From positions 1 through 55,509 of the forward strand of contig CANBER010000004.1 in assembly GCA_947367795.1 (NCBI GenBank): DNA of 55,509 bases. The letters run 5' to 3'. This document shows, piece by piece, positions 1 to 55,509 of this stretch. The position numbers and the translations under genes were made by a program. Source of the stretch: an uncultured Candidatus Saccharibacteria bacterium. Its GTDB lineage: Bacteria > Patescibacteriota > Saccharimonadia > Saccharimonadales > Saccharimonadaceae. Numbering within the stretch: the stretch's first letter is position 1; every line of letters begins with the position of its first letter. The notes beneath the pieces are model-generated. The model saw only the letters and a program-made list of their open reading frames with translations, was not told the origin of the DNA and searched no databases.

Positions 1-46
1 TGCCGACAGATGCTATCAAGACATTGACGTAGATAACGCTCAACAT
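1..46 (-). CDS. possible partial membrane protein, N-terminus only
   Basis: An ATG on the minus strand at 46 opens a frame that runs off the left edge; the 15 visible residues are hydrophobic (Leu, Ile, Val rich), as in a signal peptide or first membrane helix. A TATA-rich stretch lies just upstream. Too short to identify; it could be chance. The DNA from 47 to 148 shows no other gene. Confidence 0.25.
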   Translation of the reverse strand, partial: MLSVIYVNVLIASVG

Positions 47-148
47 TATATATAGGAACGAGGATTGAGATGAGGGGGGCAGTGGGTGGAAGAATAGTGG
101 GTGGTTGATGGGGTTTACGCGGTGACATATATTATACTGATTCCCTAT

Positions 149-2794
149 CTAGTGTAGATACCATTTTTGAGCTCCGGTGTAATTGGCCTCCCAAAGGTTA
201 ATATTGCTGCCGTTGGCAGTGCCGCCACCGTTGAGATCAAGGGCACGATTTGAAGCACAGGCAGAAAGGAGCATAATGGATGAGTCTACGCTGCGATTAA
301 TTTTCCAATAGGAAGCACAGGTACTATCGAGGTTGCCGAGTTGGATATTGGTACCATTTGTGGTTTTAGCACCAGCAAGATAGAGCGCTCTCCCAGAAGT
401 GGGGTTAACTAAGCTATAGGCGCGTTTTTCGGGGTTGTAGGTGATTTTCCACTTTTGAGCGATGGTCCCGTTGCGATCCCAAAGGTTAACATTGGCGTTG
501 GAGTGAACATTACCACCATAAACATCTATGGCCTTATTACCATTAAGTGCGGAGACAATCACGTAAGTACCATCATTGACGGCTTGGGTGGAGCGGAAGA
601 ACCAACGTTGAGCCGAGGTAGAGTTTGATCCCCAAAGATTAATGTTTGCACCGTTATGAGTGGCACCGCCATTGAGATCAATACTACTGCTAGGGGCACA
701 AGTAGAAACGAAAGAATAGGAAGAATCGGCATATTGTTCGAGTTTCCAAAATTGAGCACAGCTACCATCGGCATTGCCAAGTTCAATATTAGTACCATCC
801 CCTGTTCTGGCGCCAGCAAGATAAAGTACTTTATTGGAGTGAGGATTAGTTAAGGTGTAGGCTTGCTTACTGGAGTTGTAAGTAATTTTCCATTCTTGAG
901 CAACGTCAAAGTTGCGATCCCAAAGATTCACGTTGGCTCCAACGTTGGTAAGGGCACCATAGACGTCCATAGCTTTATTATCATTAATGGCGGAGACAAT
1001 ATTGTATACACCGTCGTCAATCATAGGAATTTGGCGGAATTGCCATTTTTGAGCATCAGTAGTATTGAAGTCCCAGAGTTGGATATTAGCACCGTTGTTC
1101 TTGGCGCTACCACCAAAGACATCAAGACCATAGCGATAGTCACAAGCGTTCATTAAATTGTAATAGCCTTTTTCTAATTCTAGAAGCTTCCAACGCTGAG
1201 AACAGCTGGCGTTTTTATCCCAAAGGTGGATATTGGTGCCAGCTTTGAGATAGCCGCCGTTGATATCGAGTCCTTTTTTAGAACCATGGTTAGTGACAAT
1301 ATAGCTATCAGTATACGGATCATAAGTTAGATCCCACTTTTGAGCGATCGATTGATGATCAAAACTCCACATTTGGAGGTTGGTACCATTATTGGTGCCG
1401 CCGTTGGAGACATCAACTACTTTGTCGCCCGGGATAGCTTTGGATTGAATAGCATACATGCCATTGGGGACAGATTGACCAGTGTAGATAGCCCATTTTT
1501 GAGCATCATTGTTGGCACTTGCAGTCCAAAGTTGGATATTAGTACCATCTTGTGTATTGTTGCCATAGCGGTCAAGAACCATACCGCCAGAACAGGCAGA
1601 CTCAAAAGTTAGATATTTGTCTGGAGTTTGATAGACACGCCATCTTTGAGCACAGGTGTTATTGGGCGTCCAAAGACTAATATTAGCACCAGTAGAAGGA
1701 ACACCTCCGTGAAGATCGAGAGCGAGCCCAGAATTAACATTAATAATCGTGTAATATCCAGTAGCTGAATCACGAGTGAACTTCCATTGGTTAGAAGTGG
1801 AGCCCTTCGTCTGGCTGAGGAGGATATTGGAATCATTGACTTTGCCAGATTTCGCTACCGCCATAGTGGTGCCGGTGGTGGTTTTGGGTGACAAACCATA
1901 AATACCGTCGGGAATAGCGATTTCTGTGCCATCAACAGCGATTTGAGTACTACCAAACCAGTCTTTAAAGTAAAGGTAGAAGTTGCGATTACCGTAGGCA
2001 GAGCAGACGTCACCTTGGCCATAATTAGCAGCAATTGCAGCAGCGTTGGGTTGGTAGGGAGTATAGCGGTAGAGAGCAGCCGTGGCGCGGTTCTCAATAT
2101 AAACCTCAGAGCTACCACAGCTAGCGTTGGGGCTATAGCGCACATAAACTCCATGCCGCTTTTCTGGATAGACGGAATAGCCATAATCTAAGACATTGCG
2201 GAAAAGTGCGGCAGCATTGCGGACTTGGTTTTTGAAACCATAATATCTGGTATTACACGCTGCCGTGTCGGGGCAACCATAACCTGTAGCTGAACGGTAT
2301 TGGACAGAGTTGGGAAAACTATCCGTAATTAAACCTTGCTCTTTTTCGAGAAGAACGATAAGAACTTGGGGATTAATACGATAATCTTGAGCGGCCTGAT
2401 AAATAATTTCGGCTGCGGTCTGTCCCGACCCAACCTCTATACCGTCACCAAAGCGTTCCTCGGAGAGGCAGACAAAGTGATCGTTTGCCCAATGCCAATC
2501 GGTATTGGGATACTGAGCTTTGAGGCTTTTATATTGATTATAGTTACGATTAGAGCAAGGATTTTTGGCAGTGAGAAATTGTTGGATAGCGTCTTTAGAC
2601 ATGCTGTTGTAATTCCCCATTACTGCGTCGCTAATGATATTGCCCGCTTTAAAACCAGACATACTAGTGGCAACAGAGCGATCCATATTAGATGCAGCCA
2701 AGAAAGAAAACGTAGCCATCATACAGAAAATAAAAACCATAAATATAGGTATGCGGTATTTGCGTAAATCGTTCAGACTATCTTTTAGTGTCAT
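149..2794 (-). CDS. secreted/membrane-anchored protein with about 12 ricin-B lectin repeats
   Basis: 881 residues. Residues 15-35 form a hydrophobic segment (signal anchor), so the bulk is outside the cell. Residues about 60-290 are a globular domain containing the segment INPQVLIVLLEKEQGL, which resembles the helical domain seen in actinobacterial hemagglutinin or cell-wall-hydrolase-like proteins. From about 295 to the end, roughly twelve repeats each end in a Q-x-W-type motif (CAQRW, DAQKW, IAQKW, SAQRW), the mark of ricin-B beta-trefoils; three repeats make one trefoil, so about four trefoils. Ricin-B domains bind sugars; binding of host or cell-wall glycans by this epibiont-like organism is an inference. 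Its start overlaps the stop of the upstream gene (2791-2794), so the two are co-transcribed and translationally coupled. No catalytic residue can be assigned with confidence. Confidence 0.75.
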   Translation of the reverse strand: MTLKDSLNDLRKYRIPIFMVFIFCMMATFSFLAASNMDRSVATSMSGFKAGNIISDAVMGNYNSMSKDAIQQFLTAKNPCSNRNYNQYKSLKAQYPNTDWHWANDHFVCLSEERFGDGIEVGSGQTAAEIIYQAAQDYRINPQVLIVLLEKEQGLITDSFPNSVQYRSATGYGCPDTAACNTRYYGFKNQVRNAAALFRNVLDYGYSVYPEKRHGVYVRYSPNASCGSSEVYIENRATAALYRYTPYQPNAAAIAANYGQGDVCSAYGNRNFYLYFKDWFGSTQIAVDGTEIAIPDGIYGLSPKTTTGTTMAVAKSGKVNDSNILLSQTKGSTSNQWKFTRDSATGYYTIINVNSGLALDLHGGVPSTGANISLWTPNNTCAQRWRVYQTPDKYLTFESACSGGMVLDRYGNNTQDGTNIQLWTASANNDAQKWAIYTGQSVPNGMYAIQSKAIPGDKVVDVSNGGTNNGTNLQMWSFDHQSIAQKWDLTYDPYTDSYIVTNHGSKKGLDINGGYLKAGTNIHLWDKNASCSQRWKLLELEKGYYNLMNACDYRYGLDVFGGSAKNNGANIQLWDFNTTDAQKWQFRQIPMIDDGVYNIVSAINDNKAMDVYGALTNVGANVNLWDRNFDVAQEWKITYNSSKQAYTLTNPHSNKVLYLAGARTGDGTNIELGNADGSCAQFWKLEQYADSSYSFVSTCAPSSSIDLNGGATHNGANINLWGSNSTSAQRWFFRSTQAVNDGTYVIVSALNGNKAIDVYGGNVHSNANVNLWDRNGTIAQKWKITYNPEKRAYSLVNPTSGRALYLAGAKTTNGTNIQLGNLDSTCASYWKINRSVDSSIMLLSACASNRALDLNGGGTANGSNINLWEANYTGAQKWYLH

Positions 2795-3372
2795 AGTTCT
2801 ACCTCGTCATGAATATTACCTTTTTTATTACTAGAAACCAACTCAATATCGATTGAGTACTTCCCTGCGGGAAAAGCAGAAATATCAACTTCAAATGGTT
2901 CACAAATTGATGTGGACATCTCAGGAACGATGTCGGAAGAGGCAGTATATCCATAATCGGAGTCCAATGAATGTAGTTTGAGGATACAGAGGCCATCTTC
3001 ATTTTGGATAAACTGATCAATTACAACCGAGATTGCCAGAATTTTACCGTTGACACCCTTGTAGGCAATAAGGCCGGTAAGTTCCTGGAGCTGGTTGGGA
3101 TTTTCAGCCTCATATTGTGACACTTTATTGGCAGGTTCGGATACATTCTGATCGTTTGGAGATGTGGTATCAGATTGGGAAGGGGTGGTCTGATATGGAG
3201 TATCTGGGGATGAGCTGGGACGAGAAGCATCCGGATAACAAAACAATACAAGAAGAGCAATGATAGCGGAAATCAAGATAACCACCAACAAAGTAACAAA
3301 CCACCAACGTTTGTACCAAGGGGTAGTTTTTTTAGCATTAGTATTAGAATATGATCTGTTTGTTTTTGTCAT
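2791..3372 (-). CDS. single-pass membrane protein of unknown function, partner of the lectin protein
   Basis: 193 residues: a basic, Asn/Lys-rich cytoplasmic tail (1-22), one membrane helix (about 23-46, VTLLVVILISAIIALLVLF), a low-complexity Pro/Ser/Thr/Asp/Gln linker (about 50-90), then a folded-looking extracytoplasmic domain (about 95-193) with two cysteines. I do not recognise the domain. The stop overlaps the start of the ricin-B protein by 4 nt, which suggests the two act together at the surface. The ATG at 3372 is preceded by an AGGAG ribosome site. Confidence 0.65.
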   Translation of the reverse strand: MTKTNRSYSNTNAKKTTPWYKRWWFVTLLVVILISAIIALLVLFCYPDASRPSSSPDTPYQTTPSQSDTTSPNDQNVSEPANKVSQYEAENPNQLQELTGLIAYKGVNGKILAISVVIDQFIQNEDGLCILKLHSLDSDYGYTASSDIVPEMSTSICEPFEVDISAFPAGKYSIDIELVSSNKKGNIHDEVEL

Positions 3373-3392
3373 GGCCTTTTTCTCCTAATTTA

Positions 3393-3420
3393 AGTTTAGC
3401 AAAGTTATATCGCATGTCAA
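3393..3420 (-). promoter_or_regulatory. predicted promoter for the 2791-3372 / 149-2794 operon
   Basis: On the minus strand TTGACA (3415-3420), 16 nt spacer, TAAACT (3393-3398), about 20 nt before the start codon at 3372. The rest of the 3421-3625 gap holds no gene; it contains a short hairpin CAAAG-GCGCG-CTTTG near 3476-3490 and several GCTTGC/GCAAGC words. Confidence 0.5.
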
Positions 3421-3625
3421 CCTCCGGTGAATTTAGCGTTAGAGTTAGTAAATAGTTTGAAGCTTCATAGGCAGCAAAGGCGCGCTTTGGTCTGCTTGCT
3501 GGGAGTATAACAAAAGGAATTCAAAAAGAGCAAGCATAAGTATGATCTTTTGAAGAAAATTATACAAAAGTGGGAGTTTTTCGTTCCCTCTTGTGCTTGC
3601 AGATGTTTTACAAGTGTGCTTATTG

Positions 3626-3949
3626 TCATAACTCTAGGCCAAGAATATCGGCGGCAGCTTGCAATGTGGCCGCTTCTTCGGGTGTGGCAGTAATTAAATA
3701 ATGTTTAAATAACTCAACTGTTTCTGGATGAGTAAGATCGATAACTTCGAGAGAGCGAGCAGCGCCTGGGATTTTTTTGAGGGCACGTTTGGCGACGAGA
3801 TTATCAATATGTTCGGCTACTGCAGAAACCGAAGATAGCCCGAGGGCGGTCATAATTTCACGATATGTGGGAGACACGCCATGCGACTCTGTGTAATCGT
3901 TAATAAAGTCAATAATAAGCGCTTGTTTTTTAGTAAGTTTAACTTTCAT
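3626..3949 (-). CDS. stand-alone LexA-type winged-helix DNA-binding protein
   Basis: 107 residues. Residues 1-65 match the LexA N-terminal winged helix (opening KLTKKQALIIDFINDYTESH, then SPTYREIMTALGLSS as the recognition-helix region). The usual LexA protein is about 200 residues and carries a Ser/Lys self-cleaving peptidase domain; that domain is absent and the 40-residue C-terminal part is unrelated and acidic. It is therefore a repressor-like protein that cannot autocleave in the LexA way. It is divergently transcribed from the LCP gene across a 52 nt AT-rich gap with TATAAT-like boxes on both strands, so it may control itself and that gene. Confidence 0.7.
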   Translation of the reverse strand: MKVKLTKKQALIIDFINDYTESHGVSPTYREIMTALGLSSVSAVAEHIDNLVAKRALKKIPGAARSLEVIDLTHPETVELFKHYLITATPEEAATLQAAADILGLEL

Positions 3950-4001
3950 ATGTTATAATAAATTATAGATTATAAGAATCAATAGGTCAAATGGGAGTTG
4001 A

Positions 4002-5738
4002 ATGAGTAGAACATCGATCGATGGGCTGATTATACGTTCGTCTGGTCAAACTCGGCAGGGTGCAAATACACGACGTACTACCAGTACGACGCGTTGGGCT
4101 AAGGTGCAAGACAATCTACAGAAAAACAGTTCTAGTGGGCAGAAAAAGCCTGCAACAGTTCCGCGTTCAACTGATGGAATAAAGGTAGCGGCAGTAGACG
4201 ATTTTTTGAGTCCCGAGAAGACTTATGATTTTGATATGGTGCAAACTTTTGAGGCAGAAGATGCGAATGATTGGTCGACCCTGCTTGGTCAGCTCGATGA
4301 TAATACAGAAGCAAAAGAGTTATCGATAGATGAAGAATTAATCGGAGAAGATAAAGAAGAGGCCGCAAAAACAAAGCGGGGAGAGAAAAAGTCTCAGAAA
4401 AAAGGCAAAGGTGATAAGAAGCCTAAGAAGCGTTGGAAAAAAATAGTATTAATAATCATATTGTTAATACTTGTGGTGGGTGGAGCAGTAGCGTATTTTT
4501 GGGGGGATGCGATTATATCACGGCTAACAAATGGGAATTCGGGACTTTGGGATGCATTTCATTCTCTAGTGTCGGAAGAGGTACCGTTTGAAACTGATGA
4601 GCATGGCCGGACAAATGTGTTGATATTTGGAACTGAAGGTTATGATATGGCAGGGTCCGCTCATGGAGGTACACATGATGGAGCACAGTTAACTGATTCA
4701 ATTATGGTGATCAGTTTCGATCAAAAAACTAAAGATGTAGCGCTACTAAGTTTGCCACGCGACTTGAAGGTATCAATGGCGTGTTCGGCGGGTAAAATTA
4801 ATGAAGTGTTTTGGTGTAATAATCAAGGTGGAGACAACGAAGAGGCGGGGGCTCTAGCTTTAGCGGAGCAGCTCGGCGAGATTATTGGAATTGATTTTCA
4901 ATATTGGGCGCATGTAAACTGGGGGTCACTCGTCAGTATTATTGATACAATTGGCGGGATCACGGTAACGCTTGACGAGGATATTAATGATTATTATTAT
5001 ACCGGTGCGGTGGCGAAGGCAGGGGTACCAATTACGGTAAATGGTGAGCAGGCGCTAGGCTTAGCTAGAGCGCGGCATGGTACGACGGGCGGCGATTTTA
5101 CGCGGGGTAACACACAGCAAAAAATCGTAGAGGGCATCGTGCAAAAGTTGTTGGAAAATGGGGTAGGTATAGGAGAAGCATTAGGGCTACTAAATATTTT
5201 AGGTGATAATTTAAGATCAAACTTTTCCACAGACAATATTAAAGCGGGAGTAAGACTCTTGTCTGGGTTTGACACATCAACAATTAGAAATGTACCCCTA
5301 GCGGATTATGACAATAACAAATATTACGTTAAGACTGCGATGAGCAATAAAATTTCTTATGTGGTTCCTGCAAGTGGGGTGAATAACTATACAGAGATTC
5401 ATAATTACATTGATCAAATGTTTAGTAGTAACCCAGCAGTGCGCGAAGGTGCAGATATAGTCGTATTTAACGGAACCGAGACCGCGGGCGTGGCTGGCGC
5501 CGAAAAGGCTAAATTGGAAGCTGATGGTTTTATGGTGAGTAATGTGGGGGACGCCGAAACGGGAGTTTGTGCCGAAAAATATTGTGTTTACATATTGAAT
5601 GAAGAAATGGCAGGAACAAAGACAGCACTGGAGAGTCGGTATCAGACGACAACTAAATCGGCGAGTGAGTTACCGGGTAGTGTGTGGGCAGGAAATGCGG
5701 ATTTTGTAATTATTGTAGGACAAGCGGAGACTGAATAG
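4002..5738 (+). CDS. LCP (LytR-CpsA-Psr) family glycopolymer ligase with LytR_C domain
   Basis: 578 residues. Residues 1-145 are a long charged cytoplasmic region; a Lys-rich patch precedes one membrane helix (about 146-167). The LCP catalytic domain follows (about 195-430), recognisable by the segments NVLIFGTEG, LTDSIMVISFD, LLSLPRDL, and the Arg/Asp-rich LARARHGTTGGDFTRGNTQQ. A LytR C-terminal domain (about 480-560) starts at VVFNGTETAGVAGAEKAKLE. LCP proteins attach undecaprenyl-linked glycopolymers to peptidoglycan outside the membrane. The unusually long N-terminal tail is odd for the family. It is a single-gene unit closed by a strong terminator at 5758. The start ATG at 4002 has GGAG 8 nt upstream. 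Confidence 0.88.
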   Translation: MSRTSIDGLIIRSSGQTRQGANTRRTTSTTRWAKVQDNLQKNSSSGQKKPATVPRSTDGIKVAAVDDFLSPEKTYDFDMVQTFEAEDANDWSTLLGQLDDNTEAKELSIDEELIGEDKEEAAKTKRGEKKSQKKGKGDKKPKKRWKKIVLIIILLILVVGGAVAYFWGDAIISRLTNGNSGLWDAFHSLVSEEVPFETDEHGRTNVLIFGTEGYDMAGSAHGGTHDGAQLTDSIMVISFDQKTKDVALLSLPRDLKVSMACSAGKINEVFWCNNQGGDNEEAGALALAEQLGEIIGIDFQYWAHVNWGSLVSIIDTIGGITVTLDEDINDYYYTGAVAKAGVPITVNGEQALGLARARHGTTGGDFTRGNTQQKIVEGIVQKLLENGVGIGEALGLLNILGDNLRSNFSTDNIKAGVRLLSGFDTSTIRNVPLADYDNNKYYVKTAMSNKISYVVPASGVNNYTEIHNYIDQMFSSNPAVREGADIVVFNGTETAGVAGAEKAKLEADGFMVSNVGDAETGVCAEKYCVYILNEEMAGTKTALESRYQTTTKSASELPGSVWAGNADFVIIVGQAETE

Positions 5739-5757
5739 AGGAAGTGATAGCCGCAAA

Positions 5758-5790
5758 TAGGAGCCCTTACTGAGGGCTCCTATTTTTGTT
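5758..5790 (+). terminator. intrinsic terminator of the LCP gene
   Basis: A perfect 10 bp stem, TAGGAGCCCT (5758-5767) with AGGGCTCCTA (5773-5782), loop TACTG, followed by TTTTTG. Confidence 0.9.
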
Positions 5791-5806
5791 GGGGATTTTA
5801 GTACAG

Positions 5807-6271
5807 CTAGTCGAGGGGGATTTTTTCAATAATCAATTCGCGATCACGTCCTTCCCCTTCAGAGTGAGTAGAGACATCAGAATAATCTTGGGCAACTTTG
5901 TGAACAACGCGTCGATCAGCCGCGTTGAGATTAAGGCGACGCGAGTGGCCGGTTTGGCGGACTTCGCGAATCCATTCTTCAGCTTGCTCAGCGATACGTT
6001 CGGCACGCTGACGCTTGTAGTCAGCAACGTCAACATTAACCCGAGTAAGCTCGGCTTCGTGGCTTACTAGAGCCATGGAAACAATGTGCTGTAGGGCGCG
6101 TAGATTGTTGGCTTCTCGACCAATAAGCAAAGAATTAAGAGAAGTGGATGGGATCGAGAGTTGGATCACCTCATCATCAATAGTTGAGGTGATAGCAACA
6201 TTGACTCCAAAAAATGATAATAGATCTTCGAGATATTTAGTAGCAAAGCGAATTGACTCATCTTTATTCAT
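5807..6271 (-). CDS. jag: Jag/KhpB RNA-binding protein (KH + R3H domains)
   Basis: 154 residues. A KH domain (about 30-85, including SLLIGREANNLRALQHIVSMAL, here read around the GxxG-like loop IGREANNL) is followed by an R3H domain (about 90-150) with the R-x3-H core and the ending RELIIEKIPLD. The Jag N-terminal domain found in longer homologues is missing, as in many short CPR forms. Jag/KhpB binds RNA and is classically encoded next to yidC, as here, 8 nt downstream of yidC in the same leftward operon. Confidence 0.88.
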   Translation of the reverse strand: MNKDESIRFATKYLEDLLSFFGVNVAITSTIDDEVIQLSIPSTSLNSLLIGREANNLRALQHIVSMALVSHEAELTRVNVDVADYKRQRAERIAEQAEEWIREVRQTGHSRRLNLNAADRRVVHKVAQDYSDVSTHSEGEGRDRELIIEKIPLD

Positions 6272-6279
6272 AAAAACTC

Positions 6280-7365
6280 CTATTTACGTTTTTTAAACCC
6301 ACGCCGTTTGCTGTTGGCGGTGATATGTGTCACCTTTTTGTTGGAATTTTTATTTGATGAAGTTTTGGAATCAGAAACTACTTGCCCCTCTTCGATACGT
6401 TTGAGTTCGCGAACAACGCGCTTGTCGGCGGCGATCTCCATGGTAGATTCGTTTTTGGAAAGGATGTAGCGTTGCTGAATACCGGTAAAGAGATTACTGA
6501 TCATATAATAAAATACAAGGGCTCCGGGGAGATTAATCATAATAAGTAACATCATAATAGGCATAGTTTTAGACATTTGACTAGACATAACTTCATTAAG
6601 TTCGCTTTGATCAGGCTCCTTACCATTAGCCGCTTCACGCATGATTTGACGGAAGGTGCGGGATTTTTTGGATTTCTGTGAGGGGAGCTGCTGGCGAGAA
6701 ATCCAGTACTGAGTGAAGGCAGAAGTAATCGCAAAAAGTAAGATAATAAGGCCACTAATAGTAGTAAAGCCGGCCCTCACGTCGAGATTGACGATATGAA
6801 AGAGCTTAGGGTGAAAATCATAAGTGACAGATGGTAAAGCGGCAATTTTGGAGTTTTTCTCTTCATCATTCAAGGCAGAATCACCGCGGACGTTTTGGAT
6901 GGTTTGGAGGTATGAAAGATAAGGCTGCTGGAGCTGGACGACGTTTTCGACGCGCTCGATTTGGCGTACAAAGGGATAGGCGCGAATAGTAAGATTGTCA
7001 GTGAGGGTGGGCTGAACCATGACACGAACCGCAGTATAGAGGGCGATAAAAATCGGGAGTTGGATCAATAGGGTCAACATAGAACGGAAAGGCTTGATGT
7101 TGTTGCGTTTGTAGAGATCCATCATCTGTAGAGATTCTAATTGACGATTGCCGTTGCAGTTTTTCTTGATTTCGGCAAGCTCGGGTTGAATCTTGCGCAT
7201 CATGCGAGTTTGATGAAGCTGGCGCTTAACAAGTGGCCAAAGCAAAACTTTCACCAACAAGGTAAAGAGGATAATAGCGAGACCAAAATCACCGACAAAA
7301 CCATAGATAACGAAAAGAATATTTGTGATCGGACGAACGATCAACATATCAATCAACTCAAACAT
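6280..7365 (-). CDS. yidC: YidC/Oxa1 membrane protein insertase
   Basis: 361 residues, the short form without the large periplasmic domain of Gram-negative YidC. The first membrane helix is at about 17-45 after an N-terminal amphipathic segment; the basic hairpin MMRKIQPELAEIKK and the following YKRNNIKPFRSML..IQLPIFIALYTAVR segment are the family signature. Further helices lie at about 195-215 and 265-295, and the tail (about 325-361) is Lys/Arg rich, which is typical for binding ribosomes. It inserts proteins into the cytoplasmic membrane. A -10 box only 6 nt upstream of the ATG predicts a leaderless transcript in addition to read-through from rpmH-rnpA. Confidence 0.95.
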   Translation of the reverse strand: MFELIDMLIVRPITNILFVIYGFVGDFGLAIILFTLLVKVLLWPLVKRQLHQTRMMRKIQPELAEIKKNCNGNRQLESLQMMDLYKRNNIKPFRSMLTLLIQLPIFIALYTAVRVMVQPTLTDNLTIRAYPFVRQIERVENVVQLQQPYLSYLQTIQNVRGDSALNDEEKNSKIAALPSVTYDFHPKLFHIVNLDVRAGFTTISGLIILLFAITSAFTQYWISRQQLPSQKSKKSRTFRQIMREAANGKEPDQSELNEVMSSQMSKTMPIMMLLIMINLPGALVFYYMISNLFTGIQQRYILSKNESTMEIAADKRVVRELKRIEEGQVVSDSKTSSNKNSNKKVTHITANSKRRGFKKRK

Positions 7366-7371
7366 GGTTTA

Positions 7372-7377
7372 ATTATA
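7372..7377 (-). promoter_or_regulatory. extended -10 box giving a leaderless yidC mRNA
   Basis: TGC-TATAAT on the minus strand ends 6 nt before the yidC ATG, so transcription should begin at or next to the start codon. A TTGTCT-like -35 lies 18 nt further upstream. No Shine-Dalgarno sequence is present. Confidence 0.6.
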
Positions 7378-7409
7378 GCATACCTGAGGTTCGTAAGACA
7401 ATATATCTG

Positions 7410-7748
7410 TTAGGCGAGAGTGCGTTGTAAGAGATCATGGATCAAAGTGCGAAGCTCAGAGAATGGTAGGCGGAGGATAGATTTATTATAGATAACAAAT
7501 AGACAGTCGTAAGGGTGGGGAAAATTAGGGAGTTCGGCACGGATAGCTTCGTAAACTCGCCGACGAATACGATTGCGACCGACAGCGGACTTGAGGACTT
7601 TTTTGGAAACTACTACACCGAAGCGCTGATAACCCCTAGAATTAGGATGATAAATCAGCGACAAAAGTGGTGTCCGAATGTTCTTCCCTTTTTGTAGGGT
7701 ATATCGGACACCTCCGCGTGAATGGAACCGGTATTTTTGTGATAGCAT
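7410..7748 (-). CDS. rnpA: ribonuclease P protein component
   Basis: 112 residues. The signature R-N-R-I-R-R-R-V-Y-E-A-I-R (about 64-76) and the preceding GVVVSKKVLKSAVGRN are diagnostic of RnpA, which assists the RNase P RNA in maturing tRNA 5' ends. Placed between rpmH and yidC, the standard order. The start at 7748 lies 19 nt after rpmH. Confidence 0.95.
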   Translation of the reverse strand: MLSQKYRFHSRGGVRYTLQKGKNIRTPLLSLIYHPNSRGYQRFGVVVSKKVLKSAVGRNRIRRRVYEAIRAELPNFPHPYDCLFVIYNKSILRLPFSELRTLIHDLLQRTLA

Positions 7749-7767
7749 ATAATATATTATAGCAGAT

Positions 7768-7905
7768 CTAGGCGCTGAGACGAGCGCGGCCTTTGATGCG
7801 GCGGCGTTTGAGGACTTTTTGGCCAGCTTTAGAGCTGTTGCGCTTCATGAAGCCATGCTCAGCTTTGCGTTGACGTTTATGTGGTTGATAAGTTCGTTTA
7901 GGCAT
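7768..7905 (-). CDS. rpmH: 50S ribosomal protein L34
   Basis: 45 residues, [20 protein letters not shown] then a Lys/Arg-rich remainder ending RGRARLSA. Length and sequence match L34. It is first in the rpmH-rnpA-yidC-jag operon and is divergent from dnaA. Confidence 0.97.
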
Positions 7906-7944
7906 ATTAAATAATTCTTTCTATGTATTTAAAATTCTTTTTCT

Positions 7945-7973
7945 AGTATAACCCATATTATAGGATTTTTCAA
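7945..7973 (-). promoter_or_regulatory. promoter of the rpmH-rnpA-yidC-jag operon
   Basis: Minus strand TTGAAA (7968-7973), 17 nt, TATACT (7945-7950), about 40 nt upstream of rpmH. Confidence 0.65.
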
Positions 7974-7977
7974 GAAG

Positions 7978-8084
7978 TTTTCCACATATTTTACAGGTAC
8001 GGGGTGTTACTTGTGGAAAACTCTACCTCTGTTATCAGGGGTAGAGCAGGTTTAAGAGAGTTTTTGGGGTAAAACTGTGGAAAA
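7978..8084. promoter_or_regulatory. DnaA-box-like sites in the rpmH-dnaA intergenic region
   Basis: TTTTCCACA at 7978-7986 and its complement TGTGGAAAA at 8012-8020 and 8076-8084. These match the box type repeated in the dnaA-dnaN gap, so they probably bind DnaA and autoregulate dnaA. Confidence 0.6.
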
Positions 8085-8096
8085 GTCGGAGGGGGT

Positions 8097-8106
8097 TTGG
8101 TATAAT
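8097..8106 (+). promoter_or_regulatory. dnaA promoter -10 region
   Basis: Extended -10 TGG-TATAAT with TATAAT at 8101-8106; no good -35. An AAGGAGG ribosome site (8118-8124) precedes the ATG at 8139. A DnaA-box-like site ends just upstream of the -10, well placed for repression by DnaA. Confidence 0.6.
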
Positions 8107-8138
8107 AGGAGTAAGTTAAGGAGGAGTTAAAGGGGTCT

Positions 8139-9506
8139 ATGTTTGGCGTGTGGAAAAATGTTCTAGCCGAAGTCGAGCAGGTGATCCCGCGAGAACAATT
8201 TTCAACCTGGTTTACGGGTACTGAACTAGTATCGATCGAGGATGGGGTGGTGACAGTAGGAGTGCCGAATGTTTTTAAAATTAAACAGTTACAAGTAAAA
8301 TATTCAGAAGTACTCAAGACCGCTTTTAGCCACAACAACGTCGAAGTAAAGCAATTGTCATATATTGTACAGGGTAACAATAAGACCAAAGTGCGATCAG
8401 GGGAGATTACATCCACACCAACAGCGATTGGAGGGACGGCGAGGGTTAGTTCCCTGGTTAGAAAAAATAAAACTCCAAATAGTCTACAGACTGGGCTAAA
8501 TCCAAAATATAATTTGGATAATTTTGTAACTGGCACTAATAATATTTTGGCTGTGAGTGTGGCGCGCAACATTGTAGATCAACCAGGTGAAAAATATAAT
8601 CCGTTCTTCCTTTACGGTGGGCCAGGACTGGGTAAAACTCACCTAGTACACGCAATTGGTAACGCTCTAGTCGCCAAAGACGCGAAAATAAAAATCCAAT
8701 ATATGGCGGTGTCTGGGTTTTATTCTGATTTTATTAAAGCAGTACAAAATAAAACGACGGCGGAGTTTCGGCAAAGATTTCGAGCACTAGACGTGTTAAT
8801 CATTGATGATTTTCAGATGATTATGGGAAAAGACGCGTCGCAAGTGGAGTTTTTCGATATATTTAATGAACTCTACGGGATGAACAAACAGATTATCGTG
8901 ACATCAGATCGGTTACCGGATCAAATTAAAAAAATCGACGAGCGTTTGGCTTCACGCTTGTCGTGGGCGGGGACGTTTGATTTGCAGTTGCCACAATTTG
9001 AAGACAAATGTGCGATTTTGCGAGCCAAGGCGGAGTTTAGCGGAATAGAGATAGAAGATGAGGCGATCGAATATTTGGCGGAAAACGTGAAAACTAACAT
9101 CCGCGATCTTGAGGGGGAGTTTAATCATTTATTAGCGGTGGCAGACTTGAAAGGAATTACTCCGCTTGAGGTAATCAATGAGGGATACGTGAACACTAAT
9201 AAAGGGATGCGGTCAAAGACAGTGTCGCCAAGGTTAGTGGTGGAAAAGGTGGCGAAGTTTTATCAACTAACACCAAAAGAAATGTGCAGCAAGAGTCGGG
9301 TGGCGAATATTAAGAACGCGCGTCAGGTGGCAATGTATATTTTGTCGCGGGAGCTCGGCATGAGTACGCCAAAAATTGCGGCGGAGGTTGGAGTGAAGGA
9401 TCATACAACTGTAATGCATGGGATTAAAAAAATTGAGGGTGATTTGAAACTGAATTTTACGCTACGCGATCAAATTGCGGCACTGAGGGAGAAAATTTAT
9501 GGATAG
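8139..9506 (+). CDS. dnaA: chromosomal replication initiator DnaA
   Basis: 455 residues, normal length. Domain I (1-80) starts WKNVLAEVEQVIPREQFSTW; a short linker follows. The AAA+ domain has Walker A GGPGLGKTH (about 163-171), Walker B DVLIIDDFQM (about 215-224) and the sensor region LASRLSWAG. Domain IV carries the DnaA signature VGVKDHTTVMHGIKKIE (about 423-439). DnaA melts oriC and loads the helicase. First gene of dnaA-dnaN-recF; the gap to dnaN is full of DnaA boxes. Confidence 0.98.
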   Translation: MFGVWKNVLAEVEQVIPREQFSTWFTGTELVSIEDGVVTVGVPNVFKIKQLQVKYSEVLKTAFSHNNVEVKQLSYIVQGNNKTKVRSGEITSTPTAIGGTARVSSLVRKNKTPNSLQTGLNPKYNLDNFVTGTNNILAVSVARNIVDQPGEKYNPFFLYGGPGLGKTHLVHAIGNALVAKDAKIKIQYMAVSGFYSDFIKAVQNKTTAEFRQRFRALDVLIIDDFQMIMGKDASQVEFFDIFNELYGMNKQIIVTSDRLPDQIKKIDERLASRLSWAGTFDLQLPQFEDKCAILRAKAEFSGIEIEDEAIEYLAENVKTNIRDLEGEFNHLLAVADLKGITPLEVINEGYVNTNKGMRSKTVSPRLVVEKVAKFYQLTPKEMCSKSRVANIKNARQVAMYILSRELGMSTPKIAAEVGVKDHTTVMHGIKKIEGDLKLNFTLRDQIAALREKIYG

Positions 9507-9872
9507 TATGGAGCTAGTGACCCCTGTTAATGCTAGTGTGTTCGGTTTTTTGAGCTTGTTCGGGTATTTTAATGTTCGGGTTTTAGCATTTGTTCGGGTA
9601 TTTGATTGTTCGGGTTGTTCGGTAGATTTTGTGGAAAAATTGTGGGAAAACTTGCGAAAAACTCTGTGGATTAATTGTGGGAAAAGTTTTTTAGATTTGT
9701 GGAAAAAGTGGTTTTACACAACTAGAGGGCTAGTTTTCCACGAATTGTGCAAAATTGTGGAAAGTTTTACACGGGATTTTACACATAAGTTATTCTCTGT
9801 TGGGGAGGAGTTTTGCACATTTTCCACAGGGTTTATTACTACTATTATTAATATATTTAGGAAGGAAGGAAA
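9507..9872. other. oriC: DnaA-box cluster between dnaA and dnaN
   Basis: This 366 bp non-coding gap holds about ten near-identical DnaA-box-like words in both orientations, e.g. TGTGGAAAA at 9630-9638 and 9698-9706, TGTGGGAAA at 9641-9649 and 9676-9684, TGTGGATTA at 9665-9673, TTTTCCACG near 9734, TTTTGCACA and TTTCCACAG near 9811-9828. An AT-rich stretch (9836-9860) next to dnaN could be the unwinding element. Clustering of DnaA boxes beside dnaA is the classic bacterial origin arrangement. An open frame crosses the region but its codons are simply the boxes. Confidence 0.85.
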
Positions 9873-10976
9873 ATGAGGGTTAAAATCATTCAAGAAAAAT
9901 TAGCCAAGGCACTTAATGGAGTCAGTAGGGTGGCAGGAGGGAGATCAACGTTGCCGATCTTGAGTAATGTTTTAGTGAGGGTAGATGAAAGTAAGGTTAG
10001 TCTCACGACAACCAATTTGGATATGGCAGTAGTGAGTTATTTACCAGCGACACAGAGTGAAGTTGGGGCGGTGACGGTGCCGGCGAGGTTAGTGGCGGAA
10101 TTTGTGGGAAATTTGCCAAGGGGTGAAGTGGTAGATATTGAAGCGAATGGAGAAAAGGTGACTATTAAGGCGGCGGGTTATGTTTCGACGATTAATGGGG
10201 CGGCGGCGGAAGATTTTCCGGAGTTACCAGAGATTGAAGACGAGAAGGTGGTGAAATTCCGGATGGGGGCGGAAGAATTTAAGGAAGGGTTGGCACAAGT
10301 GATGGTGGCGGCGAGCAATGATACAACACGTCCGGCGTTGACTGGGGTATATTTTAATACGGCGGATGGTGCTCTATATTTGGCAGCGACCGATGGTTAT
10401 CGCTTAGCGGAGCGAAGGTTTATAGAGAAGGTGGAAGCGGAGGTGATGGCAATTGTGCCAACTTCGAGTTTGCAAGAGGTAGTGAGAAATTTGGGGGAGG
10501 ATGTGGGTGAGATTGAGATTTGGTTTGATGAGACACAAGTGAGGTTTAGACTGGGTGATATTGAGGTGACGTCAAAGTTAATTGATGGTTCGTTCCCTGA
10601 TTATCGGCAGTTGATTCCGAAAGAAACGGAAATAAATTTGAAAGTAAAGCGAGACGAATTGACGCGAATTACAAAGTTAGCGGCGCTGTTTGCGAAGGAA
10701 GTGGGCGGATCGATTATCTGCGAGGCGAGGGCAGAAAAGAATGAATTTTTGGTGTCGTCGGTGGCGAATGAGCTAGGAGAGAATACTTCGGAGATTAAAA
10801 CAGAGATAGATACGGATGGAAAGGTGACTCTGAACTCGAGGTTTTTGCTAGACGCGTTAAATGTTTTGGATGGAAAAGAGGTGGAGTTTGGGTTTTCGAA
10901 TAAACTGGATCCAGTGGTGCTGAGGGGTAAAGGGGTGGAAAAATATGTGCATATTATTATGCCACTGAAAGGATAG
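9873..10976 (+). CDS. dnaN: DNA polymerase III beta sliding clamp
   Basis: 367 residues, normal length, three repeated clamp folds. Recognisable segments include an N-terminal MRVKIIQEKLAKALNGVSR, TRPALTGVYF at about 152-161, LAATDGYRLAERR at about 170-182, and the C-terminal YVHIIMPLKG. It forms the dimeric ring tethering polymerase to DNA. Ribosome site AAGGAAGGAAA directly precedes the ATG. Confidence 0.98.
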   Translation: MRVKIIQEKLAKALNGVSRVAGGRSTLPILSNVLVRVDESKVSLTTTNLDMAVVSYLPATQSEVGAVTVPARLVAEFVGNLPRGEVVDIEANGEKVTIKAAGYVSTINGAAAEDFPELPEIEDEKVVKFRMGAEEFKEGLAQVMVAASNDTTRPALTGVYFNTADGALYLAATDGYRLAERRFIEKVEAEVMAIVPTSSLQEVVRNLGEDVGEIEIWFDETQVRFRLGDIEVTSKLIDGSFPDYRQLIPKETEINLKVKRDELTRITKLAALFAKEVGGSIICEARAEKNEFLVSSVANELGENTSEIKTEIDTDGKVTLNSRFLLDALNVLDGKEVEFGFSNKLDPVVLRGKGVEKYVHIIMPLKG

Positions 10977-11022
10977 AAATATATCGTTTGTATAGTAAAA
11001 TGATAGTTATTGTATATCAAAG

Positions 11023-11055
11023 TTATCCACAATGTATATATAAGGTTGTGGAAAA
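11023..11055. promoter_or_regulatory. DnaA boxes upstream of recF
   Basis: A perfect consensus box TTATCCACA (11023-11031) and TGTGGAAAA (11047-11055) lie in the 79 bp dnaN-recF gap, the second touching the recF start codon. Confidence 0.6.
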
Positions 11056-12081
11056 ATGGTGATTAGGTGTGTAAAACTGACGAATTTTAGGAGTCATAAG
11101 GAGTTTTTGTTGCAATGTAATCCACGGACTACGCAGATTGTGGGGGAAAATGGGTGTGGAAAAACGTCGATTCTCGAAGCGATTTATGAGGTGATGCAAG
11201 GGAAGAGTTTTCGGGCGGTGGATCGGGAGATTTTAAAGAGAGGCGCCCCATATTATCGGGTGGAGATGGAATATGAAGACGGGCGGAAAGTGGTGGCAGT
11301 GTTTGATGGTGAAAAAAAGGAATTCTTGGCGGAAGATAAGAAGAGTCGAAGGTTACCAAAGAAAGCGAAATATCCAATAGTGTTATTTGAGCCGGATGAT
11401 CTGAATTTGGTGGGAAGTAGTCCGACGAGGCGGAGGAATTATTTTGATCGGATGTTTGGACAGTTGTCGGAGCAATATGGAGTGGCGCTGGCGCGATATA
11501 ATAAGGCACTGAAACAAAGAAATGAGCTCCTGAAACAGGAGCGAGTAGATGTGGGTGAGGTGTTTTCGTGGAATGTGCTTTTAGTAAAGCATGGAATGGA
11601 ACTACATCGGGTAAGAACAGAGATGGTGGGGTGGGTACGGGAAAAAATAACTGAGGTGTATCGATCGATTGCCGAGAATTTGGATGAAGTGAGCTTGGAG
11701 TATGTGAGTGAGGTGGGAAGTGAGAGTGAATTCTTAAGTAGATTAGAGCGGGATTTTGAAAGAGATAGAATCATAGGTCACACAGGTTATGGAGTGCATC
11801 ATGATAATTATGAGTTTATTTTTAATCAGAACAAGGCAGACGGGTCAGCGAGCCGGGGCGAGGTGAGATCGATGGTGGTGGCGTTGAAATTTATTGAGGC
11901 GGAAATGATAATGCAAAGATTGGGACAGATGCCGGTGGTGTTATTGGATGATGTGTTTTCGGAGTTGGATGAAGTGCGACAGAAATGTTTAGTGAGAAAC
12001 TTTCAGAATAATCAAGTGATTTTGACGGCGGTGGAGGGGCAGGATGATTTGTCGGAGTGTGTGGTGATTAGGAGGGGCTAG
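11056..12081 (+). CDS. recF: DNA replication and repair protein RecF
   Basis: 341 residues. SMC-like ATPase: Walker A GENGCGKTS (about 30-38), the ABC-type signature region ASRGEVRSMVVALKF (about 264-278), Walker B PVVLLDDVFSELD (about 296-308). RecF loads RecA at gaps with RecO and RecR. No good ribosome site is visible; a DnaA-box-like sequence abuts the ATG. Its last 4 nt overlap the end of the convergent PEGA gene. Confidence 0.96.
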   Translation: MVIRCVKLTNFRSHKEFLLQCNPRTTQIVGENGCGKTSILEAIYEVMQGKSFRAVDREILKRGAPYYRVEMEYEDGRKVVAVFDGEKKEFLAEDKKSRRLPKKAKYPIVLFEPDDLNLVGSSPTRRRNYFDRMFGQLSEQYGVALARYNKALKQRNELLKQERVDVGEVFSWNVLLVKHGMELHRVRTEMVGWVREKITEVYRSIAENLDEVSLEYVSEVGSESEFLSRLERDFERDRIIGHTGYGVHHDNYEFIFNQNKADGSASRGEVRSMVVALKFIEAEMIMQRLGQMPVVLLDDVFSELDEVRQKCLVRNFQNNQVILTAVEGQDDLSECVVIRRG

Positions 12082-12743
12082 GGCAGAGGTTCTGGGGGGA
12101 CGTAAGAATAAATGATTTCGTAATCGTTGGGGTTGAAACCTTTCTCGCGGATGAGATTAATGGCGCGGTCGCGGTTCCCTCCTGTGCTGTCGGTGATTTT
12201 GAGACAGAAGTCGGATTTACAAGATTTGAATTTACCGTAGTCAATACGGAATTCGGTCCAAGCGAAAGTTTCGGGATCAGATTCGACGACGATGATGGGG
12301 AGGATGTTAGTAATGGGGTGTTCATCAGTATATTCGGTGGCGGATTTGGTGGCCAGGTAGTCGACAATGGTCTGCATGCGAGTACCTTCACGGGTGTTTT
12401 GTTGGTAGAAATTGGATCTGTCGGAATTAGGCGTGAGGTAGAGATAGAGGTCAGTGGCTTGATCGGGTGAGAGTTCAAGGGTGATTTCCTGAGATTCGAA
12501 ACCATCGGCGGAAATCTTGGCAGTGTAGTTTCCTGGGTAATATTTAATGGTGGTATCGGTGGAGAATTTGTGATGATCGATTTCGACGGTGGCAAAAGTG
12601 GGGGCGACGAGGATATTGACGGTGGCGGTTTTATGAGAATTGTCGATGGCAAAGAAGATGCTTAGACCAATTATGACGAGAAAAAGAATACTGGCAAAAA
12701 TGAGGACGATCTTGCGGTTGTGGATGAGGTGGGACTTTTCCAT
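12078..12743 (-). CDS. membrane-anchored PEGA-domain protein
   Basis: 221 residues. One membrane helix (about 11-33) after a short basic N-terminus, then a PEGA-like beta domain (about 40-110, with TVNILVAPTFATVEID and GNYTAKISADGFE), then an uncharacterised domain with two cysteines. PEGA domains are extracytoplasmic and often in cell-wall proteins. Last gene of the leftward T4SS-like operon, 3 nt after the hydrolase gene; an accessory wall or channel factor is plausible but unproven. Confidence 0.7.
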   Translation of the reverse strand: MEKSHLIHNRKIVLIFASILFLVIIGLSIFFAIDNSHKTATVNILVAPTFATVEIDHHKFSTDTTIKYYPGNYTAKISADGFESQEITLELSPDQATDLYLYLTPNSDRSNFYQQNTREGTRMQTIVDYLATKSATEYTDEHPITNILPIIVVESDPETFAWTEFRIDYGKFKSCKSDFCLKITDSTGGNRDRAINLIREKGFNPNDYEIIYSYVPPEPLP

Positions 12744-12746
12744 GAT

Positions 12747-14117
12747 TTAGCTTCCTCCTATATAGCGAAAGATACGCCAAGATACACCATTGCTTTTGGG
12801 GCTATATCCACCAATATCGGCGGAACGGCTACACATGGAGGCTGAGGCGACACCGAAGGAGCCGTCAGATTTTTGGACGTAGATACCGACGTGACCACTG
12901 GCGCTACCGCCGGTGTATTTGACTCCGAGAATATCGCCAGGTTGGAGATTAGAGGTATTACCGAGGTTTTCAATTTCTTCGTAGAGGTTAGATTTTGCCA
13001 TATAATCGACGGCTGTAGCGGCACCGGCTGCAGGAAAATTGGGGTCAGCTTCGGAATAACGCATGACTGTGGCGAGGAAGCGATCGCAGGCAGCACCAAT
13101 ACCCTCGCAGTTTCCGGAACCAGTCCAGAGTCCGACGGCGCGGAGAGCGTTACGGTAACTGTCGGTGGGGGTGGTGCCGTGGCCACGTTCGGCCCAACTG
13201 AGTTCAATTGCAGTAGCATTAATACCATTAGTACCTCCTCCGCCAGCAGCGGCACCATTGGTCCCAACGATACAAGTAGCATTAGTGCCAGAAATCGTGG
13301 TGTCATAAGCAGGAGAATTAGATCCCGCGGAGTTGTTCGCGGCATTTGTGAGCATTTCTGGATGCTCTATGGCTAGCTCGGCGGTAGTCTTCCAACCCTT
13401 TTCTTCCGCGCGATTAATGATGGCGGTGATAAGGGGGGCGATGTTGTTGTAGTATGTTGCAGAAGAAGCATAGCCTGAGTCCCAGATAGTTTGAAGATAA
13501 TCGTAGGGGTTGGTGATGTTGTTACGGGTGGTTGGGTTACCATATGAGCTGGGTTTGGGGGAGAAACTGGGGGAATAATTATTTTGGAAAACACCATGCG
13601 CGCGATAAGTGGCTGTTATACGGATGTTTTCGAAATATCCACGCCAACCGGCCATAGGAGTATCATAGTAGTGGGCTCTATCAGGGTTGGAATCAAAAGC
13701 TCCAATACCGAAAAAGTTATTGCGGTTGAGGGCGAAATTGCTTCTGCCGGCGTCAGATTCATTGATTCCCTGTGCGACGACTGCTTCCCAAGGTATGCCG
13801 TATTGAATAGACAATGATTCGGCGATGTCGTGATATTGATCGACGAAATTGGCTTGATAGGGGTAAAGACCGGCAGATGCAGTACCGCTGACGCTTCCTA
13901 CACCCACGATACATTCGGTGACACCTTTGGGGTCATAATAATAAATACCGTTAGCATCGTAAAAATCAAGGATACTACTGGGGAGAGTGTAGCCAGGGGC
14001 GTTATTATTGGTTGATTCTGTGATAGCAGAGGTAGGAATAATAAGGAGGGTGGCCAGTAGACAACTAAGACCGACTCGAGAAATGATCTTAGTTTTAAGA
14101 GTGGAGTGGTGGATCAT
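12747..14117 (-). CDS. secreted peptidoglycan hydrolase: glucosaminidase + CHAP/NlpC-type domain (VirB1-like role)
   Basis: 456 residues. Signal peptide at 1-32. Residues about 90-240 match the mannosyl-glycoprotein endo-beta-N-acetylglucosaminidase family: GIPWEAVVAQGINESDAG with the catalytic Glu, then NNFFGIGAFDS and GWRGYFENI. Residues about 325-456 look like a Cys-His amidase or CHAP/NlpC-P60 domain: GAACDRF, then LQPGDILGV and SGHVGIYV carrying the candidate His. Such two-domain enzymes open the wall for T4SS assembly (the VirB1 job in Gram-positive systems). Its start overlaps the stop of the 893-residue membrane protein by 4 nt, binding it to the T4SS operon. Confidence 0.85.
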   Translation of the reverse strand: MIHHSTLKTKIISRVGLSCLLATLLIIPTSAITESTNNNAPGYTLPSSILDFYDANGIYYYDPKGVTECIVGVGSVSGTASAGLYPYQANFVDQYHDIAESLSIQYGIPWEAVVAQGINESDAGRSNFALNRNNFFGIGAFDSNPDRAHYYDTPMAGWRGYFENIRITATYRAHGVFQNNYSPSFSPKPSSYGNPTTRNNITNPYDYLQTIWDSGYASSATYYNNIAPLITAIINRAEEKGWKTTAELAIEHPEMLTNAANNSAGSNSPAYDTTISGTNATCIVGTNGAAAGGGGTNGINATAIELSWAERGHGTTPTDSYRNALRAVGLWTGSGNCEGIGAACDRFLATVMRYSEADPNFPAAGAATAVDYMAKSNLYEEIENLGNTSNLQPGDILGVKYTGGSASGHVGIYVQKSDGSFGVASASMCSRSADIGGYSPKSNGVSWRIFRYIGGS

Positions 14118-16795
14118 GCTACGTAGCTCCGGTTGCGAACGTCGGTATATATAATATGTTCAGTGATTAGTTTAACTGGCGTGAGTTTGGTATCTTCATC
14201 GAAATGAATTTTTTCGGAAGTAATTTCAGAAACTATAGTGGTGCTGTTTTTATAATCGGTGGTGTCTCCAGTCATGGCGAGGCGAGAGCTGGCGTCGTAG
14301 TGGTCAAGGAAGTTATAATAGGCGATAACATCGAGGGCGAGTTCGGCATCTTCAGGACTAAGGCCACTGATGCGAGCAAGGGTACCTTTAGGGCTAGTAT
14401 CAAGAGGGTGCTCAGCTTCGTATTTGTCAAGGTATTGGCTGATAGTGCTGGGTTCTCCACTCATTTGGGCAAGGATACGCTCATCTTCGACATAACGTTG
14501 GTAATAACGATATTTGGAATTCCATTCGGGATTAGTGTCTGTATTATTGACGCAGTTTTTTCCGGTGGCCCAATTCATGTTAGTGATATCTTCGGTGGCG
14601 CCAATAAACGATAGTAAATCACCGATTTTTGGCCAAGCACTAAAGAAATTAGTGACGGCGTTTCCAGAGCGTAGCTCGTTGAGAATGTTGGCGTCAACGA
14701 TACCGATGGGAGAGTCACGATTGGCGCAGTAGGAGATATATTTAGCGAGGTCGCTGTTGTCTTTGATTTTGCAATTGCCGTTATCGTCACAGTCGTGGAC
14801 TTCGCTTTTAATGGCGTCGACATAACTTGGGTCGTCGGGGGAGATGTCAACAAGACTAAGATCGGTGGTGGTGATAGGATTGCAGAAAACGTCTCCGACG
14901 GCTCCAACTCGGGCGAGGTCGGGGCAATTACCAAATGTAGTCATATAATTATTGCTGGCGGCGTAGGTATTACCAGTGAGTGAGGCAATAGCTTTAGAAG
15001 TATTGCGCATGATAGTGTTAATATTGTTGGTTTGTTTAGAGAAAGTGATTGGAAGAAAACTGTAAGCGATGCTACCAAGGAAAGTATGACGGGATGAGGT
15101 GTCGAAGGGACTGAGTTCCATGCGGTCGATTTCGGCATCAAGTGCAAGGACACGTTGGGTTTCTTGGTGGTAGGCTTGAGCAGCTTTTTCAGAAGAATAT
15201 GATTGACCACTGCCACTACGTCCGTTACGGGTAAGGGTGGCAATAGTACCGTTGGAGTAGGTGTTGCCAAGAGGGATACCGGTGAGATTGGCAATATTGC
15301 TGGGAGTAAAGAAAGTGCGAGCGATGGTGGGGATCATGAACCCAAGGATGGATCCGAGTGCAAAGCTAGCAACAACTCCAGCCGCGGCTTTGAGGAAGAA
15401 AGTGCCGGCGATTTGGACGACGCCACTTCCAGGAATGAGAGAAATGATGAGGGAGGCGGCCGAAGTGGCAAGGGTGAGGTTGATACAGGTAGCCATGGTG
15501 GTAGGAGAGGTGGCAAATTTAAGAACGCGATCCATGATACTGCTTTCACGACCAAGGGAGAAATTGTTGGCTTCTAAGGGGTCAAGAGTGGCTCCAGCCA
15601 TGATAGATTGGAAAGCGGTGGCTTCGGTAGCGGCTCCGGTATAGGTGACGGTGCCGGGTTGATTAATTGTGAGGTTCCCTGCTTCCATTCCACTGGATGG
15701 AACGCTGCCGCTGTAGCTAATGTCATTATAATCTTCAACGGTATTCGTGGTGGTAGTAGTAAAGCTATTTAACATAGTGTTAAGTCCAGCTTCATTGCCA
15801 TATCCAGCCATGGTCTTGCTGACGTTTTCATTAAGACCCATAGCTAACTGGATGTTTTGATAGGTACGGGCAGCGGTAACAGCATTGGAGAGGATATTAA
15901 AGACGCCGAGGGCAGTACAAGCATAACTGACGGATTTCTGGACTTTGCTGGCGATACGGTTAATATAGTTACTGGCTTTGGTTTCAGGTGTATCGCCATC
16001 AACGTTTTGTTTGGTAGAAGTCTCGGGATCTGTTTCGGGGTTAGGATCGGGGTTATCCTCGGTGGCTTCTGGTTTTTCGTCATGAGTAGTGGTGAGATCG
16101 GCATCTCCATTAGCAGTGTCAATTTTATCGTCGATGATTTTGTTGGAATTTTCAGCATCAACTGTAGAGTTGTTGGAGTTTTTGTAATCTTTGTAGAGAT
16201 TACGGCTGAGACCGAGTTTGTGTGCGATGCGTTGGAAGGCCTGATCGAAGAAGTTAGCGACGCGTCCGCGTTTGGCGGTTTTGTAAGCTGAGCGAAGTTC
16301 GGGGTTGTTGTAGTAAGCATTAAGAAAACCGTCGGCGTCATAAGTTTCGCCTCGGAAGGTGAGAGTAGTGTTGGCACCGGAGCCGTTAACGGTGAAACCT
16401 TGGCTGGTGAGACGGGCACGGAAGTTTTCACTCATGCGGCTATATTTGAGGGTGCCTTTCCAGGTGCTGGTGACACCACTTCCGCCTTGTAGTTTAAAAG
16501 CAGCGAGACGAGCACTGCGAGCAGCGTAGCTTGTGTAGCCGGTATCTCCAGTTTCGATAAAAAGAGCGGAGATGGCCGGTCCAAGGAGTGAATGAGAAGA
16601 AGCGAGAAAAGTACAGCCACCGATGATAAGACCAAAAACGAAGACAAATGCAAAGATGCCGCCTTTTTTCTTTTTGCCTTTAGTCTGAATATTTTTGTCA
16701 CTAGAGTCGGATTTACCAGTACCACGATAAAAGGAGGGCTCAGCATTAGAGAGAGCATTGTTTTCGGCATTTCTGAGGATAGCTTCACCGGGCAT
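14114..16795 (-). CDS. large T4SS-associated membrane protein
   Basis: 893 residues. A Lys-rich cytoplasmic segment (about 35-45) is followed by a membrane helix (about 46-68); an Asp/Asn/Thr-rich low-complexity region lies at about 215-280. Several hydrophobic segments at about 285-315 and 425-490 look like membrane passes, and the C-terminal third contains many Cys residues (DCDDNGNCK, CANRD) typical of an extracytoplasmic domain. I cannot place it in a named family from sequence alone. It sits 2 nt after virB4 and overlaps the hydrolase gene, so a structural subunit of the secretion channel is likely. Confidence 0.65.
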   Translation of the reverse strand: MPGEAILRNAENNALSNAEPSFYRGTGKSDSSDKNIQTKGKKKKGGIFAFVFVFGLIIGGCTFLASSHSLLGPAISALFIETGDTGYTSYAARSARLAAFKLQGGSGVTSTWKGTLKYSRMSENFRARLTSQGFTVNGSGANTTLTFRGETYDADGFLNAYYNNPELRSAYKTAKRGRVANFFDQAFQRIAHKLGLSRNLYKDYKNSNNSTVDAENSNKIIDDKIDTANGDADLTTTHDEKPEATEDNPDPNPETDPETSTKQNVDGDTPETKASNYINRIASKVQKSVSYACTALGVFNILSNAVTAARTYQNIQLAMGLNENVSKTMAGYGNEAGLNTMLNSFTTTTTNTVEDYNDISYSGSVPSSGMEAGNLTINQPGTVTYTGAATEATAFQSIMAGATLDPLEANNFSLGRESSIMDRVLKFATSPTTMATCINLTLATSAASLIISLIPGSGVVQIAGTFFLKAAAGVVASFALGSILGFMIPTIARTFFTPSNIANLTGIPLGNTYSNGTIATLTRNGRSGSGQSYSSEKAAQAYHQETQRVLALDAEIDRMELSPFDTSSRHTFLGSIAYSFLPITFSKQTNNINTIMRNTSKAIASLTGNTYAASNNYMTTFGNCPDLARVGAVGDVFCNPITTTDLSLVDISPDDPSYVDAIKSEVHDCDDNGNCKIKDNSDLAKYISYCANRDSPIGIVDANILNELRSGNAVTNFFSAWPKIGDLLSFIGATEDITNMNWATGKNCVNNTDTNPEWNSKYRYYQRYVEDERILAQMSGEPSTISQYLDKYEAEHPLDTSPKGTLARISGLSPEDAELALDVIAYYNFLDHYDASSRLAMTGDTTDYKNSTTIVSEITSEKIHFDEDTKLTPVKLITEHIIYTDVRNRSYVA

Positions 16796-16797
16796 AG

Positions 16798-18618
16798 TTA
16801 ACGACGATCCTCCGGTCGGGTAGTAATAAGCGATTCTTCGGTTTCGGATGCGATAACCTGAATATGGACATGGTTAGATCCGGCGAAGAAGAGGCCTTGG
16901 CCGACTGGAAAGTTGGCGAGGCGTTTTTTCTCTTCGTTGGTGAGTTTGAAGACATCAGAAAGCACATCAACGGCGCTGGCGCTTTGTTTGAGGAGAAGCT
17001 GCATGGAAGAGTTGGCGACGATAGCACGTCCCATTTTGCTGCTCATGAAATCTTCGACGTCCTGGGTGATAGTGGTGAGCCCAAGATAGTATTTACGGGC
17101 ACGTTTAGCAAGGCTGAAGAGGAAGTTGGCGGAATCGTCATATTTCATGAGCTGCCAGGCCTCATCAACGATGAGAAGGCGACGTTTTTGTTCGGCACGC
17201 ACGACATTCCAGACGTGACTGAGGACGATATACATAGCGACGGGGCGGAGTTCGTCTTCGAGGTCGCGGATGTTGAAAACCACCATGGTGTTGTTGATGT
17301 TGACATTGGATTGTTGAGAGAAGATACCGGCGAAGGTGCCAGTGGTGTATTTGCGTAAGCGACCGGCAAGTTGTGGGCCGGTGCCACCCATGTGGAGGAG
17401 AGTATCGTAAAGATTGATGATAGTGGGTGGAGTGCTCTGGTGGGTCAAAGGGTCACTGGTGATACCGGCGCGAGCGTAGGTGTCGATGAGGGCTTGGTCG
17501 AGGTCTGCTTCTTCGTTGGCGGTGAGGCCGACTTGACCGGCGATGGATCCACCAAGCATGAGACGAAAGAGACCGTGCAGGGTGACGAGGTTGGCGCGGA
17601 GGGCGTCGTTGGCGTCTTCGTTGTCGACGATTTTGGGAAGATCAAAAGGATTAATACGGACATCGGAATTGAGACTGAGCCGGATGTAGCTACCGCCAAC
17701 GGCATCGCAGAGTTTCTGGTACTCATTTTCGGGGTCGATAATGATGATTTCGGTACCGATCATCATAGAGCGGACAGCTTCAAGCTTGACAGCGAAAGAC
17801 TTACCAGCACCGGATTTAGCAAAGACGACAAGATTGGCGTTTTCAAGGCTGAAACGATCGAAAATAACTAAACCATTATTATGCATATTGATACCATAGA
17901 GGATACCATTTTCTTGGGTAAGGTCGGCTGAGGTAAAAGGAAAACTGGTGGAGATAGCGCCGGTGTTCATGTTGCGGCGGATCTGGAGTTGATCAGTACA
18001 TTGGGGCATGGTGCTGTTCATTCCCTGCTCTTGTTGAGAAGTGGCGACTTTGCTGAAGACCATTTGTTGTCCGAGAAGAGTCTCAATCTTGTGTTGGACG
18101 AAGCTGAGCTCTTCGAGTGAGTCGGCCCAGAGTGTGATATAAAGACCGAAGCGGAAGAATTTTTCGGCGCCGACTTGGAGCTTGTCGCGGAGCTCTTCGG
18201 CATCTTGGATGGCGGCTTCGAGTTCTGGGTCACGGATTTTACCTTTTTCGGCATTGACACTATAGGAAGCTTCGAGCTGAGTAACTTTTTTGCGCAAGTT
18301 TTTCATGACGACAGTCGTCTCTACGGGATAGACGTACATGGAGACATCAAGGACTTCATCAATGTTGATTAAGCCGGAGATCCAGCCGGTATAAAGTGTA
18401 CGGGGATAGCCGTAAACATAAATAGTGCGTCCATATTTGGTGCCGAGACGGAAATAACTGGAGTGGATTTCGATGGAGCTAGGGGAAATGAGGTCGCGTA
18501 GAGTAGTAATTCCCTGCTCAAAGGCGCGCTGAACTTCGGCGTCTTCAGCGGCTTGGGAAGCGGCCGCGATGTCGGCGGCGGTGTTTCCGGTTTTGGCTTG
18601 GCGGTTTTTCTTGCCCAT
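16798..18618 (-). CDS. virB4: VirB4-type T4SS ATPase
   Basis: 606 residues. The N-terminal part (about 30-260) is the VirB4/TraE-like platform including YVYGYPRTLYTGWISGLIN. The motor domain has Walker A FAKSGAGKSFAVKLE (about 272-286), IIIDPENEYQKL, and Walker B LLIVDEAWQLM (about 472-482) followed by KRARKYYLGLTTITQDVEDF. VirB4 powers assembly and transport of type IV secretion systems at the inner face of the membrane. It lies 1 nt after the preceding gene in the operon. Confidence 0.93.
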   Translation of the reverse strand: MGKKNRQAKTGNTAADIAAASQAAEDAEVQRAFEQGITTLRDLISPSSIEIHSSYFRLGTKYGRTIYVYGYPRTLYTGWISGLINIDEVLDVSMYVYPVETTVVMKNLRKKVTQLEASYSVNAEKGKIRDPELEAAIQDAEELRDKLQVGAEKFFRFGLYITLWADSLEELSFVQHKIETLLGQQMVFSKVATSQQEQGMNSTMPQCTDQLQIRRNMNTGAISTSFPFTSADLTQENGILYGINMHNNGLVIFDRFSLENANLVVFAKSGAGKSFAVKLEAVRSMMIGTEIIIIDPENEYQKLCDAVGGSYIRLSLNSDVRINPFDLPKIVDNEDANDALRANLVTLHGLFRLMLGGSIAGQVGLTANEEADLDQALIDTYARAGITSDPLTHQSTPPTIINLYDTLLHMGGTGPQLAGRLRKYTTGTFAGIFSQQSNVNINNTMVVFNIRDLEDELRPVAMYIVLSHVWNVVRAEQKRRLLIVDEAWQLMKYDDSANFLFSLAKRARKYYLGLTTITQDVEDFMSSKMGRAIVANSSMQLLLKQSASAVDVLSDVFKLTNEEKKRLANFPVGQGLFFAGSNHVHIQVIASETEESLITTRPEDRR

Positions 18619-18619
18619 A

Positions 18620-19681
18620 TTATTGCTCCTTTACTCCGCCACGGACATAAGTGGTGGCAAGTTTGGTAAAATCAACGAGTGGTTCGCGGACGGCGGTGTC
18701 GGGGTTATTGAAGTTGTAGAATAATTCGCTGAGTTCTTTGGTGTTGAGGCGGACGGATTGGATGCCAATTTGGAAAAGGCCGGAGATGACAGATTCTACG
18801 CGATTATTGAGTTCGTCGATGGCTTTGTTGTAGACGTCGCGGTTGATGCGAGTGACGGTGGGGGTTTTGGTTTTGCCGAAAGCGCGGAAGAGGTTTTTGG
18901 TTTGCTCGACGGCGCGTTCGAGATCAGCAGAGCCATAATACGGGATAACTACAAAGAAGGATTTGTCCATGATGTTGGCTTCTTGAGCGAGAATGTCGAT
19001 AAAGTTGATGTAGTCATCCATTAGAACGCCGAGGAGCATATTGTCATTATTGCGACGAAGGCTGGTGAGGCGTTCAATATAAGGGCCGATGTCGACTTTT
19101 TGGGAGCGGACGAGAATTTGAACGGAGAAATTAAGTGAATTGAGGAAGTTTTGGTAGCTGTATTCGACACCTTCACGTTCGGTTTCAGACATAAGGTCAA
19201 AGTTGATGGATTGACAGGCGACAACGGCGCGGAAAGAACCATCTTTCATAATGACGAGGCTGTCGCGGAGTTCAGAAAACATAAGAGTGGCTTGGGTGGA
19301 AATGGGGTCTTCGACGACTTTGGGAGGTTCGACGGTGACGGGAGGTGTCATGGGGGCTGGGGCGGAAGGTTGGAGGCGCGCGATGGGGGTAGTCATGGGT
19401 GAGCTGGTGGGGGCAGTTTGGAAACCGGGTTGCATGGCAGGATTAGGGGTAATGGGGGCCTGAGCGGGTATGGTGTTAGGTGAGGCCTGAGGTGGAAAAG
19501 CGGTGGGCTGAGGGGGGAGTTGGTTTTGTGGTGTAGTGAAGGTTTGAGTTGGTGGGGTGTTGAGTTGGAGAGGTTGAGCGGCGGGCCGGTTAGCCATCAT
19601 AGCTCGAGCCTGGGCATTGCTACCATAGGCGCCTGGAGTGGATTGGCCTTGGGGGATGTTGTTAGTGTTTTGTGGGTTCAT
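18620..19681 (-). CDS. TraC/VirB4-N-terminal-like T4SS protein
   Basis: 353 residues. Residues 1-120 are Pro/Gln/Thr-rich and probably disordered. Residues about 128-345 resemble the N-terminal domain of VirB4/TraC proteins (FSELRDSLVIMKDGSFRAVV then YQNFLNSLNFSVQILVRSQK). No Walker motifs are present. It is encoded between PrgI and VirB4 with 1 nt and 8 nt gaps, so it probably works as a separate VirB4 accessory domain. This PrgI / TraC-like / VirB4 order is common in Patescibacteria T4SS-like loci. Confidence 0.75.
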   Translation of the reverse strand: MNPQNTNNIPQGQSTPGAYGSNAQARAMMANRPAAQPLQLNTPPTQTFTTPQNQLPPQPTAFPPQASPNTIPAQAPITPNPAMQPGFQTAPTSSPMTTPIARLQPSAPAPMTPPVTVEPPKVVEDPISTQATLMFSELRDSLVIMKDGSFRAVVACQSINFDLMSETEREGVEYSYQNFLNSLNFSVQILVRSQKVDIGPYIERLTSLRRNNDNMLLGVLMDDYINFIDILAQEANIMDKSFFVVIPYYGSADLERAVEQTKNLFRAFGKTKTPTVTRINRDVYNKAIDELNNRVESVISGLFQIGIQSVRLNTKELSELFYNFNNPDTAVREPLVDFTKLATTYVRGGVKEQ

Positions 19682-19689
19682 TGCTCTCC

Positions 19690-20514
19690 TTAATGTAGTG
19701 GTGTAATAACTTCTTGATTGTTTTCTTTGTTGATGCGATTGGCTTGTTGACTGATGGTTTCAATAGAAAAGTCGGGATTGTGGGCGAGATTTTGCATTTG
19801 TTGGATTTCAGCGGGAGGAGTAGGTTGAACGATGGTGGATGAGGGGGTAGGATTAGGACCGATGGGCTGGATGATGCGTTCGTTAGAGATAGATTGGGAT
19901 CTAGAAAGAGTGCGATCGGGATTGTAATCGGAGCTGGCGATAGCGGCGCGCATTTGGTTGACGACTTCGGCGTGGCGTTCTTGCTGCTCTTTGGTGATAA
20001 GATTGCTGAGACGGGTGGTACCAGAACGGTCGAACATGTCGGTGGCATTATAAGCTTCGGCGTAAAATTCGTCGCGCATAGGTGAGCTAGCGTTTTTGAT
20101 GGCGTATCCCTCAGAGTCGACGATGGCGGCGAGGAAGGAGAGGCGATGGCCGGCTTCTTCTTCGCTAATATTGCGGACGCGGGATTTTTCGATTTTCTTG
20201 GGGGCAGTGATTTGGATGGTAGAGTCGCTTTGGCCGGGGATCCAGAAACGGCGACTGGGGCGAAGATAAAACGAAATCAAGGCTGCAACGTAGGTCTCCA
20301 TAGGCTGATCTTTTTTCAGTGGGAGTGCAAGGATAAGAAAAAACAAAGCAAATGGTATGGGGATGGCGGCAAGGAGTGGAAAAATTTGGAAGAGAGCGAC
20401 AGCAAGTACGACCATACCAAAAACGATCATAAGGTAGATGAATTGTCGAAAGCTAAACGGACCAAGAAGCTTGTCGTCTGCTTCGACGTCTTGTGGAACC
20501 TTATAACTCGCCAT
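19690..20514 (-). CDS. PrgI family membrane protein (VirB3-like)
   Basis: 274 residues. The N-terminus MASYKVPQDVEADDKLLGPF leads into two close membrane helices (about 24-70), the PrgI family layout; PrgI is the Gram-positive counterpart of VirB3. The remainder is hydrophilic and Gln/Pro/Asn rich. The neighbouring VirB4 supports the call. A -10 box 6 nt before the ATG predicts an additional leaderless transcript. Confidence 0.85.
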   Translation of the reverse strand: MASYKVPQDVEADDKLLGPFSFRQFIYLMIVFGMVVLAVALFQIFPLLAAIPIPFALFFLILALPLKKDQPMETYVAALISFYLRPSRRFWIPGQSDSTIQITAPKKIEKSRVRNISEEEAGHRLSFLAAIVDSEGYAIKNASSPMRDEFYAEAYNATDMFDRSGTTRLSNLITKEQQERHAEVVNQMRAAIASSDYNPDRTLSRSQSISNERIIQPIGPNPTPSSTIVQPTPPAEIQQMQNLAHNPDFSIETISQQANRINKENNQEVITPLH

Positions 20515-20520
20515 AATTCT

Positions 20521-20526
20521 ATTTTA
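20521..20526 (-). promoter_or_regulatory. extended -10 box for leaderless prgI transcript
   Basis: Minus strand TGC-TAAAAT, separated by 6 nt from the ATG at 20514. No Shine-Dalgarno sequence upstream. The rest of the 20515-20618 gap shows no gene. Confidence 0.45.
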
Positions 20527-20618
20527 GCATAAATGGCGGTAAATATATAATTATTGTCCCACCAAAATCTAACACCTCCTAAGTAATAGAGTATGGTCTG
20601 AGAGGGTAAAAGTCAAGA

Positions 20619-23600
20619 TTAATTTTGACCGTAATCCCCGTATTCGGTATAGATGAGTTGGAAGACTTCGTCGCGGAAGTCGCGAATGAGGTTGGGGTCG
20701 TCGGGGTTTTGGGGGTCGAGTTTGGATTCGGTGAAGGTAATAATTTCTTCAAGATTGGACATAGCTGAGGGCGAGGAGCTGAGAGTGTCGGATTCTTTGA
20801 AGGCGGTGCGGACGGCGGTGGTGATAGAATCGAAGTCATCAACTTGCTCGAAGACGTCTCTGAGGTTATTAATGATGGAGGTGGAATCGTCGAGGACGGA
20901 ATACATATCTTCAAAATCTTTGGTATTGGCAAGTTTGGAGAAGACTTTAGCGAGTTCTTTGTAGAGTTGACTGCTGTTTTCGAAGTGGGTGCCATGAGAT
21001 TTTGGCTTTGAGGGGCTAGAGGTGGAAGTGGAACTTCCTGATGACTGAGAGGAGTCAGAGTTATTGTAAGTCTGATAGAGTTGTTCGACGAGATTACGAT
21101 ATGTGGAAGAGATAGTGTTGGGGTCTTTGCCCTTGAGGACGTCGACATGAGGATTGAGACGATCTAGGAATGGAATGTTGACATCGAGGTTGTCGGAACC
21201 GAGGTTGAGCATGATAGACATGAAGTCGTCGAGAGCCTCAGTGGCGCTACTCTTTTGAGCATCAAGGGTGTTGTTGGATGGACGGCGTTTACCGTAATCA
21301 AAGAGGGTTTTGACGAAGCTGGCGAAGAGGTTATGTTTAAGATAGTTGCGCTGATCGTCGAGAGTGAGGGTCTTATCGTTGCGACTGATTTTGTTCCAAA
21401 CCGCGTTACCATCATCATCCATGCTGAGTCGATAACCGGGGAGACGTTCGCCGTTGACGTTGCGATAGTTGGCAATAGATTCGTCGGGAAAATAATCTTC
21501 GAAGCGATAGCCTTCTTCGGTGGCAACAAGAGATCTACAGAGGTTAGCAAAGTGTTCGAGAGAGAATCTGTCGTTTTGGAGGAAGTCGCTAGCTTTGGAA
21601 GATTTAGTGATGACGTCAAGCATGGCGATATTGAGTTGACCGGGAGAGGTGATATAACCATTATCGAGCTGGGTGGTAAGCATGGTAGTAAAGGCGGCGT
21701 TTTTCTCTTTGAAGCGTGAGGCTTGAAGAGCGGCAGCAAAGGTGCTATGGAATCGGCGAAGTGTGCCGTCATGCTCGAGATTGTCGGCAGTAGTGATACC
21801 TTCGATAATGGGGGTTTTTTCGCTGTCAGGACGAGCGAGACCGAGTTCAGTGGCATAACGCATGTTGATAGGGTCACCAATGGCGACGTCACGTGCGATA
21901 AAAGTCTTCATGTAGCCGGCATCGTCTTCGTAAACACGGTTCATGAAGTTGTCATGGTCGTCTGTAAGATCGAGATATTTGACCTTTTTGTAGTTTGCGC
22001 GTTCGGCGTCAGAGAGAGCGTCGTATTCATCTTTGGTGATCTCGACGTTGGTGGTTTTGTGAACGCCAATGTAGTATTGATAGGGGCGATGTACCTTCCC
22101 TTTCTTGAGTCGATAATGCTGATCTTCGATAACTTCACCGTTTTTGTCGAGTTCGTAGCCGTCGTCGTTCATGGCGGCTTTATCAAATGCCATATTGCGG
22201 AATTGGGATTTGGGATAGCCGAACTTGGTAGCGACGATTTCGGCCTCGGCTTTGCGGCGGCGTTCGATGTCGGCGCTACGGATAACGACTTGACCCATGA
22301 TGGTAGTCTCACCGAGGTGACCGAGTTTGCCGGTGGCACCACCGACGAGGCGATTGAATTCGTATGGCGCGGTGTAGCGACCAGCGGCAGCTTTCATGTA
22401 GCGATCGAGAAGGAAGGATTGGTCGCCCTGAGCGATGTTTTCGGCACGGAATTGTTGGGCCATGGTTTCGAGATAAGCTCCGGCGTGAGCGTCGGCAAGA
22501 GTTTTGACACGACTGCCATGAAAGATATCACCGTATTCGGAAAGAGTGTTTTTGAGATCAAGTTCGGCAGTGGCGGTGCGAGTAGCTTGAAGGCTGGCAC
22601 GTTTAGCAGCTGAAGTGAGGTGATTGGGGCGGCGTCTCCAGGTGGCATGACCAAAAGCATCGTAGCCGGTGGAGGAACCGATCTTTTTGAGAGCGTTTTC
22701 AGTCAAGCGTCCTTGATAGCTGCTGGAAAGGTTTTTGGTATTGAGCTCGCGGCGTTTGGCACGTTCGGCGAGGTAATTGCGGAGTTTAGATCCAGGAAAA
22801 CGATTAGCTTCGAGGTAACGTTGACGGTTTTGATCGACATGAGACAATCCCCATTTGTCAATAGCGCGACGGGCGGGGTTGGAAAGATTGTTGAGACCGC
22901 GACTGATACTGCCGAGGACAGTGTTGGACATTTGGAGAAGTGGGACAGAGAGGCAGAGCGGCATCACTTGAATAGCGAGGCCGAGAAGAACACGGAAGAG
23001 GCTGCCTTCAGCAGAGTAGATGATGGCGAGGCCGGCAAGTTTGGAAGCATTAAAGAGGAAGCTGAACATGGGGTAGAAGAAGATCATTTGGGCAAGGGTG
23101 TTTTTCCAGCGGTCGAACCAACGTTCGGTATTGGGGAGGAGGTAACAAACAAAGGCGAGCGGGGCAATCATGATAAGGATGAGGACGACACCTTGGCGAA
23201 AACAGATGGTGACGATGCCAATACCGAGAGAAATAATACCGCCGAGTAAAGCGAGACCACAGATCCAGAGAAGAGCTCCTACGCCACTGTTGGCAATGAC
23301 TGTGACGGCGAGGATTCCGCCGCCACCGGTGAGGGCGGCGAGGAGGCTACCCCAAGAGACGTCGCGGAAGGGATCGGATTCGGGGACTTTGGCGGCAAGT
23401 TCGATTTGGAGATCTTGGATGGTAGTGCTAATGCTGCTGCCAATAATGTTGCTTAGGTCAACGGCGAGCGCGGTGATGTAAAAACTGAGGTTGACAAGAA
23501 TGGCAGCGACAATGATGCGCGGGAGGACACGTTTGATACCGTAATTATTAATACCTAAGCCAGTCAGTTGGGAAAAGACTACAATGAGAATGAAGATGAT

Positions 23601-24128
23601 AAAGACAGTGTTAGTGATGTCGCGGGTTTTTTGCCAGACTTGGTGGACGGCGGAATCTTGATCGACGAGGGTGGATTTGACGTCAAGGAAGTTTTCGATA
23701 AGACCGTAGATATAATCAACGCCGCCGCCGACGATTTGCATGACGGGGCAGAGGATCCACGAGACGGAGCCGAATTCGGTTTGGCAGATATTAACCTCAG
23801 GATTAGAGTTGGTGGTTTGGTCTTCGCCGTGGTTTTCAGCTTTTTGGGGGTCGTCGGAGTTCTCTGAGTCGTCGGTGATGTCGGTGGTGGGAGTTTCATC
23901 GGTAGGATTAGGGTCAGAGTCGGTGCTATCGGAAGTCTCTGAGTCGACAGCTTCATTCCCTGGTGTTTGATCGGATCGGTCAGGGTTATTGTCATGAATA
24001 GTATCAGGAGAAGGGTCTTCCGGAAGAGCGTAAACAGGGGCAGGTGTGAGTAATGTAGAAAATCCAGCAAAAATGAAGCCAAGGCTGAGTAGGCAGGTCA
24101 AAAGAAGTTGTTTCAGTCGGGTTTTCAT
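20619..24128 (-). CDS. giant polytopic T4SS channel protein (VirB6/TrbL-like)
   Basis: 1169 residues. Signal peptide at 1-33, an Asp/Glu/Thr/Pro-rich linker (about 35-115), then a block of membrane helices (about 120-410) separated by Gly/Ala-rich turns such as AALTGGGGILAVTVIANSG, as in VirB6/TrbL. From about 420 the protein is hydrophilic and basic-then-acidic, over 700 residues of probable cytoplasmic domain, with a Ser-rich patch near 1040-1060. First gene of the leftward operon, driven by the promoter at 24172-24200. The fused long soluble tail is characteristic of CPR-type VirB6 homologues; its role is unknown. Confidence 0.8.
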   Translation of the reverse strand: MKTRLKQLLLTCLLSLGFIFAGFSTLLTPAPVYALPEDPSPDTIHDNNPDRSDQTPGNEAVDSETSDSTDSDPNPTDETPTTDITDDSENSDDPQKAENHGEDQTTNSNPEVNICQTEFGSVSWILCPVMQIVGGGVDYIYGLIENFLDVKSTLVDQDSAVHQVWQKTRDITNTVFIIFILIVVFSQLTGLGINNYGIKRVLPRIIVAAILVNLSFYITALAVDLSNIIGSSISTTIQDLQIELAAKVPESDPFRDVSWGSLLAALTGGGGILAVTVIANSGVGALLWICGLALLGGIISLGIGIVTICFRQGVVLILIMIAPLAFVCYLLPNTERWFDRWKNTLAQMIFFYPMFSFLFNASKLAGLAIIYSAEGSLFRVLLGLAIQVMPLCLSVPLLQMSNTVLGSISRGLNNLSNPARRAIDKWGLSHVDQNRQRYLEANRFPGSKLRNYLAERAKRRELNTKNLSSSYQGRLTENALKKIGSSTGYDAFGHATWRRRPNHLTSAAKRASLQATRTATAELDLKNTLSEYGDIFHGSRVKTLADAHAGAYLETMAQQFRAENIAQGDQSFLLDRYMKAAAGRYTAPYEFNRLVGGATGKLGHLGETTIMGQVVIRSADIERRRKAEAEIVATKFGYPKSQFRNMAFDKAAMNDDGYELDKNGEVIEDQHYRLKKGKVHRPYQYYIGVHKTTNVEITKDEYDALSDAERANYKKVKYLDLTDDHDNFMNRVYEDDAGYMKTFIARDVAIGDPINMRYATELGLARPDSEKTPIIEGITTADNLEHDGTLRRFHSTFAAALQASRFKEKNAAFTTMLTTQLDNGYITSPGQLNIAMLDVITKSSKASDFLQNDRFSLEHFANLCRSLVATEEGYRFEDYFPDESIANYRNVNGERLPGYRLSMDDDGNAVWNKISRNDKTLTLDDQRNYLKHNLFASFVKTLFDYGKRRPSNNTLDAQKSSATEALDDFMSIMLNLGSDNLDVNIPFLDRLNPHVDVLKGKDPNTISSTYRNLVEQLYQTYNNSDSSQSSGSSTSTSSPSKPKSHGTHFENSSQLYKELAKVFSKLANTKDFEDMYSVLDDSTSIINNLRDVFEQVDDFDSITTAVRTAFKESDTLSSSPSAMSNLEEIITFTESKLDPQNPDDPNLIRDFRDEVFQLIYTEYGDYGQN

Positions 24129-24171
24129 AATTTAATGCATCTCAATTAAGCCCAATATAGAGTATACCTTA

Positions 24172-24200
24172 ATTGTAGCACATATGTATATTATAGTCAA
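24172..24200 (-). promoter_or_regulatory. promoter of the T4SS operon
   Basis: Minus strand TTGACT (24195-24200), 17 nt spacer ending TGTGC, TACAAT (24172-24177), about 45 nt upstream of the ATG at 24128. Confidence 0.75.
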
Positions 24201-24315
24201 GGGTAAATATCATATTTTGTAGGTATTTTCAATGCTTATGTTTATTGATGGATGGTGAGGGGAGAATGTGGCGGAAAATGTGGATTTTTTGGGGGATTTA
24301 TAGTAAGATGTGGGT

Positions 24316-25065
24316 ATGAAGCAGAAGTTTTTGGGGTTTTTGGGAACGATTTTGATTGCGGGGGCAGCGATAGTGATGGCCGTACCGACGCCGGTGATGG
24401 CGACACCTGGGGATGGAAATTGTAATAAACCGAATTTTTTAGGGATGAAGCCGTGGTACGCTGGATTGTGCGATAGTAATGATGAGATTAGAAAACCAAA
24501 TGGTGAGACAGAATTAATACGATTTGTGTGGACGATTGCACTGAACGTATTGGTGGATTTGCTGGTGGTCGTAGGGTATCTGGCACTGGGGTTTGTGATT
24601 TATGGCGGATTTCAATACATGACCTCGCAGGGTGATCCTGGAAGGGCGGCCAGAGGTCAGAAAACGTTGACATCGGCGATTATTGGGACAATTATTGCGA
24701 TGGTGTCTTCGGTGGCGGTGAATACAGTGAGAGTGATTTTGGGGATTAATGGTTCAGATGCGTGGGATCAGCCGGAGTTTGGTAAAGTGCAGCTACAAGA
24801 AGCGTTTAACTGGGCGTATACGGTGGCGGGGGTGATAGCAGTGGTGTTTATTATCAAAGGTGCGATGGATTATTTACTGTCGAAGGGTGATCCAGGTAAG
24901 GCGCGAAAGGGTACTCTAACGATTACTTATGCGATTATAGGGTTGGTGATTACGATTGTGGCGGCACTGATAACTAGTTTTGTGATTTCGGCGACAGGTG
25001 ACGCGATTGAGGAAGGTGAAAAAGACACGGTGACGATAATAATGGTAGAGGAGAAAGTAGGGTGA
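24316..25065 (+). CDS. pilin-like membrane protein with duplicated VirB2-type unit
   Basis: 249 residues from the ATG at 24316 (a GTG at 24310 is in frame). Signal peptide at about 1-30 ending PTPVMA. Two successive units each hold two membrane helices and a loop reading GDPGRAARGQKTL in the first unit and GDPGKARKGTL in the second, the same loop as in the three smaller genes downstream (GDAAKTK). It thus looks like a fused dimer of the pilin unit. VirB2-type proteins form the T4SS pilus or channel. It is divergent from the T4SS operon. Confidence 0.7.
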   Translation: MKQKFLGFLGTILIAGAAIVMAVPTPVMATPGDGNCNKPNFLGMKPWYAGLCDSNDEIRKPNGETELIRFVWTIALNVLVDLLVVVGYLALGFVIYGGFQYMTSQGDPGRAARGQKTLTSAIIGTIIAMVSSVAVNTVRVILGINGSDAWDQPEFGKVQLQEAFNWAYTVAGVIAVVFIIKGAMDYLLSKGDPGKARKGTLTITYAIIGLVITIVAALITSFVISATGDAIEEGEKDTVTIIMVEEKVG

Positions 25066-25457
25066 GAAAAGTGATTTTGGGGGTGATTTTAGGGATGATG
25101 TTGGTGGGGGGTGGATTATGGATGCGACCGGCTATGGCGGCGAATACGATTTGTGATGAGCCGGATAGTGTGTTTAGTAAAGAGGCGAAAGAGGCGGCGG
25201 GGTGTTTTGCGGATGATAAAAAGGATACGACAATTATACCGGTGGTGCATTTGATAATAAATGTGGTACTAAGTATTGTGGGGATTGTGGCAGTGTGTGT
25301 AATTGTGTATGCGGGTGTGACTTTTACGACGAGTATAGGGGATGCACGGAAGATTTATATGGCGAGACAGACTTTGTTGTATGGGGTAGTTGGTCTAGTA
25401 GTGGCGCTGCTGGCATATGCGATTGTGAACTTCGTGATAGCGAATATTAAGGTGTAA
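25062..25457 (+). CDS. VirB2-like pilin, paralogue 1
   Basis: 131 residues with a GTG start overlapping the previous stop by 4 nt. Signal peptide 1-27, a short Cys-containing mature N-terminus (two cysteines), then two membrane helices around the loop GDARKIYMARQTLLYG. Same architecture as the next two genes. A pilus or channel subunit is the likely role. Confidence 0.7.
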   Translation: MRKVILGVILGMMLVGGGLWMRPAMAANTICDEPDSVFSKEAKEAAGCFADDKKDTTIIPVVHLIINVVLSIVGIVAVCVIVYAGVTFTTSIGDARKIYMARQTLLYGVVGLVVALLAYAIVNFVIANIKV

Positions 25458-25556
25458 TGTGATAGTGTTTTAAGGTTATTTGACAGAAAGTGTATGGACA
25501 TATTGTGTAGAATACGTTAAACTAGTGGTAGTTATAGGTAATTGAAAGGAAAATCA

Positions 25557-25961
25557 ATGAAGAAAGTAATATTAAATGTTGTTGCTGCTGTATTGATGGT
25601 GTTGGGTCTTAACGTGGTGGCGACGATTGCGCCGGTAAGTGCTGTGACATGTGCTGATGGGTCAACTCAGACTAAGTTAGAGGACTGTAGTGAATGGTCT
25701 GGTGTTGGTGGGGTTGCTGATAATACAGATTTGATGAGTGTTTTGACTACCATTATTAATGTTGTGGTTGGTGTGGTAGGCTTTGTGGCTGTGGCGATGA
25801 TCGTAATGGGCGGTATCAGCTATGCTACGTCTCAGGGTGATGCAGCGAAGACGAAGAAAGGTATGAATACGATTCTCTACGGTGTGGTAGGCCTAGTGGT
25901 AGCACTATTGGCATTTGCAATTGTGAATTTCGTGCTTAGTAGTGTCTTTGGTACCAAATAA
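25557..25961 (+). CDS. VirB2-like pilin, paralogue 2
   Basis: 134 residues from the ATG at 25557, which has AAAGGA 7 nt upstream. Signal peptide about 1-28 ending APVSA, two cysteines in the mature N-terminus, two membrane helices flanking GDAAKTKKGMNTILYG. Very close to paralogue 3 in the helices but different in the exposed N-terminal loop. Confidence 0.72.
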   Translation: MKKVILNVVAAVLMVLGLNVVATIAPVSAVTCADGSTQTKLEDCSEWSGVGGVADNTDLMSVLTTIINVVVGVVGFVAVAMIVMGGISYATSQGDAAKTKKGMNTILYGVVGLVVALLAFAIVNFVLSSVFGTK

Positions 25962-26004
25962 GGTTTTGCTAGTCTTAATGTAAGAGAGATTGGAGGAGGT
26001 AGAG

Positions 26005-26484
26005 ATGAAGTTGAAAGCCTTGGTGCTGGCGGGGGTATTGGCGGTGAGTGGCATGATCGGAGTGTTTGGTGCGGTGGATACGTATGCAGTAGTGACGTGT
26101 CCGACTGGTTCATTGCAGCAGACAGCGGATAGTCTGGCGGAGTGTAATTTACCCTCAACTGAAACACAGGATGATAAGAAGCTGATGAATACTGTGGTCA
26201 CAATCTTAAACGTAGTGATCGGGGTGGTCGGTATAATTACAGTGGCGATGATCGTGATCGGGGGTGTGTTTTATACGACATCAATTGGTGATGCAGCCAA
26301 GACGAAGCGCGCGATGCATACGATTTTGTATGGAATTGTGGGGTTAGTGATTTGTCTCTTGGCGTTTGCGATTGTGAATTTTGTGCTTAGCTCAGTGTTT
26401 GGTGGCGGAACGGCGACCGATAAGGATGCAAATAAGGACAAAAAGACAAATGGATATGTCCGTATGATTGATGATTTGGCCTAA
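26005..26484 (+). CDS. VirB2-like pilin, paralogue 3
   Basis: 159 residues from the ATG at 26005 (GGAGGAGG upstream). Signal peptide about 1-28, two cysteines, two membrane helices flanking GDAAKTKRAMHTILYG, plus a Lys/Asp-rich C-terminal extension (about 138-159) that the other paralogues lack. Last of the tandem array; a hairpin follows the stop. Confidence 0.72.
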   Translation: MKLKALVLAGVLAVSGMIGVFGAVDTYAVVTCPTGSLQQTADSLAECNLPSTETQDDKKLMNTVVTILNVVIGVVGIITVAMIVIGGVFYTTSIGDAAKTKRAMHTILYGIVGLVICLLAFAIVNFVLSSVFGGGTATDKDANKDKKTNGYVRMIDDLA

Positions 26485-26501
26485 AGAATAGTTGATCTTG
26501 T

Positions 26502-26530
26502 GAAAATATCGCTCGGAAGGGCGATATTTC
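26502..26530 (+). terminator. hairpin ending the pilin array
   Basis: AAATATCGC pairs with GCGATATTT (9 bp, loop TCGGAAGG), 18 nt after the last pilin stop. It lacks a strong T-tract, so termination may be partial. Confidence 0.55.
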
Positions 26531-26870
26531 CGTATCTAGCTCCCCTCTTCCTCACTTTGGCATGAATAACCTAATGTGTACTAACTAGGGCTTTCTTGTC
26601 GCTTCGCTCCTGCTCCTTGCTCGTCGTCTCGGAAGAGGATGCAAGCATCCTCTTCTCTCGTCTCCTCCAAGGTTCGGGGCGCGTCGTCAGCGCCTGCCGG
26701 AGCAGGGCTGACGCGCTCTTCCTCACTTCGACTACGCGTGCGCACATTGCTGAACGCAATGTTGGCGCACGCTCGTACGTTCCGGATCCCCTCGAAAGTC
26801 CTAGTTAGTACACACTACACTATCTCATCCAAACTGGGGAAGAGAGGGCTAGATACGAAATACCGAGCTC
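26531..26870. repeat. long imperfect inverted repeat enclosing three internal hairpins (no gene)
   Basis: The left arm (about 26531-26595) and right arm (about 26794-26863) are inverted copies with short mismatched stretches; outer ends both read CGTATCTAGC. Between them are three nearly perfect hairpins: GAAGAGGATGC-AA-GCATCCTCTTC (26632-26655), a GC-rich one around 26679-26715 (GCGCGTC to GACGCGC) and one around 26737-26772 (GCGTGCGC to GCGCACGC). The whole could be an RNA with a long closing helix or a miniature transposon-like element. A 25-30 nt word beginning GAAAG(Y)CCTAGTTRGTACA occurs inverted at 26568-26595 and direct at 26794-26824 and 26887-26916. No convincing coding frame. Confidence 0.6.
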
Positions 26871-26896
26871 AATAATGAATTAGGTAGAAAGCCTAG

Positions 26897-27121
26897 TTGG
26901 TACATACTATACTATCCTTCGTCCGTAGTGGGTTTATTGATTTAGAATATGCCCTGCTAAAGCGTCTTGGCAGCAATACCTATATCTGGTCATCGGTTTT
27001 GTTTGGGGAAGTTTCTACAACTGCAGCACGCGTTCTTGCTATAACGTCCTCTAGAGTCTACTCATCAAATGGTCCTAACCCCCGTTACTACGGTTTCCCC
27101 CTCCGCTGCCTAGCCTATTAG
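26897..27121 (+). pseudogene. FISUMP-like C-terminal cassette 1 (no start, promoterless)
   Basis: The frame reads LSFVRSGFIDLEYALLKRLG, then the aromatic core TYIWSS, and ends RYYGFPLRCLAY and a stop. This is the C-terminal part of the Fibrobacter succinogenes major paralogous (FISUMP) type domain, whose usual ending is YWSS...NPS...R..GFSVRC. A TAG stop directly precedes the TTG at 26897 and no ribosome site is visible, so it is a fragment. Its first 21 bp (26912-26932) and last 18 bp (27091-27108) recur inverted in cassette 2. Confidence 0.65.
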
Positions 27122-27345
27122 TTTATATATAGTGATGGGTGTCAGCGGAGGGGGAAACCGAACCAACGATGGTTCGGGCCGTACGACGGGTTGACGCCAG
27201 ACGCAGCGAAGGTGAGGCGGTACGCGGTAGCAGAAGTAACAGAGGTAAACGCCCGTGAAGCCGAAGACCAGCCGTAACCATTGAGGCCGAAGTACCTCAG
27301 AGAACTGCTGCTCAGATTGACCTGCCCACTACGGACGAAGGATAG
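26912..27345. repeat. nested perfect inverted repeats bounding two opposed cassettes
   Basis: Outer arms 26912-26932 and 27325-27345 are perfect 21 bp inverted copies (encoding LSFVRSG in each cassette). Inner arms 27091-27108 and 27143-27160 are perfect 18 bp inverted copies (encoding GFPLR). The DNA between outer and inner arms (about 160 bp) differs strongly between the cassettes. A 34 bp AT-rich spacer separates them. Confidence 0.85.
27142..27345 (-). pseudogene. FISUMP-like C-terminal cassette 2, inverted
   Basis: Read leftward the frame is SFVRSGQVNLSSSSLRYFG, then GYGWSS, AYRLTF, GVNPS, HRWFGFPLR and TGA. It is a canonical FISUMP C-terminus (YWSS and NPS positions kept), better conserved than cassette 1, but it stops one codon before the usual C-x-x-x tail. 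The frame stays open upstream to about 27455 without an ATG or ribosome site. Confidence 0.65.
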
Positions 27346-27382
27346 AGGAGGTGAGGCTATAGTTTGATAATAAATATTGCGA

Positions 27383-27754
27383 ATGAAGTTAGGGAAGGAT
27401 TTGGAGACGGGAGTACCTTTGGCGAAGGAGGATGGGTTCTTCGCTTTGGCAAAGGCTTATGGTTGGATAGATGCGGATGATGATTGGTTGTTCGTAGAGG
27501 CGGAAACGAGCGCTTATGCAGAGGTACCTTCGGGGAGCCTGTCTTTAAGCCCATTTCATTTTGTGAATGTAGGGATAATTGCGATAGATCGAGGATCTTT
27601 GAGATACTTGGGGACAACTGGGTTTTATCGTTCGGCGACGGTGGCGATAAATAATCGTTCGGATTTCGATTTGCAGACTTCGGGTGGAAGATTCCGGCCA
27701 GCGTATGTGTTCCCGCGGAGGGATGGACATATTTTACGTTGTATTGCAAAATGA
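27383..27754 (+). pseudogene. truncated FISUMP-domain protein fragment
   Basis: 123 residues from an ATG at 27383. The C-terminal half (FVNVGIIAIDRGSLRYLG, GFYRSA, then PRRDGHILRCIAK) aligns with the FISUMP end; the N-terminal half (KLGKDLETGVPLAKEDGF...) is not recognised. No ribosome site, no signal peptide, and the frame is closed immediately upstream by TAA next to the inverted-repeat edge, so this is probably the 3' remainder of a longer surface-protein gene rather than a complete gene. Confidence 0.5.
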
Positions 27755-27772
27755 AGTTTATGCTTGTAAACC

Positions 27773-27801
27773 TTGACAGAAAATGGAATCTGTGCTATAA
27801 T
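27773..27801 (+). promoter_or_regulatory. promoter P1 of the mraY-ftsW-murG-ftsQ operon
   Basis: TTGACA (27773-27778), 17 nt spacer ending TGTGC, TATAAT (27796-27801). It gives a leader of about 150 nt before mraY. Confidence 0.75.
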
Positions 27802-27807
27802 GGAGGG

Positions 27808-27943
27808 AGATGGAGCTTGAAAGAATGCTCTGGGGATTTTGGTGGTCAGCTGAAGGGGGGTTGGCCACTTTGATTTGAGTTAGAACGTGGGGTGGATTCA
27901 AGCTGAAGGATTATATTCTGGAGTTTTTTGGGGCGCGGTGTGG
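27808..27943 (+). ncRNA. structured 5' leader of mraY
   Basis: An AGCTTGAA/TTCAAGCT helix (27814-27821 with 27897-27904) encloses about 75 nt containing a GTGG...GGCCAC hairpin near 27842-27867. No open frame with a start and ribosome site explains it. It could be an attenuator or regulatory leader; the family is not recognised. Confidence 0.4.
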
Positions 27944-27949
27944 TATAAT
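27944..27949 (+). promoter_or_regulatory. promoter P2 of mraY, nearly leaderless
   Basis: Extended -10 TGG-TATAAT with the ATG only 11 nt downstream, so the predicted 5' leader is about 5 nt. No good -35 box and no ribosome site. Confidence 0.5.
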
Positions 27950-27960
27950 AGGGGTAGATT

Positions 27961-28989
27961 ATGGCAGATACGTTCAGTAACGAAGCGTTTTATGGATTGA
28001 TTTTGGCGTTGTCGGCGTTTTTTTTGGCGACGTTTTTGACGCCAGTATATACGTATTTTGCATATAAGTATAAATTCTGGAAAAAGCAGAAAAAAGAGAC
28101 GACGACGGGGGAGAAGTTAGAAGTCGTAGCAAAATTACATGAGAAGAAGATTGCGCGACATTTTCCGACGATGGCAGGCGTGATTGGTGTGGTGACGGTG
28201 TTTGCGGTGACGTGGATTTGTAACTTGAACAGGGAACAAACGTGGCTGCCACTGGTGGGATTTCTTGGGGGAAGTTTGGTAGGGTTTATTGACGATTTGA
28301 TCAATGTGTTTGGGAGTGGGAAGGGCGCAGCGGGCCTCAGGGCACCGGTGAAATTCGCAATGATTACGGTGATTGGGGCGGTTTTGGGGTGGTGGTTTGC
28401 GGTGAAACTCGGGTGGACGGCGATTGAAGTGCCGTTTGTGGGGGATTGGCATGTGGGGGTGATGGGGATGATAGTGGTGTTTACGTTTGCGGTAGTGGCG
28501 ACGTCGAATGCAGTGAATATATCGGATGGACTGGATGGTCTTGCTGGGGGGCTGGCAATGTTGGCGTATGGAGCTTATGCGGTGATTGCGCTGTTTCAGG
28601 GGCAGTGGATGTTGACTGGGTTTTGTTTGACGGTGGTAGGATGGCTGTTGTCGTATATTTGGTTTAATGTGCCGCCGGCGAGGTTTATGATGGGGGATAC
28701 GGGGTCGTTTGCGCTGGGAGCGGGATTAGGTGTGGTGGCAATGATGACAAATGCGTTTTTCCTACTGCCGATTATTGGGGTGATGTTTGTGGTGGAGGCG
28801 GGGTCGTCGTTGCTGCAGATTTTTGCGAAGAAAGTGTTTCATAAGAAGATTTTTGTGTCGGCGCCGATACATCATCATCTCGAGGCGAACGGGTGGGGGG
28901 AAGCGAAGATTGTGATGCGGTTTTGGGTGATTGCTGGAGTGTTTGCGATTATTGGAGTGTTCCTGGCGACGCAAGGTGGGATAGTATGA
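27961..28989 (+). CDS. mraY: phospho-N-acetylmuramoyl-pentapeptide transferase
   Basis: 342 residues, about ten membrane helices. Family motifs: GFIDDLINVFG (about 101-111), VNISDGLDGLAGGLA (about 183-197, catalytic Asp region), FMMGDTGSFALG, and the cytoplasmic HHHLEANGW near 303-311. It makes lipid I from UDP-MurNAc-pentapeptide and undecaprenyl phosphate. Ends with TGA, supporting the standard code; the stop overlaps the next start (ATGA). Confidence 0.96.
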   Translation: MADTFSNEAFYGLILALSAFFLATFLTPVYTYFAYKYKFWKKQKKETTTGEKLEVVAKLHEKKIARHFPTMAGVIGVVTVFAVTWICNLNREQTWLPLVGFLGGSLVGFIDDLINVFGSGKGAAGLRAPVKFAMITVIGAVLGWWFAVKLGWTAIEVPFVGDWHVGVMGMIVVFTFAVVATSNAVNISDGLDGLAGGLAMLAYGAYAVIALFQGQWMLTGFCLTVVGWLLSYIWFNVPPARFMMGDTGSFALGAGLGVVAMMTNAFFLLPIIGVMFVVEAGSSLLQIFAKKVFHKKIFVSAPIHHHLEANGWGEAKIVMRFWVIAGVFAIIGVFLATQGGIV

Positions 28990-29105
28990 ATGGTAACAGC
29001 AACAGGGAATTAGTAAAGAATTTACTGAAGGCAGCGGTGGGGATTTTGTTCGCGATTATTTTGGTGATGTTTCTGGCGACTTTTATTATGGATCATACTT
29101 GGTGA
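28986..29105 (+). CDS. 39-residue single-pass membrane protein between mraY and ftsW
   Basis: MNGNSNRELVKNLLKAAVGI followed by one strong membrane helix ending MDHTW. Start overlaps the mraY stop (ATGA) and its TGA overlaps the ftsW ATG (TGATG), so it is translationally coupled on both sides. The tight coupling inside a division operon argues it is real; a small divisome or FtsL-like role is only a guess. Confidence 0.6.
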   Translation: MNGNSNRELVKNLLKAAVGILFAIILVMFLATFIMDHTW

Positions 29106-30292
29106 TGCGTAAACATAAGAGTGATAGGATTATTGGAGCGTTGACCGTGGTGCTGCTGGGGGTGGGGTTAATTGTAATTTATGCGATTGGGCCGATGCGG
29201 GCGAATGTGATGAACGCGACCTATGGGACCAGTTATAGTGAGAATTATTTCTTTTTGAGGCAGGCGTTGAATGTGATATTGTCATTGGTGGTGGTAGTGC
29301 TTGCGTTTAAGGTACCGTATCGGGTGATTAGGAAGTTTAGCAAACCAGTGTTGGTGATCGGGCTTTTGGCATGTACGCTGCTGATGGTGTTATCTTGGAT
29401 GAATTCGCCCTTAGCAAAATGTGAACTTGGGGCTTGTAGGTGGATTCGATTTGGGCCGATGTTGACGATCCAGCCGGCGGAGATTTTGAAACTGGGCTTG
29501 GTGCTGTATTTGGCGCAATTGATGGCAGAGCGGAAAAGGGAAGGGAGGCTGGATACTTGGGATTTTTGGTTGCCGTTTAGTGTGGTGTCGGTGTTGGCGC
29601 TGGGGTTTGTGGTGGTGATCCAGAAGGATTTGGGGACGGGGGTGGCGTTGATGGCGATTATTCTAGCAATGCTTTTTATGAGTGGAGTGAAAATGTGGTC
29701 GTTTATGGCGGCGGTGGGGGTAGTTTTGGTAGCTGGAGTGTTGTCGATTGTGGTGTCTCCGCATCGGATGGAGCGGCTGTCGACATTTAATAGTGAGGAT
29801 TCGAGTGACTCGTACCATATTGAGAATGCGATGATTGCGATTGGAACGGGTGGGTTTACGGGGGTGGGGATCGGAAATAGTGTGCAGGCGACGGGGTATT
29901 TGCCGGAGTCGATCAATGATTCAGTGTTTGCAGTGATGGGGGAGACTTTTGGGTTTGTAGGGCTAGTGGCGGTGGTGGGGTGTTTTACGGTGTTGCTGCT
30001 GAGGTTGCTGAGGACGGCGAATTATTTACATGATACAGAAGAATCACTGGTAGTGGTGGGGGTGTTTGCGTGGGCGGCGGCGCATGTGGTGGTAAATATT
30101 GCTTCGATGACGGGATTGATTCCGCTAACGGGGATCACGTTGCCGCTATTGAGTTATGGGGGGACGAGCATGTTGTTTACGGCAGCAGCGCTGGGTTTGG
30201 CGTTGCAGTTATCGTGCTATACGGCGAGGGAACCACGTACTGAAGCTCAGCCTAAAATGGTAGTAACTGGAGCGAGAAGGAGGTCTGCATGA
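29105..30292 (+). CDS. ftsW: FtsW/RodA-type SEDS glycosyltransferase
   Basis: About 395 residues from the ATG at 29105 (in-frame GTG/TTG lie just upstream). Ten-helix SEDS protein: WIRFGPMLTIQPAEILKLGL, QKDLGTGVAL and the C-terminal SYGGTSMLF are family marks. It polymerises lipid II at the septum. Neighbours mraY and murG favour FtsW over RodA. Confidence 0.93.
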   Translation: MRKHKSDRIIGALTVVLLGVGLIVIYAIGPMRANVMNATYGTSYSENYFFLRQALNVILSLVVVVLAFKVPYRVIRKFSKPVLVIGLLACTLLMVLSWMNSPLAKCELGACRWIRFGPMLTIQPAEILKLGLVLYLAQLMAERKREGRLDTWDFWLPFSVVSVLALGFVVVIQKDLGTGVALMAIILAMLFMSGVKMWSFMAAVGVVLVAGVLSIVVSPHRMERLSTFNSEDSSDSYHIENAMIAIGTGGFTGVGIGNSVQATGYLPESINDSVFAVMGETFGFVGLVAVVGCFTVLLLRLLRTANYLHDTEESLVVVGVFAWAAAHVVVNIASMTGLIPLTGITLPLLSYGGTSMLFTAAALGLALQLSCYTAREPRTEAQPKMVVTGARRRSA

Positions 30293-31542
30293 AAGTATTA
30301 GTGGTAGGAGGGGGATCTGGGGGGCATATTACGCCTGCCGTGGCTGTGATTCGAGAGATGCTGGAGCTAAAACCGCGAACGAGGGTGGAATTTTGGACAG
30401 ATCGGAAATATTATAAAAACGTTGTAAAAATTACAACAGAAATTGGGGTGAGATGGGGGAATCGAGCGAGCCGAACAGGGAAGGATCCATATATACGCGT
30501 GCGTAAAGTTTGGGCGGGAAAATTTCACCGCTATGCGGGTTGGACAGGGAAGGATTGGGTTGTAAATTGGAAAGTCGTGCTCAAGGAGCTGATTTGGGGA
30601 AATTTGAAGGGTTTTGTGGGATTTGTGGCTGGCTTGGTACAGAGTTTTTGGCGGCTGGTTTGGCCAGGGAAACGGCCAGATGTAGTTTTCTTGAAGGGGG
30701 GATTTGTGGGACTGCCAGTAGGGTTAGTGGCGAGGTTCTTGAAGATTCCCTATGTCGTGCACGAATCAGATGCGGTGCCAGGCCTTGCAAATCGGCTTTT
30801 GATGAAACATGCAGCGGTAGTAGCGACAGGTGTGGGCGGTTTGCAAGGGGCGGAACGTGTAGTGCAAGTGGGCACACCGGTAGCGGTGGAGTTCAAAAAG
30901 GTTAGCGCTACGCAGCAGAAGAATTTGAAGAAGTCATTTGGGTTCGATCCGGAGCGGCCGTTGGTAATTTTTACAGGGGGGAGTCAGGGGTCGGAGAATA
31001 TTAATGAAGCGGTAAGGCAGATTTTGCCGGAAATGTTGAAATTTACCAGTGTGGGGTTGGTTGCGGGGCGAAAATGGTATGAGGAAATGGTAGATTTGAA
31101 GAAATATGAAGAGTGGGATAAGGCGAAGCTGCAGTCGAATTTTCGGATGTGGGAGTTTAACTCGGCAATGTATGAGCTGTTGGGGGCGGCGGATGTAGTG
31201 GTGAGCCGAGCGGGTGCGACGACAACTGCGGAGCTTGCGGCGCTACAGAAGGCAATTATCCTGGTGCCTTTTGGACGATTGCCCGGTGCACATCAGACGA
31301 AGAATGCGGAGAGGCTGCTGAGGGAGAACGCGGTGGTGGTGGTGTCGGATGAGAAAATGCAACAGACACCAAGTATTTTGCTTGAGGAAGTGCGGCATCT
31401 GATACGGTCGCCTAGGGTGCGGTCGGATTTGGCGGAGAAATTGCACCGTGAGGCGAGACCAGAGGCAGCGAAGGATTTGGCAGAGGTAATACTTGGGGTA
31501 GGTGAAGGTAAGATGGTGGGTCAGAATGAGGCGAAAAAGTAA
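30289..31542 (+). CDS. murG: UDP-GlcNAc--lipid I N-acetylglucosaminyltransferase MurG
   Basis: 417 residues, longer than the usual about 360. N-terminal GGGSGGHITPAVAVI (about 7-21) is the diphosphate-binding loop; VVHESDAVPGLANR and FTGGSQGSENIN are conserved, as are VVSRAGATTTAELAAL and PFGRLPGAHQTKNAE in the UDP-GlcNAc site. An insertion of roughly 50 residues (about 55-125) relative to typical MurG is seen. It converts lipid I to lipid II at the membrane's inner face. Start overlaps the ftsW stop. Confidence 0.94.
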   Translation: MKVLVVGGGSGGHITPAVAVIREMLELKPRTRVEFWTDRKYYKNVVKITTEIGVRWGNRASRTGKDPYIRVRKVWAGKFHRYAGWTGKDWVVNWKVVLKELIWGNLKGFVGFVAGLVQSFWRLVWPGKRPDVVFLKGGFVGLPVGLVARFLKIPYVVHESDAVPGLANRLLMKHAAVVATGVGGLQGAERVVQVGTPVAVEFKKVSATQQKNLKKSFGFDPERPLVIFTGGSQGSENINEAVRQILPEMLKFTSVGLVAGRKWYEEMVDLKKYEEWDKAKLQSNFRMWEFNSAMYELLGAADVVVSRAGATTTAELAALQKAIILVPFGRLPGAHQTKNAERLLRENAVVVVSDEKMQQTPSILLEEVRHLIRSPRVRSDLAEKLHREARPEAAKDLAEVILGVGEGKMVGQNEAKK

Positions 31543-32077
31543 GAAAACAAATGTAAAACTGGGTCAGACGATAGTAGCGGAACGTGAACGAGCCGAATCG
31601 GATTCAGAGAGGATGAAAACGCGCAAGAAAGCGCGACGACGGAAGAAGACTTCGATTTTGATCGTGATATTGATGCTGACAGTTTTGGGGTTGCTCGGGT
31701 ATATGTGGATGGTGGAATTTGCCGAAGAACGTCGTAGCGAAATCGATATGGGTGAGACGGTGGAGGTACGAGCGGAGATTGTGGATGAAGACAATCGGGG
31801 CAAAATGTCTTTAAGGATGAAAACTTATATTATGGAGCTGGAGCGGGCTTTGGCGAGTCGAGGCTATGTGGTGACGCGAGTAACTTTACCGACAGGAATG
31901 AGCCGCGAATTATACGTGGATTTGGAGGGGAAGGAAATGTATTTTAAGGTTAATCTTGATCGGGGTGCAAGTGCGACGGCCGAAGATATAGCTAAGATGA
32001 TAAAATATCTTGAGGAAAGAGATATTCGGCCTGAGTATGTGGATGTCAGGGTGGATGGAAAGGCATATTATAAGTAA
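31526..32077 (+). CDS. ftsQ: FtsQ/DivIB-like division protein
   Basis: 183 residues from the ATG at 31526, which overlaps murG by 17 nt. A very basic cytoplasmic N-terminus (about 1-42), one membrane helix (about 43-63) and an extracytoplasmic domain ending with RPEYVDVRVDGKAYYK, the beta strand that closes FtsQ/DivIB proteins. Homology is weak, so the call leans on architecture and on its place after murG. No ftsA or ftsZ follows; the prophage begins 250 nt downstream. Confidence 0.7.
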   Translation: MRRKSKKTNVKLGQTIVAERERAESDSERMKTRKKARRRKKTSILIVILMLTVLGLLGYMWMVEFAEERRSEIDMGETVEVRAEIVDEDNRGKMSLRMKTYIMELERALASRGYVVTRVTLPTGMSRELYVDLEGKEMYFKVNLDRGASATAEDIAKMIKYLEERDIRPEYVDVRVDGKAYYK

Positions 32078-32328
32078 AAAAGCTCATTTTTCGGATCTAC
32101 GATTCCCGGTTTTGTTCGGGTTTTGTTCTGGTGAAAAAAAGTAGGAAATTAAAGATAAAAGATAGTAAGGCGGGCGAGCGTGAATGACTGTGGCGAGTAC
32201 ATGAAAATTAAAGGGGAATGAGGGAATTTAGTAAAAATTGATAAAAGTCGAAGCGGGCGGCGGTCGGTCGCTGAGTGGTGAAATGGGTTTGGTTGAGAGA
32301 TTGTTCGTGGACTATAAGTCTAGAGTAT
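32078..32328. other. non-coding gap between ftsQ and the prophage
   Basis: 251 bp with no credible gene, AT-rich runs and a short AAAAAGCTCATTTTT imperfect palindrome just after ftsQ that may act as a weak terminator. Nothing else recognised. Confidence 0.4.
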
Positions 32329-32356
32329 GTGTCGTAAAATCTGTATTGTGCGACAT
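32329..32356 (+). other. dif: attL: dif-like Xer recombination site (28 bp)
   Basis: Left arm GTGTCGTAAAA (32329-32339), centre TCTGTA (32340-32345), right arm TTGTGCGACAT (32346-32356). The arms are inverted copies at 8 of 11 positions, the 11-6-11 layout of dif. Comparison by eye with E. coli dif gives about 17 of 28 identities, including the CG..A.AA left arm and TT.TG right arm. The centre and right arm are repeated at the other prophage end. A host XerC/XerD pair is the expected enzyme because no integrase is encoded. Confidence 0.7.
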
Positions 32357-32415
32357 TGAATATTGTGCTAATGTTAGGATATTACTACTTAATTTTCCAA
32401 AGAAAAGGAGAAAAT

Positions 32416-32583
32416 ATGGAAAATTTACTATCACACCTTGATTCCCTCGATGTCGTAGAACGTGAATCTAAAGCGGGTAAACCGTATTATGTCCTATCAT
32501 TAAAATTTGATTCTGGATATGTATTTGAAACGTTCTTAAATAATGAGCAATATTTCATTATTGCTCAACTCTTAGAATCTTAA
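32416..32583 (+). CDS. small phage protein 1 (55 aa; ssDNA-binding position)
   Basis: 55 residues from the ATG at 32416 with AAAAGGAG upstream. Acidic, beta-rich looking (YYVLSLKFDSGYVFETFL), no membrane helix. In Ff-type phages the genes next to the coat gene include the ssDNA-binding protein pV; position and size would fit that role, but I do not recognise the family. Confidence 0.6.
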   Translation: MENLLSHLDSLDVVERESKAGKPYYVLSLKFDSGYVFETFLNNEQYFIIAQLLES

Positions 32584-32688
32584 TTTTTGTGGTACTGTCT
32601 ACGTGCAGCTAAGCATTCCCGCGGTCGTTTCGGGTTACGCCACTTTGCGACCTCCTCATATTAACTTTAACAACAGGGAGCTCTCATT

Positions 32689-32880
32689 ATGAATGGAGCT
32701 ATTCTCGCTGTGGAAGCTGGTGCGACAGGAATGGATTGGTCTGCTTTGACCTCCGCCCTTAGTTTGTCTGCGTTTCAGAGTGTTATTCAGGCAGCACTTC
32801 CCGTCGTTGGCGTGGCTGTGCTTTGTGGATTCCTCTTCTACGTTGTACGCTGGGCCATCGGTCTCTTCCGCGGTATTTAA
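32689..32880 (+). CDS. major coat protein-like (pVIII type)
   Basis: 63 residues: a short N-terminal part ending near AVEAGA, an amphipathic segment (about 15-37), one membrane helix (about 38-55) and a basic amphipathic tail RWAIGLFRGI. This is the layout of inovirus major coat proteins. No long signal peptide is evident. Ribosome site AGGGAGCT is 5' of the ATG. A strong 12 bp hairpin follows immediately, as after gene VIII in Ff phages. Confidence 0.8.
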   Translation: MNGAILAVEAGATGMDWSALTSALSLSAFQSVIQAALPVVGVAVLCGFLFYVVRWAIGLFRGI

Positions 32881-32885
32881 TGCCG

Positions 32886-32916
32886 GGCCGGATCTGCGCC
32901 CGAAGCAGATCCGGCC
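32886..32916 (+). terminator. strong hairpin after the coat gene (attenuator)
   Basis: GGCCGGATCTGC (32886-32897) pairs perfectly with GCAGATCCGGCC (32905-32916), 7 nt loop. There is no T-tract, so it may protect the coat mRNA 3' end or cause partial termination, lowering downstream minor-protein expression. Confidence 0.75.
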
Positions 32917-32974
32917 TGTGGACGGAGGTTCCCCTACTTGGCAAGAGAACAGGGGATTTAAGGAGAAAATAACT

Positions 32975-33091
32975 ATGGAAATTTTACTACAGCCTACTAT
33001 TGATATCTTGGCTTATTTTTTGGCTCCTTTTGCAGTTATGCTTGGAGTTGGTTGGCTTGTTTCCCTATTCGTTTTCGGAAGGGATCACTAG
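32975..33091 (+). CDS. 38-residue hydrophobic minor virion protein (pVII/pIX-like)
   Basis: Begins MEILLQPTIDILAYFLAPFA and is one long membrane helix with a short charged end GRDH. AAGGAGAAAATAACT supplies the ribosome site. Size, hydrophobicity and position after the coat gene match pVII/pIX. Stop abuts the next ATG. Confidence 0.65.
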   Translation: MEILLQPTIDILAYFLAPFAVMLGVGWLVSLFVFGRDH

Positions 33092-33376
33092 ATGGCTTGG
33101 TTTTCTCTTCCAGAAGGATATACATGTGTAACTCGTCAGAACGACACAACATTATACGCTTATCAAGGCTCACGAAGGGATATCTTCACTCTAAACGGTT
33201 TTCGATGGCAAAGGACTTCTACGAGTGGGAACACTTCCATTCCGTCGTCGGTGGTTTGCGTTACCACCCCTCAGATCCCTTCTACTATCCAGACGGGCGT
33301 CATCGTCGGGGCCGTCCTCGTAGTTCTTTGTTTTCTCGGTTTTATTTATAAGATTGTAAGGCGTCTCTATCTATGA
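33092..33376 (+). CDS. phage single-pass membrane protein (94 aa)
   Basis: Residues 1-62 are a polar domain with two cysteines (Thr/Ser rich), 66-88 a membrane helix, then a basic tail KIVRRLYL. Starts directly after the previous stop and overlaps the next gene by 4 nt. A minor capsid or assembly component is likely; family not recognised. Confidence 0.6.
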   Translation: MAWFSLPEGYTCVTRQNDTTLYAYQGSRRDIFTLNGFRWQRTSTSGNTSIPSSVVCVTTPQIPSTIQTGVIVGAVLVVLCFLGFIYKIVRRLYL

Positions 33377-34569
33377 AAGGAAAATCATGCCATTTGATGA
33401 AATCTACATTTATATCCTTATTGCGCTGTTCTGTTTTTGCGCTGGTCTGCTTCTCGCTATGCCTCTCATCTATCTTCTCGCAGTCCGCTAGCGCGATCAA
33501 TTATGGAAAGGTTTACCCAAATACTATTCGTTTTGGTTGGTATACTACTGCTGGTGCCAGTGGTTTTGATACGAAGAATTTCGGTGGTTCTGTAAACTCC
33601 CCTTCCATTTTTGGTGGTATTGATCCAATTCAATATTTTGAAGGAATGCGTTTTGGTGGATTTAGTATAAAACTTGACCAAAATATGTATTTTTTGCTTA
33701 GTTATAAAATATCTGTTAGTTCTGAGCAACAGAAATACTGGGGTTCCCCTCCTTTGGTTGCTCCTCCTTCTGGTTTTGGGGATAATCAAGGTGGATGTAT
33801 TGGTACACAGGTTCTTGATTCATCTATCACTCCCCTTTCTTCTTCTGGGAGTGGAAGTCAACTTGATTATTATGTAAACGTTCTCGGTCGTGCTTTTGGT
33901 AATAACTCTACTCAGACTTGTATGAATTTTTCAGGCCAATGGCTTGCTAATTATGCTATTCCTGATCAACATTTGAATTGGTCTGTTTATCAACCTATTA
34001 TCAGCTTTGCTCCGGATTTCGAACAATTGTCCTATTTTGAACTTCAGTATAATAGTTCCCTGTTGTATGGTATTAAAGAGATTTTAAACCGTGGCATTAC
34101 TGCCAATATTGATGATTCTGCGATTGTAAACCAGCAGCAACAGACAACTCAAGCGGTGAAGGACGCCGCTGATCAGGCACACAAGGACAGTCAGGCTCAG
34201 ACTGAGGCGATCAATGCTCAAACTAAACAGGATAAAGACCAGTATGATCAAGAGAAGGAGGAAGAAGCCGAGCGGGAGGAGTCCGCCACGTCGGACGCTA
34301 ACGGTTTGGCGGGAATATTTAATATCACCATTTTGAACCCCTTTGCGGGTATCTGGGAGATCTTCAACAGCGGTGGCTGTACATCGATTCCCACGATTTC
34401 TGCATGGTTAGGATCGGAGGATACCACGTATTGTTCGTGGTGGCCTCAGTCGATCCGTGCGACGCTTACGCCTGTCTTTAGCTTGGCTTCGATGATGTTG
34501 CTGTTTGGATTTGTTGCCAAATGGCTTGGCGGAAATGAGGGTATTAAGATTGATGGAGTGAAGTTCTAA
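33373..34569 (+). CDS. adsorption/minor coat protein (pIII-like)
   Basis: 398 residues. Signal peptide (about 1-41, ending SQSASA), a long Gly/Ser/Asn/Tyr-rich exposed region (about 42-245), a Gln/Glu/Lys coiled-coil-like stretch (about 255-305), a cysteine-containing domain, and a C-terminal membrane helix near 370-388. That is the pIII plan: secreted receptor-binding head with a membrane anchor. The sequence of the head is unrecognisable, as expected for receptor-binding parts. It determines host specificity, presumably for a Saccharibacteria-type cell. Confidence 0.72.
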   Translation: MKGKSCHLMKSTFISLLRCSVFALVCFSLCLSSIFSQSASAINYGKVYPNTIRFGWYTTAGASGFDTKNFGGSVNSPSIFGGIDPIQYFEGMRFGGFSIKLDQNMYFLLSYKISVSSEQQKYWGSPPLVAPPSGFGDNQGGCIGTQVLDSSITPLSSSGSGSQLDYYVNVLGRAFGNNSTQTCMNFSGQWLANYAIPDQHLNWSVYQPIISFAPDFEQLSYFELQYNSSLLYGIKEILNRGITANIDDSAIVNQQQQTTQAVKDAADQAHKDSQAQTEAINAQTKQDKDQYDQEKEEEAEREESATSDANGLAGIFNITILNPFAGIWEIFNSGGCTSIPTISAWLGSEDTTYCSWWPQSIRATLTPVFSLASMMLLFGFVAKWLGGNEGIKIDGVKF

Positions 34570-34844
34570 TGGGTGAAATGATCAAATTCGGTGTCAAGCT
34601 TGCAGTAACGATCGCTGTTGCAACGGCGTTCTTTACCGCCATCACCACTATTATAAATCTGTTGACAACAGTATTATTTGACAATATAATTGGAGAGGTA
34701 TTAGGGATTATGTCGGCTTGTCTGCCGTTCAATGCCCTGGCTGTATTTAGTGCGATTGGTACATCTTCAGCGGCGATCATGAGTTTCTTGGTTGCACAGA
34801 AGATATACAGTCTTACAATTCATTCTATTAATTCAACAAGCTAG
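34569..34844 (+). CDS. pVI-like minor coat / assembly membrane protein
   Basis: 91 residues with about three membrane helices (about 8-30, 32-52, 58-80). ATG shares its first base with the TAA of the pIII-like gene (34567-34569). Gene VI follows gene III in Ff phages and encodes a similarly sized polytopic protein, so the position supports the call. Confidence 0.7.
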   Translation: MGEMIKFGVKLAVTIAVATAFFTAITTIINLLTTVLFDNIIGEVLGIMSACLPFNALAVFSAIGTSSAAIMSFLVAQKIYSLTIHSINSTS

Positions 34845-34845
34845 T

Positions 34846-34956
34846 ATGCCTATTACGATTGGTCCTAATATGGAATCACGCCAGACTACTGCTCTGGAAA
34901 GTATCGCTACCTCTCTCGAGAGGATAGCTAAATGCCTAGAAAACAAGAATCAATAA
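34846..34956 (+). CDS. 36-residue phage protein overlapping the Zot gene
   Basis: MPITIGPNMESRQTTALESI leads to a short amphipathic helix (ATSLERIAKCLE). The stop lies 22 nt inside the Zot-like gene in another frame, and the ATG follows the pVI stop by 1 nt. It fills what would otherwise be the only gap in the operon. No ribosome site is obvious. Possibly made by coupled reinitiation. Confidence 0.45.
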   Translation: MPITIGPNMESRQTTALESIATSLERIAKCLENKNQ

Positions 34957-35651
34957 TTTCTCTCGATCCTATTGATCGATCGAGAAAAAAGCAGAATGCC
35001 CCTTTGCCGCGTCTGTTCAAAACGCGGTGGAGCGGTGGCAAGCGTCCGGATTCGGAAATTCCCTTCGGACATTACATGTTTTGTGGAAAACAAGGCAGCG
35101 GGAAAACCGCATCTGCTTTGTGGTATTCTGGATTTCTCCAGAAGAAATACAAGCGGATTCGGGGTAAGGATGGTAAGGTTCATCCGGTTACTTGGCAGAT
35201 TTATTCTAATCTGGGCTACGGTAAGCCGGTGAATCGCCGGACTATGCTGGATGTCTTCAAGCGTTTTACTTCTCGCGATGAGAATCCGTATGAGTTTAGG
35301 ATTATTTTGATCGACGAGATCCAGAGCTATTTTCCGCGCGATTTTAGCGACAAAGAAGGCAAGGTCATTATGAAAGACCTTGTGGGGTGTTTTTCGCAGC
35401 TGAGAAAGCGGAATACGTTCGTCTTAAGCACTGCTCAGGTCTATGGGCGTCTAGATAAGACGCTTCGTGAGCAGTGTTTGTTCATGGTTAGCTGTCGTAA
35501 GAGCTTCACTGGCCGGCTTCTTAATGATTTCATCCCCGGTGATGATATTATGTGCGATGAGATGGGGCGCTGGAGCGGTGTGCCATCGCGGATTTATTCG
35601 CATGGCCTTTCGCGGATCCGGTATGACACGGCGAAGATTATTCTTGAGTAG
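34932..35651 (+). CDS. Zot/pI-type filamentous phage assembly ATPase
   Basis: 239 residues. Walker A CGKQGSGKTASALW (about 52-65), Walker B IILIDEIQSYF (about 123-133), followed by RKRNTFVLSTAQ, a sensor-like segment. This is the Zot N-terminal domain family (Pfam Zonular occludens toxin), the inovirus hallmark. Typical pI/Zot proteins have a membrane helix after the ATPase part; none is seen here, so the membrane anchor must come from another small protein or is not needed. Confidence 0.85.
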   Translation: MPRKQESIISLDPIDRSRKKQNAPLPRLFKTRWSGGKRPDSEIPFGHYMFCGKQGSGKTASALWYSGFLQKKYKRIRGKDGKVHPVTWQIYSNLGYGKPVNRRTMLDVFKRFTSRDENPYEFRIILIDEIQSYFPRDFSDKEGKVIMKDLVGCFSQLRKRNTFVLSTAQVYGRLDKTLREQCLFMVSCRKSFTGRLLNDFIPGDDIMCDEMGRWSGVPSRIYSHGLSRIRYDTAKIILE

Positions 35652-35680
35652 TTCCCTATTTCTCTCTTATAGGGTTTTGC

Positions 35681-35825
35681 GCTGATTTGATCCCCCGACA
35701 TCGGGCGGATCAAGTCCCCCATGCGCCGATGATCAGTATATATCGGGTTTTCCCGATCGCTCGTGCGCTCGTGACAATAGGAGCGATCTGCTTGCAGATC
35801 GGTCACGGAGTATACTGATCAGGTA
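35681..35825 (+). other. phage intergenic region: hairpin-rich replication/packaging origin
   Basis: Several palindromes in tandem: TTGATC...GATCAA (35687-35692/35708-35713) around CCCGA-CA-TCGGG; TGATCAGTATA with TATACTGATCA (35730-35740/35811-35821) enclosing ATCGGG-TTTT-CCCGAT and CGATCTGC-TT-GCAGATCG (35784-35801). Filamentous phages carry the plus/minus-strand origins and packaging hairpin in one non-coding region like this, next to rep. Confidence 0.75.
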
Positions 35826-35854
35826 TTGACATTTATAATATTTAGGTTTTAAGA

Positions 35855-35891
35855 AATGTGTGATGTGTTACTTGATTACACATCACACATT
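35855..35891. repeat. 14 bp perfect inverted repeat upstream of rep
   Basis: Arms 35855-35868 and 35878-35891, 9 nt loop, ending 22 nt before the rep ATG. It could be the Rep binding/nicking site (double-strand origin) or an operator for rep. Confidence 0.65.
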
Positions 35892-35913
35892 GTACATCAT
35901 TTTGGAGGTATCT

Positions 35914-36693
35914 ATGGCGTCGGAACTTGACGACGGCAACATAATTTTTAATTCTTGCAAGGAGTACAACGACATGATAAAAATCGTGATTTATAACGAA
36001 CCATTTCGCGTCAAGTCCGGGATCGGGCGCAAACGCTCGGACAACCCCAAGATTACTCGATCTTCCCTGCTTCGTACGAAGCAGACCCTCACCGATTTAT
36101 GTATACAAAACAACTTTGATTTGTTTTGTACATTCACCTTTGACCCAAAACGCTTTAATTCTAAAAGTATCACGTTTTGCCGGATGTATATGAGAAACTG
36201 GCTCAGAAATTCCAAAGATCGTCACTCTCCACACTTGGAGTATCTCATAGTGCCGGAGTTGCACAAATCTGGCGCCGTCCATTTTCACGCCCTCTTTCGT
36301 GGGTATGAGGGTAAGCTTAAAGATTCAAAACATTGTTCTAACGGAAGGCGCATTTATAACTTGGCAAATTGGCACTTTGGGTTCTCCACGGCTGTGGAAA
36401 TCGACAATCAAGAGGCTGTTTCTCGTTACATTCGTAAGTACATTACAAAAGATATGATACTTTTACCTGGTCAGAAACGCTACTGGTGCTCTCAGGGCCT
36501 TTCAAGGCCTATAAAACGCCAAAATATCTCCATCGACTGGCTCCGATCCGTCAAGTGTGACTTTTTTAAGTCACAAGATGCAGAATATTACACGATTCAT
36601 AAAACGGATCTTCCCCAAAATTTCAATTTTGACCTCCCCACTTCCCTCGAAGCCCTTCGTTCCCTTCCTCTTTCTGGCAACGTTTTGTTGTAA
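35914..36693 (+). CDS. rep: rolling-circle replication initiator (HUH endonuclease)
   Basis: 259 residues from the ATG at 35914, with TTTGGAGG as ribosome site. Motifs in order: FDLFCTFTFDPKRF (motif 1-like), GAVHFHALF (HUH metal-binding His-x-His), and AVSRYIRKYITK with two tyrosines spaced by three residues, the catalytic Tyr pair of phage-type Reps. It nicks the double-strand origin and starts rolling-circle synthesis. A 14 bp inverted repeat just upstream may be its target. Confidence 0.88.
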   Translation: MASELDDGNIIFNSCKEYNDMIKIVIYNEPFRVKSGIGRKRSDNPKITRSSLLRTKQTLTDLCIQNNFDLFCTFTFDPKRFNSKSITFCRMYMRNWLRNSKDRHSPHLEYLIVPELHKSGAVHFHALFRGYEGKLKDSKHCSNGRRIYNLANWHFGFSTAVEIDNQEAVSRYIRKYITKDMILLPGQKRYWCSQGLSRPIKRQNISIDWLRSVKCDFFKSQDAEYYTIHKTDLPQNFNFDLPTSLEALRSLPLSGNVLL

Positions 36694-36740
36694 ACTCTAC
36701 AACATTATTTTACCCCTGTTTCCGTGAGCGTTTTAGCCTC

Positions 36741-36772
36741 ATTTTTCGCATTCTGTATTGTGCGACATTGAA
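36741..36772 (+). other. attR: phage-derived half site
   Basis: TCTGTA (36752-36757) and TTGTGCGACAT (36758-36768) are identical to attL, extending to GAA at 36772 (21 bp repeat in total). The left arm ATTTTTCGCAT (36741-36751) is not a good Xer arm. A degenerate XerC-side arm on attP with a conserved centre and XerD arm is what Xer-using filamentous phages show. The following 36773-36916 has no gene; a short CCCT/AGGG hairpin with TCTTTTT occurs near 36820-36846. Confidence 0.7.
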
Positions 36773-36916
36773 AATCAGTCAAAAAGACGGGTGTTGGTGT
36801 ATGTTTTTTATCGATGATTCCCCTGAGTTTGGGAGGGCTCTTTTTGAAATTTTGGTTTTATGAATGTGATAATGCTTGGCTCTAGTGTGTTTCCGGGCGT
36901 AGTTCTGCCATATGCG

Positions 36917-37648
36917 TTACGTAATCTGGCGGAGTTTATCTTCGAGCTGGATTTTGATCCAGGAAGCTAAAGCGCTGCATGAGCTATCATTAGCGCAATC
37001 GTGAATGGCGGTGTGGTAGACACGTTTTTTCTCGAGGTTATTGCGTGGAAAGCCGGCGATGATCGGGATGTACCCGAAGGCGACGGCGAGTTGGTCGGTA
37101 ACGACCCGAGCGATGCGGCCATTGCCATCGAAAAAGGGGTGGATACGGATAAAACCGTAATGAAACTGAGCTAAAAAGCGGTAAATGTCGTCGATGTTAG
37201 TGATCGGGGTGTAAGCTAAGCGATCACAGAGTGTGCGAGAGAGTCCAAAAAGCTCATTGTATACCTCGGCACCGCCGCTAGGGATATGATGGAGCTCTTC
37301 GTCGCCGGGAGCACCGAAGCGGACATCATGGCCGCGAGGGCGTAGGTGCCCGCAATTACGGTAAATATTACCAAAAAGTGTACGATGTATGGCTTGCCAG
37401 TCGTTGATCCAGTCTGTTTCGCGACGTATGATGAAATCGCTGCGGATATCGGGTGAGGTTTCGAGCTGATGGGCAAAATTTTGGATGACTTGACTAAGTC
37501 CCTGCTCTTCGGCGGTACGGATGAGTGGATGGACGGAACTGATGGAATAATGACGGCCACTGCGGTATTCTGGAGTACGACGGTATTTACGCCAAAGTGA
37601 TTTGGTGAGGTCGGAGGCAGGAATTTCGTGACGTTCGGGAGTACTCAT
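36917..37648 (-). CDS. Fic-domain protein (AMPylase-type toxin)
   Basis: 243 residues. Complete Fic motif HPFFDGNGR at about 170-178, with the catalytic His and the Asp/Asn/Gly/Arg set intact. Fic enzymes usually transfer AMP to target hydroxyls. No autoinhibitory S/T-xxx-E-(G/N) helix is obvious, which fits a toxin that is held in check by a separate antitoxin. Start overlaps the upstream gene by 4 nt. Base composition is like the host. Confidence 0.88.
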   Translation of the reverse strand: MSTPERHEIPASDLTKSLWRKYRRTPEYRSGRHYSISSVHPLIRTAEEQGLSQVIQNFAHQLETSPDIRSDFIIRRETDWINDWQAIHRTLFGNIYRNCGHLRPRGHDVRFGAPGDEELHHIPSGGAEVYNELFGLSRTLCDRLAYTPITNIDDIYRFLAQFHYGFIRIHPFFDGNGRIARVVTDQLAVAFGYIPIIAGFPRNNLEKKRVYHTAIHDCANDSSCSALASWIKIQLEDKLRQIT

Positions 37649-38370
37649 GGCTGGTCGGGTTTCTTTTTACTAAGTTTTTTCAGAAAATCGAGAGATTTCT
37701 TGGGTAAATTGGTAATGATTTTAATTGTGAGAATAGGTGGTGATTCAGGGGATGGCGGAGTGTTGGTGTTAGGATCGTCGGGATATTCTAGACCAGTGCT
37801 CTCTTTGACGATGTCAGCTAGCATGCCGCGGAGGAGGTTGGCCTGTATTTGACCGAGATCGTTGGCGGGGGATTTTTTGGGACGGGGTTTGTGAAGTAAA
37901 TTGAAAGGAAAGTTATTTTTGAGGTCGGCTTGGGTGATGGTGTAATCTGAACCGTTGTAATGCTGTTGCCAGCTAGGGTCGTGACTAGCCTCAATGAGTT
38001 CTGAAGTATTGTAGGGGGCAAGGGCTTGGAGAGTGCGGTCGATAACGCTGAGAATATCACGGTATTGTTCGAGGAGGAGGGTTTCTTGATCCTCATTGGT
38101 GTTATTAGCAATGGTATAGGATTCGTTGGCATAGGAAAGCGGAGAGTCGCTTTGTTTAATAATGATGTGATTGGTGTTAAGAGCGAGGCTGGGGAGAGCT
38201 TCGGGGACGGGGCCGAGGGGTGCGCGACGATAGATGATGTCATCAGGTTTCATGAAACCTTTGCGGATGAGTTCTTTGTGGATGAAATAGATGATACGGG
38301 CAAAGCGAATCTTACTGATGGGGGTTTGACTGAGCGAGAGGATGGCGCGGGAAAGTTCGTTGAGATTCAT
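37645..38370 (-). CDS. Panacea/SocA-like (DUF4065-type) antitoxin candidate
   Basis: 241 residues. Residues about 10-150 show the Panacea layout: SKIRFARIIYFIHKELIRKG, then RRAPLGPVPEAL, and a closing SELIEASHDPSW motif. The tail (about 170-241) is Lys/Pro rich. Panacea domains are known antitoxin modules paired with many different toxins. Here the partner is the Fic gene, overlapping by 4 nt and transcribed second. The pairing as toxin-antitoxin is inferred. Confidence 0.7.
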   Translation of the reverse strand: MNLNELSRAILSLSQTPISKIRFARIIYFIHKELIRKGFMKPDDIIYRRAPLGPVPEALPSLALNTNHIIIKQSDSPLSYANESYTIANNTNEDQETLLLEQYRDILSVIDRTLQALAPYNTSELIEASHDPSWQQHYNGSDYTITQADLKNNFPFNLLHKPRPKKSPANDLGQIQANLLRGMLADIVKESTGLEYPDDPNTNTPPSPESPPILTIKIITNLPKKSLDFLKKLSKKKPDQP

Positions 38371-38387
38371 AGGTATATCCTTATGAG

Positions 38388-41261
38388 TTATGATTGAGAT
38401 TGGGGTTGAGGTTTGGATTTGTTGCGATTGAAACGGCGATTGCGGCTCGGCTTGCGAGTGTTATGGGACTTGTTGGTATTTGGAGTGGGCTCGGATGGGG
38501 TTTGATTCCCCGTTTGGCTGGGTGATTCAGACTGAGGCGTGTTTGCGGTGGAGGCTTCGTTCCCTGCAATGAGGGTGCTGAGGTCTTTGAGTCCGAGGCG
38601 CTGCTTGCCTTCGGCGGCGTTAGGGGACATTTTGAGCTTACGAAAATCAGATTGTGGCGTGGGAACGTAGGTGAAATTAGCTCTTGAATTTACTTGGGAA
38701 TGAGAACTATTGTTTGAGGTGTAATTCCCTGTTTGATGAGAAAAGCCGGCTTGTTCATAATTCCCTGCTTGGGAATAGTTTGCTCCGGCGCTACCAGCGG
38801 CGCGCCCTGAATCGGAAAGTTCTTTTTTGTATTTTTCGGATTGCTCGATGGTGTCGCGGATTTCGGCTTCAACTACTTCGCGGTTGCGAGCATATTTGGC
38901 GCGAGAGCTGGCGACGATTTGCTCGAAGTTGTCTTTGGGGGTGACTGGTAAAGATAAGGTCGTTGCGGAAAAAGCTGGAGCTTTTTCGCCATTGATGATC
39001 ATTGATATGACGAAGTGGCGGTTGTTCATTTGGATGAGGTCGGATTGGTCAAAAGTGGGCTCGAATTGCTTGGCGAGGATGGGGGCGTCATCGGCAGAGA
39101 CACGGAAGGAAATGGTAGTGCCGACGTTGCCAAAGACTGCATCGCGGACTGAATCGGTCATTTGGGAGATGTATTGATTAGCTACAGTGAGATTGAGAGC
39201 GTATTTCCGAGCTTCGGATAAGATAACGGCGAAGCTATCGGTGGCGAAGTTTTGAAACTCGTCAACATAAAGGTAGAAGGGGCGGCGATCGGCGACGTCT
39301 GGGATGTCGCTGCGAGACATGGCGGCAAGTTGGATCTTGGTAACAAGGAAGGCTCCGAGGATGCCAGCATTATCTTCGCCGATAAGACCTTTGCTGAGAT
39401 TTACGACGAGGATTTTGCCTTCATCCATAATCTTGCGGACATCGAAGCTAGATTTGGGTTGGCCGATGATATTGCGGATGATAGGGTTAGCGGTGAAGGC
39501 ACCGACCTTATTGAGGACTGGGGCGATACTTTCGTTGACTTGTTTTTCGTTCCATTGTCCAAATTCGTGCTTCCAGAACTGTAAAACCGTGACATCTGTG
39601 CAATAATCGAGGGTTTCTTTACGGAAATCTTTGTCGGTGAGCAGGCGAGAAATATCGAGCAAGGTGGTGCCAGGACGGTCGAGTAGGGCCAGGATGGTGT
39701 GACGCAAGATGTGTTCGAGGCGTGGGCCCCAAGAATCGCCAAACATGCGTTTTAAGACGCCAATAACTTCAGAGCAGATGTTGGGCTTGCGTGATGGATC
39801 GTTAACTTCGAGTGGATTGAAGGCGACTGGATAGGCAGTATCAGCGGGATTGAAATAAATGACATCGTCGATGCGAGATTCTGGGACGAAGCGGAGGTTG
39901 TTGATGGCGAAATCACCGTGAGGGTCAATGATGCAATATCCTTGATTGTAAAAAACGTCACTGAGAGCAAAGAGCTCAAGCATGCCGGATTTACCAGCGC
40001 CGGTTTGGCCGATGATATAGACGTGACGCGAGCGGTCGCGACGTAGCATGCCGAACTGGTGATTAATGCCACGGAAGTTGGTCAGACCAAAAGCAGAAAT
40101 ATCTTCGTCGTGGGCAGGATCGCCAGTGACGAGAGGAAGTTTGGCGGGAGGCTCCGCGGTTTTGGACGAAGCCCAGACGATGTTAGGGGTTTCGACGGAG
40201 GTATGTGGAAGGTGGTAAACGCTAGCTAGTTCGGAGATGTTAAGGATGAAGCCGTGACTCTGGAATTGTCGCATTTTATAGGCATCAAGATCTTCAAGTC
40301 TGAAACTGCCACTAGTGAGATGAAACCCGTTGAGGTTGGTGGAGTTGAATTGTTTAAAAGTACCGACCAGGGCCTGCATGTTGAGTTTGGCGTTGGTTTG
40401 GTCGTGTCCGAGGTAGGTGAGGCGGATTTTGACTTCGTAGCCAAGCTTGGTGGCCTTTTCTTCGGCTTTGGCGATGCGAGTCTTGTCGCGCTCGGAGAGC
40501 TCGACTGGGGCGGCAGCGGTGCCTGTGCCTCCAGCGGGTGGGCGAAATAAGGCACCAAAAGCTTCAATGATCCAGGTCCAATCAATGCCACCGCTGCCGC
40601 CCGCAAACAGCTTACGGCCGGATTTGACTTTGCGGACCCATTTATCCGTGGTTTTTTTGTGCCAGTCATCGGGGATCGGGCGAGTGAGGATCTGCACCCA
40701 TAACTCTTCGGAATTATCAGGATTGAGTTTGGCGAGAGTACCAGTGATACCGGCGAGTGGGTCGACTTCGAAGTTTTCGAAGGTCTTGATCGGGAGAGCT
40801 TCATTGTCCGTCAAAGTGAGTTCGGCAGTATAAACTACAGGATATTTGTTGCGGTCATCGACGTAGTCGTCTTTCATTTTGTAGATCTGAACGGTGGGGT
40901 ATTGAGCATAAATCTGGCCTTCGACGAAGCTTTGAAGGATTTTGGGTACCCAGACATAGAAGCGGATTTGGCCGCCAGTAGAAACAATCTCGAAGCTCAG
41001 GTGCTCTTGGACGCCGCCGGAGTTTTTGAGCTCAGCTTTGTCGCGCAAGATGCCGTGGAGACTGGCAAAAAGTTGCTCGGCAGCGAGCTCTTTTTTGTCG
41101 TTGGCGCGCGGGATCTCGAGCATGAGCAAGACTGAATCAACATTCAGGACTTTGAGGCGATTAAGCTTACGGTAATTTCGATAGGTCAAAAAACCTAGCA
41201 GTAAGACGAGAGGCACCCAGAAAATCGGCATAATAATAAATTGTATAATTTGAGAAAGCAT
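38388..41261 (-). CDS. VirD4/TraG-like type IV coupling ATPase
   Basis: 957 residues. One or two N-terminal membrane helices (about 6-26), a middle domain of about 350 residues, Walker A IIGQTGAGKSGMLELFA (about 423-439) followed by IDPHGDFAINNL, and a Walker B / TraG C-terminal signature YLYVDEFQNFATDSFAVILSEARKY (about 660-684). The C-terminal 140 residues are Asn/Gln/Ser/Pro rich and end basic. Coupling proteins feed DNA or protein to the T4SS. It is separated from the virB-like genes by 14 kb and has its own promoter. Confidence 0.85.
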   Translation of the reverse strand: MLSQIIQFIIMPIFWVPLVLLLGFLTYRNYRKLNRLKVLNVDSVLLMLEIPRANDKKELAAEQLFASLHGILRDKAELKNSGGVQEHLSFEIVSTGGQIRFYVWVPKILQSFVEGQIYAQYPTVQIYKMKDDYVDDRNKYPVVYTAELTLTDNEALPIKTFENFEVDPLAGITGTLAKLNPDNSEELWVQILTRPIPDDWHKKTTDKWVRKVKSGRKLFAGGSGGIDWTWIIEAFGALFRPPAGGTGTAAAPVELSERDKTRIAKAEEKATKLGYEVKIRLTYLGHDQTNAKLNMQALVGTFKQFNSTNLNGFHLTSGSFRLEDLDAYKMRQFQSHGFILNISELASVYHLPHTSVETPNIVWASSKTAEPPAKLPLVTGDPAHDEDISAFGLTNFRGINHQFGMLRRDRSRHVYIIGQTGAGKSGMLELFALSDVFYNQGYCIIDPHGDFAINNLRFVPESRIDDVIYFNPADTAYPVAFNPLEVNDPSRKPNICSEVIGVLKRMFGDSWGPRLEHILRHTILALLDRPGTTLLDISRLLTDKDFRKETLDYCTDVTVLQFWKHEFGQWNEKQVNESIAPVLNKVGAFTANPIIRNIIGQPKSSFDVRKIMDEGKILVVNLSKGLIGEDNAGILGAFLVTKIQLAAMSRSDIPDVADRRPFYLYVDEFQNFATDSFAVILSEARKYALNLTVANQYISQMTDSVRDAVFGNVGTTISFRVSADDAPILAKQFEPTFDQSDLIQMNNRHFVISMIINGEKAPAFSATTLSLPVTPKDNFEQIVASSRAKYARNREVVEAEIRDTIEQSEKYKKELSDSGRAAGSAGANYSQAGNYEQAGFSHQTGNYTSNNSSHSQVNSRANFTYVPTPQSDFRKLKMSPNAAEGKQRLGLKDLSTLIAGNEASTANTPQSESPSQTGNQTPSEPTPNTNKSHNTRKPSRNRRFNRNKSKPQPQSQS

Positions 41262-41314
41262 TATAATGTTTATTTTAGCATAAATTTTAAGAAAAGTAAG
41301 TACTCTATCTTTAC

Positions 41315-41343
41315 ATTATAGCACACTTTACTCAAAAAGTCAA
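41315..41343 (-). promoter_or_regulatory. promoter of the coupling ATPase gene
   Basis: Minus strand TTGACT (41338-41343), 17 nt spacer ending TGTGC, TATAAT (41315-41320). The Panacea-Fic pair 17 nt downstream of the ATPase gene may be read from it too. Confidence 0.75.
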
Positions 41344-41367
41344 TAGTTTTGGTGAAAATTAAGGCAA

Positions 41368-42408
41368 TTATTGATTAGTTTGGGCAAGAGTGTAGGAATC
41401 TTTGTCGACTTTGTCAAAAAGTTGCTTGTTTTGGAGATTGAGGAGGACGGTGGTTTCCTTGACTTTGCGTGCACGGAGGACGCGTTTGACGATCTCTTCA
41501 CGGGTGAGGGGCTCGCCGGCTTCTTTGAGAATATTGGTGATGATATCAGCTACGGTTCCCTTGGCGTAGCCCCAAGAGCTGAGAGCATAGATGCCGCGTC
41601 CGATGAGGATAAAACGCGAATCCTTGATGAGTTCGTTGTGGATGGCCTGGATAGTGACGTTCTTGCGGCGAAATTCGGATTTGGAAATAGCCTCGGCAAT
41701 ATCAGAGAAATGCATCGGTTCTTTTTTGGCTTCGAGAACGACGAAGATTTTGTCACGAATGTTGCGAGGATTGACGGTCGGCCACTTGGCGAGACCCCAG
41801 AGTCCGTTGAGCGAGGCGAGGAGCTTGGAGATAGAAGCGATTGCGCGGATGTGATCAGGGTGTTCGTAATCTAGAGCCTCGTCGAGCTGATCGATAGTCA
41901 TAGGTTCTTTGTGTTTTTTGATGATGTCAACGATTTGGTCGACGCGAGCGTGGATGGTCTTGACGTCGCCGTATTCAGCGATGCCGATAGCGGCATAATA
42001 GAGATCGTTTTCGTCGATGGTGGTGAGATTATGGGAAATGGCGCTGATAAAAGTGAGCTTGGCGCGTTCGGCTGGAGTGGCTTTGTGACCATAAATACGT
42101 TCGGCGAGGTCAGTAGTGCGGGCGACGCGTCCGAGCTCGGTGAGATTGCGAATGATGAGCTTTTCGGCGGCGGCGAGTTCGCTGATCTGGCCTTCTTCGG
42201 CACCGATACGGAGGCGGACGAGAATGGCCTTTTCGAGTTGGCGTACACGCTCACGAGTGATATTGAGTAGCTCTCCGATTTGCTCGAGGGTCTCTTTTTG
42301 GCCAGAAAGACCAAAACGACGAGAGATAATCTCGCGCTCACGGTCTTGCTCAATAATACTTAGACTACCTTTGATAGCGTTTTCGATAGTTTCGGCGTGT
42401 TGATCCAT
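41368..42408 (-). CDS. sigma-70 region-4-like / HARE-HTH regulator
   Basis: 346 residues. Residues about 15-65 are a sigma region 4 helix-turn-helix: REREIISRRFGLSG then TLEQIGELLNITRERVRQLE, including the RVRQLE recognition helix. The rest has two HARE-HTH-like modules (about 215-285, PMHFSDIAEAI; and 285-340, PLTREEIVKRVL), a fold also used by RNA polymerase delta subunit. No region 2, so it cannot be a full sigma factor. A transcription modulator that touches RNA polymerase is likely. Promoter at 42470-42498. Confidence 0.75.
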   Translation of the reverse strand: MDQHAETIENAIKGSLSIIEQDREREIISRRFGLSGQKETLEQIGELLNITRERVRQLEKAILVRLRIGAEEGQISELAAAEKLIIRNLTELGRVARTTDLAERIYGHKATPAERAKLTFISAISHNLTTIDENDLYYAAIGIAEYGDVKTIHARVDQIVDIIKKHKEPMTIDQLDEALDYEHPDHIRAIASISKLLASLNGLWGLAKWPTVNPRNIRDKIFVVLEAKKEPMHFSDIAEAISKSEFRRKNVTIQAIHNELIKDSRFILIGRGIYALSSWGYAKGTVADIITNILKEAGEPLTREEIVKRVLRARKVKETTVLLNLQNKQLFDKVDKDSYTLAQTNQ

Positions 42409-42469
42409 CAGATTTTCCTTCGTCCCCTTCTACTCTATAAACAGTTAGTTGATATTAAATATTTAATTT

Positions 42470-42498
42470 ATGATAGCATATTTTTTAATCAGAGTCAA
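42470..42498 (-). promoter_or_regulatory. promoter of the sigma-4/HARE-HTH gene
   Basis: Minus strand TTGACT (42493-42498), 17 nt spacer, TATCAT (42470-42475); leader about 55 nt. Confidence 0.65.
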
Positions 42499-42585
42499 CA
42501 CTTTTAGCAAATTTTGGCTGACTTTCTAGTTTTATTATACCATTTTTCTGAGAAATTGTGGGATTTTCCTGTGAAAAATGCATGA

Positions 42586-42611
42586 AAAAGCCGGCCCGCG
42601 AAGGGGGCCGG
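42586..42611 (-). terminator. terminator of the 42624-43613 gene
   Basis: Minus strand CCGGCCC...GGGCCGG (42605-42611 with 42591-42597) followed by CTTTTT. Confidence 0.85.
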
Positions 42612-42623
42612 TGAGGTGTGAGC

Positions 42624-43613
42624 TTAAAGATCAATACTGCTAAGATCCGGTGCTGCTGTAGCGGCACATTCGTTTTCGGCTGATAATGAATGCGACAGAT
42701 TTGCAAGCATCATGTAGAATCTGCTGTGATCCACTAACGGACACTCCTGAATTAAATTTAGGACAGCCGATTCGATTATGGATGCGAAGCGATGCAACTC
42801 AGAGTTGGAGTCCTGCGCAGTCGCGATATAACGCTCGATGATGTCAGGGTCGCCGGTTGAGATGTCAAGCCGGATCAGCTCTGACATCGTTTCGGTATCG
42901 TTAAAGAAAACCCGAGTAGACTCGTCTTCTACTTTGATATCGATATAGCGGACGCCGTCTTTGGTGACACACTTCCACGGACGATGCTCTGAGATGGGTT
43001 TCTCAGTCGAGGGGTCGATTTCGCGTCCTTCGTAGTCGAGAGCTTCGCAATCGAAGATCATGCCCCGAAGTGCGGCTTTGTTGATCACGGGTCTCCATTT
43101 GTCCTCATTGTGCGAATGTTTGGAACACAGGAACTCCTGGACCTCATCCAGAGCCTTTTCGGTTTCGGGCGTCAGCGGTTCAGCTTCTTTTGCGGGCTGT
43201 GAGGCGACTTTACAGAAGTACGCCATCATGTCGAGGTACTCTTTCATTGAAGGGGATCGCCCATTAACATCGCGCCATTCTTTGAGGTCGTCTTTGGATA
43301 TGTCAAGATAAGACATAATGATCCGGGCTTTAGCTCTTATGTCCGACTCGTGTTTGCTGTTTTGGCAAATAATTTCCCCTACAATGTACTGCTTGAGGAG
43401 ATTATCTTCCAGGAACAGGGCTGCGTTGTAGACGCGATGGTTCTTGAGTGCGGCGATGTAGCCGTCGATGAAGCCATTTTCCTCCCAAGCCCGCAGGTCG
43501 GTCATGAGTGGACCATGATCTACAGGTGCGACTTCGTGTTTCTGCAGAATCTCCTGCAGGGCCTCCTGTACGGTGCTGGTGTTCATGAAATGTTCGATAT
43601 TCTTTCTTCTCAT
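42624..43613 (-). CDS. orphan protein of unknown function (329 aa)
   Basis: 329 residues from the ATG at 43613, 8 nt after AAGGAGG. Soluble, acidic, mainly helical by eye, with Cys and His scattered; no membrane helix or signal. No family recognised. It is a single-gene unit with its own promoter, a long leader hairpin ending at the ribosome site, and a terminator. Codon use is more balanced (more C) than in the core genes around it, suggesting different origin or high expression. Confidence 0.65.
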   Translation of the reverse strand: MRRKNIEHFMNTSTVQEALQEILQKHEVAPVDHGPLMTDLRAWEENGFIDGYIAALKNHRVYNAALFLEDNLLKQYIVGEIICQNSKHESDIRAKARIIMSYLDISKDDLKEWRDVNGRSPSMKEYLDMMAYFCKVASQPAKEAEPLTPETEKALDEVQEFLCSKHSHNEDKWRPVINKAALRGMIFDCEALDYEGREIDPSTEKPISEHRPWKCVTKDGVRYIDIKVEDESTRVFFNDTETMSELIRLDISTGDPDIIERYIATAQDSNSELHRFASIIESAVLNLIQECPLVDHSRFYMMLANLSHSLSAENECAATAAPDLSSIDL

Positions 43614-43625
43614 TTTTGATTCCTC

Positions 43626-43685
43626 CTTGATCAAAAGTCTCGTTTACTCAGAGAAGAGTGGAGTAAACGGTTTCTTTTGATCAAG
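43626..43685 (-). promoter_or_regulatory. large leader hairpin adjoining the ribosome site
   Basis: Outer stem CTTGATCAAAAG/CTTTTGATCAAG (43626-43637 with 43674-43685), 12 bp perfect; inner stem CGTTTACTC/GAGTAAACG (43641-43649 with 43661-43669), 9 bp perfect. In the mRNA the stem ends with CAAG, the first bases of CAAGGAGG, so folding would partly bury or border the Shine-Dalgarno sequence. Confidence 0.75.
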
Positions 43686-43735
43686 AATTCGTCAAAAGCT
43701 CACAAGGAACTTAGCCTCTGGGAGGCTATACTTTC

Positions 43736-43764
43736 ATTGTATCACACATTCGTGATAATGTCAA
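43736..43764 (-). promoter_or_regulatory. promoter of the 42624-43613 gene
   Basis: Minus strand TTGACA (43759-43764), 17 nt spacer ending TGTGA, TACAAT (43736-43741); transcript leader about 115 nt containing the hairpin. Confidence 0.75.
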
Positions 43765-43795
43765 TAGTATTTTGTAATTTTGGGGAATTTTAGGG

Positions 43796-46234
43796 TTATT
43801 TTGTGGATTTTTGGGCTGATTTGGATGCAGTGGTTTTGGACTTTTTGGCAGTTTTGGCAGTCTTGGTGGTAGATTTGCTACGCTTGGAGCTGCTCGTTTT
43901 GGTGGTCTTTGCTGTTTTTGCTTTGGTTTTGCTGGTGGCGCTGGATTTGGTCTTGGTAGATTTTGTACTGGCCTTTTTGGCAAAACGTCCGCGAGCAGGG
44001 GTCTTTTCGTCGAGCATTTTTTGGGCTTCTTCGAGAGTAATGGATTTTGGGTCGACGTCTTTGGGGATTTTGACGTTATTGAAACGGCCGGGGCCTTTGA
44101 TGTAGGGTCCATAGGCGCCGTTGATGATCATAATGTCGCCCCAGTCAGCGTAAATCGAGTCGATTTTGTCTTGATAAAGCCGTGTGGCGGTGGCAAGATC
44201 AATGGTATAGGGGTCGTGATCTTTGATCTGGATGTTGTATTTGCCGGCTTTGAGGTAGGGACCGAAGGGGCCGCTTGAAGCGATGATTTCGGTGCCATCT
44301 TTAGCTTGGCCGAGAGTGCGGGGGAGAGCGGGGAGATCGAGCTGTTCGAGGGCGGCTTTTAGGGTGACGGTTTTTTCGGTCATTCCCTTTGGGAGGGGGG
44401 CGAAGCGAGGTTTTTCGCCGGTGGATTTTTCGTTATCGCCCAGCTGGATAAAACCACCGTTGCGGCCGATTTTGGCGTAAATAGGCTGGCCGGTTTTGGG
44501 GTGCTTACCCAGTTCCCTGGCGTTATTGTAGCGGGCGGCGGCGTCGGATTTTAGGACTTCTTTTTGGAATGGACCATAGAAGTCGCGGAGCATTTTGACG
44601 CGTTCGAGCTTGGCTTCAGCGATTTTGTCGAGATCTTCCTCGATATTGGCGGTAAATTTGTAATCAACGATGTTGTTGAAATTGTCCACTAGGAAGCCAG
44701 CGAGTAGCTCGCCGATCGGGGTGGGGAGAAGTTTGCCCTTAGTAGAGCCGGTCTTTTCGGTGACGATTTCGCGGTCGATCTTCCCTTTCTCTAGAGTGAG
44801 CTGGATGACTTCGCGGGGATCGCCTTCAGAATCGCCTTTGACGACGTAGCCGCGGGCTTGGATGGCGGCCATAATTGAAGCATAAGTAGACGGACGACCG
44901 ATGCCGAGCTCTTCGAGCTTTTTGACAAGAGAGCCTTCGGTGTAACGGGCGGGAGGTTTGGCGAAATTTTGACGTGCGGTGATACTGAGGGCCTGAAGAG
45001 GATCGCCGGTTTTGAGGGCGGGGAGCTCATCTTCTTTAAGGCGACCGGTGACTTTGAGAAAGCCATCGAATACGATAATTTCGCCTTTGGCTTCGAAGAG
45101 ATGTTTGGATTCGGCGGAGTTTTTGATCTTGATGACGGTTTTTTCGGTTTGAGCGTCGGCCATTTGAGTGGCGAGGGTGCGGTTGCGAATTAATTTGTAG
45201 AGTTTGCGTTCGTACTCGGTCTTACCGGCGACTTCCTGCTCGATGTGGGTGGGGCGGATGGCTTCGTGAGCTTCCTGGGCACCGGCGGATTTAGTTTTGA
45301 AATTGCGGACCTTGACATAGCTTTTGCCAAAAGTGGATTCGATGTAATGGGCGGCGCTGGCGATAGCTTGTTTGGAGAGGTTTAGGCTGTCAGTACGGTG
45401 GTAAGTGATGAGGCCGGCCTGGTAAAGGGCTTGGGCGGCAGACATGGTAGATTTGGTGCTCATACCGAGGCGAGAGTTGGCTTCGATTTGCATAGAGGCA
45501 GTGGTGAAAGGCGGGGCTGGCTTGCGGGTGCCGGGACTGGTAGTAATGTCGGAAACTTCAAAATCGGCTGTGGCGAGTTTTTCGAGATAGTTAGTGGCGG
45601 TCTTTTCGCTGTCGAAACTATGGTCGAGCGTGGCTGGGAGCTCATCTTTGTGGGCAGTCTGGAACTTGGCGGTGACTTTATACTTGGCGCTAGAGGCGAA
45701 TTTGTCGATTTCCTGTTCGCGCTCGACGACTAGGCGTAGAGCAGGCGACTGGACGCGGCCGGCGGAGATGGCGCCGGGGACTTTGCGCCGCACGACTCCT
45801 GATAGGTCGTAGCCGACTAGCATATCGAGAGTCTGGCGAGCTTGTTGGGAATGAACCATATCCATATCGACCCTGCGCGGCTGTTTGATGGCGGCTTCGA
45901 GGGCGGGCTTAGTGATCTCGTGGAAGGTGATGCGGTTAGTGTTTTTGGGGAGCTTTAGAACCTCCATTAAATGCCAAGAAATGGCTTCACCTTCGCGGTC
46001 TTCGTCAGTCGCGAGCCAGATAGTTTCGGCGGCGGAAGCGGCTTTTTTGAGGTCGGAGATGATTTTTTTGTGGCCTTCGTCGATTTCGTAAGTGACGTCA
46101 AAAGTATCCTTGTCGACATGAGTATCCTTACGGATATGGCCGACTGAGGCGAGGACATGAAAATCCCGGCCAAGGTATTTTTCGATGGTGTGAGCCTTGG
46201 CGGGAGACTCAACGATTACTAAGTTTTTAGGCAT
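43796..46234 (-). CDS. topA: DNA topoisomerase I (type IA)
   Basis: 812 residues. TOPRIM domain (IVESPAKAHTIEKYLG at about 5-20; ATDEDREGEAISWHL at about 95-109), the core with the active-site Tyr in GLITYHRTDS (about 283-292; most homologues have YMRTDS), and three or so C-terminal Topo_C repeats (IYAKIGRNGGFIQLGD, SSGPFGPYLKAGKY, NGAYGPYIKGPGRF) in place of zinc fingers. The last 70 residues are a Lys/Ser/Thr/Ala tail resembling histone H1, probably for DNA binding. It relaxes negative supercoils. Confidence 0.96.
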   Translation of the reverse strand: MPKNLVIVESPAKAHTIEKYLGRDFHVLASVGHIRKDTHVDKDTFDVTYEIDEGHKKIISDLKKAASAAETIWLATDEDREGEAISWHLMEVLKLPKNTNRITFHEITKPALEAAIKQPRRVDMDMVHSQQARQTLDMLVGYDLSGVVRRKVPGAISAGRVQSPALRLVVEREQEIDKFASSAKYKVTAKFQTAHKDELPATLDHSFDSEKTATNYLEKLATADFEVSDITTSPGTRKPAPPFTTASMQIEANSRLGMSTKSTMSAAQALYQAGLITYHRTDSLNLSKQAIASAAHYIESTFGKSYVKVRNFKTKSAGAQEAHEAIRPTHIEQEVAGKTEYERKLYKLIRNRTLATQMADAQTEKTVIKIKNSAESKHLFEAKGEIIVFDGFLKVTGRLKEDELPALKTGDPLQALSITARQNFAKPPARYTEGSLVKKLEELGIGRPSTYASIMAAIQARGYVVKGDSEGDPREVIQLTLEKGKIDREIVTEKTGSTKGKLLPTPIGELLAGFLVDNFNNIVDYKFTANIEEDLDKIAEAKLERVKMLRDFYGPFQKEVLKSDAAARYNNARELGKHPKTGQPIYAKIGRNGGFIQLGDNEKSTGEKPRFAPLPKGMTEKTVTLKAALEQLDLPALPRTLGQAKDGTEIIASSGPFGPYLKAGKYNIQIKDHDPYTIDLATATRLYQDKIDSIYADWGDIMIINGAYGPYIKGPGRFNNVKIPKDVDPKSITLEEAQKMLDEKTPARGRFAKKASTKSTKTKSSATSKTKAKTAKTTKTSSSKRSKSTTKTAKTAKKSKTTASKSAQKSTK

Positions 46235-46243
46235 ATATTATTT

Positions 46244-46249
46244 AGTATA
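46244..46249 (-). promoter_or_regulatory. extended -10 for a nearly leaderless topA mRNA
   Basis: Minus strand TGC-TATACT ending 9 nt before the ATG at 46234; predicted leader about 3 nt. No ribosome site. Confidence 0.45.
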
Positions 46250-46265
46250 GCATGTTTGTCAATAT

Positions 46266-46299
46266 CAAAAAAAGAAACCCGGACGACTAAGTCGTCCGG
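46266..46299 (-). terminator. intrinsic terminator upstream of topA
   Basis: CCGGACGAC/GTCGTCCGG (46279-46287 with 46291-46299), loop TAA; on the minus strand it is followed by GTTTCTTTTTTT. Confidence 0.8.
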
Positions 46300-46409
46300 T
46301 CAAAAGTAGTGTTGAAGTAGACTTCCCATGGCAGGTTGTGCTCATCGATAAACCATCTCCTAAAAATACGAGTCTTAGCGTATTGGCTAGGAGCGCCAGG
46401 ATTTTGCAT
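46287..46409 (-). CDS. possible small ORF or gene remnant (40 aa)
   Basis: From the ATG at 46409: MQNPGAPSQYAKTRIFRRWF and then IDEHNLPWEVYF to a stop inside the terminator stem. The frame stays open for 25 further codons upstream without ATG. Composition looks protein-like, but the stop within a terminator and weak ribosome site argue for a decayed fragment. The surrounding 46300-46530 contains nothing else I recognise. Confidence 0.25.
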   Translation of the reverse strand: MQNPGAPSQYAKTRIFRRWFIDEHNLPWEVYFNTTFDRTT

Positions 46410-46631
46410 GATTTCCGTCAGGGTGATTATGCAGCTTGTCGGCGGTATCGTTCTTCTGGGGTGTGATAGGGTAACGCTTGTTGACGTCTAAGTAGCCTAG
46501 CTATGTTATATCATGAAATTTGATTTTTGGCTAGATTTGGGGGTGTACTTTTGAAAAGAGGTGTGATAGCTTGGGGTCAGAGCAGCGGAAGTGCGTTTTG
46601 TAAATTAAGATGGAGAAAGGAGGGTGAAGTG

Positions 46632-46763
46632 ATGTTGATAGCACTGATTATAGAAGATGGTAATAGCGAATTTGCCGGAGCTTGCCCTGCTCACAGCTGT
46701 AGCTTAAGAATCTGGCGTGATTTTCTGGGATATCAAGTGGGATGCGCTTTCATGCGGGCGTAG
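46632..46763 (+). CDS. possible 43-residue small protein
   Basis: The ATG at 46632 has a very strong site GAAAGGAGGGTGAAGTG just upstream. MLIALIIEDGNSEFAGACPA is the N-terminus; three Cys and aromatic residues follow. It is antisense to nothing known and ends 5 nt before the ncRNA terminator. No family recognised; the ribosome site is the main support. Confidence 0.35.
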   Translation: MLIALIIEDGNSEFAGACPAHSCSLRIWRDFLGYQVGCAFMRA

Positions 46764-46767
46764 CACC

Positions 46768-47085
46768 AAAAAGCCCCAGATGTAGGTAAGGGTGGGCATC
46801 ACCTACTATTCTGGGGCTATTTGGCCCTATAACGCATCGTCGTTCGACCCCGGTTACCCGGGAGCGCGACCCACCTCACACAAACACGGGGCCCGCCGGT
46901 TATAGGGATTGCTATGCCTTCGAAGCGACCCTAAAAGTGGAGGTAATACTTTGAGCTTGCGACCTTAGAAGAAATCGTAAGCCTTAGGGAGTTCAAAAGC
47001 ACGCAATTTTACGCGATCAAAGCAAGCTTTGACTTTGTAAAATTATGATTTATTTAGGTACAGTTGGAGTTAATAACCCTAACTG
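46768..47085 (-). ncRNA. unidentified structured RNA, about 315 nt, with own promoter and terminator
   Basis: A strong minus-strand promoter (47092-47120) starts transcription at about 47085; a terminator at about 46771-46823 (AGCCCCAGA.../...TCTGGGGCT then TTTTT) ends it. Between them no ORF stands out, but helices do: TCAAAGC-AA-GCTTTGA (47017-47032), CCCTATAAC/GTTATAGGG (about 46828-46836 with 46897-46905 region) closing a GC-rich domain that contains CCCGG-GTAA-CCGGG, a GNRA tetraloop. I looked for RNase P, tmRNA, SRP and 6S hallmarks and did not find them. It is divergent from dprA. Confidence 0.65.
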
Positions 47086-47091
47086 ATAAGC

Positions 47092-47120
47092 ATTATAGCA
47101 CACGAGGAAATAAATGTCAA
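47092..47120 (-). promoter_or_regulatory. promoter of the structured RNA
   Basis: Minus strand TTGACA (47115-47120), 17 nt spacer ending TGTGC, TATAAT (47092-47097). It overlaps the first codons of dprA on the other strand. Confidence 0.8.
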
Positions 47121-48073
47121 TACTTTTTTCACAAAATCTTTTAAAAAACAATGAAATTGTACCCCAAGAGGCGGATTTTACAGAGGTGTTAGAGTCTATT
47201 GCGGTTACGCCAAAAAGATTGTATTTTTATGGAAAATTGCCCGAAAAACGGTTAAAACCTGGAGCTAAACGGACTTATGAACGACCAAAAACTGTGGCGA
47301 TTGTGGGGACGCGTCGACCGACGAAATATGGTGAGGAAATTGCCTATAAATTAGCATTGGAAGTGGCGAAGCGAGGTGGGGTGGTGGTGTCGGGATTGGC
47401 GTACGGAATCGATGGAATTGCGGCGCGGGGAGCGTTAGATGGGGGTGGAGCGACAGTGGCGGTACTGGGGACGCCGATTGATCAGATTTATCCGCGAGCG
47501 CATACGGGGCTGGCGGCTAGAATTGTGGAGAATGGTGGATGTGTGATGAGCGAAGTGCCAGCGGGGACGCAGCTAGGTGAAGAATACGTTACAGGGGTGA
47601 AATATCATCCAAAAACTTGTTTTCTGGAGAGAAACCGGATTATTGCGGGGCTGGCGGATGTGGTCGTGATTCCGGAGGCGGCGGAACGGAGCGGGTCGCT
47701 GAATACCGCAGCACATGCACTGGAGCAGGGGCGAGAGGTGTTTGCGGCACCGGGGGATATTACGCGGCCAATGTCGGCGGGGTGTAACCGGTTGATTTTG
47801 CAGGGCGCGACGCCTTATTTAGGGCCGGAAGAGGTTTTGAATATGATCTTCCCTGTTGCAAGGCGAAAGAAGAAAACGCCGATAGAGGCACTGGCGGGCG
47901 ATGACGCAGTAGAGACGGGGATTTTGCGACTGCTGGCGGTGGGAATCCAGGAGGGTGAGGAAATGATAGAGAAATTAGGGCTATCGGTTGCGGAATTTAA
48001 CCGAACAGTGACGATCTTGGAGTTGAAGGCTCGGGTGAAAGCTCTAGGGGCGAATCGGTGGATGTTAATGTAG
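47114..48073 (+). CDS. dprA: DNA-processing protein DprA
   Basis: 319 residues. The Rossmann-fold core is clear: VAIVGTRRPTKYGEE, VVSGLAYGIDGIAARGAL, ATVAVLGTPIDQIYP, FLERNRIIAGLADVVVIPEA, GSLNTAAHALEQGREVFAAPGD. The C-terminal 60 residues form the DprA winged helix. The N-terminal SAM-like domain is reduced to about 60 residues. DprA loads RecA on incoming ssDNA in natural transformation, which fits the competence reported for Saccharibacteria. Confidence 0.95.
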   Translation: MSILFSQNLLKNNEIVPQEADFTEVLESIAVTPKRLYFYGKLPEKRLKPGAKRTYERPKTVAIVGTRRPTKYGEEIAYKLALEVAKRGGVVVSGLAYGIDGIAARGALDGGGATVAVLGTPIDQIYPRAHTGLAARIVENGGCVMSEVPAGTQLGEEYVTGVKYHPKTCFLERNRIIAGLADVVVIPEAAERSGSLNTAAHALEQGREVFAAPGDITRPMSAGCNRLILQGATPYLGPEEVLNMIFPVARRKKKTPIEALAGDDAVETGILRLLAVGIQEGEEMIEKLGLSVAEFNRTVTILELKARVKALGANRWMLM

Positions 48074-48083
48074 GGCGCGAGGA

Positions 48084-48112
48084 TTGACTGGGGTGGGAAG
48101 TGCGGGTATAAT
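48084..48112 (+). promoter_or_regulatory. promoter of the 48198 gene
   Basis: TTGACT (48084-48089), 17 nt, TATAAT (48107-48112); leader about 80 nt. Confidence 0.75.
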
Positions 48113-48197
48113 AATGAGTGGCAACGACATGCGAGCGATCGTTGACTATAGCGACAGCGGCTTATAGAGGCCAGCTATTGCGAGAGGAGGTCTAGAG

Positions 48198-48563
48198 ATG
48201 GAAAATGGAGGGATATCTCTGGAAGTTGAAATGACGACAGCGAAGCCGTCGATCACGTCGGATGATTTAGCAGCGTTAGCAGAAATTCTGTACCGTAGTG
48301 CGGGTGTATTTATGGCGCGGAAGAAGTTGTTGGCTTATGTAGCGCAGAATTTTCCTGCTTATTATGCGGATTTACGGAAATTGACGGAGAAATATTCTCC
48401 GGTGCGGGCAGAGGCAAGTGCAGCTATAATGATGCGAGATGGACAGGAGCTCTGGACAGACGGGGTAAATTGTTTGACTGAGACGGAAGAACGGAGGCAA
48501 ATGGCGCATGAAGTGATAGATTTTATGCGGCAGTTTCGGAGACAACCGGCGCCAGAACGGTGA
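48198..48563 (+). CDS. orphan protein of unknown function (121 aa)
   Basis: 121 residues, helical and soluble by eye; AGAGGAGGTCTAGAG precedes the ATG. No family recognised. Own promoter and terminator. Confidence 0.65.
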   Translation: MENGGISLEVEMTTAKPSITSDDLAALAEILYRSAGVFMARKKLLAYVAQNFPAYYADLRKLTEKYSPVRAEASAAIMMRDGQELWTDGVNCLTETEERRQMAHEVIDFMRQFRRQPAPER

Positions 48564-48587
48564 GCTCGAGCACTTTAGGCAGGATAA

Positions 48588-48620
48588 ATACTCCCCGCTA
48601 AGCGTGGGGAGTATGATTTT
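48588..48620 (+). terminator. terminator of the 48198 gene
   Basis: ATACTCCCC/GGGGAGTAT (48588-48596 with 48606-48614) then GATTTTTA. Confidence 0.88.
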
Positions 48621-48654
48621 TAGGGTATTTTTGGGATAATTCGTGATATAACTA

Positions 48655-48683
48655 TTGACTTTTTGAGAAAAGTGTGCTACAAT
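48655..48683 (+). promoter_or_regulatory. promoter of the 48748 gene
   Basis: TTGACT (48655-48660), 17 nt ending TGTGC, TACAAT (48678-48683). Confidence 0.78.
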
Positions 48684-48747
48684 GGAGATATAACGAGCGT
48701 AGATTACGGATATGAAGCGCTAGAATTTTAGAAAAAAGGAGGTATTC

Positions 48748-49485
48748 ATGATGAAGATGGATACGATGAAACTCAAAGACATAGAAGTTAGGCTGATCCC
48801 GTCTGACGAACGCTTGACGGCGGAGCAGTTGAGGAAAGCCTATCTCGAGATGGCGGTGACGTGCTTCGATGCGGCATTAAGGTTGCGTTGCCAGAGTGAT
48901 GGTACTTTTGTAACTGTGCCGGTCGAGGACTATAGTGCCACCGTCTGCGTGCAGATCGCTGGTATTAAGGATATGTCGACCGATGGTTCGACACTATTCC
49001 TGGAGGGATATGTAACTCAGGACGCCAATGTGACTGCCACGGAGGCCCGTCGTGTGGGCCAGGTCGGTAATCTTATGGACGGGAGTGCTTTACAGTGCGG
49101 CGTCTATGTATCCTTGGTGTATGATGACGCAGCGCATTCCGGTTATCTGGTATCATGTGATATGAGGGATCGCGAGCAGACTTTGTTCGTGCCGGAATGG
49201 GCGTATGCCTGTGTTATGGATCGGCCAGTGAAGAGAGTAAAAGTATCTCCGGTAAAACTGGCGGACTTGATGCGGTATGCAGCCGTATCGGGGGATGATG
49301 ACGCTGAGCCTACGGCTACGAGCGGCGATGACGATCAGCCGGAACCTGGAGCGCCGAGACCTGCACCTCAGCAGCCGTCTCAGGGGGGTAAGGGCGGCGT
49401 TTCGGTAACGGATTTCCTGGATGGATCGGGGGCAGAGCCGCCGAAAAGGAAGGGTCCGTCTCTGAATGCTTTTGTGTCCGGTTAG
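48748..49485 (+). CDS. orphan protein of unknown function (245 aa)
   Basis: 245 residues with AAAGGAGGT before the ATG. A folded N-terminal domain (about 1-175) with several Cys, then an acidic/Pro/Gln linker (about 188-220) and a short C-terminal peptide. This layout (globular domain, acidic disordered linker, short terminal motif) recalls single-stranded-DNA-binding proteins, but the OB-fold cannot be shown here and the final residues KRKGPSLNAFVSG are not the usual DDIPF tip. Function unknown. Codons are GC-richer than neighbours. Confidence 0.65.
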   Translation: MMKMDTMKLKDIEVRLIPSDERLTAEQLRKAYLEMAVTCFDAALRLRCQSDGTFVTVPVEDYSATVCVQIAGIKDMSTDGSTLFLEGYVTQDANVTATEARRVGQVGNLMDGSALQCGVYVSLVYDDAAHSGYLVSCDMRDREQTLFVPEWAYACVMDRPVKRVKVSPVKLADLMRYAAVSGDDDAEPTATSGDDDQPEPGAPRPAPQQPSQGGKGGVSVTDFLDGSGAEPPKRKGPSLNAFVSG

Positions 49486-49533
49486 GGCTCCATCGTACAG
49501 GAGATCTGATTCCTATTGGCAGCCAATACCTCC

Positions 49534-49560
49534 GGCCCTCTACTACGGTAGAGGGCCTTT
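49534..49560. terminator. bidirectional terminator between the 48748 gene and pth
   Basis: GGCCCTCTAC/GTAGAGGGCC (49534-49543 with 49548-49557), loop TACG, followed by TTTTAC on the plus strand; pth ends at 49560 on the other strand. Confidence 0.88.
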
Positions 49561-50084
49561 TACTTTAAAATGTGATGTTCGCGAAGTTTGGCTAGGGCTT
49601 GGTTGAGGATGTCCGGGAGCTGAGACTTTTCGTCTGTGGTGAAACGACTGAGGACGAAATCGACGTCGCCGAGACGCTGACGGAGGTCGGCATGATTGGT
49701 GCCGAGGCGAAGTCGCGGAAAATCACTAGTCTGGAGAGCGGAAGTGATGGACTTGAGGCCGTTATTGCCACCGCTGCTACCTTTGAGACGGTAGCGAGTT
49801 TGACCGAAGTCTAGATCAAAATCGTCGCAGATGACGAGGATATCTTTAGGAGGGATTTTGTAGAAGTGGGCGAAGGCTTGGACGGCTTGACCGGAATTAT
49901 TATAGAAGTTTTGAGGTTTAAGGAGAATGTAATCCGACTCTTTGAGCCAGAGGGCGTTAAACTTGGGCTTTTGCCAGTCGAGATGCTGGAGCTTGGCATA
50001 AAAATCGAGCAAGAGAAAGCCGAAATTGTGACGAGTGAAGTTATATTCTGGACCAGGATTACCAAGCCCTACAATGAGTTTCAT
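49560..50084 (-). CDS. pth: peptidyl-tRNA hydrolase
   Basis: 174 residues. GLGNPGPEYNFTRHNFGF (about 5-22) with the catalytic His, LLKPQNFYNNSG (family: KPQTYMNLSG), ICDDFDLDFG with the catalytic-site Asp, and GSSGGNNGLKSI. It recycles peptidyl-tRNA. A -10 box 6 nt before the ATG predicts a leaderless mRNA. Confidence 0.95.
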   Translation of the reverse strand: MKLIVGLGNPGPEYNFTRHNFGFLLLDFYAKLQHLDWQKPKFNALWLKESDYILLKPQNFYNNSGQAVQAFAHFYKIPPKDILVICDDFDLDFGQTRYRLKGSSGGNNGLKSITSALQTSDFPRLRLGTNHADLRQRLGDVDFVLSRFTTDEKSQLPDILNQALAKLREHHILK

Positions 50085-50090
50085 GAAAAT

Positions 50091-50096
50091 ATTATA
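50091..50096 (-). promoter_or_regulatory. extended -10 for leaderless pth mRNA
   Basis: Minus strand TGC-TATAAT, 6 nt from the ATG at 50084; no ribosome site and no clear -35. Confidence 0.6.
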
Positions 50097-50145
50097 GCAT
50101 ATGGGGGAGGAGGATGCGTTGGGTGGCTAAAAATAGGAAGAATGC

Positions 50146-50174
50146 TTGACTTTTAGGCTTAAGTGTGATAAAAT
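50146..50174 (+). promoter_or_regulatory. promoter of the 50272 gene
   Basis: TTGACT (50146-50151), 17 nt ending TGTGA, TAAAAT (50169-50174). Confidence 0.75.
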
Positions 50175-50183
50175 AGAAGGATG

Positions 50184-50242
50184 AGGTAGTTAAGCTACCT
50201 TAGATCTTTATCGGTAATGGCTATTTTGACCGTAAAAAGATC
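50184..50242 (+). promoter_or_regulatory. two hairpins in the leader of the 50272 gene
   Basis: AGGTAG-TTAAG-CTACCT (50184-50200) and GATCTTT...AAAGATC (50203-50209 with 50236-50242) with an inner CGG/CCG. They occupy almost the whole leader before AAAGGAGG. Confidence 0.5.
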
Positions 50243-50271
50243 ACCATTTCGAGAAAAAAGGAGGAAAAAAG

Positions 50272-51006
50272 ATGGAAATGGTTTTAAAGGTCGATGGAAG
50301 AGATCTGACGGATGCAGGCGAAGGAGCGCCGAATGGCAAGATTTACCAGGAGATGGCGAAAAGGAGTCGTCAGCTGTGGCTGGTGCCGAGATCAGCGACG
50401 CGGGGAGAACAAAAATGGTTGACCGCGATGGTGGACGCTGGGATAACGGCATTTTTCGCGAGTCTGAGCGTCTACGCTTCGAGGGGTATGATTCCCGGAT
50501 ATCTTGACAATGTATTACATGGTCAGTTGGTAGACGGTGAGGCGTTGGCGGCTTTCCGGGCAGAAAGGATCGAGGATGCAGATTTCGGACGAGCGGTAGT
50601 GGATGCGATGATCGCGATGCATGGGGTGTATCAGCGGTATTGGGCGTGGGACTGTTCGAATGACAAGATGACACCTGAAGGCAGAATTCGGATCAATCGG
50701 ATGAGTTTGCCACTGGCGCTGATCGGATGGTCGGAGGCGAAGGTCTATTTGGAGATCTTTGGTCCGGTGATACGGCATTTGAGCGCTGAAACTGAGACTG
50801 GAGGATTACGCGAAGATGCGGTGGAGCGGCGATTCAATCGCTGTGTGATCGATTTTATGCGCGAGAATCAGCTGGTGTCGAAAGGTGCAATGATGCGGTA
50901 TTTATCAAAAGCGGATCAGCTGTGGCGGGTCAAAGAAATGAACATGGAAGACGCTAAATTGCTGGTGGACGCAATTTGGCCGGACGTGGATTTTGCTGCA
51001 AAATAG
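50272..51006 (+). CDS. orphan protein of unknown function (244 aa)
   Basis: 244 residues; ATG preceded by AAAAGGAGGAAAAAAG. Mainly helical, rich in Met, Trp and Arg, soluble. No family recognised. Single-gene unit with its own promoter and terminator, like the other three orphans in 42-51 kb. Confidence 0.65.
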   Translation: MEMVLKVDGRDLTDAGEGAPNGKIYQEMAKRSRQLWLVPRSATRGEQKWLTAMVDAGITAFFASLSVYASRGMIPGYLDNVLHGQLVDGEALAAFRAERIEDADFGRAVVDAMIAMHGVYQRYWAWDCSNDKMTPEGRIRINRMSLPLALIGWSEAKVYLEIFGPVIRHLSAETETGGLREDAVERRFNRCVIDFMRENQLVSKGAMMRYLSKADQLWRVKEMNMEDAKLLVDAIWPDVDFAAK

Positions 51007-51024
51007 GCCTGAACCAAGACATGG

Positions 51025-51048
51025 AGCCCGGAGCGATCCGGGCTGTTT
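51025..51048 (+). terminator. terminator of the 50272 gene
   Basis: AGCCCGGA-GCGA-TCCGGGCT (51025-51044) followed by GTTTT. Confidence 0.85.
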
Positions 51049-51113
51049 TAACATGTCTTATCGTACGCTCGTGGTGGCCTCTGCTGGATAGGTAGACGTC
51101 GGGCGTCAGCTCA

Positions 51114-51187
51114 AAAGAAAAAGCAAGCTTTTTCTTTGCTCGTTTCCTTCTGCGTGCGAACCAGCGACCCTTCGAATGTGAATCTGA
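51114..51187. repeat. GCAAGC hairpin plus partial tRNA-like copy
   Basis: A perfect 11 bp stem AAAGAAAAAGC-AA-GCTTTTTCTTT (51114-51137) is followed at 51154-51187 by a stretch that matches about three quarters of the T-arm to anticodon-loop part of the tRNA at 51245-51321 (both contain GAATGTGAATC on the plus strand). The rest of a tRNA cannot be folded, so this is probably a tRNA fragment. Confidence 0.4.
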
Positions 51188-51244
51188 TTTTACTGCGTAA
51201 AATCAGAGTAAACTGCGTTTGCTCTAAAGAAAAGCCTTTAAATT

Positions 51245-51321
51245 TGGTGGTTCTTATTGGGCTCGAACCAATGACCTTACGAATGTGAATCGTACGCTCT
51301 AGCCAACTGAGCTAAAGAACC
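51245..51321 (-). tRNA. tRNA-Val (CAC)
   Basis: Minus strand cloverleaf: acceptor GGTTCTT/AAGAACC, D-arm AGCTCAGTTGGCTAGAGC, anticodon stem TACGA/TCGTA around loop TTCACAT (anticodon CAC), T-arm with GGTTCGAGCCC, discriminator A and encoded CCA. It reads GUG, a frequent codon in this G-rich genome. Confidence 0.9.
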
Positions 51322-51391
51322 AAATTTTAAAGACTTTTCTTCACTCGCAAACTTGTTTACGCGAATGCTCTGCCTTCTCGGCCAAGAGACC

Positions 51392-51422
51392 TTGAAATGG
51401 TGTCCCCTCTGTGTGATATAAT
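51392..51422 (+). promoter_or_regulatory. probable prfA promoter
   Basis: TTGAAA (51392-51397), 19 nt, TATAAT (51417-51422). It leaves an untranslated leader of about 175 nt before prfA in which I see no gene and no recognised riboswitch. Confidence 0.5.
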
Positions 51423-51605
51423 AGCAGAGATAACTGGAATTGTGAAGTAGGATGCCGGAAAAGATCGAGGAACGGAGCGAGCGCTAATTGGGCAATTGAT
51501 AATATCATTGAAACGGCCTGTTATTTTGGGGTGATCTGGGTGATACAACGGATACCAATTTTGCGGAGAATTGTGCCTTAGGGTAGTAAAAGAAAGGAGT
51601 TTAAA

Positions 51606-52652
51606 ATGGAAATAGATCAGCAGAAGCTTGAAGCGGAGAAAGCCGAAATTGAGGCGTTTTTGGTCGAACCGGATGCTTATGCAAGTGGGGAGTTTGCGGA
51701 GAAATCGCGGAGGCTGGCGGAAATTGAGGGGATTTTGAAGTTGGCGGGTGAAATCCAACAGGTGAAGAAGAACTTGGTAGAGGCGACTGAACTAATAAAT
51801 GATCCGGAACTGGGGGAGATGGCGCGCGAGGATGTACGGGTGTTGGGCTTGAAAGCCGAAGAGTTGCAGGCAGAATTGGAGGAGAAATTGCTGCCGCATG
51901 ATCCGAATGATGATAAGCCAGCGATTATGGAGATTCGAGCGGGTGCGGGTGGTGACGAAGCTTCCCTGTTTGCGGGTGAACTGTATCGGATGTACGTGCG
52001 CTATGCGGAGCGACATGGTTTGAAGGTGGAGCTGCTCAGCCAAAATGAAAATGAGGCTGGCGGAATGAAGGAGGTGATTATCCGAGTGAAAGGTGAGAAG
52101 CCGTATGGGCAAATGAAGTTTGAAGGTGGCGTGCACCGGGTACAGCGGGTGCCGGTGACGGAATCGCAGGGGCGAGTTCATACGTCGACGGCGACGGTGG
52201 CGGTACTGCCGGAGGCGGCAGAGTCAGACATTGAGATTAAACCAGAAGATCTCCGGATTGATATTTATCGGTCGGGTGGCCATGGTGGTCAGGGGGTGAA
52301 TACAACGGATTCGGCGGTAAGGATTACACATTTGCCGACAGGAATTGTGGTAGCGATGCAGGATGAGCGTTCTCAGCAGCAGAACCGAGTGAAGGCGATG
52401 GCAGTGCTGCGAAGTCGGTTGATGGAGCGGAAGATTCAGGAGGAGCGGCAAGCAGCGAGTGATGCGCGTAAGAGCCTGATTGGCTCAGGAGATCGGAGTG
52501 AAAAGATCCGGACGTATAATTTTCCCCAGGATCGAATTACGGATCATCGGATTCACTATTCACGCTCGAATATTGGCGCGGCCATGGATGGGGAGATTGA
52601 GGATTTGGTGCAGGAGTTGACCAAGGCGGAACGCGAGTTGCCAAGAGAATGA
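51606..52652 (+). CDS. prfA: peptide chain release factor 1
   Basis: 348 residues; AAAGGAGT before the ATG. Codon-recognition P-x-T motif as PVT in [14 protein letters not shown] (about 178-191), which marks RF1 (UAA/UAG) rather than RF2. Catalytic GGQ in [17 protein letters not shown] (about 223-239). The C-terminal [12 protein letters not shown] is standard. Followed by its modifying enzyme gene prmC. Confidence 0.96.
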
Positions 52653-52696
52653 GGTAGTGATACACCTGTAGACGGCGGGGATTTTTAATCTAACTA

Positions 52697-52725
52697 TTGA
52701 CTTTTTGAATAATGTGTGCTATAAT
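52697..52725 (+). promoter_or_regulatory. promoter of prmC, leaderless
   Basis: TTGACT (52697-52702), 17 nt ending TGTGC, TATAAT (52720-52725), and the ATG at 52732 only 6 nt later, so transcription should start at the start codon. Confidence 0.8.
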
Positions 52726-52731
52726 GGAAGT

Positions 52732-53688
52732 ATGGACTTAGATTCTTGGTTAAAGGAGGCAAAAATTGTGATCGAGCCGCTAGAGGCGGAATTGATTGCG
52801 TTGAATTGTTTGGCGCCGATGGGTGCGGATCGGAGCTGGCTGGTGACACATGGCGATTTGCCTTTGGACGGTACGATGGAAATGGATGAAATGGTAGCGC
52901 GGCGGATGGGAGGAGAGCCGCTGGCTTACGTACTTGGGACGAAGTGGTTTTATGGGCGAAAATTTGTGGTGAATCGGGATGTTTTGATTCCCCGCCCGGA
53001 GACGGAAAGTTTGATTGAGCTGGTCAAGACGCTAGACTTGCCGCTTAGACCGCGGTTTTTGGATGTGGGGACGGGGAGCGGCTGTATTGGGATCACTCTG
53101 GCGCTGGAGTATCCGCAGAGCTATGTGATGGCGACGGATCTGAGCACGCGGGCGCTGGATATGGCGAGCAGCAATGATGTGATTCATGAGGGACGGGTAG
53201 ATTTATTGCAATCGAATTTATTACGTGATCTGGAGCTGGAGGAGGATGAGAAGCATTTTGATGTGGTGGTGGCGAATTTACCTTATGTGAGTCACGATTG
53301 GGAGTGGATTGACGAGCAAGCGCTGGGTTATGAGCCAAGTAAGGCATTGTTTGCGCATAATAATGGGCTTTCGATGTATCAGCGGTTTTTTAAAGAAATT
53401 GGTCACTATGAAAAGGCGGGAAAATTGTGGATCGATTATGTGGTAATTGAGGCTGATCCGTGTCAACATGAAGCTTTGATCAAAATGGCGGAGAAGGCGG
53501 CGCTGCGGTTTGTGAAAAAGGACGGTTTTGGTCTGATGTTTGAGGATGGCTGGCGGTATTGGTGGGATGAACAGACGCAGGATTTTGTGCATAAGCCGCA
53601 GGAGGTGCTAGATTGGGAGCTTGAGCATGGGGTGGTGCATTGGCTGCCAGAGGAAGTGGAGCGCGAGAAGCGGCTGGGGGATTGGTAG
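52732..53688 (+). CDS. prmC: release factor glutamine methyltransferase PrmC/HemK
   Basis: 318 residues starting MDLDSWLKEAKIVIEPLEAE at 52732; upstream in-frame codons lie inside the promoter. N-terminal helical domain (1-85), YGRKFVVNRDVLIPRPETE (about 82-100), SAM-binding FLDVGTGSGCIGITLA (about 116-131), and the substrate motif NLPY (about 183-186) in place of the usual NPPY. The last 60 residues extend past most homologues. It methylates the Gln of the GGQ motif in RF1, encoded directly upstream. Confidence 0.9.
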   Translation: MDLDSWLKEAKIVIEPLEAELIALNCLAPMGADRSWLVTHGDLPLDGTMEMDEMVARRMGGEPLAYVLGTKWFYGRKFVVNRDVLIPRPETESLIELVKTLDLPLRPRFLDVGTGSGCIGITLALEYPQSYVMATDLSTRALDMASSNDVIHEGRVDLLQSNLLRDLELEEDEKHFDVVVANLPYVSHDWEWIDEQALGYEPSKALFAHNNGLSMYQRFFKEIGHYEKAGKLWIDYVVIEADPCQHEALIKMAEKAALRFVKKDGFGLMFEDGWRYWWDEQTQDFVHKPQEVLDWELEHGVVHWLPEEVEREKRLGDW

Positions 53689-53704
53689 CGGCGGGATGTT
53701 GATT

Positions 53705-53768
53705 GGGGGGCGCAGGCTTTAGCCTGCGCCCCCCAACATTTGGCTGCCGGAGAGATCCGGCTTATTTT
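53705..53768 (+). terminator. two tandem terminator hairpins after prmC
   Basis: A perfect 13 bp stem (53705-53717 with 53722-53734, loop TTTA) and GCCGGA-GAGA-TCCGGC (53746-53761) followed by TTATTTTTTG. The second overlaps the htrA stop on the other strand and may serve both. Confidence 0.85.
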
Positions 53769-55021
53769 TTGGTTTTGGCTTGAGAGTCCTTGTATCCGCC
53801 GAGGGTGACATCTAGGGTCTGTTCTTTGCCATCACGGATGATGGAGAGTTTGACGGTGTCACCAGGTTTATACTCGCCAAGTAGGCTAGAAATGTTTCCG
53901 GCGCTGCCGATTTTGACTCCACCGACTTTGGTAATAATATCTTTGTCTTTGAGGCCGGATTTCGCGGCGGGACTGTCTTTGACGATGGCAGAATATTGCG
54001 CATCGCTATAAAGATAGGCGCCAGTCGAGACGGGGAGATTGTAGGCCTTGGCAACGTCTGGAGTGATATTGATGGAATAAATACCGAGGTAGGCGCGGTC
54101 GGAGGAATTATGTTCAATGATATTTTCCAGCATACCCTTGACGCTAGAGATCGGGATAGCGAAGCCAATGCCATCTGCTCCGGAGCTGGTAGCAGTATTG
54201 ATACCGATGACTTCGCCGGTGGCATTGACTAGCGGCCCGCCGGAATTCCCAGCATTGATGGCGGCGTCGGTTTGGATGAGGTCGGTGAGGGTTTCGGCGG
54301 AAGCGGCATTATTACCGTTGCTAGCCGTGATAGAGCGGCCAGTACCAGAAATGATGCCAGAAGTAATGGTGTTTTGGAATTGGCCGAGAGCGTTACCGAT
54401 AGCAATCACCTGTTGTCCGGCGGAGACTGTCTTAGAATCGCCGAGGGTGACGATAGGCAGGTCGGAAGCGTCTTTGATTTTGAGGAAAGCGACGTCGTTG
54501 AGCGGATCGAGCCCCACGATGGAGACTTCATCAAAGGTCGTACCGTCATCGAGAATGACTTTGACGGAATTGGCGCCGTCTACGACGTGCTTGTTGGTCA
54601 AAATATAGCCGTCTTTAGTGACGATCATGCCGGTACCGGCGGCAGTAGAAGTAGAAGTCTGGCCGAAGAAGCCAGTGGTGCGTACCTCAGTCAAAATCGA
54701 GACTACGCCGGGAGAGACTTTGCTGGCGATTTCGGCGATGGAGCCTTCAGTGAAGTTGGCGGAGTTGCCATCAGTGCCGTAATTGACTGTAATGTCACTA
54801 GGCTCACCTTGACAAGCGTCCCAGGCGCAGTAACCTAAACTAATAGTAGCTGCGACTAAAGAGAAACTTAGAAGTATAATCGTGATCGAGCGGAAGCGCG
54901 CGGCGTTTTTCTCGACTTGATCGAGTGTGAGCGGGGCAGCAGCCCGGGAGTTTTGAGATTTAGATTGTTTTTTGGGCTTTTTGTCTAAAGTCTCATCGGA
55001 GACTGTAGTAGATTTGGTCAT
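53762..55021 (-). CDS. htrA: HtrA/DegP-family serine protease with PDZ domain
   Basis: 419 residues. Cytoplasmic basic N-terminus, one membrane anchor (about 45-68), trypsin-like domain with the triad visible as ILTNKHVVDGA (His, about 146), DPLNDVAFLKI (Asp, about 177) and GNSGGPLVN (Ser, about 257), then a PDZ domain (about 310-410, with AYLGIYSI, SPAAKSGLKDKDIITKV). It handles misfolded or exported proteins outside the membrane. ATG has AAAGGAGG upstream. Confidence 0.95.
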   Translation of the reverse strand: MTKSTTVSDETLDKKPKKQSKSQNSRAAAPLTLDQVEKNAARFRSITIILLSFSLVAATISLGYCAWDACQGEPSDITVNYGTDGNSANFTEGSIAEIASKVSPGVVSILTEVRTTGFFGQTSTSTAAGTGMIVTKDGYILTNKHVVDGANSVKVILDDGTTFDEVSIVGLDPLNDVAFLKIKDASDLPIVTLGDSKTVSAGQQVIAIGNALGQFQNTITSGIISGTGRSITASNGNNAASAETLTDLIQTDAAINAGNSGGPLVNATGEVIGINTATSSGADGIGFAIPISSVKGMLENIIEHNSSDRAYLGIYSINITPDVAKAYNLPVSTGAYLYSDAQYSAIVKDSPAAKSGLKDKDIITKVGGVKIGSAGNISSLLGEYKPGDTVKLSIIRDGKEQTLDVTLGGYKDSQAKTKK

Positions 55022-55031
55022 TTTACCTCCT

Positions 55032-55509
55032 TTAATGAATATTGAATCGGGGCTGACTGAAGCCGACGATCAACACGATAACGACGAGTAAACTAAATAA
55101 AACTGGAAGTGCGATGTTGGCAAATTTGAGTTTATTGCCACGTTTGGCGATTTCGGCATAGATTTCGAAAAAGGTGTATGCTAGGACGCAGAGGATGATG
55201 CTGAGCTGGGAGATGCAGATGCCAGTCTTGCCGATGGTATAGAGAATGAGCCAGCTATAGGAAAGCCAGGAGATTTCAGAGGCAAAAAGGGCGCAGACCA
55301 GCGAAATGAAGCTGGCGTCACGGTCGTCGTTTTGGATGAGGACGTGGTGGACTGCGGCGAAGGTAATTAAGAATGTCGCGGCGACGAGTACGGTCGAGTC
55401 GGTAATAGCGGCAAAAATTGAGGCGGCGGTGGTGCCGAGGAGAAGCGCGCTGAGGGCTTGAACGATGGTGAAGCTGGTGGAGGAGCGAGGCTTGATCAGA
55501 ATGAGCCAA
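55032..55509 (-). CDS. polytopic membrane protein, N-terminus cut by window edge
   Basis: The minus-strand frame is open from the right edge to a TAA at 55032-55034, at least 158 residues. It shows about five hydrophobic helices (ALSALLLGTTAASIFAAI; STVLVAATFLITFAAV; SLVCALFASEISWLSYSW; SIILCVLAYTFFEIYAEI; LPVLFSLLVVIVLIVGF) and short charged loops (QNDDRD, KRGNK). Family not recognised. It is just upstream of htrA in the same orientation, 10 nt apart, so probably in one operon. Confidence 0.7.
   Translation of the reverse strand, partial: WLILIKPRSSTSFTIVQALSALLLGTTAASIFAAITDSTVLVAATFLITFAAVHHVLIQNDDRDASFISLVCALFASEISWLSYSWLILYTIGKTGICISQLSIILCVLAYTFFEIYAEIAKRGNKLKFANIALPVLFSLLVVIVLIVGFSQPRFNIH

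Follow-up and report, generated by a model that had tools for sequence, protein, structure and literature searches.

Diversity-generating retroelements (DGRs) are known as writers without memory, in which each retrohoming event erases the previous variant, and gene conversion from silent cassettes is known from the pilS/pilE, msp2 and tprK systems. Saccharibacteria are small host-dependent bacteria, some species of which live in people. DGRs have been reported from Patescibacteria, in cellular DGR clade 2 (Roux 2021, PMC8144416). In cyanobacteria, all remote variable repeats (VRs) found were close to the 3′ end of C-lectin genes (PMC7517822), and remote target genes have also been described for the trans-acting DGRs of Thiohalocapsa PB-PSB1 (PMC10907252). 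According to the MetaCSST survey, 92.6% of VRs overlap ORFs, and an example with 21 VRs has them inside one gene (PMC6642488). In the open-licence literature, we did not find a description of start-less VRs spread over a genome; an earlier account elsewhere is possible.

Here, we analyzed a 55,509-nucleotide stretch of DNA (the window), which is contig C4 of a Candidatus Saccharibacteria MAG of 860,540 bp in 38 contigs (G000, hereafter the source genome). It contains two opposed cassettes. These are probably silent VRs of a DGR, in a system where the DGR writes variants and gene conversion moves them between an archive and one expressed surface gene.

A head-to-head cassette pair

The sequence-only reading of the window had pointed to two alternative C-termini of a FISUMP-like surface domain, and had offered three explanations for them: an invertible shufflon segment, silent donor cassettes for gene conversion, or a DGR relict. 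Its description of the pair was borne out (Table 1). The 21-bp inverted arms are exact, the inner 18-bp word CGGTTTCCCCCTCCGCTG is also exact, closing the left cassette at 27108 and opening the right one at 27143, and both cassettes read LSFVRSG...GFPLR. Their interiors are very different: a gapped alignment gives 51% identity, with the left core two codons (6 nt) shorter than the right. Neither cassette has a credible start, the upstream frames being 5 and 37 codons long and not homologous to the protein. The FISUMP assignment is right for the family, since full-length proteins from the source genome and one relative match TIGR02145, with scores of 34-36 bits, just under the cut-off of 41.65. 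The pair is not a product of chance: 53 complete cores in the genome share the end words, 25 of them with the exact 21-mer. The FISUMP fragment that adjoins the pair is without cassette end words and is perhaps a decayed paralogue.

Table 1. Features of the cassette pair in the window and of the retroelement on contig C9 of the source genome.
Feature	Position	Strand	Remarks
Left silent VR cassette, LSFVRSG...YYGFPLRCLAY*	26912..27121	+	5′ word 26912-26932, 3′ word 27091-27108, stop 27119-27121
Spacer between the two cassette 3′ ends	27109..27142	.	34 bp; contains the CCTAGCCTATTAGTTTATATATAGT trailer (CLAY* and downstream), found after many cassettes
Right silent VR cassette, LSFVRSG...HRWFGFPLR	27143..27345	-	Inverted arm 27325-27345, stop immediately after the cassette; recent VR of the C9 template repeat
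Right-cassette leader (IASPP coded just 5′ of the VR word)	27346..27393	-	48 nt; 96% match before the first cassette of the C36 tandem array
5′-truncated FISUMP C-terminal fragment, 125 aa, ends RCIAK*	27377..27754	+	ORF; FISUMP profile A1 positions 444-564, E=1e-7
Reverse transcriptase	C9:33781-34929		RVT_1, sole RVT_1 in the source genome
Template repeat (TR)	C9:35268-35479		Asn at nearly every variable position, mostly AAC

Two other features of this part of the window were recorded. A separate, dispersed MITE-like element at 26522-26865 has terminal inverted repeats of ~75 bp at 83%, with further copies at the ends of contigs C36, C28, C33 and C31, and the leader of the left cassette resembles one end of it. 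Upstream of the cassettes, 24310-26484 encodes a row of four small proteins, secreted or membrane-bound, that are alike in build (pilin or VirB2-like).

The retroelement and its templates

The window was correctly stated to lack a reverse transcriptase (RT), and a search beyond it identified one of DGR type on contig C9. There, the gene order is a 339-aa Avd-like gene, the RT and the TR. The assignment of the RT is by profile matches: it matches phrog_1423 at 5e-70, and its best profile match is PDB 8ub7, the BPP-1 DGR reverse transcriptase, at 2.7e-38; the next match reaches 6e-11, and group II and retron RTs are far behind. Its nearest named relatives are in uncultured Candidatus Saccharibacteria MAGs. 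The Avd-like gene lies directly upstream of the RT and is kept in relatives. The helical part of its product matched Avd 4dwl (prob 0.99, TMt 0.68) and S23-type four-helix bundles, with Foldseek E-values of 0.009-0.2; judged by its fold, the product is a putative Avd-type accessory protein.

Adenine-biased rewriting was evident in two genomes. In the 16 cassettes closest to the TR, 312/608 adenine sites are changed, compared with 142/2576 other sites (p~1e-146), and in the sister species G024, compared with its five TRs, 110/385 adenines and 94/1585 other bases are changed (p~1e-31). Within the window, the right cassette is changed at 16/38 adenines and 8/161 other bases relative to the C9 TR (Fisher p=4e-8), whereas the left one shows no adenine bias (17/35 A and 59/157 non-A changed) and its product has 51% amino acid identity with that of the TR. 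The left cassette is either an old, diverged VR or a VR from a since-lost template. These results uphold one half of the proposed DGR relict: the DGR is confirmed, but it is not a relict, because the RT, the Avd-like gene and the TR are intact and the close cassettes are strongly adenine-biased.

Ten TRs were found in five genomes, and all ten are followed by the exact word CGCGGTTCGGTGCCGATC, which also served to find them; VRs are without it. A conserved 5′ RNA element, AAAGATCGTGAAGTT, precedes the TRs, and its helix GAAGTT/AACTTC is kept through a compensatory double change in one copy. An Rfam search with the template RNA gave no match. The five TRs of G024 lie apart from one another and from the RT. 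With several templates in one genome, diverged cassettes can descend from other templates, and because some TRs are far from any RT, templates seem to act in trans.

A dispersed cassette family

Searching the source genome with the window fragment yielded 109 matches over the genome. In the stretches around them we counted 52 complete cassettes, which with the TR make 53 complete cores, plus many fragments at contig ends. Roughly 70 silent, start-less VR copies are scattered genome-wide. Both strands carry such copies, which are arranged as single units, as a tandem array (C36) or as head-to-head pairs; nearly all are intergenic. No long ORF in this genome is joined to a cassette, the longest in-frame upstream stretch being 76 codons and unlike the protein, and none of the five FISUMP genes recovered with PF09603 carries the cassette end words. 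A hairpin-like sequence, ACGTTTTTGAAAAACGTAA, recurs downstream of several of these cassettes (C1:37715+, C1:89+, C1:663-, C5:43819-, C10:18664+ and C11:1474-).

This arrangement bears on the shufflon proposed earlier, in which the 21-bp arms would be recombination sites and the pair would invert as a unit. The perfect inverted arms and the two alternative C-termini head to head are what suggested it. However, the same words end every cassette, whether paired, tandem or single, and inverting the pair would join neither cassette to a gene. Most members of the family, which occupies both strands genome-wide, are unpaired or tandem, and adenine bias together with copying explains the pair. Inversion is unsupported rather than refuted at this site; we consider it extremely unlikely.

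Of the 75 contig ends of the source genome, 27 lie inside a cassette. Several pairs of ends have exactly 77 nt in common and differ in their leaders, which is what VRs present at more than one site should produce. Cassette dispersal would help explain the poor assembly of such a MAG. Conversely, poor assembly might make an ordinary multi-target DGR look like a dispersed family by seemingly breaking its target genes, a reading in line with the many cassettes that end contigs and with G056, a sister lineage in the same genus with a more distant RT, in which VR-like domains lie inside genes of 532-613 aa, the usual DGR layout. Yet many cassettes are mid-contig, as in the window, with unrelated DNA upstream, and in G024 one listed cassette is in a full-length gene and the rest are mostly in frames of 70-240 aa. 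Broken target genes are thus a hardly credible explanation, and the usual layout in G056 suggests that the silent archive is a property of one lineage.

Matches to the VR-type domain, counted with fragments, templates and a few full genes, numbered 78 in the source genome and 128, 87, 80, 79 and 77 in five sister genomes of the same genus (G024, G043, G040, G013 and G251, respectively). A 612-aa frame over a cassette in G251 proved to be no more than a chance join to another gene.

Preservation of the reading frame

All cores are open in one frame, 53/53 in the source genome and 70/70 in G024, counts that include the templates and the G024 target. Core lengths differ by multiples of three, with one 147-nt exception in G024 that looks like a spurious inner match to an end word and is still open. 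Openness extends to the diverged members: 23/23 cores with >20% non-adenine divergence are open, where 4.2 would be expected under unconstrained substitution. We attribute the keeping of a frame in start-less DNA to passage of its content through an expressed gene, as there is no other reason to keep it. In a weaker form of this argument, which weighs against our main reading, the frame could persist because cassettes are young copies of a selected sequence and not through use; both forms need exchange with an expressed gene.

The frame also bears on the possibility that the cassettes are functionless debris, left by off-target insertion of DGR cDNA or by duplication of gene ends, and now drifting. 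Precise, VR-sized, start-less units on both strands of intergenic DNA would be natural products of such a process, and so would the non-adenine divergence from the TR, which forms a continuous gradient from 1% to about 60% ungapped. However, 0/123 cores contain a frameshift or stop, the end words have remained intact despite divergence of the interior, about 77-128 matches occur in each of five sister genomes, and an expressed gene and a silent cassette have an exact VR in common (see below). We therefore regard drifting debris as unlikely. The trailer was considered as a marker of activity: trailer-bearing cassettes look younger, and the difference is not significant (p=0.09).

Copying between silent and expressed VRs

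A full-length gene ending in the cassette words, which the sequence-only reading had proposed to look for, was not found in the source genome, where the contig ends (C19:1) before the probable target gene reaches its VR. Such a gene does exist in G024, in which C27 carries an intact 620-aa target gene with the VR at its end. A VR at the C-terminus of the target gene, as in DGRs, is present in this gene and in the G043 gene on C20. The full-length target proteins are FISUMP by sequence comparison; the AlphaFold2 model of the target domain has a pLDDT of 36. Start-less in-frame cassettes thus coexist with one expression site, as in vls-type systems.

The VR of the G024 target and a silent cassette of the same genome (C19:7633-7842, minus strand) have about 200 nt of identical sequence. 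The flanks of the two are unrelated, and beyond the end words on either side the identity is lost. With 117 differences separating the common VR from the nearest template, the two copies cannot both be products of retrohoming from any template seen here. This is the one case of expressed/silent VR identity that we found. G024 also has a second, 5′-truncated copy of the target gene end beside ldh, in which the trailer and the 155 nt upstream of the VR show 100% identity to the target, whereas 119 of about 190 positions differ between the two VRs. Identical flanks with differing VRs indicate that the flanks are a recent duplicate and that the VR has been exchanged since. In G043, the target VR, cut by a contig end after 89 nt, differs from the TR at adenines only. 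Taken together, the exact copy in G024 and the adenine-only changes in G043 indicate that template rewriting and the copying of ready-made VRs both reach the expressed gene within this species group.

Truncated target copies stand divergent beside ldh in two species (C15:23895-24800 in the source genome and C24:16901-17821 in G024), each matching its own species' target; in the source genome, the fragment shares its last 77 nt with the probable target gene. No such copy was present in G043, G040, G251, G013 and the other relatives checked, so that conserved synteny is only suggestive.

The direction of copying can be approached through the same gene. Silent cassettes might only receive sequence from the expressed gene, by archiving or passive conversion, and never be re-used: the VR identities fit either direction, and the leader and trailer of many cassettes look like the 3′ end of the target gene. 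One-way gene conversion, however, has no known reason here, and the G024 target matches the ldh copy in leader and trailer but a third locus in its VR, a combination that looks from these alignments like the result of import into the gene, with a mixture of populations in the MAG being possible. Purely outward copying is, in our view, very unlikely. Among the three explanations first offered, silent donor cassettes for gene conversion are best supported, because the expressed VR of G024 is an exact copy of a silent cassette; copying would run from the archive to the expression site. MAGs can mix strains, and the silent and expressed copies may lie in different cells, which also weighs against the main reading.

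Discussion

We propose the following mechanism. In a first step, the DGR reverse transcriptase would copy the template RNA, making errors at adenines, and the resulting cDNA would replace a VR; this VR could belong to the expressed FISUMP surface gene or to a silent cassette. Some 70 copies, each a VR with a few flanking bases and without start signals, are stored in intergenic DNA. The invariant end words, TTCGTCCGTAGTGG and TTCCCCxTCCGC, would then anchor gene conversion, by which entire VRs are copied between the silent cassettes and the one full-length gene; this would switch the exposed binding domain and thereby vary the cell surface. The end words may thus have two plausible jobs, as homing signals of the retroelement and as homology anchors for gene conversion. 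With the balance close to even, we suggest a two-step system in which a retroelement writes random variants of a binding domain into a genome-wide library of tens to >100 silent in-frame cassettes, from which recombination takes complete variants into one expressed surface gene.

If this is true, a silent in-frame archive linked to an expressed gene would add memory and re-use to DGRs and would join two mechanisms known separately, adenine mutagenesis and cassette gene conversion, in a lineage that both invents and remembers binding specificities. It bears on how a minimal host-dependent cell keeps pace with its host or with phages, and the cassettes offer a natural record of past retrohoming products.

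Like canonical DGRs, which include the Bordetella phage BPP-1 type and cellular DGR clade 2 of Patescibacteria (PMC8144416), the system described here has a DGR-type RT, an Avd-like partner, a TR, adenine-directed VR variation and a VR at the 3′ end of a surface gene; it differs from them in its tens of start-less intergenic VRs, in up to five dispersed template RNAs per genome (G024) and in VR-to-VR copying. It shares with cyanobacteria (PMC7517822) and Thiohalocapsa PB-PSB1 (PMC10907252) VRs that are far from the RT and probably diversified in trans, but the remote VRs of those systems are in genes, whereas nearly all VRs here are without a gene. Similarly, the multi-VR DGRs of the MetaCSST survey (PMC6642488) combine one TR with sometimes many VR copies, and again it is the location of nearly all VRs outside genes that sets the present family apart. 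The likeness to Borrelia vlsE (PMC11499132) consists in one expression site, promoter-less in-frame cassettes, conserved ends and segmental copying; in contrast to vlsE-type systems, the cassettes here occur throughout the chromosome and are renewed by a mutagenic retroelement.

Follow-up and report, generated by a model that had tools for sequence, protein, structure and literature searches.

A conserved hairpin reaching into the ribosome site of a T4SS-related gene in a Saccharibacteria genus: a candidate RNA switch

Introduction

Translational operators that sequester the Shine-Dalgarno (SD) sequence include the operators of phage coat proteins and the autoregulated leaders of ribosomal-protein genes, and in the RNA thermometers of the fourU and ROSE types the SD is paired to a U-rich arm. 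The leader element described here, from an uncultured Candidatus Saccharibacteria bacterium, can be compared with both. Like the SD-sequestering operators, it combines a hairpin over the ribosome site with an unpaired purine-rich feature suited to recognition by a protein; it differs from them in that its two-helix (A/G)AAC/AGA design matches no Rfam family and that it is found in 4 of 174 genomes of the genus. It has the same U-rich pairing of the SD as fourU and ROSE, but it is too stable in models. A third comparison is with RNase III sites of the T7 R1.1 type, which are likewise about 60 nt long with an asymmetric internal loop (PMC6121014); here the loop is 4/3 instead of 4/5, the element overlaps the SD, and the likeness is in shape only.

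For the Patescibacteria life-cycle switch, regulation of translation has been proposed as likely key, and its mechanism was called completely unknown (PMC11665869). The T4SS of Saccharibacteria is described in the same source as essential, with an unknown role, and virB6 is reported to be essential in S. epibionticum (PMC12102498). Among the titles and abstract beginnings listed in one open-access library for Saccharibacteria or the Candidate Phyla Radiation with riboswitch, or on Saccharibacteria with Shine-Dalgarno, no such element is described.

Here, we followed up a leader hairpin in a 55,509-nt stretch of DNA (contig CANBER010000004.1, hereafter the window), which had been noticed in a sequence-only reading. 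The genome of the window is referred to as G000 and three other genomes of the genus as G013, G043, and G058; all features given by window position are on the minus strand. Judging from sequence, the hairpin looks like a genuine RNA switch and a new small RNA element based on a known general principle.

Results and discussion

A two-helix hairpin that enters the ribosome site

The gene for a 329-aa protein (42624..43613) is preceded by an inverted repeat with 12-bp perfect arms at 43626-43637 and 43674-43685 and 9-bp arms at 43641-43649 and 43661-43669. The sequence-only reading had described a perfect stem of 12 bp plus 9 bp ending in the ribosome site; its arms were located as described, and in the RNA fold the outer stem is even longer, at 14 bp, with two additional pairs formed by SD bases (GA beyond the perfect arm). 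The resulting two-part hairpin, consisting of the 14-bp outer stem, a 4x3 internal loop, and the 9-bp inner stem, takes up much of the predicted 116-nt leader. In the sense direction, the 5′ arm of the outer stem (43674..43687, with 12 perfect pairs at 43674-43685 and two to SD bases) leads into the AAAC on the 5′ side of the internal loop (43670..43673), the 5′ arm of the inner stem (43661..43669), the apical loop (43650..43660), the 3′ arm of the inner stem (43641..43649), the AGA on the 3′ side of the internal loop (43638..43640), and finally the 3′ arm of the outer stem (43624..43637), which in the fold models enters the SD AAGGAGG (43622..43628). In the ensemble model of G000, five of the seven SD bases (AAGGA) are paired and the final GG is free. 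The 79-nt element has a predicted energy of −26.9 kcal/mol (z = −4.84), which none of 200 dinucleotide shuffles equaled.

To place this stem among its peers, we scored 162 leaders of the same genome, taken from home-made gene calls with an SD match of at least 5 bases and at least 70 nt of upstream space (these own-genome surveys are without 4,392 bases of contig C2 and without contig C38, which reads N). Of all stems that end at the SD, that of the 329-aa gene's leader is the strongest, with a score of 30.5 versus 25.5 for the next leader and versus 24.5 for the best of its own 30 shuffles. When all 162 leaders were compared with 30 shuffles each (single-base shuffles of the upstream part only), the mean stem score was 13.10 versus 12.65 and topped all 30 replicate means (highest, 13.03), with 29 leaders versus 21.6 shuffled (standard deviation [sd], 4.5) at score 16 and 15 versus 9.3 (sd, 2.9) at score 18. 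There may thus be a slight general tendency to moderate stems ending at the SD, or the excess may be a matter of base composition. A genome-wide class of comparably strong leader stems was rejected, as from score 20 up there was no excess except for this leader and one other; a first, unfocused fold survey of the genome's leaders was too noisy for counts. Separately, the leader of the G000 gene at C3:45022-45615 has a long hairpin that includes a 12-bp perfect stem near the SD, of different sequence and, by eye, with no (A/G)AAC/AGA loop.

Upstream of the hairpin is a sigma-70 type promoter motif (TTGACA-17-TACAAT, 43736..43764) that matches at 11 of 12 positions and has a TG before the second hexamer. 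Transcription would start just past this motif, giving the 116-nt leader, and a short hairpin is predicted at the 5′ end of the transcript (43712..43728). Promoter-like motifs with identical 17-nt spacing lie upstream of the element in G013, G043, and G058. A 5′-end hairpin is also seen in the fold of G043; in G058 there is a short inverted repeat by eye only, which is absent from the predicted fold. A terminator was considered and dismissed, since the stem has no T-run after it when read in the sense direction; a terminator scan did not list the hairpin, which its loop limit of 8 would exclude anyway.

The promoter stretch itself (43787-43726) has nine other matches in the genome, with 78-96% identity over 23-62 nt, on contigs C3, C6, C7, C10, C14, and C21, and appears to be a recurring strong promoter type. 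Several of the matches seem to precede genes that have no obvious name, and one precedes a gene that by eye encodes an Obg-like GTPase. The leader as a whole is not a repeat, as all nine matches fall within its promoter part.

Pairing is conserved among relatives while sequence drifts

A protein search of 99 genomes returned matches in the genome of the window and in three others of the genus. In all three (G013, locus L010; G043, L011; G058, L013), the element and the gene are at the same locus, between topA and a gene encoding a sigma region 4 joined to a HARE-HTH domain. A fourth outside match (L012) is the VirB6-like T4SS gene of G058, named by similarity. The copy in G043 (L011, about 2199-2140, minus strand) has an in-frame TAG after 19 codons and an intact leader element; it may be a decaying gene or the product of an assembly error.

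When the four leaders were aligned with MAFFT without structure, 97.5% of 80 cells were standard pairs, with compensatory changes on both sides in 12 of the 20 pairs and 19 further pair types, counts that rest on four sequences of one genus and in which cells count sequences, not events. None of 500 shuffles reached any of the five measures, and pairing fell to 32-53% in a control with partners slid by 1-3 columns. Because the tested structure had been named from inspection of these same sequences, a cleaner check is provided by RNAalifold, which, unprompted, predicted 24 pairs, 14 of them compensatory, which form the same helices and extend into the SD. All four copies fold better than their own 200 shuffles, with z values of −4.84 to −6.08. 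Base pairing is thus conserved beyond sequence in these four leaders. The sequence-only reading had called for a check of compensatory changes in relatives and had named conservation of sequence rather than structure, or no conservation at all, as the outcomes that would speak against it; it is the structure that turned out to be kept.

Conservation is uneven along the hairpin. The outer and inner stems have mean pairwise identities of 0.56 and 0.60, and the apical loop 0.28; for the internal loop taken together with the pairs that close it, the figure is 0.95. In this loop, AGA is invariant among the four genomes and AAAC is replaced only by GAAC in G013. At the ribosome site, the predicted structure of every member includes SD pairing: the SD is fully paired in G013 and G058, GGAGG is paired in G043, and AAGGA is paired in G000, where two bases are free. 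The earlier proposal that folding competes with ribosome binding is therefore borne out at the level of models, with SD bases paired in four of four leaders and the pairing kept through compensatory changes.

These patterns bear on several other explanations. The same DNA had been suggested to be a palindrome bound by a dimeric repressor, and the arms do form an inverted repeat containing TTGATCAA. Yet the letters of the arms differ among the relatives while pairing is retained, and a search of the genome with the leader found repeats in the promoter part only; we consider a repressor site of this kind extremely improbable.

A passive leader, in which a strong hairpin only protects the mRNA or fixes a constant low level of translation and there is no regulator, would agree with the 5′-end hairpin and the strong-looking promoter, and simple stems would likewise covary. 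It would leave unexplained, however, both the near-invariant internal loop amid a drifting apical loop and stems and the entry of the stem into the SD in all four copies, and we hold it to be quite unlikely. The role of mRNA stabilizer, one of the functions suggested for the stem, is conceivable but does not explain the conserved internal loop either. Among those suggestions, protein binding is favored by that loop.

Temperature, upstream translation, and RNase III

A simple RNA thermometer, in which higher temperature opens the SD, was another of the functions initially proposed, and the SD does pair with U-rich 5′ arms, notably in G058. In models computed at 10, 25, 50, 60, and 70°C, however, the stem stays closed to 50-60°C: at 60°C, the modeled unpaired fraction was at most 0.21 for AAGGA of G000 and at most 0.19 for the other three sites (the SDs in G013 and G058, GGAGG in G043), so that by these models the SD does not open within the physiological temperature range. 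The four copies have outer stems of 14-16 pairs and element energies of −25 to −31 kcal/mol, which is stronger than expected of a physiological thermometer. We regard thermal opening as a very remote explanation.

The leaders were also examined for upstream translation. No stop codon interrupts the main reading frame across much of the hairpin in G013 and G058, where possible starts lie upstream and the use of one of them is conceivable. In-frame stops lie 33 nt upstream of the ATG in G000 and 39 nt upstream in G043, so that the hairpin does not as a rule lie in coding sequence. Each leader contains short frames that begin with a start codon, as would be needed for a leader-peptide attenuator of the erm/cat type, where the stem is opened by ribosome stalling. 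But only 1 of the 17 candidate starts in the four leaders is preceded by an SD-like motif, the frame of that one encodes a single amino acid, and by eye no start or peptide is common to the leaders. As no conserved, translated short open reading frame was found in them, attenuation of this type seems highly unlikely.

The main rival to a translational operator is processing by RNase III, in which the interrupted duplex is cut and the 5′ arm is removed, with the ribosome site either freed or destroyed. There is precedent in E. coli adhE, the translation of which depends on processing. Both a long interrupted duplex and an RNase III gene (C1:6047-6439, 137 bits) are present in the organism, a combination that is necessary for such a site and not sufficient. 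The duplex is also similar in geometry to the R1.1 substrate of T7, which measures 60 nt and has an asymmetric internal loop of 4/5 nt (PMC6121014); the corresponding figures here are 64 nt and 4/3 nt. On the other hand, RNase III could potentially act on many long hairpins, so that this explanation predicts little, and it is not obvious why processing should require the loop sequence to be near-invariant. We judge RNase III processing to be unlikely, although it deserves to be kept in mind, and prefer an operator in which the loop is the site of recognition.

Occurrence of the element and the gene

A covariance model (R1) built for the element matched seven of 174 genus genomes at an E value of 0.1 or better. 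Four of these matches score 79-90 bits, and the three others, at 22-24 bits, look like chance. Candidates in G022, G186, G051, and G230 (22-24 bits) were judged to be chance matches and fold without the two stems; in G441 (27 bits), a stem covers the beginning of a gene that by eye is msrB-like, in a different layout. No further convincing copy was found with R1 in samples of 294 order and 392 class genomes, which were searched with stricter filters and overlap with the genus search. An exact pattern derived from the four known copies, which would miss variants, had no matches in a viral contig collection and five in a genome contig collection; three of the five are the known relatives, and the other two (L121 and L124) do not fold as the two-stem element. 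No sign of a phage origin of the element was found. A motif-specific scan of the genome of the window, to which the three relatives had been added as positives, recovered these together with the present site and a single weak match. Rfam models gave no match for the leader, the only Rfam match in the window being a tRNA, with microRNA models far below their cut-offs.

The same four genomes yielded both the gene and the element (174 being searched for the element), with the caveat that protein searches may miss diverged copies of the gene. In the window, the neighboring gene for sigma-70 region 4 joined to HARE-HTH, identified with Pfam, is at 41368-42408. We fetched 30 loci of this sigma gene (60 genomes searched), and topA was within reach by tblastn in 21 of them. 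In 17 of the 21, the two genes adjoin, the topA frame ending less than 350 nt from the sigma gene; since such gaps have no room for the 329-aa gene, its presence at this locus is uncommon.

The gene product resembles part of a VirB6-like protein

The gene had been called an orphan, which is right insofar as the 329-aa protein has no match in Pfam or NCBIfam, including no TrbL membrane domain. The label fails in another respect: a VirB6-like T4SS protein has, after its membrane segments, a region that part of the 329-aa protein resembles. In a single BLASTP comparison with the VirB6-like protein of G058, it matched with an E value of 1e-9 and 26% identity over 224 columns; the match to the window's own VirB6-like protein was weaker (E = 2e-5). 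A profile-profile comparison of the gene product with VirB6-like proteins gave a probability of 98.2%, on thin profiles.

To assess the four gene products together, we built a hidden Markov model (HMM) from seven VirB6-like proteins and ran it against 986 sequences, namely, the four products, 782 further called genes of the genome, and 200 shuffles. Six sequences, none of them a shuffle, matched at an E value of 10 or better. They include all four products, with E values of 5.5e-16, 1.2e-10, 1.7e-4, and 0.0074 (for G043, the part after the stop); six of the seven proteins in the model had been gathered with the C-terminal part of the window's protein, so that its own score is partly circular and those of the other three products are not. 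The other two matches are a VirB6-like protein (C2:46202-49666) and a 153-aa protein (C6:1193-1654). The latter, with an E value of 2.3e-5, is another free-standing protein of G000 related to the VirB6-like region, and its leader is, by eye, without the same SD-covering design.

By similarity, then, the gene product can be described as a free-standing protein related to part of the VirB6-like T4SS protein. It has in common with VirB6/TrbL proteins the region after the membrane segments, which is probably cytoplasmic, and differs from them in standing free and having no TrbL match. Length and content vary widely among the four products, and a single-sequence structure prediction for the 329-aa protein was unusable (mean pLDDT, 44.4).

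The window also holds other T4SS genes. Its VirB6/TrbL-like protein (20619..24128), matched to Pfam TrbL with an E value of 0.0013 and a score of 19 bits that falls short of the curated cut-off (25.9), is 41% identical over residues 21-755 of the VirB6-like protein of G058. A VirB4-like ATPase is encoded at 16798-18618 and a TraD/VirD4-like coupling protein at 38388-41261. In addition, an 881-aa protein encoded at 149-2794 carries several beta-trefoil lectin domains of the ricin type and may serve to bind carbohydrates at the surface.

Proposed mechanism

We suggest that the element is a cis-acting, default-off translational operator that is read through its internal loop by a trans factor, a reading to which we assign a probability of roughly 0.58. 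From the strong-looking promoter motif, transcription would start about 116 nt upstream of the AUG. The leader would then fold so that the outer stem of the two-helix hairpin, a structure supported by covariation, pairs with the SD, and the resting mRNA would be poorly translated. In G000, repression may be incomplete, since two SD bases (GG) are free in the model. Flanked by two covarying helices, the purine-rich internal loop (A/G)AAC/AGA is probably recognized by a trans factor, itself probably a protein, which would change access to the SD in one direction or the other. Such a switch would probably time the production of the accessory VirB6-related protein relative to the T4SS.

A more specific and more speculative picture, which we consider unlikely as a whole, is that of a new lineage-restricted regulatory RNA of epibionts. 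A T4SS-related protein, or a signal of T4SS assembly or host contact, would be read via the (A/G)AAC/AGA loop and would unlock translation of the detached VirB6-like region, possibly by autoregulation.

Conclusions

The hiding of an SD in a stem is a well-known principle, which limits the surprise of the present finding. As a covarying RNA switch ahead of a T4SS-related gene, the element would nevertheless offer a small, testable handle on the control of translation in these bacteria and on the role of their T4SS.
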